From Pseudomonadota bacterium (GTDB lineage Bacteria > Myxococcota_A > Polyangia > Fen-1088), in the NCBI GenBank assembly GCA_017881245.1, contig JADGRC010000251.1, positions 1 to 46,166 of the forward strand: 46,166 nt of DNA, in the 5' to 3' direction. Below are positions 1-46,166 of this stretch, in pieces (the first letter of the stretch is position 1; every line of letters starts with the position of its first letter). The notes under the pieces were generated by a model. It did not search any database. It was not told where the DNA came from and saw only the letters and a list, made by a program, of their open reading frames with translations. Both the position numbers and the translations under genes were made by a program.

Positions 1-917
1 AGGTTCAACCCGAACTGGTCGCTGACGTTGTGAGAAACCACCAAGTCGCCTGTGAAATGAACCGGATCCGACGTAGTGCCGGTCGCGCCTTCCTTGCCAA
101 AATAGGTTGTGGCTACGATGGTCGTGGTAGGAAGGGGCACGATGGTAGCCGACAACCCATAGGTCTTGTCGCTGTTTACATCCGGAGAATCATTAAAGAT
201 TCCGTTCGCAACGGTACCCTGCACGCTGACCATGTCATTGATCTTCAGGTTCAACCTGAGACCTGTGTGAGTAACCGGAATGATAAGGAACAGCATTGAG
301 CGCGAGTACAGCCAATTTCGGTTGGCCTCGATCACCTCGGCGCCCGCCGTCGTGTTGAAACGACCGAAGTCGATCGCCAGTTGGGTACCGGGTACCTTGA
401 GGCTGGCGTAGGCTTGTTGCGCCGCAAAGATGCTGGCCCCTGCGGGGTATGGGACGTTGCCCGGGGATATGATCGTCGCCAGAGTCCCGTACCCGAGGTC
501 GGCGCGCACGGTCACCGGATCCGCGTCCACCTCGAAGGCCACCTTGGCATAGCTGAGGGTGAAGCTGTTGGATTGAGTGTCGTAGGCGCGACTGAACGTC
601 GTGGGTGGTGTCCGCGAGTTCGACCCGGTGAAATTGTACATATAGTACGAATCCACCAGGAGCTCCTCCTTCATCACCGTGTTCCACGGTGGGGGTGGGG
701 GCGGCGTGGGCGCCGCTGGGGCGGGAGCTGCCGCCGGGGCGGGAGCCGCCGCCGGCGCGGTCGCTGGCGCGGCTTGAGCCACGATCGGAGGCGCAGCCGG
801 TGGAGCCGCTGCGGGCGGTGCCGCCTCGGCGGGCGGCGCGGCGGGTGCCGGTGTTTGAGCGAAAGCGGGAATGGAAACCAATAAACCTAGAGCTGCGGCG
901 GAAGCGACGAGTCGCAT
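1..917 (-). CDS. Outer-membrane beta-barrel porin-like protein, 3' end cut by window edge
   Basis: This reading frame is open from an ATG at 917 to the left edge, giving 305 residues without a stop. Residues 1-20 form a classical signal peptide (MRLVASAAALGLLVSIPAFA, cleavage after AFA). A long Ala/Pro linker follows to about residue 77. The rest has alternating hydrophobic strands with many Tyr, Thr and Asn (for example VDSYYMYNFTG, LRLNLKIND, LAIDFGRFNT), as expected for an outer-membrane beta-barrel of the OmpL-like porin-2 type. A GGGGG-type ribosome site lies about 6 bases before the ATG. The 213-base gap to the upstream gene suggests its own promoter. The barrel call comes from strand pattern and signal peptide; the exact family is an inference. 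Confidence 0.72.
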   Translation of the reverse strand, partial: MRLVASAAALGLLVSIPAFAQTPAPAAPPAEAAPPAAAPPAAPPIVAQAAPATAPAAAPAPAAAPAPAAPTPPPPPPWNTVMKEELLVDSYYMYNFTGSNSRTPPTTFSRAYDTQSNSFTLSYAKVAFEVDADPVTVRADLGYGTLATIISPGNVPYPAGASIFAAQQAYASLKVPGTQLAIDFGRFNTTAGAEVIEANRNWLYSRSMLFLIIPVTHTGLRLNLKINDMVSVQGTVANGIFNDSPDVNSDKTYGLSATIVPLPTTTIVATTYFGKEGATGTTSDPVHFTGDLVVSHNVSDQFGLN

Positions 918-1130
918 ACAAGACCCCCTGTGTTTTGATGTCGTTAACTGCCCGACACCCTAAACTCACGGGTGGAGGTCGTAAAGTGGTTTGACCCGTG
1001 ATGTGGACGATTTAGCACAGCCGATATGTAACGGAAACATTACGGAAACATACGCCACACTCGCTGATACTTATGGGGATTTGTGGGTATGTTGCGAGCC
1101 CCACGTTTCCGTCGGCGAACTTTTCGGTTG

Positions 1131-2246
1131 CTACTTCATGCGCAGGTACTCGTCCGGAACGTCGCCAAACCCCCAGGCTTTCAGTTGCCTGGCCCACGTG
1201 CCCAGGTTCTCCGAGGTGACGCGAATCAACTCCATGGGGATGTGCTCGGGAACGGGTTTCTTCAGCAGCAGACGCCTGACGATCATTTCGACACCGACCG
1301 CGCCCCACAAGTACGTCGGCTGCGCCAGTAGAACCGGCGCAAATCCCTTCTCGACGTAGATCAGCTGAGGCGGCAGCGCATTGACCGAGACTATCTTTAA
1401 TTGGCCCTTACTCCGGTCGGATTGCAGATCGCCGAGGAGCGTCTTGTTATAGAGGGCCCATCCACCCACCATGGCCCATCCCGCGAGGCCCGGATGAGCT
1501 GTTGCAACCCGCAGCACTTCGGCGCTGGCGTCCTGCGAGGTTTCGACGTGGAAGAAAGTTCCGACGACTTTCAGCTCAGGATGCCGGGCAGCCTCCCTCA
1601 TTGCGCCTTCGACGCGCCTGCGCGAGTTGGGCGCTGACGGATTACCCGCCAGGATCGCCACCTCGGCGGGATTCTTGGTGCCCCCATCCGGGCGTGAGAT
1701 CAAAATCGCGGCTAGTTCGGCCATCAATTTCTGTCCGACCTCGAGATCGTCGATTCCACAGAACGCGAATCGCCGCGAGCGCGCCGCATCGCTGTCAAAC
1801 GTCATGACGGCCACGCCCCGGGCGACGGCATCGTCGATGGCGTCCGACACCTTCTGATCGTCGGAGCAGGAAATCAGGATGGCATCCACGCGGTCGTTCA
1901 CGGCCTGGAGGATCCTTTGCGCTTGCACCCGCCCGTCTTCCTGTGACGGGGTCAACCAGTCGACTTCTATCTGCGCGCCTACTTGCACCGACAGTTCCCG
2001 CGCTCGATCCTCAGCGCCCGTCCGCGCCGACAGGAACGATGGATTCGACGCGCTCTTCGCGATCATCGCGATCCGCAATGGCTTTCCGGTGGGCGGCCCC
2101 GGACTCGCCGCAATCGTCGTCGTGGGGGCGCCGGTGGATGCATCCTTGCGGCACCCGGCCGGGATACTGGCCAGCGTCGCCAGGGCCAGAAGACCCAGGG
2201 ACCATTTCAAGCTCTTGGTCCCGCCCGCGTCCACGCTATTGGCCAC
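1131..2246 (-). CDS. Sugar ABC transporter substrate-binding lipoprotein (periplasmic-binding protein type 4)
   Basis: The protein begins with a hydrophobic segment ending in a lipobox (ASIPAGC), so it is probably a lipoprotein facing the periplasm. After a Ser/Thr/Pro linker comes a periplasmic-binding fold like the ribose/galactose family: a first strand IAMIAKSASNPSFLS, then ILISCSDDQKVSDAIDDAV, VMTFDSD, VAILAGNPSAPNSRRRVEGA and GWAMVGGWALYN. In this family such proteins deliver a sugar to an ABC permease, but no permease or ATPase gene is in the window. It is the last gene of a leftward run behind ribokinase, which fits pentose handling. The start is uncertain: GTG at 2246 is chosen because it gives a normal signal-peptide length; GTG at 2300 and GTG at 2234 are possible, and none has a good ribosome site. 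Confidence 0.82.
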   Translation of the reverse strand: MANSVDAGGTKSLKWSLGLLALATLASIPAGCRKDASTGAPTTTIAASPGPPTGKPLRIAMIAKSASNPSFLSARTGAEDRARELSVQVGAQIEVDWLTPSQEDGRVQAQRILQAVNDRVDAILISCSDDQKVSDAIDDAVARGVAVMTFDSDAARSRRFAFCGIDDLEVGQKLMAELAAILISRPDGGTKNPAEVAILAGNPSAPNSRRRVEGAMREAARHPELKVVGTFFHVETSQDASAEVLRVATAHPGLAGWAMVGGWALYNKTLLGDLQSDRSKGQLKIVSVNALPPQLIYVEKGFAPVLLAQPTYLWGAVGVEMIVRRLLLKKPVPEHIPMELIRVTSENLGTWARQLKAWGFGDVPDEYLRMK

Positions 2247-2412
2247 GCCCTTGGCGGCGGACCGCACCTTCCATCGTTGGGACGGGCGAGGAAGGAGCAC
2301 GCGGCTCGCACTTTACTCCGGTTGGTGGAGGCGCGCACGGATCGATGACGACCGGGAAAGGGTCGGCACGAGAGGGGGCCGAAGGACAGGAACGCAGCAA
2401 GGTGCTGGAGCG

Positions 2413-3357
2413 TCAGCCGGAACCGCTCTTTAGCAGCGACTCCACGTCGGCGCGGGACGGCATGCTCGGCTGCGCGCCCGGACGTGTGACGGAGATCGCC
2501 GCGGTCGCGGCGGCGTACCGGAGGGCATCGGCCTCGTCCGCTCCACTGCCAAGGGCGAAGGCCAGGCCCGCGTTGAATGCATCCCCAGCCGCCGTCGTAT
2601 CGACGGCTTCGACGGGGAATGCGGGTTGCAGCTGTTCGGCGCTCTCGGTGACCAGCAATGCGCCCTGTCGCCCCATCTTGACCAGCACCCTGGTGGCACC
2701 GCGCGCGATGAGCTGCCGCGCACGTGCCACCGCGTCGCCGCGTCTCAGTGTCGCCTGCGGCGCGCCACCCGTGAGCACGCTGAGCTCGCTTTCGTTCGGC
2801 GTCAGATAGTCAACCGAGCGCAACAATACGTCGGCCACCGCACGCGCCGGCGCGGGATCCAGGATGACGATGGCGCCCGCCTCGCGGGCGATGCGGGCGG
2901 CCGTCTGCACGGTCGGGAGAGGAATTTCGAGCTGCAGCAAGACCACGGCGGCGTCCGCCACGGCGTGGTGGGCGGCGGTGAGCGCGGCCGGGTTGAACGA
3001 ACCGTTCGCGCCCGGCACGACGACGATCTGGTTCTGCGCGGCGGCGTCGATCGCCACCATCGCCAGACCCGTGGGCGCGGCGGCGTCGGTGCGCACGTGG
3101 GTCACGTCGACGCCCGCGCGGGATAGACTTTGCCGCAACCATTCGCCATACGCGTCGCCGCCGACCTGTCCGACCATTCGGACTGGCATTTCACCCGACG
3201 CCAGTCGACCGGCGGCGAAGGCTTGATTTGCGCCCTTTCCGCCTGGGAAGACGGCGAAATCGTGTCCCGTGACGGTCTCACCCGGACCCGGGAACCGGCG
3301 AACGGCGACCACCAGATCCGCGTTCAGGCTGCCGACGACCGTGATTCCCTGGCCCAT
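2413..3357 (-). CDS. rbsK: Ribokinase (PfkB family)
   Basis: Ribokinase phosphorylates D-ribose to ribose 5-phosphate with ATP. The 314-residue protein has the family length. It starts with ITVVGSLNADLVV, carries the first PfkB signature GGKGANQAFAAGRL near residue 40 and the second, DTTAAGDAFNAG, near residue 250, where the last Asp is the catalytic base and the preceding residues form the anion hole. The ATG at 3357 is preceded by AAGGAAAAAGGGACG, a good ribosome site, so the 22-codon upstream extension is not used. It starts about 40 bases after the pyruvate carboxylase stop and ends 166 bases before the sugar-binding lipoprotein start, so the three are probably cotranscribed. Another PfkB sugar kinase specificity cannot be excluded. 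Confidence 0.9.
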   Translation of the reverse strand: MGQGITVVGSLNADLVVAVRRFPGPGETVTGHDFAVFPGGKGANQAFAAGRLASGEMPVRMVGQVGGDAYGEWLRQSLSRAGVDVTHVRTDAAAPTGLAMVAIDAAAQNQIVVVPGANGSFNPAALTAAHHAVADAAVVLLQLEIPLPTVQTAARIAREAGAIVILDPAPARAVADVLLRSVDYLTPNESELSVLTGGAPQATLRRGDAVARARQLIARGATRVLVKMGRQGALLVTESAEQLQPAFPVEAVDTTAAGDAFNAGLAFALGSGADEADALRYAAATAAISVTRPGAQPSMPSRADVESLLKSGSG

Positions 3358-3397
3358 CGTCCCTTTTTCCTTCGTCGCTTTCGTCGCCGGCCGGCGC

Positions 3398-6300
3398 CTA
3401 AGCCACCGGGGTGAGCTCTTCAATCAAGACCAGCAGATCCCCCGCCTCGACGCTCTCCCCAGCTCCCGAGACGATCTCTCGGACCAAACCTTCGATCGGG
3501 GCCTTGACGACGGTTTCCAGTTTCATGGCTTCGGTCACCAACAGCTTTTGACCCGCGGCGACCTTCTCGCCGACCGTGGTGACCAAGTCGATGACCCGTC
3601 CCGGCATCGGCGCGCCCACCTCGCCCCGTCGTCCGGGCGTGGCCTTGCGGCGCTTGGGTCCCGTGACCTTGGCCGACTCGTCGAGCACGCGGATCGACCG
3701 CGGCTGTCCGTTCAATTCGAACGTCACCTGGCGCGCGCCGTCGGCCTCCACGTCGCCGACGGAGAGCAGCTTGACGATCAAAGTCTTTCCCGGCTCGATG
3801 TCGATCCACGCCTCTTCGCCGACCCGCAGTCCATAGAAGAATGCGGGCGTCGGCAGCACGGACGTGTCTCCGTGAAGCGCGCGGTGCTCCATGTATTCGC
3901 GCAACACCTTCGGGTAAAGCGCGTACGACACCACGTCCCGGCGTTGCACGGCACCGCTTGCGAGCGTCTCCATCTCGTGAGCCGCACCGACCCAGTCGAA
4001 CGCCGGCAACGTCGCGCCCGGTCGCCCCAAAAGGGGCGGCGTTCCCTTGAGAACGTGCGTGCGCAGGGGCTCGGGGAAGCCGCCGGGCGGCTGGCCGAGG
4101 CCGCCGCGCATGTAGTCGACCACCGACGCCGGGAAGGTCAACTCCGGCGCTTTCTCAAGGACCGCGCGTCCATCGAGCCCTTGCTTGACCATCCAGATGG
4201 CCATGTCGCCCACGACCTTCGAAGACGGCGTCACCTTGGGAATATCGCCGAAAAGCTGATTGACCTCGGCGTAGGCGCGCTTGACCGCCTCCCACGATTG
4301 CGCTCCAAGGCCGAGGCCTTCGGCCTGTGCGCGCAAATTCGAATACTGGCCGCCAGGAATTTCGTGATGGTAAACGTCTGCTGCCGGCGCCTTCAGCCCC
4401 GATTCAAACGGCGCGTACCAGTCGCGCACGGTGTCCCAGTAGACCGACAGTTTCTCGATCGTGACGGGATTGAGTCCAGCCGTCGTTCCTGGATCCCGAG
4501 GATCGCCCTCGAGCGCGGACAGCAGCGATTCCATCGACGGCTGTGACGTCATGCCGGCCATCGAGCCCGCGGCGACATCCACGATATGCACGCCGGCGTT
4601 GATGGCGGCAACGTAAGACGTGATTCCGTTTCCCGATGTGTCGTGCATGTGCAGGTGCAAGGGAACGTCGACTTCTTCTCGAATCGCCTTCACCAGCATG
4701 GTGGCCGCGCGAGGCTTCAATAGGCCCGCCATGTCCTTGATGGCCAGTATGTGCGTACCGCGGCGCACGATGTCCTTGGCCAGATTCACGTAGTATTTGA
4801 GGTCGTACTTGGTGCGCGTCGGATCGCTGACATCGCCGGTGTAACACATGGCCGTCTCGACGATTTTCCCGGTCTTCTGCGCCGCCTCGATCGCCACCTG
4901 CATGTTGGCGACGTCGTTCAGCGCGTCGAAGATACGAAAGACATCGATTCCGCCGGCGGCGGCCTCCTCGATGAATCCACGCACGATGTCGTCGGGATAG
5001 TTGGTGTATCCGACCGCGTTCGCTCCCCGGACCAACATCTGGAACAGCAGGTTCGGGACTTTGCCCCGAAGCTCGTCCAGGCGATGCCAGGGGTCCTCGT
5101 GCAGAAATCGATACGCGACGTCGAACGTGGCGCCTCCCCACATTTCGAGCGAGAACAAGTCCGCGCCCAGGTGCGCGGTCGCGTGCGCGATGCGCGCCAG
5201 ATCGAATGTTCGCAGCCGAGTCGCCAGCAGCGATTGGTGTGCGTCGCGCCAGGTGGTGTCGGTCAGGCGTACCCGCTTTTCGGAACGCAACCACCGAACC
5301 ACGCCGTCGGGCCCCTGCTCATCGAGAATCTGCTTGGTTCCGCGCGGCGGCGGTCCCGCCGGAACGGCCGGAACAATCGGCTCCTTCGTCAAGGCTCCGT
5401 GGCTCGGCTTGGCCTTCCCGCGAACGGTCTGGTGGCCGTTGACCACCATGCTGCCGATGTAACGCAGAATGCGGGTCGCCCGATCGCTACGCGGCTTGTA
5501 ACGCACCAGCTCCGGCGTCTCGTCGACGAACGTCGTGTGCGCCAGGCCTTGCGAGAACGTTGGATGGTTGAGGACATTCTCCAAAAAGGCGATGTTCGTC
5601 TTGACGCCGCGAATGCGGAACTCGCGCAGCGCCCGCAACAGTTTTCGCCGCGTGTACTGCCAATCCAGGCCCGATGCCGTCACCTTGGCCAGCAGCGAAT
5701 CGTAGTACGCCGACACGCGCGCCCCGACATAGCCCGACCCGTCGTCGAGCCGGATGCCAAGGCCCACGGCGGGGCGGTACACGTTGATCTTCCCGGTGTC
5801 GGGCAGAAATTCGTTCTGGGGATCCTCGGCGGTGATGCGCGCTTGAATCGCGAACCCGCGCTGCTCGATGGCGGCTTGGTTCGGAATCCCAATCTCGGCA
5901 TCCGACAAACGATACCCTTCGGCGACCCGAATCTGCGCCTGAACCAGGTCCCGTCCCGTGATGACCTCGGTGACCGTGTGCTCGACCTGGATACGTGGAT
6001 TGACCTCGATGAAGTAGTGCGCTCCGTCCGTGCCCACCAGGAATTCGACCGTGCCGGCGTTGGTGTATCCGGCCTGTCGCGCGACCCTCAGCGCGTCCGC
6101 TGCCACGCGTTCGCGGATCGCGAGAGGCACCGACCACGCGGGCGCGTATTCGACCACCTTCTGGTGGCGCCGCTGCACCGAACAGTCCCGTTCGAACAGG
6201 TGCACGAGGTTGCCGTGCTCGTCGCCCAGAATTTGTACCTCGATGTGCTTCGGTCGGACGACCAGCTTTTCGATGAACACCGAATCGTCCCCGAACGCTT

Positions 6301-6883
6301 TCTTTGCCTCCGATTGCGCGCGCGCCAGTGACTCCTCGAGGTCGCCGGCCGAGCGAACCACGCGCATGCCGCGACCGCCACCGCCCCCCGCGGCCTTCAC
6401 GAAGACCGGGTATCCTACCTTGTCGGCGAATGCGCGCGCGTCCTCGACGCGATGGATGGCCTCGGCGGTGCCCGGAACCACGGGCACGCCGGCCGCCTCG
6501 GCGATCTTGCGGGCCGCGATCTTGTCGCCGAGCGCGTCGATGGCTTCCGGCGACGGTCCAATGAATTTGATGCCCGCGTCCCGACATTTTCGCGCGAACG
6601 ACGCGCGTTCAGAAAGCAGGCCATAGCCGGGGTGAATCGCGTCGATGTTGTGCCGTTTGGCCAACGCGACGATCTCGTCCTCCGCCAGATAGGCCGCCAC
6701 CGGGTCCAGGCCCCTGCCCACCAGATACGCCTCGTCCGCCTTGTAGCGATGGAGGTGGACACGATCCTCTTCCGAGAAGATGGCGACGGTTCCGATGCCA
6801 AGCTCGGTACAAGCCCGGAACACACGCACGGCAATCTCGCCCCGGTTGGCGCAAAGGACCCGACGAAAGACAAGGTTACTCAT
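3398..6883 (-). CDS. pyc: Pyruvate carboxylase
   Basis: This 1161-residue biotin enzyme carboxylates pyruvate to oxaloacetate using ATP and bicarbonate, refilling the TCA cycle. Its length matches single-chain bacterial enzymes. Domain order: biotin carboxylase (about 1-450, starting FRRVLCANRGEIAVRVFRAC, with the ATP-grasp glycine loop GGGGGRGMR and the EVNPRIQVEHTVTE signature); carboxyltransferase (about 530-830, with TWRDAHQSLLATRLRT, the metal-ligand stretch LHLHMHDTSGNG, and the Lys-containing AIKDMAGL); the conserved PYC/OADA region; and a biotinyl domain with TEAMKLE, Lys1121 being the biotin site. ATG at 6883 is chosen because the conserved domain starts immediately; a TTG at 6922 would only add 13 residues. 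A biotin ligase is not in this window. Confidence 0.96.
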   Translation of the reverse strand: MSNLVFRRVLCANRGEIAVRVFRACTELGIGTVAIFSEEDRVHLHRYKADEAYLVGRGLDPVAAYLAEDEIVALAKRHNIDAIHPGYGLLSERASFARKCRDAGIKFIGPSPEAIDALGDKIAARKIAEAAGVPVVPGTAEAIHRVEDARAFADKVGYPVFVKAAGGGGGRGMRVVRSAGDLEESLARAQSEAKKAFGDDSVFIEKLVVRPKHIEVQILGDEHGNLVHLFERDCSVQRRHQKVVEYAPAWSVPLAIRERVAADALRVARQAGYTNAGTVEFLVGTDGAHYFIEVNPRIQVEHTVTEVITGRDLVQAQIRVAEGYRLSDAEIGIPNQAAIEQRGFAIQARITAEDPQNEFLPDTGKINVYRPAVGLGIRLDDGSGYVGARVSAYYDSLLAKVTASGLDWQYTRRKLLRALREFRIRGVKTNIAFLENVLNHPTFSQGLAHTTFVDETPELVRYKPRSDRATRILRYIGSMVVNGHQTVRGKAKPSHGALTKEPIVPAVPAGPPPRGTKQILDEQGPDGVVRWLRSEKRVRLTDTTWRDAHQSLLATRLRTFDLARIAHATAHLGADLFSLEMWGGATFDVAYRFLHEDPWHRLDELRGKVPNLLFQMLVRGANAVGYTNYPDDIVRGFIEEAAAGGIDVFRIFDALNDVANMQVAIEAAQKTGKIVETAMCYTGDVSDPTRTKYDLKYYVNLAKDIVRRGTHILAIKDMAGLLKPRAATMLVKAIREEVDVPLHLHMHDTSGNGITSYVAAINAGVHIVDVAAGSMAGMTSQPSMESLLSALEGDPRDPGTTAGLNPVTIEKLSVYWDTVRDWYAPFESGLKAPAADVYHHEIPGGQYSNLRAQAEGLGLGAQSWEAVKRAYAEVNQLFGDIPKVTPSSKVVGDMAIWMVKQGLDGRAVLEKAPELTFPASVVDYMRGGLGQPPGGFPEPLRTHVLKGTPPLLGRPGATLPAFDWVGAAHEMETLASGAVQRRDVVSYALYPKVLREYMEHRALHGDTSVLPTPAFFYGLRVGEEAWIDIEPGKTLIVKLLSVGDVEADGARQVTFELNGQPRSIRVLDESAKVTGPKRRKATPGRRGEVGAPMPGRVIDLVTTVGEKVAAGQKLLVTEAMKLETVVKAPIEGLVREIVSGAGESVEAGDLLVLIEELTPVA

Positions 6884-6942
6884 TAGGCGGCTGATCTGGG
6901 CCGACGAAGGAAGCCCTGTCAATGGAAATGAATGAAGAGAAA

Positions 6943-7638
6943 TCAGCCGGCGCGAAACTGAAAATCACGTTCGCGAACCACAATCGGCTCCTGATCGTCG
7001 ACCAGGAACGCCCGACCTTCGCCCACCATGCCGTTGTAGGTCAGCAGGTACCAGACATCGATTCCCCAGCGGGCGTGGCCGCTCTCGCAGGGCGGCGACC
7101 ATTCGGCGGCTTCCAGATCGCCGAGCCCCGGCGGGCGCAACGTGGGTCGCGCCTTGATTTCCTGAAACGACGGGGACGCGCGCACGATTTGGACCGCGCG
7201 TTCGGCCGCCAAGGGATCGATTTCTCGGCGCCATTCGCTAACCAGTCGCAGCCGCGAGGGGGGGCTGCCGACTTCCAGATCGGCCTCGTACGCCTCGTCG
7301 GCGGGTATGCCAGAGAAATCGGCGACGTCGAATTCGGGAAACACGTCGTCGCGGACAATGTCCGCGCGGCGCCGTTCGAGCGCCATCTCCGCCTCGCGCC
7401 GTCGCTCGTCGGTGTAGTAGGCGGCCACACGCAGTACGGCGTGCGCGGAAGGTAAGCGGTGGTCCCAATCCAGTATCCAGTTCGCGCCCACGTAGTCGGC
7501 CGTGCCAAAGGCGACCAAGGGGGGCAGGTCCGCGGCCATCCGAGCCCCGTCACCCGGAGCCGACCAGAGCCCCTGTTGCGCGAGTCGTGGGTGAACAATC
7601 AGAGCCTCACGGAGGCGGTCTCGCAGGTCCAAACCCAT
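6943..7638 (-). CDS. Conserved hypothetical protein, soluble
   Basis: I do not recognise a family for this 231-residue protein. It has no signal peptide or membrane segment. It is acidic in the middle, with a Glu/Arg-rich probable helix (TDERRREAEMALERRRADI) followed by a stretch rich in Asp, Glu and Pro. Near the C-terminus are WGIDVWYLLTYNGMVGEGR and FLVDDQEPIVVRERDFQF. It ends 59 bases before the pyruvate carboxylase start on the same strand, so it is probably the first gene of that operon. The ATG at 7638 has only a weak GGA upstream. Its codon use resembles its neighbours, so it looks like a real gene. Confidence 0.6.
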   Translation of the reverse strand: MGLDLRDRLREALIVHPRLAQQGLWSAPGDGARMAADLPPLVAFGTADYVGANWILDWDHRLPSAHAVLRVAAYYTDERRREAEMALERRRADIVRDDVFPEFDVADFSGIPADEAYEADLEVGSPPSRLRLVSEWRREIDPLAAERAVQIVRASPSFQEIKARPTLRPPGLGDLEAAEWSPPCESGHARWGIDVWYLLTYNGMVGEGRAFLVDDQEPIVVRERDFQFRAG

Positions 7639-7675
7639 GTTTCCGACGGCATTCTAGGGTCCACCATCCATTTTC

Positions 7676-7750
7676 GCCATACCGTGCGTTATGTCGTTTC
7701 GCCAAGCCGTGCGTCAAGCCGTTTCGCCGTGCCCTGCGCCAAATCGAGTG
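7676..7750. repeat. Imperfect 25-bp tandem repeat, three units, in a divergent promoter region
   Basis: Units at 7676-7700, 7701-7725 and 7726-7750 align without gaps. The first two share GCC-ACCGTGCG-T-GTTTC positions; the third is more diverged. They lie between the leftward gene starting at 7638 and the aminotransferase starting at 7771, and the third unit ends about 20 bases from that ATG. They could be operator sites or simple tandem duplication. Confidence 0.6.
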
Positions 7751-7770
7751 GGCGAGTTAGATTGACGGAA

Positions 7771-8988
7771 ATGGAGACGCGATTCTCGCGACGCCTCGAC
7801 GGGCATCGCACGGAAAACGCGCTGGCCGCGGCCGAACGCAAACAGCGCGCATCGGGCCTTCCTCTCTTGGATCTCACGGAATCCAACCCGACCATCGTCG
7901 ATTTGATGGGCCCGCGGGAAATCCAAACGATCGGGGAGATCTGGCGCGGCGCCACGGTCGATCGTTATGCCCCCCACCCGCGCGGGCTACGCTCCGCGCG
8001 ACAAGCGGTCGCGGAGACCTACGCTGCCAACGGAGATGCCGTCGATGTCGAGCGTCTGATTTTGACGGCCAGTTCCAGCGAGTCCTATTCCTTTCTTTGG
8101 AAGCTGCTGTGCGATCCCGGGGACACGGTGCTTGTCCCCGAGCCAAGCTATCCCCTCTTCGACTATCTCGCCCGGCTCGATGGGGTTGCGACGTTGCCCT
8201 ATCGCTTGACTCACGACGGAACGCGAACGGGCGATTGGCACCTCGATCTCGACAGCGTCGACGATGCTCTGGCCACGGCTCGAACGCGGGTGGCGGCGCT
8301 GGTTGTGGTCAGCCCGAACCACCCCACGGGATCGGTGCTAGCCACCGATGATTTGGTCTCCCTCGATCGCCGCGCCGCTGACTTCGGATTCGCGTTGCTC
8401 GCGGACGAGGTTTTCTCGGATTATGTGCACCGGCCGACCAAGAAACAGGTCCGCTGTCTTGCCGCCCAATCGACCGCCGCATTGACGTTCAGCCTGGGGG
8501 GACTGTCCAAGAGTTGCGGCTTCCCACAGCTCAAACTCGGCTGGATGGCCGTGGGGGGGCCGAGGGCTGTGGTGGGCGAGGCGCTCGACCGCCTGGATCT
8601 GATCGCGGACACGTACCTGTCGGTCAATAGTCCCGTTCAAACGGCTCTGCACGATCTGTTGCGCGCGGGCGCGGATCGCCGGCGGTTGATAGCGGCCCGC
8701 ATCGCCCACAACCGACGGGTCCTCGACGAGTTGTGTGATTCCGAGTCGCCGCTTTCGGTTCTACGATCGGATGGCGGATGGTCGGCGATCCTGCGGTTGC
8801 CCGCGGTCCGGACCGACGAACAATGGGCGCTGGCGCTCGTCGAGCAGGATGGTGTTCTCGTGCATCCGGGCTACTTCTTTGACCTGCGCGGGGCCACGTA
8901 CGTGGTTGTCAGCCTGTTGCCGCGTCCCGACGTCTTTCGAGAGGCAGTGCGCCGGTTGGCGGCGCGCGTCACCGACGTCCTTGGCTGA
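7771..8988 (+). CDS. PLP-dependent aminotransferase, class I/II
   Basis: A 405-residue fold-type I aminotransferase. Visible family motifs are the N-terminal substrate loop LDLTESNPT, the cofactor pocket TASSSESYSFLWKLL, VPEPSYPLFDYLA, the NHPTG loop (VVVSPNHPTGSVL), the Asp/Tyr pair in LLADEVFSDYVH, and the PLP lysine in GGLSKSCGFPQLKLGWM (Lys247). It should move an amino group between an amino acid and a 2-oxo acid in the cytoplasm; substrate is not readable from the sequence. ATG at 7771 has GACGGAA just upstream and the conserved domain starts soon after. It is divergent from the gene at 7638 and followed by a 77-base gap before a secreted protein, so it may be a single-gene unit. Confidence 0.88.
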   Translation: METRFSRRLDGHRTENALAAAERKQRASGLPLLDLTESNPTIVDLMGPREIQTIGEIWRGATVDRYAPHPRGLRSARQAVAETYAANGDAVDVERLILTASSSESYSFLWKLLCDPGDTVLVPEPSYPLFDYLARLDGVATLPYRLTHDGTRTGDWHLDLDSVDDALATARTRVAALVVVSPNHPTGSVLATDDLVSLDRRAADFGFALLADEVFSDYVHRPTKKQVRCLAAQSTAALTFSLGGLSKSCGFPQLKLGWMAVGGPRAVVGEALDRLDLIADTYLSVNSPVQTALHDLLRAGADRRRLIAARIAHNRRVLDELCDSESPLSVLRSDGGWSAILRLPAVRTDEQWALALVEQDGVLVHPGYFFDLRGATYVVVSLLPRPDVFREAVRRLAARVTDVLG

Positions 8989-9065
8989 AGCCGCAGCGGT
9001 TATCGAAGGCGCCGAGGCGGACGAGGAGGAACAGGCGGAGCAGGTGGACCGGGCGGAGCAGGGGG

Positions 9066-10127
9066 GTGGACCGGGGCGATTGCTTCACGAACATCGGAGA
9101 CTTACCCTTCGTCGTCAGCGTGTTCGCTTTGGCCGTTCTTCCGGTGTTCGCGACGCTCGTCGCCCCGCCGACGGCGCCGGAGGACGGATGTCCCTCTGCC
9201 CGTCAGGTAACCGACGCAATGCAGGCTCGGTTTCCTGCTCTTTTGATTGCCCCTGAACGCCCCGCCGCGACGGCGCTTCCCGACGTCTTGCGCGCTGTGC
9301 TCGACGTCGCTCCCGATGGGACGGTGGTTCGCTTCTCGCTTGTTGACGCCCGAGGCGACACGCAGCTGCGACGTACTCTGCCGGCGTCTGGTCGCGGAAC
9401 GGCACTCTCCGACTGTGTAGCCCTCGCCGATACCGTGGCCGCGATCGTGGAACGCTATTTGAGCAGGATAACCTATGAATCGGTCGAAAACGACCATTCG
9501 GGGTTGGATGACGCGGTGGTCGCATTCCAAGATAAACCCCTTGGCACGGCCGGCCCGATGGCCATGACGCGTTCGCGCGAGATTCTCGCCGTTCTTGGGG
9601 GGGGACGGCGAATGGCGGCGGGCGGAGAGGGCATGCTCGATCAGAACACGTTCGAGGGCTGGCTTGGCGTTCGGCTGGGGCTGTCCCCTTGGTTCCCACG
9701 ACTGAATGGCATCGCGAGCTTCGGAATCTCATCGGGGCTTGAATTCGGTCTGCCCGATGCGCGCCGCGCGATGCTTGGGCGCTTTCCGGCCCGCCTCGGT
9801 TGTCTTTTGGAATTGGCCGTTGGCCCGGGCTGGGTAGAACCAACCCTGCAAAGCGGGGTCGACTTGGTGACGATTTCGACCCGACGCGTTGACGCCGAGA
9901 CCGATTTGACGGTGACATTCGCGCCGGTGGTGGAGGCGGGTGTGGGATATCGGCTGAAGATCGCCGGCAGGCTCCACGTTCGTCCCAGCGTTACGCTCGG
10001 TTTGCCCCTGAAGAGGTATGATATTCGTCTGCAATCGACATCAGCGGCGATGCCGGAAATTCCAGTCCTGATGACCCCTAGGGCGTACGCGTTGTTCGGA
10101 ATCGAGACCGCATGGCTTTTTCGATGA
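9066..10127 (+). CDS. Secreted protein, probable outer-membrane beta-barrel
   Basis: The 353-residue protein starts with a GTG preceded by a purine-rich AGCAGGGGG. Residues 10-33 are hydrophobic (LPFVVSVFALAVLPVF) and act as a signal peptide or anchor. Residues 40-140 form a small periplasmic-type domain with two Cys and a repeated Ala/Asp pattern. The second half has alternating strands (FEGWLGVRLGLSPWF, IASFGISSGLEFGL, DLTVTFAPVVEAGVGYRL, RLHVRPSVTLGLPL) and ends on a strand with aromatic residues (GIETAWLFR), like a barrel protein. No named family is recognised. It is 53 bases upstream of an ECF sigma factor gene on the same strand and may be cotranscribed with it. Confidence 0.62.
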   Translation: MDRGDCFTNIGDLPFVVSVFALAVLPVFATLVAPPTAPEDGCPSARQVTDAMQARFPALLIAPERPAATALPDVLRAVLDVAPDGTVVRFSLVDARGDTQLRRTLPASGRGTALSDCVALADTVAAIVERYLSRITYESVENDHSGLDDAVVAFQDKPLGTAGPMAMTRSREILAVLGGGRRMAAGGEGMLDQNTFEGWLGVRLGLSPWFPRLNGIASFGISSGLEFGLPDARRAMLGRFPARLGCLLELAVGPGWVEPTLQSGVDLVTISTRRVDAETDLTVTFAPVVEAGVGYRLKIAGRLHVRPSVTLGLPLKRYDIRLQSTSAAMPEIPVLMTPRAYALFGIETAWLFR

Positions 10128-10180
10128 AAAGACTCAGCCCGTGACACATATATAAAGACGCAACCCCCGGAACAAAGAAC

Positions 10181-10849
10181 TTGAAAACCCCAGGCATCAG
10201 TCGAGTTCCAGCGCCCGCGCGAACGCCCGATACGGAGCTCGTGGCGCGCTGCTGTCTCGGTGACCGGGGCGCTTGGCGCGTCTTATACGAGCGGTATGCG
10301 GCGCTGGTCTACCGTTTCTTGTCGGCGTTGGGAATTCGCGATCCAGAGCGGGAGGATGCGTGCCAGGACGTGTTCATGGCCGTTTACCGGAGCCTGCCCA
10401 GTTTTAGGGGCGAATCCCAGCTGTCCACTTGGATCTACCGCATCACAGCTCGCACCACGGGCAAGCTCATTCAGAAACGCCGCCTTCGAAGTGCGCTCGC
10501 GACCATGATGCTGAGCGAGCCGATGCCGGCACCGGCCGATCCCTCGGAGGAAACCGCCCGCAGCCTGATGCTTGATCGCATGTTGGATCGCTTGCATCCA
10601 AAAAAGCGGATGGTGCTCGTCCTGTTCGAGCTCGAGGGTGTTCCGGTCGAAGAAATCGCTCGCATCGCGGAATGTCCGACGAATACGGTTTGGTCGCGGC
10701 TCCACCACGCCCGCTTGGATTTGACCAAGATGGCCGAGAGGGAGAGCAAGAGTCGCCTGGGCAGATCCGCCGTGAGCGCCGACGACTTGGGGAGCCAGCC
10801 GCCTCTCCCCGCGAGATCCGAGAACTCCGACACTGGGGTCGCGCGATGA
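10181..10849 (+). CDS. RNA polymerase sigma factor, ECF subfamily
   Basis: A 222-residue sigma-70 family factor. Region 2 spans about residues 18-90: DTELVARCCLGDRGAWRVL, the core-binding helix (PEREDACQDVFMAVYRSLPSF) and the -10-recognition part (STWIYRITART). Region 4 spans about 128-180, with VLVLFELEGVPVEEIARI and the recognition helix PTNTVWSRLHHARLDL. A Ser/Asp-rich tail follows. The start is a TTG at 10181 with a weak GGAACAAAG upstream; no ATG precedes region 2. The stop overlaps the next gene's ATG (ATGA, 10846-10849), so translation of the FecR-like partner is coupled, as is usual for sigma/anti-sigma pairs. It probably directs transcription of envelope genes on a cell-surface signal. 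Confidence 0.9.
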   Translation: MKTPGISRVPAPARTPDTELVARCCLGDRGAWRVLYERYAALVYRFLSALGIRDPEREDACQDVFMAVYRSLPSFRGESQLSTWIYRITARTTGKLIQKRRLRSALATMMLSEPMPAPADPSEETARSLMLDRMLDRLHPKKRMVLVLFELEGVPVEEIARIAECPTNTVWSRLHHARLDLTKMAERESKSRLGRSAVSADDLGSQPPLPARSENSDTGVAR

Positions 10850-12594
10850 AAGATCCGCGAGAAGGGTCGCGCGAAGGGGCGAGCGCGCGCTGGTTGGCGG
10901 CTCCGGCCAATCGAGTCGAGGCGGAGTTGCGGCAGGCGCTCGATCACGCCGCGGCACGAGAGGCCGACGAGGTCGCCCTTCGCCGGGTTTGGGCGCGGCT
11001 CGCCGAAATACCCGCGTTGGTTCCCTCCGTCGCGGATGGAGACGACAGACGGGATCAAGAGCGCGATGGCGTTCGTGAGCGGGACGCCCGCATTCCCCCA
11101 GTGCGTTGGCCCTGGATCGTCGCGGCATCTCTTGCTGGGGCTACCGCGACGTTGGCCTTCATGTTGATCGAGACCAAGTCGGAGTTCCGTGCGGAACGGG
11201 GAGGACAGTCTGACCTCGCGCGACTGTCCGGCAGGACCGAGTCGGCAGGAATCGACGCGGGCCAGAGATCGACCTTGGTGGCGCCCGCCACGGTCCGCAC
11301 CGCTTTCGGGGAGACCTTGCATCTGTCCTTGCGTGGCGGGACGGAAGTCGTCGTCACGTCCGAATCGACGCTGGTCCTGGACCAGAACGATCGTCCGGCC
11401 GTGTCGGCTGGTGAAGTGCAGTTTCACGTGCCGCATCAGGCGGCCGGCCAGACGTTCGTGGTGGCCGCGGGGGAATATCGGATCGTTGTGGTCGGCACCC
11501 GTTTTCGGGTTCGCGTCAACCCGGCGAACGCGGCCGTGGACGTCGACGAAGGGGTCGTGGAAATCTGGACCGACCATCGCATCGCGCAGGTCGTCGCGGG
11601 AGAATCGTGGGTCAGCCCCGTTCGAACGAGGGAAGGCGCGAGCACCGCAGCCGATGGTACGCACGATTCGGGCGCGGCGAAGGTGCCGCGTTCGCCTTTT
11701 CCGAAGGAACGGGACCTCTCGCGGCTCGGGCGATCATCGCCTGCGACTGGCACGCTCGGCGCAAGCGGCGCAATCGGATTGACCGACGCGGTTGCCAGGG
11801 ACTCAAGACGGATCCTGGCTCTGTCCGAGCCCTCGTCCGGGACCGACTTCGGCGCGGCATCGGGAAGAAGGGGGGGGGCGCGATATAGGGACGCCCTTCT
11901 TCCTGCAGCGGCGGACGAGATCGCGCACAAGGTTCCCTTGGCGGCACCGCCTCCAACCTCGGCGGACGTTCCTGCCCCTCCGCTCTTGGCGTTGCTGGCG
12001 CGGACGGCTCGCGCGGGTGGGGACGCAAGGAAGGCTCTCGGACTTTATCGAACCCTCGCGGAGAGGGGCGGCGCCGCGGGCGAGAACGCCGAGTACGAGA
12101 TGGGTCGCGTATTACGCGATGGCTTGCATCAGTCCCGCGAGGCCGTGGCGGTATGGCGCGCTTATCGCGCTTCGCATCCCCATGGGCTCTTGCGGATCGA
12201 GGCCGACATTTCCGTCATCGAGACCCTGGTTTCCCTGGGGGACAGGACCGGAGCGGTGTCCGAGGCATCCGACTTCATTCGTCGGTACCCGGAAAGCGAG
12301 CGACGTTCGGAGGTCGCGCGCCTGGCAGGAGATCTGTTCCGTGAACGGGGTGAATGCGGCGATGCGATCCGCGCGTACGACATCGCTCTTGGTCGGGCAC
12401 ATACCGGGCGGGACGTTGCCGACGCACCTTCCTTTCATCGCGCGGGTTGCTTGCTGCGCGGCGATCAGACACAGGGTGTCGCCGCTTTGCGTTCGTATCT
12501 TGACTCGTTTCCGTCCGGGCGCTTTCGCGGAGAAGCGCAGCGTCTGTTGAACGGGCCTCCTTCCGTTGAGCCCCCAGCGGTCGCTCCGCGGTAA
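10846..12594 (+). CDS. FecR-like membrane protein with C-terminal TPR repeats (putative anti-sigma factor)
   Basis: 582 residues. The N-terminal 85 are cytoplasmic-type and helical, a place for sigma binding. One membrane segment lies at about 88-108 (WPWIVAASLAGATATLAFML). A FecR domain follows at about 140-240: TVRTAFGETLHLSLRGGTEV, then VSAGEVQFHV, YRIVVVGTRFRVRVN and AVDVDEGVVEIW. A disordered linker leads to TPR-like helices from about 390 to 570 (ALLARTARAGGDARKALGLY, ESERRSEVARLAGDLFRERG). The ATG at 10846 overlaps the sigma stop. In FecR/ECF systems the protein senses an outer-membrane partner and controls the sigma factor; here that role is inferred from order and domains. No zinc anti-sigma motif is seen. 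Confidence 0.85.
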   Translation: MKDPREGSREGASARWLAAPANRVEAELRQALDHAAAREADEVALRRVWARLAEIPALVPSVADGDDRRDQERDGVRERDARIPPVRWPWIVAASLAGATATLAFMLIETKSEFRAERGGQSDLARLSGRTESAGIDAGQRSTLVAPATVRTAFGETLHLSLRGGTEVVVTSESTLVLDQNDRPAVSAGEVQFHVPHQAAGQTFVVAAGEYRIVVVGTRFRVRVNPANAAVDVDEGVVEIWTDHRIAQVVAGESWVSPVRTREGASTAADGTHDSGAAKVPRSPFPKERDLSRLGRSSPATGTLGASGAIGLTDAVARDSRRILALSEPSSGTDFGAASGRRGGARYRDALLPAAADEIAHKVPLAAPPPTSADVPAPPLLALLARTARAGGDARKALGLYRTLAERGGAAGENAEYEMGRVLRDGLHQSREAVAVWRAYRASHPHGLLRIEADISVIETLVSLGDRTGAVSEASDFIRRYPESERRSEVARLAGDLFRERGECGDAIRAYDIALGRAHTGRDVADAPSFHRAGCLLRGDQTQGVAALRSYLDSFPSGRFRGEAQRLLNGPPSVEPPAVAPR

Positions 12595-12598
12595 GACC

Positions 12599-13798
12599 AT
12601 GCGGCGCGGTGCCGTCATCCTGATCGCGCTGGTCGCCGCTTCGCTTGGCGCTTGTACAGAGCACCTGTTGCTGCCCGCCGCCGATCAGGGCATCGGTGGC
12701 AGCGGGGGGCGCGTCGCGGGAACAGGTGGAACGATGGCCGGCACCGGCGGAAAAATGGTGGGCTCGGGTGGCGGCCCATTCGAGGCGGGCGGGCGAGGCG
12801 TGGGCTTCGGTGGGGATCCGTTCGGTCAAGGCGGCCGGGGCGGAAACCTAGTTGGGGGGTTTGGGGGTGCGGTGTTTGGTCAAGGTGGCCGGGGTGCCTT
12901 CGGAGGGTTCGATGGCGGCGGACGCGGATCAAGGTGTCCCTGGGGCATTCAGAGAGCCGAAGTCCTTTTCGCGCTGGGAAAAAATGCCTCCATGGGCAGG
13001 GAAAAGCTCGGTCCAGATGACACGCGATTGAACGTCGTTGAATCGATAATGCGATCGCAGATCGCTTCGCACCAAAACGCGATCAGTTTTGGATATGAGG
13101 ACTTCCCCAGCATCTCATCCTGTTCCGCGATGGACGGTTGTTGCGTGCGGGACGGGGCAATTCCACCGTCTCTCTCTCCGGCGACGATTCCGGAAGCACT
13201 GCTGTGCCTGCCGCCCGGGATGATGGACGGTTGTGCCTCGACGATCGACGCGTGTCCGATAGGAGCCGCGTTCGAAAAGGCATCCAATCTTCTCAACGGC
13301 ACCGATCCCAACGATAGGTATACGGAGAAGCATGTGGTCCTTATCGTTGACAGTGACCCGAGTTGCGTCACCGAGAATCCGCAGTTTTCTTGCGAGCAGG
13401 CGGTTAAGCAACTCGTCACGCTGACGAATAACTCCGTGACCACGAGCGTGGTGGCGTTGGGTGTGGACGCGGGAACGCCTAGCTCCTGTTTGGCCAGAAT
13501 CGCCTCGGCCGGCCTCGACACTCATGGGATTTGGAAGGTCACGACTCCCATGGAGGTGGATTCCGCGCTCGGAATGATTCTGAATGATGCGGCCAAGCCG
13601 GCCTGCACTATCCACCTCTTCAGGAATCAAATCGATTCCGGCTCCCTCTCCGTCTGGGTCGACAACAAGCCGATCTCTCCCAACGAATGGAAATTCTTTC
13701 AGGAAGGGCCGTACCCGAGGATTCAGGTCTTCGGTGGCTCGTGCGCCATGATTCAGGGAGTCCGAGATCAAGAGATAGAGATTTACGGCTGTCCTTGA
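12599..13798 (+). CDS. Glycine-rich lipoprotein with a von Willebrand A-like domain
   Basis: 399 residues. The signal peptide MRRGAVILIALVAASLGAC ends in a lipobox with Cys19 as the lipid site. Residues about 31-105 are a low-complexity GTGG/GGRG linker (units such as VAGTGG, MAGTGG, FGQGGRG), a type common in myxobacterial surface lipoproteins. From about 108 a domain resembles von Willebrand A: first strand RAEVLFALGKNASMG, then KHVVLIVDSDPSCV, VTTSVVALGVDAG and LDTHGIWKVTTPMEVDSALG. The usual metal site DxSxS reads GKNAS, so metal binding is doubtful. Eleven or more Cys suggest disulfides in the exported form. It begins 4 bases after the FecR/TPR stop and is likely cotranscribed. Function is unknown; a surface adhesion or sensing role is an inference. 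Confidence 0.75.
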   Translation: MRRGAVILIALVAASLGACTEHLLLPAADQGIGGSGGRVAGTGGTMAGTGGKMVGSGGGPFEAGGRGVGFGGDPFGQGGRGGNLVGGFGGAVFGQGGRGAFGGFDGGGRGSRCPWGIQRAEVLFALGKNASMGREKLGPDDTRLNVVESIMRSQIASHQNAISFGYEDFPSISSCSAMDGCCVRDGAIPPSLSPATIPEALLCLPPGMMDGCASTIDACPIGAAFEKASNLLNGTDPNDRYTEKHVVLIVDSDPSCVTENPQFSCEQAVKQLVTLTNNSVTTSVVALGVDAGTPSSCLARIASAGLDTHGIWKVTTPMEVDSALGMILNDAAKPACTIHLFRNQIDSGSLSVWVDNKPISPNEWKFFQEGPYPRIQVFGGSCAMIQGVRDQEIEIYGCP

Positions 13799-13812
13799 CG
13801 CGGTAACCCAAA

Positions 13813-13894
13813 GGGATGGTGTGGCCGTCGCGTTGACCCTCCAACTCCCTGAGGGGATGGCGCCGCCGTAATGTTGACCCTTCACACACTGGGT
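13813..13894. repeat. Two copies of an imperfect 41-bp direct repeat
   Basis: GGGATGG at 13813-13819 and 13854-13860, and TTGACCC at 13833-13839 and 13874-13880, recur with a spacing of exactly 41 bases; the bases between are partly conserved. It follows the vWA-like lipoprotein stop and precedes the Met-Gly lipoprotein promoter region. A short inverted repeat, CACAC...GTGTG, lies at about 13883-13899. Confidence 0.55.
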
Positions 13895-14018
13895 GTGGCG
13901 CGGTGCGGTGGGTTCGGGTGCGCTATCCGCGCACGTTCGTCTTTTTTTTGAAGTGGCGGGGGACATCTGGTCACCAATGGAACGGCTCACGAATATTTCA
14001 CCACCCGCGGAGGACACC

Positions 14019-14654
14019 ATGACCCGGTCAAGGCACCTGAAACTTTCCACAATGCTCGTCGCGTTCGGTGGCGCCGTCGCGCTGATGGCCGTGGGCCTTC
14101 CCGGCTGTGGAGGCAGCGATGCCACCACGGAGGATTCCGGGGCAACCGAGACGGGTGGCCATGTCGGAACCGGCGGTGGATTCGGTAGCTCAAGCGGCGG
14201 CCACACCGGCACCGGTGGGTTCACAGCAAGCGGAACCGGTGGCTCCAGCTTCTCGACCGGTGGCTCCAGCTTCTCCACGGGTGGTTCCTTCGGTTCGACG
14301 GGTGGTGCCAACACGGGTACCGGTGGCGCCGACATGGGAATGGGCGGCGGGATGGGCATGGGCATGGGCGGCCGGATGGGCAGGGGCATGGGCATGGGCG
14401 GCGGGATGGGCATGGGCATGGGCATGGGCGGCCGGATGGGCAGGGGAATGGGAATGGGCGGCGGGATGGGGATGGGCATGGGCATGGGCGGCCGAATGGG
14501 TGGCGGCATGGGCGGCCGAATGGGCGGCGGCATGGGCGGCCGAATGGGTGGCGGCATGGGCGGCCGAATGGGCGGCGGCATGGGCGGCCGGATGGGCAGG
14601 GGAATGGGAATGGGAATGGGTGGTGGCGCGCCTGACGCTGGCGCCGCCGACTGA
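14019..14654 (+). CDS. Lipoprotein with a long Met-Gly repeat tail
   Basis: 211 residues. ATG at 14019 has an excellent ribosome site (GGAGG, 5 bases away). The signal peptide ends at a lipobox (AVGLPGC, Cys30). Residues 31-104 are a Gly/Ser/Thr linker (for example GGSSFSTGG twice). From about 106 to 203 the chain is only Gly, Met and Arg: units MGMGGG, MGGRMGRG and, later, repeated GGRMGGGM, with about 31 Met. It ends in a short Ala/Asp tail. No domain is recognised. A Met-only cluster on an exported lipoprotein could bind Cu(I) or Ag(I) or act as a surface scaffold; both are inferences. The gene has its own 220-base upstream region and a strong terminator downstream. Confidence 0.8.
   Translation: MTRSRHLKLSTMLVAFGGAVALMAVGLPGCGGSDATTEDSGATETGGHVGTGGGFGSSSGGHTGTGGFTASGTGGSSFSTGGSSFSTGGSFGSTGGANTGTGGADMGMGGGMGMGMGGRMGRGMGMGGGMGMGMGMGGRMGRGMGMGGGMGMGMGMGGRMGGGMGGRMGGGMGGRMGGGMGGRMGGGMGGRMGRGMGMGMGGGAPDAGAAD
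14335..14631. repeat. Tandem coding repeat (6-bp and 24-bp units) in the Met-Gly lipoprotein
   Basis: About 300 bases are built from ATGGGC-type hexamers and, from about 14490, from a 24-base unit coding GGRMGGGM repeated about four times nearly identically. The high identity of units points to recent expansion and a region likely to vary in length between strains. Confidence 0.85.
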
Positions 14655-14762
14655 TATCCGATTTATGCGCGGGTTCCGAGGAGGACCCGCTTCGCCAAGG
14701 TCGACGCTCGGCTCGCGTGACAGTAACGTCACGGTGATGTTCAGCTGATCGACCTCAGCACA

Positions 14763-14795
14763 AAAGGCCGGTGCCGCGGGGCGCCGGCCTTTCTT
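14763..14795 (+). terminator. Rho-independent terminator
   Basis: A 13-base stem (14763-14775 with 14780-14792, one G-T pair) closes a four-base GCGG loop and is followed by a CTT-ended T tract. It lies about 110 bases after the Met-Gly lipoprotein stop. The A run before the stem could let it serve the opposite strand too, where the gene ending at 14924 arrives. Confidence 0.8.
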
Positions 14796-14923
14796 CATGA
14801 TCATCCCCGGTCGGGGGCAGTCAGAAGTCGGCGTCGCCGCTCGATCCCGGCACTACCGACCAGGGCGCGCCAAGGCGGCGAAGGGGGCAACCATCTGAGC
14901 CATCCCCCGACGGTCCTTACCGG

Positions 14924-15457
14924 TTACGGCTTGAAGTGATCGGGCCCGATCTCGCCTCGCAGGTGCTCGACGACGCTTTCTTCGAGGAGCTCCTGCATGG
15001 TCTGGCCACCATAACGCGCGGCGATTCGATCGTCGTATTCGTCGGCTATGATGGCCACGTCGCGAACGGTGGCGGTTAGTTCCTCCGCGGTCATCGTGGG
15101 ACCCCCGAGCAGCGTGTGTGAGAAAATCACGACCTCACCCGCGGGTACGTACGCGAAGGCGCCAAAACGCAAGAGCGCGTTCATTTCGAGCAGTTGCATG
15201 GCGAGCGGCACCTCCATGGATACGCCTTTCACCAACTGGGCCACGCACCTGACTACGGCGCGATCGGCGTTCCACGGCAACACGCTGATCATGACCAGCG
15301 ACGATCCCTGCTTGACGACGTACAAACCGTCATCGATCTTGCGGAAGGCGGAGCTCTTTTTCAGAGCCTTCTCGATGGTCTGGCAACTCGATTTCGCGGC
15401 GGCGTTCATGGACATTCGGTAGCACGAATTGGCTCCCGGTACGAGACACTTGTCCAT
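14924..15457 (-). CDS. YbjN / type III secretion chaperone-like fold protein
   Basis: A 177-residue soluble protein. Its order of elements (IEKALKKSSAFRKIDDGLYVV, then SSLVMISVLPWNADRAVVRCVAQLV, a helix PLAMQLLEMNALLRFGAFAY, strand EVVIFSHTLLGG, and helix MTAEELTATVRDVAIIADEYDDRIAARYGG) matches the YbjN / secretion-chaperone-like superfamily, whose members bind partner proteins. The start is uncertain: ATG 15457, 15415 and 15409 are all in frame and none has a clear ribosome site; the conserved part begins near 15400. It is divergent from the zinc-ribbon protein, so both may share a regulatory region. Its partner is not known. Confidence 0.7.
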   Translation of the reverse strand: MDKCLVPGANSCYRMSMNAAAKSSCQTIEKALKKSSAFRKIDDGLYVVKQGSSLVMISVLPWNADRAVVRCVAQLVKGVSMEVPLAMQLLEMNALLRFGAFAYVPAGEVVIFSHTLLGGPTMTAEELTATVRDVAIIADEYDDRIAARYGGQTMQELLEESVVEHLRGEIGPDHFKP

Positions 15458-15530
15458 CAGTTACGCCACGACCGTCGCCGCGAGCACCCGTGCCATCGAT
15501 CGGTGGGCCCTGTTACAGTCGTCCCTGCCC

Positions 15531-16730
15531 ATGCCTGCTTGCGGTCGCTGCGGCCATGACAACGCGGATCACCTGAGATTTTGCTGTAGTTGCGGCCGGA
15601 GACTGAGGGGCAGCGACGGCCCCATTTCGCCATCTGGTGGGCAACAGACGCGGGCGCCCGAGTCGCTGCGCGATAGGTCTCCGATCGCCGGTATCCAAGG
15701 GATCTCGACCGGCTTTGCCCCCACAATCGTACTTTCGGGCGCCACACCCGGGAGCCTTGATGGAGAGCCCACAGTCGGCGGCCGAGGATCGGGTTCGAGA
15801 TTTCCGGTCAGTCTCATCGCGACTGCCTGGGACGCCTTGCGCTATGTGTTTGTCTACATTCGGGGCCGCGTCGACGCCGAGGGTCGAAAGCGCGACTGGA
15901 TTCAAGAACGGGAAGGGGCTCACCGCTTGGTCGAGGGAGTCCTGTTCGGGCTGGGCCAAAGCGTCATCGCCGAGGGGCTGACCGATCCGCAGGTGGCGCA
16001 CTTGATTCAGGCCGTCGGCAAAGCGCTTGCGCGCCGGGACGTCGCCAGCGCGGACTTGGCGGCAGCCGAGAAACTGAGAGTATCCGATGATCTGCGGTTG
16101 GGCATTGAAGAATCGAATGCCCAGCATGATTGGAGGGCTTGTGATGCGGGTGCCGCCGAGCTCGACATCCTGTTGCGAAAGATCGAGGACGAACGCCACG
16201 ACGTGGACGCGGAGATCCACCGTCTACGCCCGCCGACGCAAGCTCCAAACGATCTTGGTCGGGATTTTGGCCGGGATCTTGATCGTGAGACGCTCGAACA
16301 GAAACGTGCTTTGTTGGAGCAACAGTATGCGTCTATGCGAGAGCGGGCCGCGGCGCTCCGCGCAACGACGATCGCCGCCCGCGCCAAGCTCGACCAGACG
16401 ATCGCGGCGCGGCGTCAGGCGGCGGCGGCCATGACCGCCGGCTTGACCGCCCACGCCGGCGACCGAGGCGCGGCGGATCAGCAGATCCGCCAGTTGACGG
16501 GCCAGATTGGGCGCGCGGCCGCGCAGGCGCGGCTACCTCTGACGGGCTTGCTGCCCGGCTATGCGCACGTGGCCCGGCTGGATGCGATCATCGCGGAGCG
16601 CGACCGCCTGATTGCCGGCGCCCAAGGCACGCTCAGCCGCGCGGATCGTCGCAAGTTGGCGCTCGGCACCGGCATCCTTCTCATTGTTCTGGCGACGATC
16701 GGCATCGGCCTTCGGACGTCGCTACGGTGA
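15531..16730 (+). CDS. Zinc-ribbon, coiled-coil protein with a C-terminal membrane anchor
   Basis: 399 residues. The first 25 form a four-Cys zinc ribbon (CGRCGHDNADHLRFCCSCGRRL). A disordered Ser/Pro/Gly linker runs to about residue 95. From about 130 to 360 the chain is helical and charged, with coiled-coil character (EIHRLRPPT, LDRETLEQKRALLEQQYASM, RERAAALRATTIAARAKLD). One hydrophobic segment near the end (LALGTGILLIVLATIGIGL) is a single tail anchor, followed by a few residues. No enzyme motif is seen. It may be a membrane-attached scaffold. ATG at 15531 is chosen because the zinc ribbon starts at once. It is divergently arranged with the YbjN-like gene, suggesting a functional pair, but that is inference. 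Confidence 0.65.
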   Translation: MPACGRCGHDNADHLRFCCSCGRRLRGSDGPISPSGGQQTRAPESLRDRSPIAGIQGISTGFAPTIVLSGATPGSLDGEPTVGGRGSGSRFPVSLIATAWDALRYVFVYIRGRVDAEGRKRDWIQEREGAHRLVEGVLFGLGQSVIAEGLTDPQVAHLIQAVGKALARRDVASADLAAAEKLRVSDDLRLGIEESNAQHDWRACDAGAAELDILLRKIEDERHDVDAEIHRLRPPTQAPNDLGRDFGRDLDRETLEQKRALLEQQYASMRERAAALRATTIAARAKLDQTIAARRQAAAAMTAGLTAHAGDRGAADQQIRQLTGQIGRAAAQARLPLTGLLPGYAHVARLDAIIAERDRLIAGAQGTLSRADRRKLALGTGILLIVLATIGIGLRTSLR

Positions 16731-16845
16731 CGCAAGGGTACCTTTTCGAGAGCCCTTACCCGATCGAAATGTTGACGCTCGAGGCAAGTCTTCGGTTGGG
16801 AGGGCGCAGGAAGACGCAGGCCCCCCTGCGAGCCCCCGATGCGCG

Positions 16846-19089
16846 TCAGTAGTCTGGCCCGGTTGGCTCGTACTTCGCATCCACCGTGACAGGCATTTCG
16901 TAAGGCGTCGGTCCATAGAGGCGCCTGTAGCGCGCGAAGATCGCCACGACGCGCTTGGCGTACTCCCGCGTCTGCGTGAAAGCGATCAGCTCGACGAATT
17001 CATCCGTCGGGTGGGACCCATGTTGATCGCACCACTTGGCCATCGCCTTCGGTCCCGCGTTGAAAGCGCCTGCGATGACAGGGATCTGTCCCTTGAACTT
17101 CTTCGACAGCGCCCCGATGTAGGTGGCGCCGAGGCGGATGTTTGTCTCTGGATCGAACAGCTCGTCGGGCGAAAAATCAACGCCGGCCGACTGCGCTACT
17201 CGGGCGCTCGTAGGTGGGATCATTTGCAGCAGACCCCGGGCGTCGGCCGAGCTGACATCCCAGGGCGAGAACCCCGATTCCTTCCTCATGATCGCGTACA
17301 AAAGCAAGTCGGGATTTCCGGTTGATGGACCATACTTTTCGACGAATTCCCGGTAAGCCCGTGGATAGGCCGCTTGCCACCAAAGGCGGACGCCGGCGTC
17401 TGCTTCGGGCGCGGAATCGAGCGCGCCTCCGTTGCGGCTTTCGCCTAGTTCGTATGCGCGCCGGAAGGCTTTGAAATCGGGGTAGCGGGAGAGCAGAATC
17501 CGGAGCCCGCGCGCCTCGCCCCATCGGCGCAGAACTCCATTTTCGTCTCGCTGCAGATCCCACCCGGCTTCGACGTCCAAGCCCACGGCCGCCAGTTCGT
17601 CGGCATGCGCCAATGCCAGATCGGAAGCCATCTCCCCGTTGATCTCGATCGGCCTACCCGCGAAAGAATTGGGCGGCTTCTGGGGCAGATCGGCGTCGGC
17701 TTTTTCTCCGAGCTCGGTCAGTCGGGATCGCGCGGCGATGCCATAGAACGAAAATGGCCACCGTCTGCTGACCTCGCGATAGCCCGCCTTTGCCTCTCCG
17801 ACTTCGCCCCCCTTTGCACCGATTCGAGCCCGCCAATAGACGACGCGGGCGGAGCGTTCATCAATCGTCATGCCGGTCGGGGCCATGCGGGCGTAACGCT
17901 CCAGGCCCGCCTTTGCTTCTCGCAATTCCCCGAGGAGAAAATGCGCGAAGGCTACGCACCAGGCGGCATCGTCCGCGAAGGCGCTCTTGCCGAAACGATC
18001 CAGCATCGCGTGCAGTTCCGGCAGGCTTTCCCGATATCGCCCCCGATTGTAGTCCAACCAGCCCGCCAAGAATTGGGCCTCCGGCGCGAAACGCGATTGC
18101 GGGAACCGCGACACAACCTGTTTGTAACCGGCAATCGCTTCGTCGTCGCGATCGATCCGCGACAGGGCGCGCGTGCCGTGAAACAGCGCGGACGCGGCCT
18201 TGTCGCCCGAGAGCGCCGGCGCGACCTTCAGCAACAGCTCCGCTGCTCTGCCGTAGTCGCGGCGCATCTGAAACTTGGTCATTCCAATCTGAAAGTCACG
18301 CTCGACCGCCTGCGTCGGCGGCAGGTCGGCTGGTAGCTTCTCCAGCTCGTCCAGGGCCTCGGACCAGTGACGATCTCGGGTCAGCATCTCGGCGCGGCGC
18401 AACTGGTCGATCACGCTCGGGGAAATTGCGCTTCGGGCGACGGTCAGCTTGCTGTCGGTCGCGGACCCAACGTCCGGCAGATGCCGGCGCGCCTCGGTTG
18501 CCAGCGGATGAGCCGGCAGGTCCCGGTAAAGGGCAAGAAAGAGCCTGGACGCATCCTTGCCGTGTTGTTCCTCAGCGTAAAGCGCTATGCGGTAACGCGC
18601 GGCGGCCGTATCGACGCCGGGTGGGGGATGTGGTTGCGCGCGCGCCAACAGACGACGGTAGTGGTCGACAGCGTCCGCATGGGAGCCCGACGACCACAGA
18701 CAATCGGCCGCGCGGAAGGCCGCGATTGTGGTGAAGCGACCGTTCTTCACACGGGATAGCTTTTCGAAGTCAGCGCGTGCCGTGGCGACGGCACCGGTAT
18801 AGAACGCGCTTTCCGCGTGAAGGTACAACGCCCAGTCGTTGCCACGAGCGGCGACGGAGCGTAGGTCCTTTTCCGCATCGGCGTACGCGCCGGCGCGAAA
18901 GGCTCGGACGCCGCGCGCGAACATGCTGGTCGATTCGCCGGTTCGGCCGTGAATGTCCTTCGCGGCCGCCGGGCTCAAGAATCCCCCGAGCGTGGTGCTC
19001 GCGCCCGCCACGCCGACTATCGTGAAAAGAACGGCGCGATTTGCGAAGGGCCGGGAGCGATTTCCCCTCGGGTGGGAGCCCCTGTTCAT
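16846..19089 (-). CDS. slt: Soluble lytic murein transglycosylase
   Basis: A 747-residue exported enzyme that cleaves peptidoglycan between MurNAc and GlcNAc, forming 1,6-anhydro-MurNAc. The signal segment is about residues 18-48. The middle, to about 560, is helical with TPR-like repeats, as in the doughnut-shaped Slt family. The catalytic domain is at the C-terminus: AIMRKESGFSPWDVSSADARG carries the catalytic Glu604, followed by GLLQMIPPTS and IAGAFNAGPKAM, the three SLT motifs. A GTG sits immediately before the ATG at 19089 and either may be used. It is divergent from ssb and separated by 203 bases with short tandem repeats. The symbol is used in the family sense. Confidence 0.92.
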   Translation of the reverse strand: MNRGSHPRGNRSRPFANRAVLFTIVGVAGASTTLGGFLSPAAAKDIHGRTGESTSMFARGVRAFRAGAYADAEKDLRSVAARGNDWALYLHAESAFYTGAVATARADFEKLSRVKNGRFTTIAAFRAADCLWSSGSHADAVDHYRRLLARAQPHPPPGVDTAAARYRIALYAEEQHGKDASRLFLALYRDLPAHPLATEARRHLPDVGSATDSKLTVARSAISPSVIDQLRRAEMLTRDRHWSEALDELEKLPADLPPTQAVERDFQIGMTKFQMRRDYGRAAELLLKVAPALSGDKAASALFHGTRALSRIDRDDEAIAGYKQVVSRFPQSRFAPEAQFLAGWLDYNRGRYRESLPELHAMLDRFGKSAFADDAAWCVAFAHFLLGELREAKAGLERYARMAPTGMTIDERSARVVYWRARIGAKGGEVGEAKAGYREVSRRWPFSFYGIAARSRLTELGEKADADLPQKPPNSFAGRPIEINGEMASDLALAHADELAAVGLDVEAGWDLQRDENGVLRRWGEARGLRILLSRYPDFKAFRRAYELGESRNGGALDSAPEADAGVRLWWQAAYPRAYREFVEKYGPSTGNPDLLLYAIMRKESGFSPWDVSSADARGLLQMIPPTSARVAQSAGVDFSPDELFDPETNIRLGATYIGALSKKFKGQIPVIAGAFNAGPKAMAKWCDQHGSHPTDEFVELIAFTQTREYAKRVVAIFARYRRLYGPTPYEMPVTVDAKYEPTGPDY

Positions 19090-19122
19090 CACGACTTTCT
19101 TACCAGACCCCGAGAGTCCTGG

Positions 19123-19150
19123 GCGATTCTTACGCGATTCTCACGCGATC
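19123..19150. repeat. 11-bp tandem repeat in the slt/ssb divergent region
   Basis: GCGATTCTTAC (19123-19133), GCGATTCTCAC (19134-19144) and a partial GCGATC (19145-19150) are spaced one helical turn apart. It may be a regulator site. A nearby CAGTC-GACC-GACTG hairpin lies at about 19152-19165. Confidence 0.5.
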
Positions 19151-19292
19151 AGCAGTCGACCGACTGGGCGACCGGTTCGGCGACCGGCATCGGCCGGGTG
19201 AAGGAAACCCGCCCGGGCAACGCCCGATGTCTCAGTGAACGGCGACGCACTTCGCGTCGCGCATCATGGTAAAAGGTTCAAGGAGAGACCAC

Positions 19293-19772
19293 ATGGGAAG
19301 CGTGAACAAAGTTATTCTGGTTGGCAATCTCGGTGCGGATCCCGAGCTAAAGTACACACCCACCAACCGCGCGTTGTGCAACCTGCGTATCGCCACCACC
19401 GAGGTCTACAAGGACAAGGGGGGACAGCGGCAGGAGAAGACCGAGTGGCACCGGGTGACGGTATGGGGTGACTCGGCTCAGAACTGCGCGAAATACCTGG
19501 CCAAGGGACGGTCCGTCTATGTCGAAGGACGGTTGCAGACGCGTTCATATGACAAAGATGGCCAGAAACACTATGCGACCGACGTGGTCGCGGATCGCGT
19601 TGTCTTTTTGGGAAGTGGAGGGGGTGCGGGGGCCGGCGCCGGAGAGGGAGGAGGCGCGCGTCGGGGGAGCGCGCCAGACGCGAGCGGGGGACGAGGCTTC
19701 GGCGACGCGCCTTCCCACGAAGAGGCCGACGTGGCCGGTCCGCCACCGGGCGACGACGACATTCCCTTCTGA
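19293..19772 (+). CDS. ssb: Single-stranded DNA-binding protein
   Basis: 159 residues. SSB coats single-stranded DNA in replication, repair and recombination. The OB fold occupies about residues 1-110, with [20 protein letters not shown], the [12 protein letters not shown] strand-loop, [35 protein letters not shown] and [15 protein letters not shown] Gly/Ala-rich linker leads to the acidic tip DDDIPF that binds partner proteins. ATG at 19293 has AGGAGAG 5 bases upstream; a GTG-type extension upstream is not needed. It is monocistronic by spacing: the divergent slt is 203 bases away and the next gene has its own ribosome site. Confidence 0.97.
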
Positions 19773-19914
19773 CGCGCCGCCCGCCCACTCGTGGCGATCG
19801 CCTCACAGTCCTCCTGAAGTCAGCCGTTCCTGGCCCGCACCTGGCCCGTACCGCCTCGACCGGCCTTGCGATCGCCGGGTTGTTCGGTCCAAGCTATCCA
19901 AGGGAGGCCCGTTC

Positions 19915-21669
19915 ATGAACTTGATTTTTCGCGGCTTGATGTTCGGATGTGCGACGGCATTGGTCATCGGTTGCGGGGCAAGTTCGGGGTCCACAATCAC
20001 ATATCCCGATGCCCAGACTACGCCGGGAGGCGGTGGAGCGGTGGGTGGGGTTGACGGCGGCACCGTGGATCCCGGGCCGCCCCCGGTGGCGGGGGAGGGC
20101 AACGTCCTTCTCTTCAAGGGAGCAGCCGAGATGCTCAGCCATGGGCCGGCGTGTACCAACGAGCTTGGTGCCACGGCCGATCGCTGGTGTGCTTTCATTA
20201 GTCCGTCGTCCAACAGCCTGGACGGGCTCGACCTCTTCGTGATCAATGTTTCTCGCGCCGCCGCCGGAGGCACCATCACCTGTGCGGGCGGGAACGCGGA
20301 CCCCAACTGCCTGAAGTTGACGGCCGGTTTTTTTGAAGAATCAGCACCTGCGACGTCGTTTCCCCACGCGGCTGGATTTCAGGGGGACAACCTGGTCTAT
20401 TTCGATAGGACGGGGACTGGCTATGGATGGCGACCCGGGATGTTCAACGGACGCGCGCTCGTTGCGGACGGAATGGGCGCGGTTCACGACTGCGTCCCGA
20501 GCTCCAAAGGACAAAGTATCCAGTGCCAGAAGGACTTGGCGATCCAGCCAGTGGCCGGGATCACCCAAGTCGACTTGATGGTGGGGCGGCTCGACTCGGT
20601 CACCGATCCGCCGCTGGTCAAGGTGGATACGGTGATTACCAACGATACCACCGTGATGGGATTGCAGCGATTCCGCGTGGGCTTCAGCCCAGATGGTCAA
20701 TATTTCGCCTGGTCGAGCTCCGCGAGCGCCGGTGGCGTGGAAACCCTGAAGACCGAGAAGGTCGGCGATCCAGGTACGCTGATCACGGTGGCCACGGATG
20801 TGTCGCGGTGGATGCTGTCACCTGACGGATCCCGCTGGTATTGGCTGAGTCAGTTCAACTACGACAACTCCGGCATGCGATCGGGAACCTTGCAGACCGC
20901 TGATTTTCCGCAAGTTGCCGCGGCAACCACGTTGCTTTCAAACGTGGGAGATTTCACCGTGACGCGTGCGGGAGCGATTGTCGCGCGTACGATGGTTTCA
21001 AAATCCTTGGGCGATCTGCAGGCGATCCCCGATCCGGTAGGCGCGCCGATGACGGTTACCATGCTCGATACCGGCGTGGTGGGAATCGTATCGGTTGGGC
21101 CCAAGGGGTACGTCGCGTACACGAAATCCTACGATTCGATCCTTCAGGTGTTGGACCTTTACGTGAAGAACTTGGACGGGACCGGGATGACCTGCGCGCT
21201 GACGCGGACCACGAACGCGGTCCGCTCGGTGTTTTTCTTGCCGGGCGGTGGCGGGGTGCTTTGGGCTCAAATCACGAATCTCGATACCGCGTCGATTACT
21301 GATCCGTTGGACATTCGAGAGGCGTTCACGCGCCTTTCCGACTGCAACACGGTGACCGTGGCGTCGAAAGTTGGCAGTTTTGGCATCGTGGGAGACCAGG
21401 GCGTCTTGATCGAGGATCAAGTGAACGGTTCAGATGGGACGCTGAGCATCCAGGCCGTGACGGACGGCGAGACCTTGGGCACCGCCGCCCCGGTCCTGAT
21501 TCAAACACGGGTAAATAACTATACGCCCGTGACTCCGACGCCAGGCGTCGTGCTGTTCACGGTTGCCACGGGCTATCCCAGCGACGGGCTGTACCTTCAT
21601 CCGATGGACACTTCCAACGGCGCCGGTGGCAGCGCGCCCATGTCGATGTCCGCCGACGGCGGGCAGTAA
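19915..21669 (+). CDS. Lipoprotein with TolB/beta-propeller-like repeats
   Basis: 584 residues. The signal peptide (MNLIFRGLMFGCATALVIGC) ends in a lipobox-like ALVIGC with Cys20. A Gly/Pro-rich linker follows to about 60. The rest is made of beta-strand repeats; the segments FRVGFSPDGQYFAWSSS and RWMLSPDGSRWYWLSQF match the SPDG turn of TolB/WD40-like propellers. No catalytic motif is seen. ATG at 19915 has AGGGAGG 7 bases upstream. The C-terminal tail is Gly/Ser/Met-rich. It is 142 bases after ssb and is probably a separate unit. The function is unknown; similar lipoproteins are frequent in myxobacteria. Confidence 0.7.
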   Translation: MNLIFRGLMFGCATALVIGCGASSGSTITYPDAQTTPGGGGAVGGVDGGTVDPGPPPVAGEGNVLLFKGAAEMLSHGPACTNELGATADRWCAFISPSSNSLDGLDLFVINVSRAAAGGTITCAGGNADPNCLKLTAGFFEESAPATSFPHAAGFQGDNLVYFDRTGTGYGWRPGMFNGRALVADGMGAVHDCVPSSKGQSIQCQKDLAIQPVAGITQVDLMVGRLDSVTDPPLVKVDTVITNDTTVMGLQRFRVGFSPDGQYFAWSSSASAGGVETLKTEKVGDPGTLITVATDVSRWMLSPDGSRWYWLSQFNYDNSGMRSGTLQTADFPQVAAATTLLSNVGDFTVTRAGAIVARTMVSKSLGDLQAIPDPVGAPMTVTMLDTGVVGIVSVGPKGYVAYTKSYDSILQVLDLYVKNLDGTGMTCALTRTTNAVRSVFFLPGGGGVLWAQITNLDTASITDPLDIREAFTRLSDCNTVTVASKVGSFGIVGDQGVLIEDQVNGSDGTLSIQAVTDGETLGTAAPVLIQTRVNNYTPVTPTPGVVLFTVATGYPSDGLYLHPMDTSNGAGGSAPMSMSADGGQ

Positions 21670-21913
21670 ACTCTGATCGGGGCCGCACTCGACTGGGCCT
21701 TCCGAGGCTCGGTGGCCTTGGACGCGATCCCTGGCCGGGGGGAAAGCCCCTCAATCCGTACGACCGTTCCTCCGAAGGAGGGTGGGAAGGAAGACCAAGG
21801 GGTGATCCGGGGGGCCTTCGGGCGGCGGACGAACGGGAATCGAAATTGCTACATTTGCGAAATTGTTTCATCTAAACGATCCAATAGAGTAGAGGGGGCC
21901 GCGCCCACGGGTT

Positions 21914-22957
21914 ATGGGTGACGGCCGATTGAGTTACAATTGGGCTTTGATGTTCTGCCGTCTCGCCGCCACAGTCCTCGCCGGAGCGCTCGTCATGGTG
22001 CCCCCCGTGCGTGCGGGTCTGGAGCAGGGACTCTGGAAGCGGTCGGGTAAAGATCTCGAAAGGCACCGCGGAGACGACGTCGGCGTTGAGCTGGACAGCG
22101 ATGGATCTCCGCGGCGCGGCGCGTTCCTTCCGAGGTGGGATCCGGCTGGTGTCACGGGCGATGGTCACCCGAACGATGTGGTCGCGTTTGGGTTTGGCCC
22201 GCGGACGGGGTTTCTGCCGACCGGCGAACCGCGGGAACTGGTTCTTTCGTTCGATGACGGCCCCGATCTCAAGTTCACACCGCTGGTGCTGGACGAACTG
22301 GACCGACGAGGTCTGAAAGCGATCTTCTTCGTAACCGGTCATCGCGTGATCGGCGATCGCCCAGAGGACCTTGCTCGCCGCGAGCTGCTCGGGCGGATCG
22401 CCGCGCATGGGCACATGGTCGCGAACCACACCATGACTCACAGAAATTTGTGCCAGTTTCCAGATGACGCGGCGGCCGAAATTGATCAGAACGCCGAGGT
22501 CATCGCGCAAGCGACGGGGGTCCGCCCGCTGCTCTTTCGCGCGCCCTATGGTGCCCGCTGTCGAACGTTGGAAGCCGAGTTGGCCGCGCGCCAGTTGGTG
22601 TCGGTGGGCTGGAACCTGGATCCCCAGGATTGGAAGGACCCGACCAGTGACGGCATTTTGACCTACCTGGAGGCGCGATTGTCGAGGCTGAAAGGCCGCG
22701 GGATTTTGCTCCTTCACGACACCCATCCCGCATCGGTCTTTGCGTTGGGGCCCCTGCTGGACTGGATCGCGCGGGACAATCACGCCGCGGTACAGGAGGG
22801 GCGCCCCCCGATCGTTCTGCGCGACTACGCGGTGTTTTTGCCGCCGAGGCCCGTTCCCCCGACTGCGATGGCCACCGTGGTCGGGGCTGTCTTTGACAAT
22901 CTGATGAGCGCCCTCACTCCTCGCGTCTCGTTGCCCTTGGCGCCAGCGCAACGTTGA
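21914..22957 (+). CDS. Polysaccharide deacetylase (NodB homology domain), secreted
   Basis: 347 residues. A probable signal peptide lies at about 11-35 (LMFCRLAATVLAGALVMVPPVRA). The NodB domain spans about 105-300: ELVLSFDDGPDLKFTP has the catalytic-base Asp and first metal-ligand Asp, ANHTMTHRNLCQF carries the two His ligands, LLFRAPYGARC is the Arg/Pro motif, and ILLLHDTHPAS has the last conserved His. It should remove N- or O-acetyl groups from peptidoglycan, chitin-like or exopolysaccharide substrate outside the cytoplasm; substrate is not readable. The gene begins at an ATG at 21914; an in-frame ATG at 21950 is possible and would start just before the signal peptide. It ends 10 bases before astA. 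Confidence 0.9.
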   Translation: MGDGRLSYNWALMFCRLAATVLAGALVMVPPVRAGLEQGLWKRSGKDLERHRGDDVGVELDSDGSPRRGAFLPRWDPAGVTGDGHPNDVVAFGFGPRTGFLPTGEPRELVLSFDDGPDLKFTPLVLDELDRRGLKAIFFVTGHRVIGDRPEDLARRELLGRIAAHGHMVANHTMTHRNLCQFPDDAAAEIDQNAEVIAQATGVRPLLFRAPYGARCRTLEAELAARQLVSVGWNLDPQDWKDPTSDGILTYLEARLSRLKGRGILLLHDTHPASVFALGPLLDWIARDNHAAVQEGRPPIVLRDYAVFLPPRPVPPTAMATVVGAVFDNLMSALTPRVSLPLAPAQR

Positions 22958-22967
22958 AGGCGCCGCC

Positions 22968-24032
22968 TTGTTCTTGATCCGAGACGCCCGACCAACCGAT
23001 CTCGACGATCTGCGGGAGGTTGCCACTCACCTCGATTCGGTGAATTTGCCGGACGACCGCGATCGCTTGAGCGCGCTCATCACCGCGTCCCGGGAATCGT
23101 TCGCCGCCCGGTGCGACGTGGCGGATCGGAAATTCGTGTTCGTCTTGACCGATGCCGATTGCGGACGCGTGGTCGGCTGCTCGGTGGTATTCGCCCAGCA
23201 CGGCTCGCGCCGGGCGCCGCACGTCTATTTTGACGTGCGGGAAGAGGAGCGGTACAGCCAGACGCTGGATCGGCATTTCGTTCACCGCGTTCTACGTATT
23301 GGATACAACTACAAAGGGCTGACGGAGATCGGGGGACTGGCGCTGATACCCGCCTTGCGCCGACACCCCGAGCGCCTGGGGGGGCTGCTGTTTGCCGTCC
23401 GATTCATGTACCTCGCTTTGCACCGGGAGCTGTTCCGCGACGAAGTCCTGTCCGAGCTGATGCCGCCGCTTGAACCCGACGGAACCAGTCTCCTGTGGGA
23501 GGCGCTTGGACGCCGGTTCACGGGCTTGTCGTATCAGGAAGCGGATCGACTGTCGCACGAGAACAAGGAGTTCATTCGCACGTTGTTTCCCGAGGAACCC
23601 ATCTACGCCACGTTGTTGTCCAGGGAGGTCCAAGACGTCATCGGGCAGGTTGGTCCGGCAACGAAAGGGGTCGAGGCGATGCTCCGGCGTATCGGGTTCG
23701 AGTATGCCAAGCGGATCGATCCGTTTGACGGGGGGCCGCATTTTCAAGCTCGGATCGACGACGTGGCTTTGGTGCGGGGGACCCGACGCTTCCAAGTGGC
23801 CGATGGCGTTCCTACGCTGGTTGAGGGGAGCCGTTTCCTGGTGGCGGCGGAACGCGCCGCGACTCGCGCCGCCGAGGATGGGGGTGCCGCGCCGCTGTTT
23901 CGAGCCATGGCCACCACGGTCGTGTTGGACGGTGACCGCGTCCGCCTCTCGGCGAAGGATTGCGCGCTGCTATCGGTGACCGCGGGCGACGAAGTCGCCT
24001 GTCTGCCGCTCGACAAAAGCCGGACATCATGA
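22968..24032 (+). CDS. astA: Arginine N-succinyltransferase-like protein (AstA family)
   Basis: 354 residues. AstA transfers succinyl from succinyl-CoA to L-arginine, the first step of the arginine succinyltransferase pathway. Visible motifs are LIRDARPTDLDDLREVA, SRESFAARCDVADRKFVFVL, the GLTEIGGLALIPALRRHPE core, RELFRDEVLSELMPPLEPDG, SLLWEALGRRFTGLSY and TLFPEEPIYATLLSREVQDV. The start is TTG at 22968, with GAAGG 7 bases upstream; TTG at 22974 is an alternative. No other AST genes (astB-E) are nearby, so it may work alone or have a related acyltransferase role. The last codons (KSRTS-stop) lie inside a 19-bp direct repeat copy, hinting that the 3' end was rewritten. Confidence 0.85.
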   Translation: MFLIRDARPTDLDDLREVATHLDSVNLPDDRDRLSALITASRESFAARCDVADRKFVFVLTDADCGRVVGCSVVFAQHGSRRAPHVYFDVREEERYSQTLDRHFVHRVLRIGYNYKGLTEIGGLALIPALRRHPERLGGLLFAVRFMYLALHRELFRDEVLSELMPPLEPDGTSLLWEALGRRFTGLSYQEADRLSHENKEFIRTLFPEEPIYATLLSREVQDVIGQVGPATKGVEAMLRRIGFEYAKRIDPFDGGPHFQARIDDVALVRGTRRFQVADGVPTLVEGSRFLVAAERAATRAAEDGGAAPLFRAMATTVVLDGDRVRLSAKDCALLSVTAGDEVACLPLDKSRTS

Positions 24033-24064
24033 CCTCGGCAAGAACCGGACATCATGATCTCGGC
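24021..24064. repeat. 19-bp direct repeat, two copies 25 bp apart, at the end of astA
   Basis: CGGACATCATGACCTCGGC (24021-24039) and CGGACATCATGATCTCGGC (24046-24064) differ at one base. The first copy holds the astA stop codon. Such a pattern can be left by an element or small duplication. Confidence 0.7.
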
Positions 24065-24121
24065 GGTCGTCAATGGTTGCCAGAGGCTTCGAGATTCGAG
24101 TCTCCAGGGTATATTGACGAC

Positions 24122-24268
24122 ATGACGACACGGGGAACCGACGACCGTTGCGGTGCGATGGGGGGGGCGAGAAGGGCAGGAAAGGCGGGGAGATTGGCGG
24201 GAAGAGCGGCAGCGACGGCGGCAGCGAGGCCGCCGGTATTCACCAAGATCGAGGTCCGCGCATCCTGA
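24122..24268 (+). CDS. Possible small leader ORF, 48 residues, overlapping the regulator start
   Basis: An ATG at 24122 opens a 48-codon frame rich in Arg, Ala and Gly. Its stop TGA at 24266-24268 shares a base with the ATG of the next gene at 24268 (TGATG), an arrangement typical of translational coupling. There is no clear ribosome site, and GC-rich DNA often gives open frames by chance, so this is only a candidate. It could be a leader rather than a protein. Confidence 0.2.
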   Translation: MTTRGTDDRCGAMGGARRAGKAGRLAGRAAATAAARPPVFTKIEVRAS

Positions 24269-25767
24269 TGCCCTCGACCATCCTGATCGTCGACGACGAG
24301 AAGAACATACGCCGCACGGTGCGCCTCGTGTTGGAGGGAGAGGGCTTCGGCGTCGAAGAGGCCTCGAGCGCGGAAGAAGCCTTGGCGCGACTGCCAGACA
24401 TCGGCGCTGACGTGATTCTGTTGGACGTCCAGCTCCCCGGGATCTCGGGCTTGGAGACACTGGAACGACTGCACGCGCTCGCGAAGCCCGAGGTCCCGTC
24501 AACGACGACCGGGGTTACGCGCCCGGACTCGGCGGAGGCATCGATGGGGTCGCAGCGCGAGCCCCTTCCCCCAACGGTGGTTATGATTTCCGGCCACGCC
24601 ACGCTGGCCGACGCCGTGCGGGCGGTCAAGTCGGGAGCGTACGACCTTTTAGAGAAACCCCTCGATCGCGAGCGCCTGCTGGTGACGATTCGCAATGCGC
24701 TGGAGCGACGCGCGATGGCGACGGAGGTCGCAGGTTTGCGAGCCGCTGCGGACGAACGGTTCGAGATGGTGGGGCGCAGCGCGCCCATGCAGGCGTTGTA
24801 TGCGCAGATCGTGAAGGTCGCTGCCACGCGGGCGCGGGTGCTCATCACGGGTGAATCCGGAACGGGCAAGGAAATGGTCGCCCGCGCCGTCCATCGCGAA
24901 AGCGCGCTTCGCGGTCGACCGTTCGTGAAGGTCAACTGCGCCGCCATTCCGCCCGAGCTGATCGAATCGGAGCTCTTCGGACATGAACGAGGCGCCTTCA
25001 CGGGCGCGGTCGCGCGCCGGCGTGGGCACTTTGAGATGGCCGATGGCGGCACCATCTTCCTGGATGAAATCGGCGACATGATCCTGTCGGCGCAGGCCAA
25101 GGTCCTGCGCGTCCTGCAGTCGGGAGAGTTCACGCGCGTTGGCGGCGAGCAGACCCTGAAAGTGGACGTTCGTGTGGTGGCCGCGACCAACCGCGACCTG
25201 CATGCAGCGGTCACCGCCGGGCAGTTTCGCGAGGATCTTTATTTTCGCTTGGCCGTGGTTCCTCTTCGGGCGCCGCCGCTGCGCGATCGCTCGGACGACA
25301 TCCCTCTTCTGTGCGCCACCTTCATCGAAGCCACTTCTCGGGAAAATGGAATACGCCCCAAGTCCATTTCGGAGGACGCCGTGGCGATCCTGGCCGCGTA
25401 CCCTTGGCCGGGGAACGTGCGAGAATTGCGCAACGTCATCGAACGTCTGGTGATCCTGTCGGAAGAGAGCATCGGAATCGGAGATTTACCCGAGGAGATC
25501 CTGGCGGAGGTGGAACGCGGTCGTCGAGAAAAAGCGGCAGGAAGCGCCGCTACCGCGGGTGGGTTGCCGCGCATCGACTTGCCGCCGGAAACCGGGGCGC
25601 TGCCGTTGCGCGAATTTCGGGATCACGTCGAGCGTGAGTACATTCGGGCTCGACTGGACGAAAATGGTTGGAATATCTCGCGCACCGCTGGCCTCTTGGG
25701 GATCGAGCGGACGAACCTGCACAAGAAGATGCGAGCGCTCGGACTGGGCCGCGAAGACCGTTCATAA
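24268..25767 (+). CDS. NtrC-family sigma-54-dependent response regulator
   Basis: 499 residues with three domains. Receiver domain about 1-140: STILIVDDEKNIRR with the acidic pair, Asp53 in ILLDVQLPG as phosphoacceptor, Lys130 in LLEKPLD. Between receiver helix 3 and strand 4 there is an extra stretch (about 73-101, LAKPEVPSTTTGVTRPDSAE onward) not usual in the family. The AAA+ domain has Walker A GESGTGKE near 197 and the sigma-54 contact GAFTGA near 243, then FLDEIGD and an Arg-rich sensor region. The C-terminal Fis-type helix-turn-helix is YIRARLDENGWNISRTAGLLG onward. It activates sigma-54 promoters when phosphorylated. No histidine kinase gene is adjacent, so it is an orphan here. The ATG at 24268 has no close ribosome site. 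Confidence 0.92.
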   Translation: MPSTILIVDDEKNIRRTVRLVLEGEGFGVEEASSAEEALARLPDIGADVILLDVQLPGISGLETLERLHALAKPEVPSTTTGVTRPDSAEASMGSQREPLPPTVVMISGHATLADAVRAVKSGAYDLLEKPLDRERLLVTIRNALERRAMATEVAGLRAAADERFEMVGRSAPMQALYAQIVKVAATRARVLITGESGTGKEMVARAVHRESALRGRPFVKVNCAAIPPELIESELFGHERGAFTGAVARRRGHFEMADGGTIFLDEIGDMILSAQAKVLRVLQSGEFTRVGGEQTLKVDVRVVAATNRDLHAAVTAGQFREDLYFRLAVVPLRAPPLRDRSDDIPLLCATFIEATSRENGIRPKSISEDAVAILAAYPWPGNVRELRNVIERLVILSEESIGIGDLPEEILAEVERGRREKAAGSAATAGGLPRIDLPPETGALPLREFRDHVEREYIRARLDENGWNISRTAGLLGIERTNLHKKMRALGLGREDRS

Positions 25768-25771
25768 TCCC

Positions 25772-26188
25772 ATGTTGGATCCTCCTTCTCAACAATCGCT
25801 CGGTCAGTCGCTTGTGAATGAGGCTCGCACGAAGCTGGCTGCGCTCGGAGCGGCATTCGGAGTGTCGGGCGTGGTTTTGGGAGCGTTCGGCGCGCACGCC
25901 CTGCGTGCCCGGCTGACGCCCGAGATGTTGGAGATCTATCGCACGGGCGTGCTCTACCAGCTGTTCCATGCCGTGGCCCTACTCGCCGTGGCTGGCATTT
26001 GCGATCGCTTGCGCCGTCCCGGGTTGGTCGCGGTCCTTTTCGGAGCCGGCGTCGCGATTTTTTCGGGCAGTCTCTATGTCCTGGCCATCACGGGCGCGCG
26101 GATGTGGGGCGCGATAACGCCGGTCGGCGGGCTGGCCCTGATAGCGGGGTGGACGTGGATCCTGTTCGGCTTGATGTCCAGACGATGA
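25772..26188 (+). CDS. DUF423 / TMEM256-family membrane protein
   Basis: 138 residues with four membrane segments: KLAALGAAFGVSGVVLGAFG (about 22-41), YQLFHAVALLAVAGICD, GLVAVLFGAGVAIFSGSLYV and VGGLALIAGWTWILFGLM. The signatures GAFGAHALR and YQLFHAVALL are those of the DUF423 family of small inner-membrane proteins, whose biochemical function is not known. The gene starts 4 bases after the response-regulator stop, so the two are likely cotranscribed. It is convergent with the small gene ending at 26220, 31 bases away. Confidence 0.9.
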   Translation: MLDPPSQQSLGQSLVNEARTKLAALGAAFGVSGVVLGAFGAHALRARLTPEMLEIYRTGVLYQLFHAVALLAVAGICDRLRRPGLVAVLFGAGVAIFSGSLYVLAITGARMWGAITPVGGLALIAGWTWILFGLMSRR

Positions 26189-26219
26189 TGCACGAAGCGT
26201 CGCACCCGTCGGGGCGTGA

Positions 26220-26453
26220 TTAGGCCAAGCGGATGGATTTCACAATCAGTGATGGACCGGTCATGGCGAACGACAGTGCCTGTCGGTCCACATCCCCCAG
26301 GACCTCGACGCGGACCCCGTCCACCAACGTCACGTCGCCCTCACCGCCCAGAGACGCGCGCTCCAGGACATAGGCGTCGCCGTCATCCGTGACGAGTTGC
26401 CAGTGTCCACCCTCGAGGTCGCTTCGCCGCAGGATTCCGCGATACTTCGCCAT
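26220..26453 (-). CDS. Small conserved protein, DUF5818-like
   Basis: 77 residues: a single small beta-rich fold of the form G-x-L...EGGHWQLVTDDGDAYVLE...VDGVRVEVLGDVD...SFAMTGPSLIVKSIRL. This layout resembles the DUF5818 family (function unknown); the assignment is by pattern only. It starts 15 bases after the RlpA-like gene's stop on the same strand, so it is the last gene of that operon. Confidence 0.7.
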   Translation of the reverse strand: MAKYRGILRRSDLEGGHWQLVTDDGDAYVLERASLGGEGDVTLVDGVRVEVLGDVDRQALSFAMTGPSLIVKSIRLA

Positions 26454-26468
26454 GGCTCAAAGATAACT

Positions 26469-26918
26469 CTATTCGGCATTGCCCGAAACCACCTGGATTC
26501 GAACGCGGACGATTCCGGCCCGCAGCATGTCCAGCCGCCGGGCCGCGGCCTCCGAGAGGTCTATGATTTTTCGACCGGCCGCACACCGGTCGTTGATGCG
26601 GACGACCACTGATCGCGGATTGCCTTCGATTCGGGTGACGCGAACCCGGGACCCAAACGGAAGGACCGGATGCGCGGCCGTGAAGGAAGCCGGATCATAG
26701 CGTTCTCCGTTCGCGGTTTTGTGACCGGCCAGCCGCGGAGAGTAGTAAGTGGCCATCCCTTCCTCCGTGGCGCCCGGACGTCCCGCCCGAAGCGCGCCAG
26801 ACGCGCCCACGCAGGTAAACGCGGTCGCGAGAAGCACGCAGCACCAAACCCTGGCCGGGGCTCGCCTTACCCCTACCCGGGTTCCATCGCGGCCTTCAAG
26901 CTTTGGTCTTGTCACCAC
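26469..26918 (-). CDS. rlpA: RlpA-like septal-ring lytic transglycosylase
   Basis: 149 residues. The C-terminal part, about 50-145, is the RlpA double-psi beta-barrel: [56 protein letters not shown] and [20 protein letters not shown]. RlpA cleaves denuded glycan strands at the septum; the His in TAAHP and the Asp in NDRC are the conserved catalytic-site residues. The N-terminal hydrophobic part ([15 protein letters not shown]) is a signal peptide. There is no ATG in frame. The best start is one of two GTGs at 26918/26915, which overlap the end of the upstream regulator gene (stop at 26896) by 23 bases. No SPOR domain is present. Confidence 0.85.
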
Positions 26919-28413
26919 CGCGGCCGCCCGATGCGTCCGGGGGGCCGTCTCCGAGCAGGTGTTCGGATTTCGAGGGAGCGTCCGCCAGGTGAGAATCGTC
27001 CTCGCCGTCTCCGGCGGCTCCTCGCATCGCCACCGCTCCGATACTGTATTTTTCAAGCTTGTAGTACAACGCGCTCGTCTTGACACCCAATAAGCGGGCG
27101 CATTCCGTCTTCACACCGCCAGCCTTCTCGTACGCTTTCTCGATGAGTTGGCGTTCCAGATCTTCGAGAATCTCGTTCAGGGACATATTCCCGGTCGGAA
27201 GCGCCAAGGCATTCTCGGACGCCGGTCCCTTCAAGAAAGCGGGTAGAGCGCGCACATCGATATGATCCCCCTCCGCGAACACCAGGCTTTGCTCGACCAC
27301 GTTTTCGAGCTCGCGCACATTGCCTGGCCACCCGTACCCGGATAGACGGGCTAGTGCCGCGTCGTCGAATCCACGGATCGTGGGATTGGTCCTCGGCCCC
27401 AGCTTGGCGATGAAATGCGCGCATAGGCGCGGAATATCTTCCCTGCGCTCGCGCAGGGGGGGAACCTCGACCGGCACCACATGCAGTCGGTAGAACAGGT
27501 CCTCCCTGAACCGTCCCGCGGCCACGTCCGCCCTCATGTCCCGGTGCGTGGCCGAGAGAACGCGAACGTCCACCGTCACGGTTTCCTCGCCGCCCACGCG
27601 TTCGAACTCACGTTCTTGCAAGACCCGCAGCAGCTTGACCTGAACCGCCGGCGAGACGTCGCCGATTTCATCCAGGAACAGCGTGCCCTTGTCGGCCAGC
27701 TCGAAACGTCCGAGCTTTCGCTTCACCGCGCCCGTGAAGGCGCCCCGTTCGTGTCCGAACAGTTCTGACTCCAACAGCGATTCCGTCAACGCTCCGCATG
27801 CCACCTTCACGAAGGGACCGCTGGCTCTCTTTGACCGTTGGTGAATCGCGCGAGCCACCAGCTCCTTGCCGGTTCCAGACTCTCCGTGGATGTAGACCGA
27901 AGCGTCCGTGGGGGCGACACGCTCGATGGTCTGAAACACCGAACGCATAGTCGCAGTTTCCCCGACGATTTCGCCAAACGAGTAGGGCGCCGCCGCATCC
28001 GCGCGCAACGCCGCCGCGTCGGCTTCGGCCCGCTCGCGCGCGCGCCGCTCACGACGCAATTCCAAGGCGCGTTCGACCTTCAATCGGACGACTTCGGGCG
28101 AAAAAGGCTTCTGCAGGAAGTCGTACGCCCCGATGCGCATCGCTTCGACGGCCGTTTCCACTGTCCCGAATGCCGTCACGATCATCGTGGGACAGGCCGG
28201 ATCGATCTCCTGTACGCCCCTCACCACGTCGAGCCCCCCCGTCCCTTCCATTTTCAGGTCGGTGATCACGAAATCGGCGCCCCGGTGCAGCATGTGCGCC
28301 AGCCCCTCCGCTCCCCCCGATGCGACGGTCGCCTCGTGGCCCATGCGCCGCACGGTCGCGGCGAGTCCCTCTCGCATCGTCTCGTTGTCGTCGATGATCA
28401 GAATCCGCGCCAT
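26896..28413 (-). CDS. NtrC-family sigma-54-dependent response regulator
   Basis: 505 residues. Receiver domain about 1-120: [16 protein letters not shown], Asp52 in [10 protein letters not shown] as phosphoacceptor, and FLQKPFSP with the conserved Lys. AAA+ domain: GESGTGKE (Walker A), [17 protein letters not shown] (sigma-54 contact), [11 protein letters not shown] and the sensor ELENVVEQS. The C-terminal helix-turn-helix is [20 protein letters not shown], followed by a roughly 45-residue charged, disordered tail. The ATG at 28413 is correct by domain position. No kinase is adjacent. It shares an operon with rlpA and the small DUF5818-like gene, suggesting it controls peptidoglycan remodelling or is encoded with its target. 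Confidence 0.93.
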
Positions 28414-28483
28414 GAGTCGGTCAGTTGGTTCGGCCGGGTATCGTCAGCATACCCCATATCGATGGTAGTCTCGCGTTCGGATC

Positions 28484-29614
28484 ATGACCGACAATCAACC
28501 ACGCCGCCCCGTGCCGCTCGGCTCCTCGGTGCCGCCAGCGAATGCGGATGATCAGGTACGCCCCGACGTACGCGCACTTGACGGTTACTCGACTGGCGAG
28601 CAGCAGCCGGGGTTCATCAAACTGAACACCAATGAGTGTGCCTATCCTCCTTCCCCCCGCGTCCGCGAGGCCCTGGCGCCAATCTCGGACGAGGCGTTGC
28701 GACTCTATCCTGACCCGACCAGCCGCCGCCTCCGCGAGATCGCCGCGGCGTGCTTCTCCGTAAGGCCCGACCAGATCATCGCGGGCAACGGTTCCGACGA
28801 CTGCCTGACGATCATCTATCGCACTTTCCTCGCGCACGGCGACAGCGTCTGTTGTCCGTGGCCGTCGTATGGCCTTTACGACACGCTGGCGAGCATTCAG
28901 GGCTCGAACATCTTCCACGTCGGTTACAAGCGGTCGGCGGCGAATTGGGAGTTGCCGCGAGAATTGGCGGGCAGCGGCGCGCGCCTAACGCTGGTCGCGA
29001 ATCCCAACAATCCATCGTCGACCCTGACGCCGGTCGCGGCGCTACGCCGGCTTGCGGAGAGTCTGGCGGGCATTCTGGTGATCGACGAGGCCTACGTGGA
29101 CTTCGCGCTCGGCGTGGATCCCGACGCCAGCATCCTGCCGCATCTGGACGCCCATCCCAACGTGATCGTCCTGCGCAGCTTCTCGAAGAGTTACAGCTTG
29201 GCGGGCGCTCGGCTGGGGCTCCTGTTCGCCGCGGAGCCGTTAGTCGCGCAGATGAACAAGGTTAAGGACAGCTACAACGTCAACGTCATCACGCAGGCGC
29301 TCGGAAGCGCCGCCCTCCAGGATCGCGAATACCACGCTCAGGTCATCGGGCGAACCCTGCACGAAAAGGCACGCTTGGAGACGGAGTTGGCCGCGCTCGG
29401 GTGGACCTGGCCCGCCGCGCGGGGAAATTTCCTGCTGTGTGAAGTCGGCCCCGGGGCGGGCGCAATCGTACGGTCGCTCCGCGACGCTCGTATTCTGGTG
29501 CGGTACTGGGACACCGCCGAGCTGCGCACCAGCGTGCGCGTGACCATCGGGAGCCCCGAGCAAAACACCGCGTTACTCACCGCCCTCGGGAACCTAGCGG
29601 CTTCGCCGCCATGA
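28484..29614 (+). CDS. hisC: Histidinol-phosphate aminotransferase
   Basis: 376 residues, the family length. HisC converts imidazole-acetol phosphate and glutamate to histidinol phosphate in histidine synthesis. Motifs: KLNTNECAYPPSPRV at the N-terminus, IIAGNGSDDCLTIIYRTFL (cofactor phosphate), NPNNPSSTLTP, ILVIDEAYVDFA (Asp and Tyr that hold PLP), and the PLP lysine in SFSKSYSLAGARLG (Lys235), ending with a C-terminal Arg in LRTSVRVTIGSPEQN. It is the only gene of its direction here and divergent from the NtrC regulator at 28413. hisD is about 12 kb away, so the his genes are scattered. Confidence 0.92.
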   Translation: MTDNQPRRPVPLGSSVPPANADDQVRPDVRALDGYSTGEQQPGFIKLNTNECAYPPSPRVREALAPISDEALRLYPDPTSRRLREIAAACFSVRPDQIIAGNGSDDCLTIIYRTFLAHGDSVCCPWPSYGLYDTLASIQGSNIFHVGYKRSAANWELPRELAGSGARLTLVANPNNPSSTLTPVAALRRLAESLAGILVIDEAYVDFALGVDPDASILPHLDAHPNVIVLRSFSKSYSLAGARLGLLFAAEPLVAQMNKVKDSYNVNVITQALGSAALQDREYHAQVIGRTLHEKARLETELAALGWTWPAARGNFLLCEVGPGAGAIVRSLRDARILVRYWDTAELRTSVRVTIGSPEQNTALLTALGNLAASPP

Positions 29615-30031
29615 GGGGGCTCTAGGCATCACTCAAGCGCTTTCAAGTTGACGCAGTGGACCAAGCATTGAAATCCCGATCGGGCGCGTCACCGCCTCCA
29701 GTAGAGTACTCGATCCTTGCAAAGCGAAAGCGGCCGAGTTCCGGGCAGTTTTTTTGAAGAAAGTTCTCTCGGCGCCACACCCTATACTTTACTGGATTGA
29801 CTTCTGCGATATGTGACGGTTTTTCAGAAACTTGTCAGAAACACGGTAGATTTGTAAAGACTTAAACAAAATCCTCCTAGATCTGCTCTGGACCTTGTGT
29901 CAGAATCCACTTTAATCGCACGTTCGGGCGTGGCTGAGCGCTCTTTCAGCCGCGCCGACATGATTCAAAGTTCATCTCATCCGCGCAGTCACTGTTAGGA
30001 GCGAGGCCGAGCCGGAAAGGTACTGCTTCAC
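29615..30031. promoter_or_regulatory. 417-base gene-free region before the DUF1592 gene, AT-richer than neighbours
   Basis: No credible gene lies here. Between about 29740 and 29880 the DNA is clearly AT-rich for this window, with a T7 run, TTGACT, and a repeated TCAGAAAC (two copies 11 bases apart). One weak sigma-70-type candidate is TTGTCA (29832-29837) and TAAAGA (29855-29860), spaced 17. It probably holds the promoter and leader of the DUF1592/DUF1552 pair. Individual sites are guesses. Confidence 0.4.
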
Positions 30032-31978
30032 ATGGCAACATCGTCGTGGGACGTCCGCCCAGTTGGTCAGAGTTTTTGGATTCAAGCCGCTGCGATTGGG
30101 AAGTCCAAAAACAGACGGATGGTTCTGACGCTGGCGCTTGGCGTTGGCCTCGGCCTCGGGGCCTGTACCGCCGCGGTGAATGACCCGCCAGGGGGCGTCC
30201 CAGGAACGGGTGGTTCGGGGGCCGCGAATGCTTCGGGTGGCTCAGGCGTGGGCCAAGGCGGCGTTGGCCCGGGTCTCGGGGGCGCGGGTGCTCCTCAGGG
30301 CACGGCAGGTTCGGGCGTCAACCCGGGTTCCGCGGGCGCCGGCGTGGTGACGGGACTTGGCGGCTCGGCTGTCCCTGCTGGAACCGGTGGGGCCGCCGTG
30401 GTTTGCAATCCCGGGACCGTGGCCCCTGGTCGCGCTCCGCTGCGTCGGATCACCAAGTTCGAGTACGGCAATACGGTTCGCGATCTTTTTGGTGATACGA
30501 CGTCCCCGGAGACCGCCTTGCCCGCCGAGACGCTCACCAGCGGGACGGCCATTTTCGGGAACAACGCGGACGCGCAAAGCGTGCCCAACATCCTCGCGCA
30601 AAATTACGAGACCGTTGCAGAGGGGATCGCTCAGCGCGCGACGGCAACGCCCGCGGCGCTCGGGAAGCTGGCGACCTGCGGCAGCACCATCACCGCGACG
30701 GCGGTCACGGCCACCGAGGATGCTTGTGCGAAAAGCATAATAGCGGCGCTGGTGCCGAGGGCCTACCGCCGTTCCATTACGACGGCGGAGTCAGACGAGC
30801 TCGTCGCATTGTACAAGCTGGTCCGGCCCGCCAATACCTTTGCATCCGGCATCGCGGCGGTCATCGAAGGCGTCCTGCAGTCTCCCGATTTTCTGTATCG
30901 CGTCGAATTTGGCGTGGCCGACACGGCCAAACCATCGCTGAAACGGCCCACGGGGCCCGAGATGGCGACTCGCCTTTCGTACCTGTTCTGGGGAACCATG
31001 CCTGACGCCCCGTTGACCGCAATGGCGGCGTCCGGGGCTCTTCTCACGAATGCCGGGGTCATGACTCAGGCCAAGCAGATGCTGGATGATCCGCGATCAC
31101 ACCCCATCATCGCTTACTTTTTCGATAGCTTGTTGCCGATCAACACCCTTACGAGTTTGGAGCGCGACAAGACGCTCTATCCAACATTCAACCCGACGAT
31201 CGGTTCGCTGATGCATCAGGAAACCCAGCGCTTCCTCGAGTACGAGATCTACGAGGGTCCGGGGACCTGGCCCGATATTCTTACGGCTCCGTACACCTTC
31301 GTGAATGATGCCCTCGCGACTTACTACGGAATATCCGGGGTCACCGGGTCGACTTTCCAAAAAGTTGCAACCGATCCGAAAAAGCGAATCGGCTTGTTGT
31401 CGCAGGGAGGCTTCCTAGCGGGGTCAACCATCTCGAACAATACCAACCCCGTGGCGCGCGGGTCGTTCATCGTGCAGAAGCTGATGTGCCGGATCATCCC
31501 CTTGCCGACAGGCGCCATCTTGGCGATGGTCAAGCCGCCCGAGCCGTATTCGGCGAACACAGGACGCGAAAGATACGCCCTGCACCGCTCCCAACCGGTT
31601 TGCATGACATGTCATCAGTTCATGGATCCCGTCGGTTTGACGTTGGAAAACTACGACCCTGTGGGTCTGTGGCGCGACACGGAGAATGGCGAGATGATCG
31701 ACCCGAGCGGTACGGTCCCGGGCGCGGATGGAACAGCCACGGGTCCCACCGTCGCGGGGCCGATCGAGATGATGAAGGCCCTTGCCGGCGCGGACGCAAC
31801 CCAGACGTGCTTCGCGACCCACTGGCTTGAGTATGGCTACGGCAGAAGCATGGATCCGGCGGACGCCTGCACGCAGCAGTCTGTGCAGACCGCATTCAAG
31901 GGCGCCGGTTACAACGTGAAGCAGTTGTTGCTGTCCCTGACGCAAACCGACGCATTCCTGTACTTGCCCGCCCAGTAA
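30032..31978 (+). CDS. DUF1592 domain-containing lipoprotein (cytochrome-linked, planctomycete-type)
   Basis: 648 residues. A Lys/Arg-rich N-terminus precedes a signal segment (MVLTLALGVGLGLGAC) with a lipobox, Cys45. A Gly-rich GGSG/GTGG linker runs to about residue 125. The conserved part is the five-module family: DUF1587-like APLRRITKFEYGNTVRDLF, DUF1595, DUF1592 (LSYLFWGTMPDAPL), DUF1588 (RIGLLSQGGFLAGS, VARGSFIVQKLMC) and DUF1585, with FMDPVGLTLENYDPVG. One CxxCH haem-like motif (CMTCH, Cys524-His528) is present. The reaction is not established. The start at 30032 has GGAAAGG upstream; an ATG at 30119 would start at the signal core. It is followed 12 bases later by the DUF1552 partner. 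Confidence 0.88.
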   Translation: MATSSWDVRPVGQSFWIQAAAIGKSKNRRMVLTLALGVGLGLGACTAAVNDPPGGVPGTGGSGAANASGGSGVGQGGVGPGLGGAGAPQGTAGSGVNPGSAGAGVVTGLGGSAVPAGTGGAAVVCNPGTVAPGRAPLRRITKFEYGNTVRDLFGDTTSPETALPAETLTSGTAIFGNNADAQSVPNILAQNYETVAEGIAQRATATPAALGKLATCGSTITATAVTATEDACAKSIIAALVPRAYRRSITTAESDELVALYKLVRPANTFASGIAAVIEGVLQSPDFLYRVEFGVADTAKPSLKRPTGPEMATRLSYLFWGTMPDAPLTAMAASGALLTNAGVMTQAKQMLDDPRSHPIIAYFFDSLLPINTLTSLERDKTLYPTFNPTIGSLMHQETQRFLEYEIYEGPGTWPDILTAPYTFVNDALATYYGISGVTGSTFQKVATDPKKRIGLLSQGGFLAGSTISNNTNPVARGSFIVQKLMCRIIPLPTGAILAMVKPPEPYSANTGRERYALHRSQPVCMTCHQFMDPVGLTLENYDPVGLWRDTENGEMIDPSGTVPGADGTATGPTVAGPIEMMKALAGADATQTCFATHWLEYGYGRSMDPADACTQQSVQTAFKGAGYNVKQLLLSLTQTDAFLYLPAQ

Positions 31979-31990
31979 GGAGTCAGTTCC

Positions 31991-33370
31991 ATGGCAAAGT
32001 TTCGTTTAAGCCGCCGAGCCGTGATACGTGGGGCCGGCAGTATCGCCATCGCGCTTCCCTGGCTTGAGGCCATGGGGCCGAGCCGCTACGTACGCGCCGC
32101 GGGCACAGCAGCAAAACGTTTCGTCACCGTGTTTCAGCCCGGCGGAACCGTCATCGACAAGTGGCGACCGACGGGCACCGAGACGGCGCCGGTTTACGGA
32201 CAGATCCTCGCGCCCCTGACGCCGATACAGAACAAACTGCTCATCGTTGACGGCCTGCAGATGTCGAGCGCGGTCGGCGAGCAGCATCAATCCGGAATCC
32301 TAGCCTGGCTGACGGGAACGATTCAGGCGGGCGGTGGGACTGGATATGCCACGGGTCCCTCCATCGATCAGGTGCTCGCCAGCAAACTGTCCCTCAACAA
32401 GAAGCTACAGAGTCTCCAGATGGCCGTGCGCTTTGCGACCGGCAAGTCGCACGGGTTGCTTTCGCCCATCAACGCGGCGAATTTCGAGAACACCACCAAG
32501 TTTGCTCCGATTCCGCCGCAGCTCGATCCCCAGGCGATCTGGACCTCTCTCTTTGGAAGTCTGACCCCGACGACGGGCACGACGACCGGTCCCGACCCGG
32601 TGGCGGCGAGACGAAAGTCGATCCTGGACTTCGTCGACAAGAAGTACGTGACCCTATCGGCCCGTCTGGGCGCCTCCGACAAAGCCAAATTGGATGACCA
32701 CCTCGCGAAGATTCGGCTGCTCGAGCAGAGCATCACGATCACGACAGCGACAACGGCCACCTGCATGGCGCCGACGAAGGTGGACACGACGGGTTACAAC
32801 CCGACGTCGGGGCTGAAATCGGCGGACGACGGGTCCCTCGTCGACACGGCGACGGATAGCGCGATTCCGAAGGTCGGCCAGTTCATGATGGACATGGCGG
32901 TGATGGCGCTGGCGTGCGACATGACGGGGGTTGTCTCGTTTCAGTGGAGCGACACGGAGGCCAAGCACACGTTCCCGTGGCTGGGTTTGATGAACCATCA
33001 CCACTTCTATCAGCACGATGGTGGGTTTCAGCCCATCCAATGCGCGCAAATCGATACCTGGTACTCCACGATGCACCTGTATCTGCTCCAGGCGATGGCG
33101 AAGGTCGACATGGGTGGACACACCCTGCTCGACGAGAGCGTGGTGTTCTTCGGTTCCGAAATCTCGACGCCAAACACCCACCAGAAGCTGAACATGCCCT
33201 TCATGCTGGCGGGGGGTGGTGGTGGGTTGCGAACCGGTCGTTGGGTTTCGTATCCCAATCTGCCATCTCACAATGGTTTGTTGGTTTCGATCTTCAATCT
33301 CTTCAGCGATACCCGAACGACGTTCGGTACCGCTCAGTACGCGACGGGGCCCCTCGCGAATATCGTCTGA
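31991..33370 (+). CDS. DUF1552 domain-containing exported protein
   Basis: 459 residues. The N-terminus (KFRLSRRAVIRGAGSIAIAL) has a twin-Arg-like RR motif in a Tat-type signal. The body is DUF1552: KRFVTVFQPGGTVIDKWRP, SSAVGEQHQSGILAWLTG, ATGPSIDQVLA, RKSILDFVDKKYVTLSARLG, HHFYQHDGG, ESVVFFGSEISTPNTHQKL and NMPFMLAGGGGGLRTGRW. It resembles an alkaline-phosphatase-like fold (conserved His/Asp), but the activity is unknown. It has an AAGGAG ribosome site just before the ATG. It always accompanies DUF1592 proteins in known genomes, so the two should form one exported system. Confidence 0.9.
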   Translation: MAKFRLSRRAVIRGAGSIAIALPWLEAMGPSRYVRAAGTAAKRFVTVFQPGGTVIDKWRPTGTETAPVYGQILAPLTPIQNKLLIVDGLQMSSAVGEQHQSGILAWLTGTIQAGGGTGYATGPSIDQVLASKLSLNKKLQSLQMAVRFATGKSHGLLSPINAANFENTTKFAPIPPQLDPQAIWTSLFGSLTPTTGTTTGPDPVAARRKSILDFVDKKYVTLSARLGASDKAKLDDHLAKIRLLEQSITITTATTATCMAPTKVDTTGYNPTSGLKSADDGSLVDTATDSAIPKVGQFMMDMAVMALACDMTGVVSFQWSDTEAKHTFPWLGLMNHHHFYQHDGGFQPIQCAQIDTWYSTMHLYLLQAMAKVDMGGHTLLDESVVFFGSEISTPNTHQKLNMPFMLAGGGGGLRTGRWVSYPNLPSHNGLLVSIFNLFSDTRTTFGTAQYATGPLANIV

Positions 33371-33401
33371 CGCCCGAGTCCCACCCGGTCCGGGTCTTTG
33401 G

Positions 33402-35756
33402 TCAGCGTCCGCGTAGCAGGCCGTGGTGGGCCGGGGGCCGTGCTTTTTTCATCGCGACGCTGATGCTCTGTGGTTTGCCCGCGGACACGGCCAGGCGGCG
33501 GTTGTTCGTAATGTACCCGCTCTTGACGAAGGTCAGCTCATAGGTGTTTCCGGGATTGAACCGGATTGCGAGTGGAGTGCGGCCAAGGACTTGTTTCTTC
33601 GTACGGACCACCGCGCCAAGGGGACTGGTGGTGATTCGAATCTGCACGGGCTGATGTCGAATCGCGAACGCCGCCGGGGTTTGACCGCTTCCCCCGCGCT
33701 TTTCTGCGTCGGCGGTCCGGGAGGATTGGGTCGAGCGTGGTTGCCCACCCAAGGCTCGCGCGGAGGCTCCCGTGGCGCTTGTCTGGCCGGAACCATGGTT
33801 GTTTTGCCGATCCGGCTTGTCGCGCGGGCTCTGCTCTGCCTCGTCCTCCCCAACGACGGCGGCGGCGTCGGGCACCAAGCGTCCCAAGAGGCGTTCCTCG
33901 TCGTCGTCGAATACTTCGGTCCCGGCGGGCGTCCTGTCGGTTCCGTCTTTCCCGGACAACGCCGATTCCTTCGGCGGGCGGTTGGCGCCGGCGGCGATCT
34001 CGGTGCCCGCGTCCGTTGTCTCCAACCGCGCTCGTATTCCGTGAGCCGAAGTCGAAGCATCAATGACGATGGCCTCGCCGCGCGACTGCCCCGCCTTGTC
34101 GAGGGCAGCATCCCGCGCGAGGGTGATCGCCTTTTCGCTCGAATGTTCGTCCGATTGGATGTTGGCGGACTCGTTCGACGCTTTGGGGGGCGACAGCCGA
34201 GGGCCGTCCGCCGTGGCGGAGGACGAGGACGACGGGGCCGAATCGCCCGCCCTTTGACGCGCATCCGAGGCGCCAATCCGCTCACGTCCCGCCCACTGCG
34301 CCAACCAGCGAATCCCAAAGACTGCGCTCAACATGCATAGCGCGCCGAGAACAAAACCCACGCCCACGCGGTTGCGTCTGGGCACCCGTCGATGAGGAAT
34401 GGGGGAGCGAGAGGGTGGGCTGCCCTTTGTCAACGGGAGCGAGCCGCCCGTAGTGGTGACGGATTCGGGTTCGGGCCGGAGCGATTCCACATCGGGGAGG
34501 GCGGGCGTTTTCGGGCTCGCGACCTCGCGCCGGGCGTCGGCCTTCTGGGGTTTAACGGGGGCGGGGGTGCCGACCGGAATCGCGATTGCCGTCGTGGCCG
34601 CGACCGCCGTCGTGGTCGCGACCGCTGTCGTCGCCGCGACCGCCGTCGTGGCCGAGACCGCCGTCGTCGCCGAGACCGCGGTCGTCGCCGCGACCGCCGT
34701 CGCAGCCGCGACACCGAGCGCGGTCCCGTCCACGTCGGACAATTCCAGCGAGCTTCCGGCGCTCAGCTCGCCCGCCTCATCCACGAATAGGGGGGCTTGG
34801 CCCTCGTCGCGTCGCGGCCGGCCGATCGGGGACACGCCGTCGCGTCGGGCGAGCTCCGCCAGCCAGACTTTCAACTCCGTTTGACCAGCGGAATGGTACT
34901 GGCTCCGCAAGACCCGCTCGACGTCCGCCAGCATTTGGTCCGCTGTCTGATACCGCCGCGCCGGCTCTTGTTGCATGGCTCGGTTCACGATGGCGCTTGC
35001 TTCCGGTGACAGATACGGATTCAGCTCTTCGGGCGGGCGATACTCCGCCCGCTGCGCCAGCATCATGGATTCCAGTTCGGAGTCCGCTTGGAACGGGCGA
35101 CGGCCGGTCAACATCAGATACAAGACCGTTCCGACCGAAAAGATGTCGGCCCGCGCGTCCAAAGGTCGGCCCAGAGCTTGTTCGGGCGACATGAAACCGA
35201 TCTTCCCTTTTATAACCCCGGCCAAGGTCTGCTCGCGCTTCCTCTCCGCCTTGGCGATGCCGAAATCCGTCAGCTTGACCTCGCCCTGCTCGCTGATGAG
35301 AACGTTGTTCGGGCTGACGTCGCGGTGGACGATGCGCAGGGGACGTCCGTCGGGTGCACGTTTGGCGTGCGCGTACGACAAGCCTCGACAAAGCTGCGCG
35401 GCCACATACAGGGCCAGGGACGACGGCCACGGGTGATCCGGACCCGTCGCACGCGCGCGATCCATCACCTGCTCCAGGTCCCATCCCTCCACCAATTCCA
35501 GCACCAGAAACGTGCGATCACCCGAGACGCCCACGTCCAGAACTTGAACGATGTTTCCGTGACTGAGGCTCATGGATATGTGAGCCTCGTCGAGGAACAT
35601 GTTGCGAAACTGCGGATCGGCGGAGAAAGCGGTCAGCACGCGCTTCAGTACGACCGGTTTTTGAAAACCTTCCGCCCCATGCTGCATAGCCAGAAAAATC
35701 TCGGCCATGCCTCCGTCGGCCAGCTTACCGACGATCGTGTAGCGGCCGCGCGCCAT
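33402..35756 (-). CDS. Serine/threonine protein kinase with PEGA domain
   Basis: 784 residues. Kinase domain about 5-275: glycine loop GKLADGGMAEIFLA, ATP lysine in VVLKRVL, catalytic HRDVSPNNVLI, DFGIAKA, the activation-loop end GFMSPEQALG and GRRPF. A long disordered region follows, with seven 6-residue TTAVxA repeats (about 348-390). One membrane segment at about 462-482 (VGVGFVLGALCMLSAVFGI) separates cytoplasmic kinase from the exterior part, a Ser/Asp/Glu-rich linker and a C-terminal PEGA domain at about 705-775 (ITTSPLGAVVRTKKQVLGRT to SGYITNNRRLAVSAGK). It likely senses envelope state and phosphorylates cytoplasmic proteins. It is convergent with the DUF1552 gene, 31 bases apart. Confidence 0.94.
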   Translation of the reverse strand: MARGRYTIVGKLADGGMAEIFLAMQHGAEGFQKPVVLKRVLTAFSADPQFRNMFLDEAHISMSLSHGNIVQVLDVGVSGDRTFLVLELVEGWDLEQVMDRARATGPDHPWPSSLALYVAAQLCRGLSYAHAKRAPDGRPLRIVHRDVSPNNVLISEQGEVKLTDFGIAKAERKREQTLAGVIKGKIGFMSPEQALGRPLDARADIFSVGTVLYLMLTGRRPFQADSELESMMLAQRAEYRPPEELNPYLSPEASAIVNRAMQQEPARRYQTADQMLADVERVLRSQYHSAGQTELKVWLAELARRDGVSPIGRPRRDEGQAPLFVDEAGELSAGSSLELSDVDGTALGVAAATAVAATTAVSATTAVSATTAVAATTAVATTTAVAATTAIAIPVGTPAPVKPQKADARREVASPKTPALPDVESLRPEPESVTTTGGSLPLTKGSPPSRSPIPHRRVPRRNRVGVGFVLGALCMLSAVFGIRWLAQWAGRERIGASDARQRAGDSAPSSSSSATADGPRLSPPKASNESANIQSDEHSSEKAITLARDAALDKAGQSRGEAIVIDASTSAHGIRARLETTDAGTEIAAGANRPPKESALSGKDGTDRTPAGTEVFDDDEERLLGRLVPDAAAVVGEDEAEQSPRDKPDRQNNHGSGQTSATGASARALGGQPRSTQSSRTADAEKRGGSGQTPAAFAIRHQPVQIRITTSPLGAVVRTKKQVLGRTPLAIRFNPGNTYELTFVKSGYITNNRRLAVSAGKPQSISVAMKKARPPAHHGLLRGR
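34588..34713. repeat. 18-bp tandem repeat, seven units, in the kinase linker
   Basis: Seven units of the form GCCGTCGTGGCCGCGACC (34588-34605 to 34696-34713), differing at a few bases, encode the Thr/Ala/Val repeat of the kinase. They may vary in number between strains. Confidence 0.85.
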
Positions 35757-35876
35757 TGAAGGTCGACGAATCTACCACCTGGGGCGGGGAATGTGGGTCT
35801 CCCTCGAAGCCTCTTCTTCGGTGGACCCGGCGCTGCTTGGTCTGCGGGAATGATCCGAAAATGCTAGATTCCCCAC

Positions 35877-36653
35877 GTGTTGAACGTGACGCGACTCTAT
35901 GGTGAGACGGCGGTGCAGGCCGTCCGCCGTGGCGTACGGGCATGGCCGGTCATCTTCTCCCTGGTGTTGTATGCCGGAATCTTCATGGTCGTCGGGCAAT
36001 TGGTGGGCCCCCTTGGCCGAGCCGGAGGATTCCTTCTGGGGTTGGTCCTGGCCGCCTGCTTTTCGAGTTACATCCATTTGATGTCGCAGGTCGTGTCGGG
36101 ATCAAAGGTGGGGTTCGCGGATTTGCGGCAGAGTTTCGGGGCGCGCTTCTGGGACGTGGTCAGCGTGCTGTTCGCTTTTTGGATCATCGATCTGATCCTG
36201 ACCCAGGTGATAGCCCCCGCGTCGGGACCGAAGGGGCCCATCGTGATTGCGCTCGGTGGTCTGGCGATGGCGGTGTTTTTTAACCCCGTTCCCGAGCTCC
36301 TGTACCAAGGGTCGTCGCGATCTTTTCAGCTGTTGATGGAATCCGGACGGTTCATTTCCACGCATGGACTGGAATGGCTGTTGCCCAATGTTTTGTTCGC
36401 GATTGGGTTGTTGGCTCCGCTCGGAATGTTGCACGGTCCGGCCGGCCTCATCGTTCTCAACATCTCCGCCGTACTTTCGCCCAACAACGACGGCATGGGT
36501 CTTTACGCACTGTTCTCGCGGGCTCCCATTTATTTGCAGCTTCCGATGTTGGTGTTTGTTCATTTCGTGATGGTCTTTCGCGGCCTTCTGTTTGGCGCTC
36601 TGACCCGCGGGGGCCTGCGGCAGAGGGATCTGCGCGGGGCTTGGAAACGCTGA
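35877..36653 (+). CDS. Multi-pass membrane protein, unknown function
   Basis: 258 residues with about five or six membrane segments: VIFSLVLYAGIFMVVGQL, AGGFLLGLVLAACFSSYIHL, DVVSVLFAFWIIDLILTQV, IVIALGGLAMAVFFNPV, LLPNVLFAIGLLAPLG and LPMLVFVHFVMVFRGLLFG. A conserved-looking Tyr/Gly segment PELLYQGSSRSFQLLMES sits between segments four and five. No transporter motif is recognised. It starts at a GTG (35877) with a TTG next to it; no strong ribosome site. It is divergent from the kinase, sharing 120 bases, and lies 37 bases before the glucanotransferase. Confidence 0.65.
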   Translation: MLNVTRLYGETAVQAVRRGVRAWPVIFSLVLYAGIFMVVGQLVGPLGRAGGFLLGLVLAACFSSYIHLMSQVVSGSKVGFADLRQSFGARFWDVVSVLFAFWIIDLILTQVIAPASGPKGPIVIALGGLAMAVFFNPVPELLYQGSSRSFQLLMESGRFISTHGLEWLLPNVLFAIGLLAPLGMLHGPAGLIVLNISAVLSPNNDGMGLYALFSRAPIYLQLPMLVFVHFVMVFRGLLFGALTRGGLRQRDLRGAWKR

Positions 36654-36690
36654 CCACCAACCGCTCCGATCGGGGCGGTCCACGCGAACG

Positions 36691-38565
36691 ATGGACGAAG
36701 CACCACCAACACCAACCGACCCTTGGGGCATCGAGGATCGATTCCATGACGCTTTCGGAGTCGAACGTGTGATCACCAAAGACACCCGCGCGGCGATCTT
36801 ACGGGCGATGGGAATTGACCCGCGGGCGCCCGGGGGTCCCGCGCCCCCACGGGTGTGCGTCGTACGGGTGGGTGAAAGGGCGATGGTGGCGCCGGGGGGC
36901 GGCGTTTTGACGCTGGAGGAGGGTGCGACCGTTGTCCTAGGGCCTGATGGGACCCTGCCCCAGAGCTTGCCGATTGGATACCACTGTCTTGAACCCTACC
37001 GGCGGGCCGTCGGTGACACGTCGCCCATTTCGGTCATTGTGTCGCCCGGAGCTTGTTTTCTTCCCGACGACCTGAAGACCTGGGGCTGGGCCGTCCAGCT
37101 TTACGCCGCGCGATCGCGCGCCAGCTGGGGCATTGGTGATCTCGCGGATCTTCGGGATCTGGGCGCGTGGACGCGGCAGCTCGGTGGTGGCGCGGTCATG
37201 GTGAATCCGCTGGCCGCGCCGGCGCCCGTCAATCCCATCGAGCCATCGCCGTACTACCCGTCGAGTCGGCGTTACCGCAACCCGCTTTACCTACGCATCG
37301 AAGACATCCCGGGAGCGGCGGCCGCGGGCGACGAGATGGCGGGCCTCGGCGTTCGGGCGCGCGCGTTGAACGCCGAGCGTCGCATAGATCGGGACCAGGT
37401 AGCCGCTTTGAAGCTGCGCGCCTTAGAGATCTTGTGGAGTCGCTTCAGGGGCGACGGGGCGTTCGATCTGTACCGACGGGCCGAGGGCGCGGCTCTGGAC
37501 GAATTCGCCGCCTACTGTACGCTGGCCGAACGGCACGGAAAGGACTGGCGGCGCTGGCCTTCGGAGCTCCGCCACCCCGCCAGTCCCGCTGTTCGCCGTG
37601 TGATCGCGGACGATCCGCGCGTTCGGTTTCACTCTTGGATCCAATGGTTGCTGGACGACCAACTCCGCCTGGCGTCGACTGATGTGCGGATCATCCACGA
37701 TCTTCCGGTGGGTTTCGACATCGCGGGCGCCGACGGTTGGAGCTGGCAGGACATGGTCGCCGCGGATATTTCGGTCGGCTGCCCGCCGGATGGATTCAAC
37801 CTGGATGGCCAGGATTGGGGTCTGGCGCCGTTCATTCCCAGTAAGCTGCGCGCCGCGGGCTACGCGCCGTTTATCCAGACCATTCGCGCCGTGCTTCGGC
37901 ACGCGGGGGGCTTACGCATCGATCATGTCATGGGCCTGTTCCGTCTATTCTGGATCCCACGCAGCCTCGGGAACAGGGGCGGCACGTACGTGGGTTACCC
38001 CGCGGACGAGTTGCTGGCGATCGTCGCTTTGGAAAGTCACCGCGCCCGCGCGGCCATCATTGGCGAGGATCTCGGCACCGTGTTACCCGGAACGCGGGAA
38101 GCCTTGGCGGCACGTCGCTTGCTGTCCTATCGCTTGTTGTTCTTCGAATCCGAACCGCCGCCGGGGTTTCCCGAGCTGGCGCTGTCGAGCGTGACGACAC
38201 ACGATTTGGCCACGATCGCCGGGATCTGGACCGGCGCCGCGATCGAGCACGCGCGCAGCGCCGGCGTGACACCCCATGAGACGGGTCTTAACGCCTTAAA
38301 GCAGAAGTTGGCCGGTCTTCCCGGCGTCCCCGCGCACGGAACGATGGACGACGTTATCGTCTCGATCCACCGGGCGCTGGCGACGGCGCCGTCGCGCATT
38401 GTCCTTGGAACGCTGGAGGACGCCTTGGGCGTGCTGGAACAACCGAACATGCCGGGAACGACGACGTCTTGGCCCAATTGGTCCCTGGCACTCCCGAAGT
38501 CGATCGAGGACATCCGAGAAGCAGAGCTGCCCCGACGCGTCGCCGCGGCGTTGCATCGGCCGTAG
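36691..38565 (+). CDS. malQ: 4-alpha-glucanotransferase (GH77)
   Basis: 624 residues. MalQ transfers alpha-1,4-glucan segments between chains in the cytoplasm, in glycogen and maltodextrin metabolism. The N-terminal 130 residues are a small extra domain with Gly-rich turns. GH77 motifs: WGIGDLADLRDLGAW, the NPIEPSPYYPSSRRYRNPLYL signature (split here), GFDIAGADGWSWQDMVA, nucleophile Asp411 in LRIDHVMGLFRLFWIP, acid/base Glu459 in IIGEDLGTV, and Asp505 in SVTTHDLATIAGIW. All three catalytic acids are present. The ATG at 36691 lies in a purine-poor context. It follows a membrane-protein gene by 37 bases and may be cotranscribed with it. Confidence 0.93.
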   Translation: MDEAPPTPTDPWGIEDRFHDAFGVERVITKDTRAAILRAMGIDPRAPGGPAPPRVCVVRVGERAMVAPGGGVLTLEEGATVVLGPDGTLPQSLPIGYHCLEPYRRAVGDTSPISVIVSPGACFLPDDLKTWGWAVQLYAARSRASWGIGDLADLRDLGAWTRQLGGGAVMVNPLAAPAPVNPIEPSPYYPSSRRYRNPLYLRIEDIPGAAAAGDEMAGLGVRARALNAERRIDRDQVAALKLRALEILWSRFRGDGAFDLYRRAEGAALDEFAAYCTLAERHGKDWRRWPSELRHPASPAVRRVIADDPRVRFHSWIQWLLDDQLRLASTDVRIIHDLPVGFDIAGADGWSWQDMVAADISVGCPPDGFNLDGQDWGLAPFIPSKLRAAGYAPFIQTIRAVLRHAGGLRIDHVMGLFRLFWIPRSLGNRGGTYVGYPADELLAIVALESHRARAAIIGEDLGTVLPGTREALAARRLLSYRLLFFESEPPPGFPELALSSVTTHDLATIAGIWTGAAIEHARSAGVTPHETGLNALKQKLAGLPGVPAHGTMDDVIVSIHRALATAPSRIVLGTLEDALGVLEQPNMPGTTTSWPNWSLALPKSIEDIREAELPRRVAAALHRP

Positions 38566-38780
38566 CGGACCAAGGGCTCTTGCCGTGGAGGGCCAGCCCG
38601 CCCGCGAACGGCGAAAGGCATTCTAAATCAGGTGGAGGAGTCCGCAGGGACCGAGACGAGCGGACGTCGGCAGACGATCCGCCGAAAGAAGCGGCGTAGG
38701 GGGTGGGCAGCAGGACCGCATCCATCAGGCCAGCTGCAATCGCTGGCCCACGCGTCCGTCGATGGAGTAATTTGGCCTTC

Positions 38781-39098
38781 ATGTCGACAACCTTGTTGGT
38801 CGTTCAAGTGGACGTTCGCGTCAAGCCCGAGGCTGTCTCGGCGTTTCGCGTGGCCACGCTCCAAAACGCGCGCGCCAGTGTGAAGGAGTCGGGCATCGCC
38901 CGGTTCGACGTCATCCAGGATCGCGAAGATCCCACGCGTTTCGTCCTGATCGAGGTGTATCGAGACGCGAGCGCGCCCGAGACGCACAAGGCAACCTCGC
39001 ACTATCGCGCCTGGCGTGACGCGGTCGCCGATCTGATGGCGGAACCTCGGACGAGCCGTAGATTCACGAACGTTTTTCCCGAGGACGCGGCCTGGTGA
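38781..39098 (+). CDS. ABM-domain protein (LsrG-like)
   Basis: 105 residues of the antibiotic biosynthesis monooxygenase fold: a ferredoxin-like domain starting [20 protein letters not shown] and with [20 protein letters not shown] and [18 protein letters not shown]. The HKxTxHY pattern and the following W-R match LsrG-type and quinol-monooxygenase relatives, which act on autoinducer-2 or quinone-like substrates. ATG at 38781 is used. Its stop TGA shares bases with the GTG of the next gene (GTGA, 39095-39098), so the two proteins are made together. Its substrate is not readable. Confidence 0.85.
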
Positions 39099-40264
39099 TC
39101 TTCGAAATCGCGACCGCCGGTCGTATTCTGGTCGGCCCGGGGGTCCGACACCAGGTACCGGCGGCCGTTGCGGCGTTCGGAGTCCGTTCCGTGCTTGTCG
39201 TGACGGGTCGCGCGCAGGATAGGGCGGAGAGCGTGATCGCGGGACTCTCCGCTCTCGGCATCGCCGCGCAGGTATTCGCCGTCACAGACGAGCCCAGCAT
39301 CGACGTGGCACGCGCAGGCGTGAGAGCCATCCGCGACACCCACGCGGACGCGGTGATCGGGATTGGCGGGGGCAGCGCCCTTGACACCGGAAAGGCGATC
39401 GCCGCGCTGGCGACCAACGATGGAGATCCGCTCGACTACCTGGAGGTCGTCGGGGCTGGCCGGATGTTGTCCGTGGCGCCCTTGCCGTTCGTTGCCGTTC
39501 CCACGACCGCCGGCACGGGCTCCGAGGTGACCCGGAACGCCGTTCTTTCCGTGCCCGAGGCGCGTGTCAAGGTCAGCTTGCGAAGCTCACTGATGCTCCC
39601 GCGCCTGGCCGTGATCGATCCCGATCTGCTGGCCGCCGTGCCCCGTGCGGTGATCGCCAGCAGCGGTGTGGATGCCTTGTCGCAAGTCATCGAGCCTTTC
39701 TTGTCCATTCGCGCCAACCCGATCACCGATTCACTGGCGCGGGACGGGATTATGCGCTCGGCGCGCTCGTTGCGCCGGGCGTATCAGGATGGCCTTTGGG
39801 CGAGCCATGATGCCCGGGCGGACCTCGCCCTCGCCAGCGTGTGCGGTGGCATCTGTCTGGCGAACGCGGGGTTGGGTGCGGTGCATGGTTTCGCGGCACC
39901 CGCCGGGGGCATGTTCGGCGCGCCCCACGGCGCCGTCTGCGCGGCGCTATTGCCCCACGTCCTTGATGTGAACTTGCGCGCGTTGCGGGCACGCGCGCCG
40001 GGCCATTTCGCCTTGGCCCGCATGGACGAGCTGGCCGGATTGCTGACCGGCAACCGCCCGGGCGATGTTGCGGCCGACGACGGAATCAAGTTCGTCGCGG
40101 ATCTGTGCCGCGCCCTCGCCATTCCCGGTTTGAGCCACCACGGAATGACCAGAGCCGACATTCCCAGCCTGGTCGAAAAGGCAAAGGTGGCGAGCAGCAT
40201 GAAGAGCAATCCGTTGCCGCTGACGGACACCGAGCTGAACGAGATCGCCGAGCGGGCCTTATAG
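39095..40264 (+). CDS. Iron-type (group III) alcohol dehydrogenase-like protein
   Basis: 389 residues. The N-terminal NAD-binding half has [32 protein letters not shown] is the cofactor-pyrophosphate loop. The metal region reads [12 protein letters not shown] (Asp193, Gln197), then [20 protein letters not shown] (His264, His278). In FucO-type enzymes the second position is His, so Gln197 is a substitution. The Asp and two later His are kept. It probably oxidises or reduces an alcohol/aldehyde or a maleylacetate-like compound in the same pathway as the ABM protein it overlaps. The start is GTG at 39095 inside the GTGA overlap. Confidence 0.88.
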
Positions 40265-40341
40265 GTAGGCCTCAAAGGATCTACGGCCGTGAACTTGGGG
40301 GTCGCGATTCCGACGCTTGGATCCGCGGGTCGTGGCCACGG

Positions 40342-40947
40342 CTATCTTGCCGATACCTCGCTCCGCCGGTACCGAGCAATTCTGACGGCCCGGAGAACGT
40401 AGTCGGCCAGCGCCAGACAGCCGACGGCGCACGCTAGTCCCGCTGCCAAAGGAGCCGCCGGATTTTTGAATACGAGCGCCGTGATGGCGGCGAATTGCGA
40501 CACGGTTGCCGCCTTCCCTAGAAGACTAGCCCGAAAGTCGTATCTCAACCATTGCCGCAACGCGGGCACCGCGACGTAGATTACCGACAAGGGAAGTTGC
40601 GCCAACTCGCGCGCCAAAATTAGACCCAACCAGAGAATCGGCGGCCGGCCGTGAAACCAGATGGCGAACAACACGGTCGCCACGAAGATCTTGTCGCAGA
40701 TCGGATCCAGCCAGGATCCCGTTCCGGCGGGCGTTTCAGCGCGTGGGTTCCCCTGTCGCCGCGCGTGCTCACGTCTGGCGATGTGGCCATCGAGCGCGTC
40801 CGTGAGTCCCGCCAGCGCCAGCACCCACATGGCTGGCCAGGCTCCCCCCCATGGGGCGACCAGAACCACGGCGAACAGCAGACCAAGAGGCACCCGCGAC
40901 AGGCTGAGCACGTTGGCGACGCTGAAGAACGAATCCCGTGGAGGCAT
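40342..40947 (-). CDS. CDP-alcohol phosphatidyltransferase
   Basis: 201 residues with several membrane segments. It makes phospholipid by moving a phosphatidyl group from CDP-diacylglycerol to an alcohol (glycerol phosphate in the PgsA group). The signature D-x2-DG-x2-AR is DALDGHIAR (Asp50, Asp53, Gly54, Ala57, Arg58) and the second half G-x3-D-x3-D is GSWLDPICD (Gly77, Asp81, Asp85). The family usually has eight residues between AR and G; here there are 18 (59-76, REHARRQGNPRAETPAGT). ATG at 40947 has GGAG six bases upstream; a TTG at 40962 would add five residues. It is the last gene of a leftward unit with the sigma factor at 41655. The exact alcohol is uncertain. Confidence 0.85.
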   Translation of the reverse strand: MPPRDSFFSVANVLSLSRVPLGLLFAVVLVAPWGGAWPAMWVLALAGLTDALDGHIARREHARRQGNPRAETPAGTGSWLDPICDKIFVATVLFAIWFHGRPPILWLGLILARELAQLPLSVIYVAVPALRQWLRYDFRASLLGKAATVSQFAAITALVFKNPAAPLAAGLACAVGCLALADYVLRAVRIARYRRSEVSAR

Positions 40948-41046
40948 AGGTGGCTCCGACAAGCGTATCAGCCGCGAGGGCTCCGCACCGCTTGACGGTG
41001 GTGCCGAGTCGGTGGCCGGGGCCCGCTGAAGCGGCTCCGCACGAAC

Positions 41047-41655
41047 CTAACGGGCGATCTGCTGGATCGCGTCGACCGTCGGGAGATTCGGTTCGAGCAG
41101 GCTGGCCGCCAAGCGCTCGATTCTCCTGATCCGGTTGTACACGGTTCGCCGGGTAATGCCCAACGTGCCTGCGACCTCGACCTGGGTCATGCCATCGACG
41201 AAGTGCATAAGCGCCACCGCGACCGCGGTTTCGTCGCACTGCTCCAGCAACATCCGCACGAATTCGCGATCCCCCGGAACCGGCTGATTTGACTGCGCGG
41301 CGTTGATCCGCGCCGCGATGAGCGGGGCCGCGCGCTCGCGGACGGACCGCTGCCTCAACAGGTTGATACAGACGTTGGTGGACGTTCGATAGAGATATCG
41401 CAACGCCTGATCTCCGGGGCCGAGCACCCGGTGATGCTGCAAGACCCGCACGAAAGACTCTTGGAGCGCGTCGCGGCCCGCCGAAGCCGATCCCAGAAGG
41501 CGCCTGCAATGGGCGTAGATCGCGGGCGCGTGGCGTTCGTAAAGAGCGGCGATATCCCGGCCATCCAACGTTTCCGGAACCTCTTGTTGCAAGGCCACTG
41601 CCTTCACGGGGAACGGCTTCGAATTCGGTTTGGGGGCTGTGGCAGCGTGAAGCAT
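41047..41655 (-). CDS. RNA polymerase sigma factor, ECF type
   Basis: 202 residues. Region 2 (about 32-100): GRDIAALYERHAPAIYAHCR, GRDALQESFVRVLQHH and ALRYLYRTSTNVCINLLRQR. Region 4 (about 132-190): EFVRMLLEQCDETAVAVALM, HFVDGMTQVEVAGTLGITRR and TVYNRIRRIERLA. The ATG at 41655 has AGGAGA about 10 bases upstream; an in-frame ATG at 41712 has no ribosome site. No anti-sigma gene is next to it; it ends about 100 bases before the CDP-alcohol phosphatidyltransferase and is divergent from hisD. The C-terminal part may be shortened relative to typical ECF factors. Its regulon is unknown. Confidence 0.85.
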   Translation of the reverse strand: MLHAATAPKPNSKPFPVKAVALQQEVPETLDGRDIAALYERHAPAIYAHCRRLLGSASAGRDALQESFVRVLQHHRVLGPGDQALRYLYRTSTNVCINLLRQRSVRERAAPLIAARINAAQSNQPVPGDREFVRMLLEQCDETAVAVALMHFVDGMTQVEVAGTLGITRRTVYNRIRRIERLAASLLEPNLPTVDAIQQIAR

Positions 41656-41825
41656 CAAACAAGAGTCTCCTGGTGCATAATCCGCGCCTCCGGATTCAAG
41701 GGTCCCAGCCATATAGAGTCTGAAGTGTTTGGGCGTGGCGCAGGGAAATTTCGTCGGACCAGGGCCCAGATGTCGCGATCCAGGCCGTGCATGGCATTCG
41801 TCGCAAAAAGCTCTATGCTCGCGCG

Positions 41826-43103
41826 ATGATTCGGATAGTTGCCCGAACCGATACGGACTTCGCGAGTTGCGTTCAGGCACTTTGCGACCGGGCGGCCGCC
41901 ATCCCCGACGGAATCGAGAACGCCGCACGAGAGGTCATTCGCACGGTGCGCGCCGGCGGCGACGCTGCTGTTCGGGAGCTGACCCAGAGATTCGAGGAAC
42001 GCCGCTTGGACCGCCTGGAACTCCCGCCCGCCGAATGGCAGGACGCGCCCGACCGCATCGATCCGGCGGTGCGCGCGGCCATGGAACATGCCGCCCGACG
42101 CATACGGGCGTTTCACGAAAGGGAGTGCTATCCGTCCTTCGAGATGGAACCGACGCCGGGAATACGCGTGGGTCTGCGGGTCGCGCCCTTGCGGCGGGTC
42201 GGGATCTACGTTCCGGGTGGCAAGGCGCTCTATCCTTCGACCGTCCTCATGACCGCCATCCCGGCTCGGGTCGCGGGCGTGTCGGAGATAGTCATGACCA
42301 CACCGGGCCCATCGCCGGAGACGCTGGCGGCGGCCAAAATCGCGGGCGTGGATCGGATTTTCGCGATCGGCGGCGCGCAGGCCATCGCGGCGATGGCCTA
42401 CGGAACCGAGTCCGTGCCCCGGGTCGACAAGATCGTCGGCCCCGGAAACGCGTACGTCGCGGCGGCCAAGCGGTTGGTATTCGGTGACGTCGGTATCGAT
42501 TCGATAGCCGGGCCGACCGAAGTGGTGATCGTGGCCGATGCGACCGCCGATCCGCGCTGGCTAGCAGCGGATCTCATCGCGCAGGCTGAACACGACGAGC
42601 GAGCCGTCCCCATCCTGGTGCTGGTGGGACGGGAGATCGTCGATCGAGTGGTGGCGGCCCTCGGGGAACAGCTGGCCACCCTGCCACGACGCGTGATCGC
42701 CGAGAAGGCACTCCGCGACGGCGGAGCCATTCTGATTGTCGACGACGTCGCAGAAGCCATCGACCTGGTCAACCGCCTGGCGCCCGAGCATGCGGGCCTC
42801 GCGCTTGCCGACGCGCGCACCTGGGCCAGCCGCGTGACCACGGCGGGCGCGTTGTTCCTGGGGCATTTCACGCCAGAATCCGTCGGCGACTACATCGCTG
42901 GCCCGAGTCATGTCTTGCCAACATCCGGTAGCGCTCGTTTTGCCTCCCCGCTTGGCGTCGCCGACTTCGTCAAGCGGACATCGTTGATTGAATACGATGC
43001 GGCCGCATTGCGATCACAGGCGGCGGACATCGAGAAAATGGCATCAGTTGAGGGTCTTGATGGACACGGCCGCGCGGTTCGGGTCCGTTTCTCCGCGCCT
43101 TGA
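41826..43103 (+). CDS. hisD: Histidinol dehydrogenase
   Basis: 425 residues, the family length. HisD oxidises histidinol to histidine in two NAD steps, the last steps of histidine synthesis. Motifs: VRVAPLRRVGIYVPGGKAL-like cofactor start, FAIGGAQAIAAMAYGTESVP, KIVGPGNAYVAAAKRLVFG, and zinc ligands in LIAQAEHDERA (Gln and His), the catalytic Glu-His in RLAPEHAGLAL, Asp in SVGDYIAGPSHVLPT and the C-terminal His in GLDGHGRAVRVR. All are present. ATG at 41826 gives a normal N-terminus; a GTG 39 bases upstream is possible. It is divergent from the sigma factor and starts a rightward run with a methyltransferase 6 bases after its stop. Confidence 0.95.
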   Translation: MIRIVARTDTDFASCVQALCDRAAAIPDGIENAAREVIRTVRAGGDAAVRELTQRFEERRLDRLELPPAEWQDAPDRIDPAVRAAMEHAARRIRAFHERECYPSFEMEPTPGIRVGLRVAPLRRVGIYVPGGKALYPSTVLMTAIPARVAGVSEIVMTTPGPSPETLAAAKIAGVDRIFAIGGAQAIAAMAYGTESVPRVDKIVGPGNAYVAAAKRLVFGDVGIDSIAGPTEVVIVADATADPRWLAADLIAQAEHDERAVPILVLVGREIVDRVVAALGEQLATLPRRVIAEKALRDGGAILIVDDVAEAIDLVNRLAPEHAGLALADARTWASRVTTAGALFLGHFTPESVGDYIAGPSHVLPTSGSARFASPLGVADFVKRTSLIEYDAAALRSQAADIEKMASVEGLDGHGRAVRVRFSAP

Positions 43104-43109
43104 TCTGAC

Positions 43110-46021
<2,912 letters not shown>

Positions 46022-46038
46022 CGACCGCTTAGGACCGC

Positions 46039-46166
46039 TCAGGCGGAGCCAGCCGAGCCGCCCGCCGCAGAGCCGGCCGAGCCGCCTGCCGCGGCGCCAG
46101 CCGAGCCACCTGTCGCGGCGCCAGCCGAGCCGCCTGCCGCGGAGCCAGCCGAGCCGCCCGCCGCGG
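46039..46166 (-). CDS. 3' end of a gene encoding GGSAG repeats (partial)
   Basis: On the minus strand the frame reads a chain of AAGGSAGS / AAGGSAGA units and stops with TGA at 46041-46039, ending in GGSAGSA. Only 42 codons are visible; the gene begins beyond the right edge. Such Gly-Ser-Ala repeats are typical of secreted or lipoprotein linkers in myxobacteria, like the GTGG linkers elsewhere in this window. The plus-strand frame (AEPAEPPAA repeats) is also open but has no start codon after ligA. This is a low-complexity tail, so the product cannot be named. Confidence 0.55.
   Translation of the reverse strand, partial: AAGGSAGSAAGGSAGAATGGSAGAAAGGSAGSAAGGSAGSA
46043..46166. repeat. 24-bp tandem repeat, five units, at the right edge
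   Basis: Units 46043-46066, 46067-46090, 46091-46114, 46115-46138 and 46139-46162 align without gaps and differ at a few third positions. A sixth begins at 46163 and is cut by the window edge, so the array may be longer. Confidence 0.9.

Follow-up and report, generated by a model that had tools for sequence, protein, structure and literature searches.

What might be the role of an exported protein whose last hundred residues or so are drawn from only three amino acids? The question is raised by a small lipoprotein gene (14019-14654, plus strand, stop codon 14652-14654) in the window, as the whole 46,166-nucleotide stretch of DNA analysed here is called, for which the initial annotation had suggested binding of Cu(I) or Ag(I) by clustered methionines. 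The gene is supported by its translation and by the end of an ortholog in a congeneric genome, and it encodes 211 amino acids. The parts described in the rest of this paragraph lie on the plus strand. A Shine-Dalgarno-like GGAGG is read in the sequence 5 nt 5' of the ATG (14009-14013), in keeping with the ribosome site of its own that had been ascribed to the gene. Residues 1-29 (14019-14105), as read from the translation, form a signal peptide that ends in the lipobox LPG, and the following Cys30 (MTRSRHLKLSTMLVAFGGAVALMAVGLPGC) is the predicted site of lipidation, which agrees with the lipoprotein anchor proposed earlier. According to the Lol rule, a Gly at position +2 of a lipoprotein predicts sorting to the outer membrane, and this rule applies to the Cys30 protein. 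Cys30 opens a Gly/Ser/Thr-rich linker (residues 30-105; 14106-14333), which leads into the tail (residues 106-203; 14334-14627) and finally into the C-terminal cap APDAGAAD with the stop codon (14628-14654).

The tail is built from 57 Gly, 31 Met and 10 Arg residues exclusively, in exact agreement with the earlier estimate of about 31 Met in roughly 98 residues. It is devoid of His, Cys, Asp, Glu and Lys, carries a charge of +10 from its ten Arg and spaces its Met residues in 13 MxM and 23 MxxxM but no MxxM arrangements. Searches of Pfam (E 0.01) and NCBIfam with the 211-residue protein returned no match, including none to a chaperonin domain or to DUF5320 (PF17253), and a single-sequence AlphaFold2 prediction, a type of model that is often poor, gave no fold (mean pLDDT 44). 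We propose that the C-terminal tail is disordered or extended in a polyproline-II-like manner and that the protein has no folded domain. The sole match in a PDB search, a low-complexity stretch of pyridoxal kinase, was dismissed as spurious, and a search of the window against Rfam found nothing. A long antisense open reading frame (13115-14581) and another one in the +2 frame across the repeat were both dismissed as artefacts of the repeat.

Several features delimit the gene. A terminator-like hairpin (13918-13934) with a T run, found by inspection and by an automatic scan (together 13918-13950, plus strand), marks it off from the lipoprotein gene upstream. Between the gene and its convergent YbjN/TY-Chap1 neighbour (14924-15457, minus strand) lies a GC-rich hairpin with a 13-bp stem and with A and T runs on its flanks (14763-14792), which is a candidate bidirectional terminator with a calculated folding energy of -27.2 kcal/mol and a counterpart of -29.0 in the congener; it is missing from the list of the automatic terminator scan. 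A terminator belonging to the gene had been claimed before, and this conserved hairpin may fill that role, but it is placed 108 nt 3' of the gene, farther downstream than had been implied. The YbjN/TY-Chap neighbour provides the synteny anchor, with about 97% amino acid identity between window and congener at a dS of about 1.0. Beside it, at the same convergent position, the congener (G001) carries the end of an ortholog, GGMGGRMGGGMGGGPADAGAVD followed by a stop codon, with PADAGAVD as the counterpart of the cap. The M-G-G-R/G pattern is retained there in partly different codons, for example the Arg codon CGC that never occurs in the tail of the window. This single ortholog is visible for 22 residues, 14 of which belong to the repeat, where Met is kept; the upstream half of the congener gene was not found, and the contig ends within the repeat.

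At the DNA level the tail is an imperfect array with a 60-bp unit (91% alike) and a 48-bp unit (98% alike), which matches the nearly identical repeat noticed earlier. Two 20-codon (60-nt) units differ in three codons, and all three differences are synonymous, where about 23% would be expected by chance (P ~0.012). The gene is regarded as real because of the congener ortholog, the synonymous-only changes between units and the counterpart of the downstream hairpin, and as far as sequence can tell its earlier description as a genuine expressed unit holds. The tail appears to be maintained by selection. Free replacement of Met by other residues, named in the initial annotation as a point against its reading, is not seen in the 14 repeat residues of the congener, although some positions of the array alternate between Met, Gly and Arg, and the comparison argues weakly in favour of that reading. 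The repeat number given here may be wrong, since the window is one contig of a draft assembly in 534 contigs and the congener contig breaks inside the same repeat. Three loci from other genera of the family (L039-L041) carry a different, cysteine-synthase-like gene at this position, so the gene appears to be genus-restricted there; overall, the protein is classed as a low-complexity lipoprotein that appears to be confined to the genus.

The Met content of the tail is specific, because it reaches 31.6% compared to 1.64% in the Gly-rich linkers of ten sibling lipoproteins encoded in this genome; ten long genes of the window contain 1.56% Met. Such linkers are frequent in this organism, as 10 of 27 lipoprotein-like open reading frames in a 585 kb sample of its genome have a Gly/Ser/Thr-rich linker after the Cys. 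Within the class, 3 of 290 genomes contain a match to a DNA pattern for MGMGG[x]MG; in the own genome this gene is the only match. No homologs were detected by a protein search of the genome contigs. Matches in G033 and in other genomes of the class were discarded as Gly/Ser/Thr-rich only, and no fetched locus passed a filter for dense Met.

Wording akin to that of the tail recurs elsewhere in the genus. A CueO-like multicopper oxidase on contig C462 of the own genome (L328:1140-2744) has a Met loop of tail-like Met/Gly/Arg composition (MGRGMGRGMGMGMGM), which reads GGMMGMMGMSGGMGRGMGRGMGMGMGMAG. The enzyme has Pfam Cu-oxidase domains, its best NCBIfam match is CueO (300 bits, under the 525 cut-off of that model), and in another genus its ortholog (61% identity) has a shorter loop of Met and Gly at that site. 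The next gene after the oxidase encodes a Ca-type cation ATPase. On contig C429 of the own genome, a lipoprotein-like protein (L305:1450-2487) that matches nothing in Pfam or NCBIfam combines a CTTCH haem-type motif with a Met/Gly/Arg-rich C-terminal tail, GRGMGMGGRGMGMGMGGMGMG; its neighbourhood also encodes a response regulator and a histidine kinase. The congener has MGCMGMGGRGGRNMGCGM in a von Willebrand-type lipoprotein. The exported examples of the genus thus include two redox or metal proteins.

Given the specific Met enrichment and the parallel in the copper oxidase loop, the single likeliest function is that of a lipid-anchored, disordered Met/Gly/Arg brush that acts as a weak, many-site sponge for Cu(I) or Ag(I), a reading held tentatively and at less than even probability. 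Cys30 and the flexible Gly/Ser/Thr spacer would present the 98-residue tail at the outer envelope. Its Met groups (MxM, MxxxM), with Gly in between, would allow any three Met residues to meet and to hold a Cu(I) or Ag(I) ion transiently. Such thioether capture might limit copper damage or pass copper on to exported copper oxidases, and the Arg residues could keep the chain soluble or make it stick to anionic surface polymers. We infer lipidation, location, metal binding and physiological role alike. Precedents for the chemistry exist. Met-only sites bind Cu(I) weakly, and a flexible domain with many Met residues has been proposed as a 'Cu sponge' (PMC11840665); the Met-only MxMxxM site of Ctr1 has been described as selective for Cu(I) and Ag(I) (PMC9117721).

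The initial annotation had named CusF and PcoC next to Ctr1 as known analogues. CusF and PcoC likewise are exported and use Met for Cu(I), but they are small folded domains with defined sites and therefore poor models for a protein without such a domain; membership in this type is rejected given the absence of any Pfam or NCBIfam match and of an AlphaFold2 fold. The all-Met Ctr1 motif is closer, and so is the Met-rich loop of CueO, which is exported, flexible and Met-dense and occurs with the same Met/Gly/Arg wording in the CueO-like oxidase of the own genome. The CueO loop is part of a folded oxidase, whereas the tail of the window protein hangs free from a lipid anchor and comes with no enzyme. 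Dense Met, MxM or MxxM spacing and export, the sequence marks of CueO loops and Ctr1-type motifs, are shown by the window protein, with export predicted from its lipobox. Their association with copper genes is not, as no copper transporter, chaperone or oxidase is present among the annotated genes of the 46 kb window. CorE-type copper sensors are expected to carry a Cys-rich tail, and the nearest ECF sigma factor (10181-10849) has none according to its sequence. Copper is also argued against by a large survey of low-complexity regions in prokaryotes (PMC6821194), where regions enriched in Met were associated with chaperones and those enriched in His with metal binding. The suggested Cu(I)/Ag(I) binding is therefore plausible in light of the oxidase loop, but it is tempered by the lack of copper genes among the annotated window genes and of His and Cys in the tail, by the +10 charge and by the occurrence of Gly-Met and Met-Gly-Arg stretches in proteins that have nothing to do with copper.

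The last point emerged from a search of public genomes, in which the DNA pattern was found at at least 116 loci. Among the 116 matches listed, classified by motif and in a few cases only by a full domain search, are 11 likely multicopper oxidases, nine GroEL tails, six FeMo-co/DUF5320 proteins and 90 others, the latter including many Planctomycete proteins. One of the likely oxidases belongs to Nitrosospira (L132, GGRMGMGGMGGGMGRGMRMRG). Nitro_FeMo-Co proteins (PF02579; L222, L237, L178, L185, L133, L183), some with DUF5320, contain a long Met/Gly/Arg stretch worded nearly like the tail, and L222 and L237 match DUF5320 (PF17253) in Pfam. These proteins of anaerobes resemble the window protein in a very similar stretch (GRGMGMGRGMGRGMGMGGGMG; L178, L222, L237) but differ from it by a folded N-terminal domain, a coiled-coil-like C-terminal segment and the lack of a lipobox or any visible export signal. 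Because similar stretches occur in PF02579/DUF5320 proteins, in GroEL tails and in many Planctomycete proteins, composition alone is not diagnostic of copper.

The strongest competitor, which is somewhat improbable in our estimate, is a purely physical brush devoid of metal chemistry, in which a surface-anchored, flexible or polyproline-II Gly-rich chain with mildly hydrophobic, flexible Met and positive Arg residues would stick to unfolded proteins, polysaccharide or extracellular DNA. A model for it is the GGM tail of GroEL, which is also C-terminal, made almost solely of Gly and Met, and flexible or polyproline II (PMC12571646). The polyproline II helices formed by these tails (PMC12571646) and their functional importance (PMC11978752) make them a reasonable guide to the tail of the window protein, even though GroEL is a cytosolic chaperonin with a 24-residue extension whose Gly/Met segment lacks Arg, whereas the window tail is exported and 98 residues long. 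The same survey that counts against copper speaks for a brush, because it links low-complexity enrichment of Met and Gly with chaperones and that of Arg and Lys with nucleic acid binding and finds myxobacteria most enriched in such regions (PMC6821194); the genome studied here is probably myxobacterial too, judging from the style of its lipoproteins and from its relatives. The missing AlphaFold2 fold and the commonness of Gly-rich lipoprotein linkers in the genome fit as well. Against it stands that the genome's own Gly/Ser/Thr linkers, which would serve as brushes, have only about 1.6% Met and that the best parallel in the genome for the Met/Gly/Arg composition is the loop of a copper oxidase.

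Alternatively, the tail might be a near-neutral expansion without specific function. A Gly-Thr-Gly-Gly linker would have turned Thr (ACG) into Met (ATG) by a single transition, and the resulting ATGGGC units would have been multiplied by slippage or unequal exchange. The near-identical repeats and the bias towards GGC among the Gly codons (75%, compared to 47% in the window genes) point to recent duplication, the gene is absent from its position in the other genera examined, and Gly-rich lipoprotein linkers abound in the genome. We nevertheless consider this reading unlikely. The two alignable 60-nt units differ only synonymously, the congener, at a dS of about 1, retains both the same C-terminal cap and the Met/Gly/Arg pattern, the latter spelled with other codons, and further exported proteins of the genus also contain Met/Gly/Arg stretches (on contigs C429 and C462 and on C340 of the congener).

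More doubtful is a role as an oxidant sink, in which surface Met residues would react sacrificially with hypochlorite or other oxidants and be restored by exported methionine sulfoxide reductases, a mechanism proposed for MrpX and BcrX. The window protein resembles these in being small, exported and Met-rich, and its genome has MsrP (458 bits) as well as a fused MsrB-MsrA whose signal resembles a lipobox. The presence of these enzymes says little, since the MsrP and MsrA models also match 8 and 12 of 14 control genomes, respectively. In Azospira and Brucella, Met-rich exported peptides encoded beside ECF sigma factors serve in hypochlorite resistance (PMC8315932). The window tail differs from MrpX and BcrX in being lipid-anchored and rich in Gly and Arg, and it contains neither Lys nor Asp and hence no MXKDX repeats, the pattern that defines BcrX (PMC8315932). 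The operon of msrPQ with an ECF16/NrsF pair is not found either, as msrP is located on contig C64, the neighbours in the window are unrelated and no msrP, msrQ or NrsF-type gene is among the annotated window genes. Conversely, no gene for a Met-rich peptide stands out in the 3.3 kb locus of msrP. A further point in favour of an oxidant sink comes from Gluconacetobacter tumulisoli, where a ferritin-family (Dps-like) reading frame is followed, some 55 nt downstream and on the same strand, by the gene for a short lipoprotein (L164:2158-2589; both within L164:2158-3256). It resembles the window protein in having a lipobox and then little beyond a Met-Gly tail but stems from an unrelated lineage, and its tail contains His and Cys and lacks Arg; no copper gene was noticed in its 8-kb locus. 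A globin gene is found farther along in this locus.

That the ATGGGC repeats are kept for G-quadruplex formation at the DNA or RNA level, the protein being incidental, is highly improbable and was rejected by synonymous shuffling: the coding strand of the tail does have 37 GGG runs and six quadruplex motifs, but 437 of 1000 synonymous reshufflings of the same protein give as much motif coverage, and the signal is explained by coding because a GGG run is unavoidable wherever Met is followed by Gly.

Returning to metal binding, it is conceivable, if rather unlikely, that the protein represents an undescribed class of envelope lipoproteins whose sole functional part is a long, low-complexity Met/Gly/Arg tail, a sponge of renewable thioethers that would take up Cu(I)/Ag(I) or oxidants outside the cell, and that the tail is an interchangeable module shared with exported redox proteins of the genus, namely the multicopper oxidase and the cytochrome-like lipoprotein. 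Should the tail bind Cu(I), hardly any protein route to copper buffering in the envelope would be simpler, as it would require a lipid anchor and Gly-spaced Met residues but no fold, and the copper oxidase with the same wording in the same genome would make it a natural experiment on how the composition of low-complexity sequence relates to metal chemistry. A tail that binds no metal would instead be a clean counter-example to the equation of 'Met-rich' with 'copper'.

Some further features of the window deserve mention. Upstream of the gene (10181-13798), an ECF sigma factor, a FecR-domain protein with TPR and a Gly-rich lipoprotein are encoded consecutively; the relatives of this lipoprotein within the family are all distant (26-30% identity), and none was found in the congener. 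Two more tandem arrays are present. One with an 18-bp unit in about seven copies (34581-34712) lies inside a minus-strand gene for a Ser/Thr kinase with a PEGA domain, and the other with a 24-bp unit (46043-46166) is situated at the contig end, just past a gene for NAD-dependent DNA ligase, where it may coincide with the contig break. Finally, an adjoining pair of genes (30032-33370) encodes a DUF1592/1588/1585/1595/1587 (PSD/PSCyt) protein and a DUF1552 (HXXSHH) protein.
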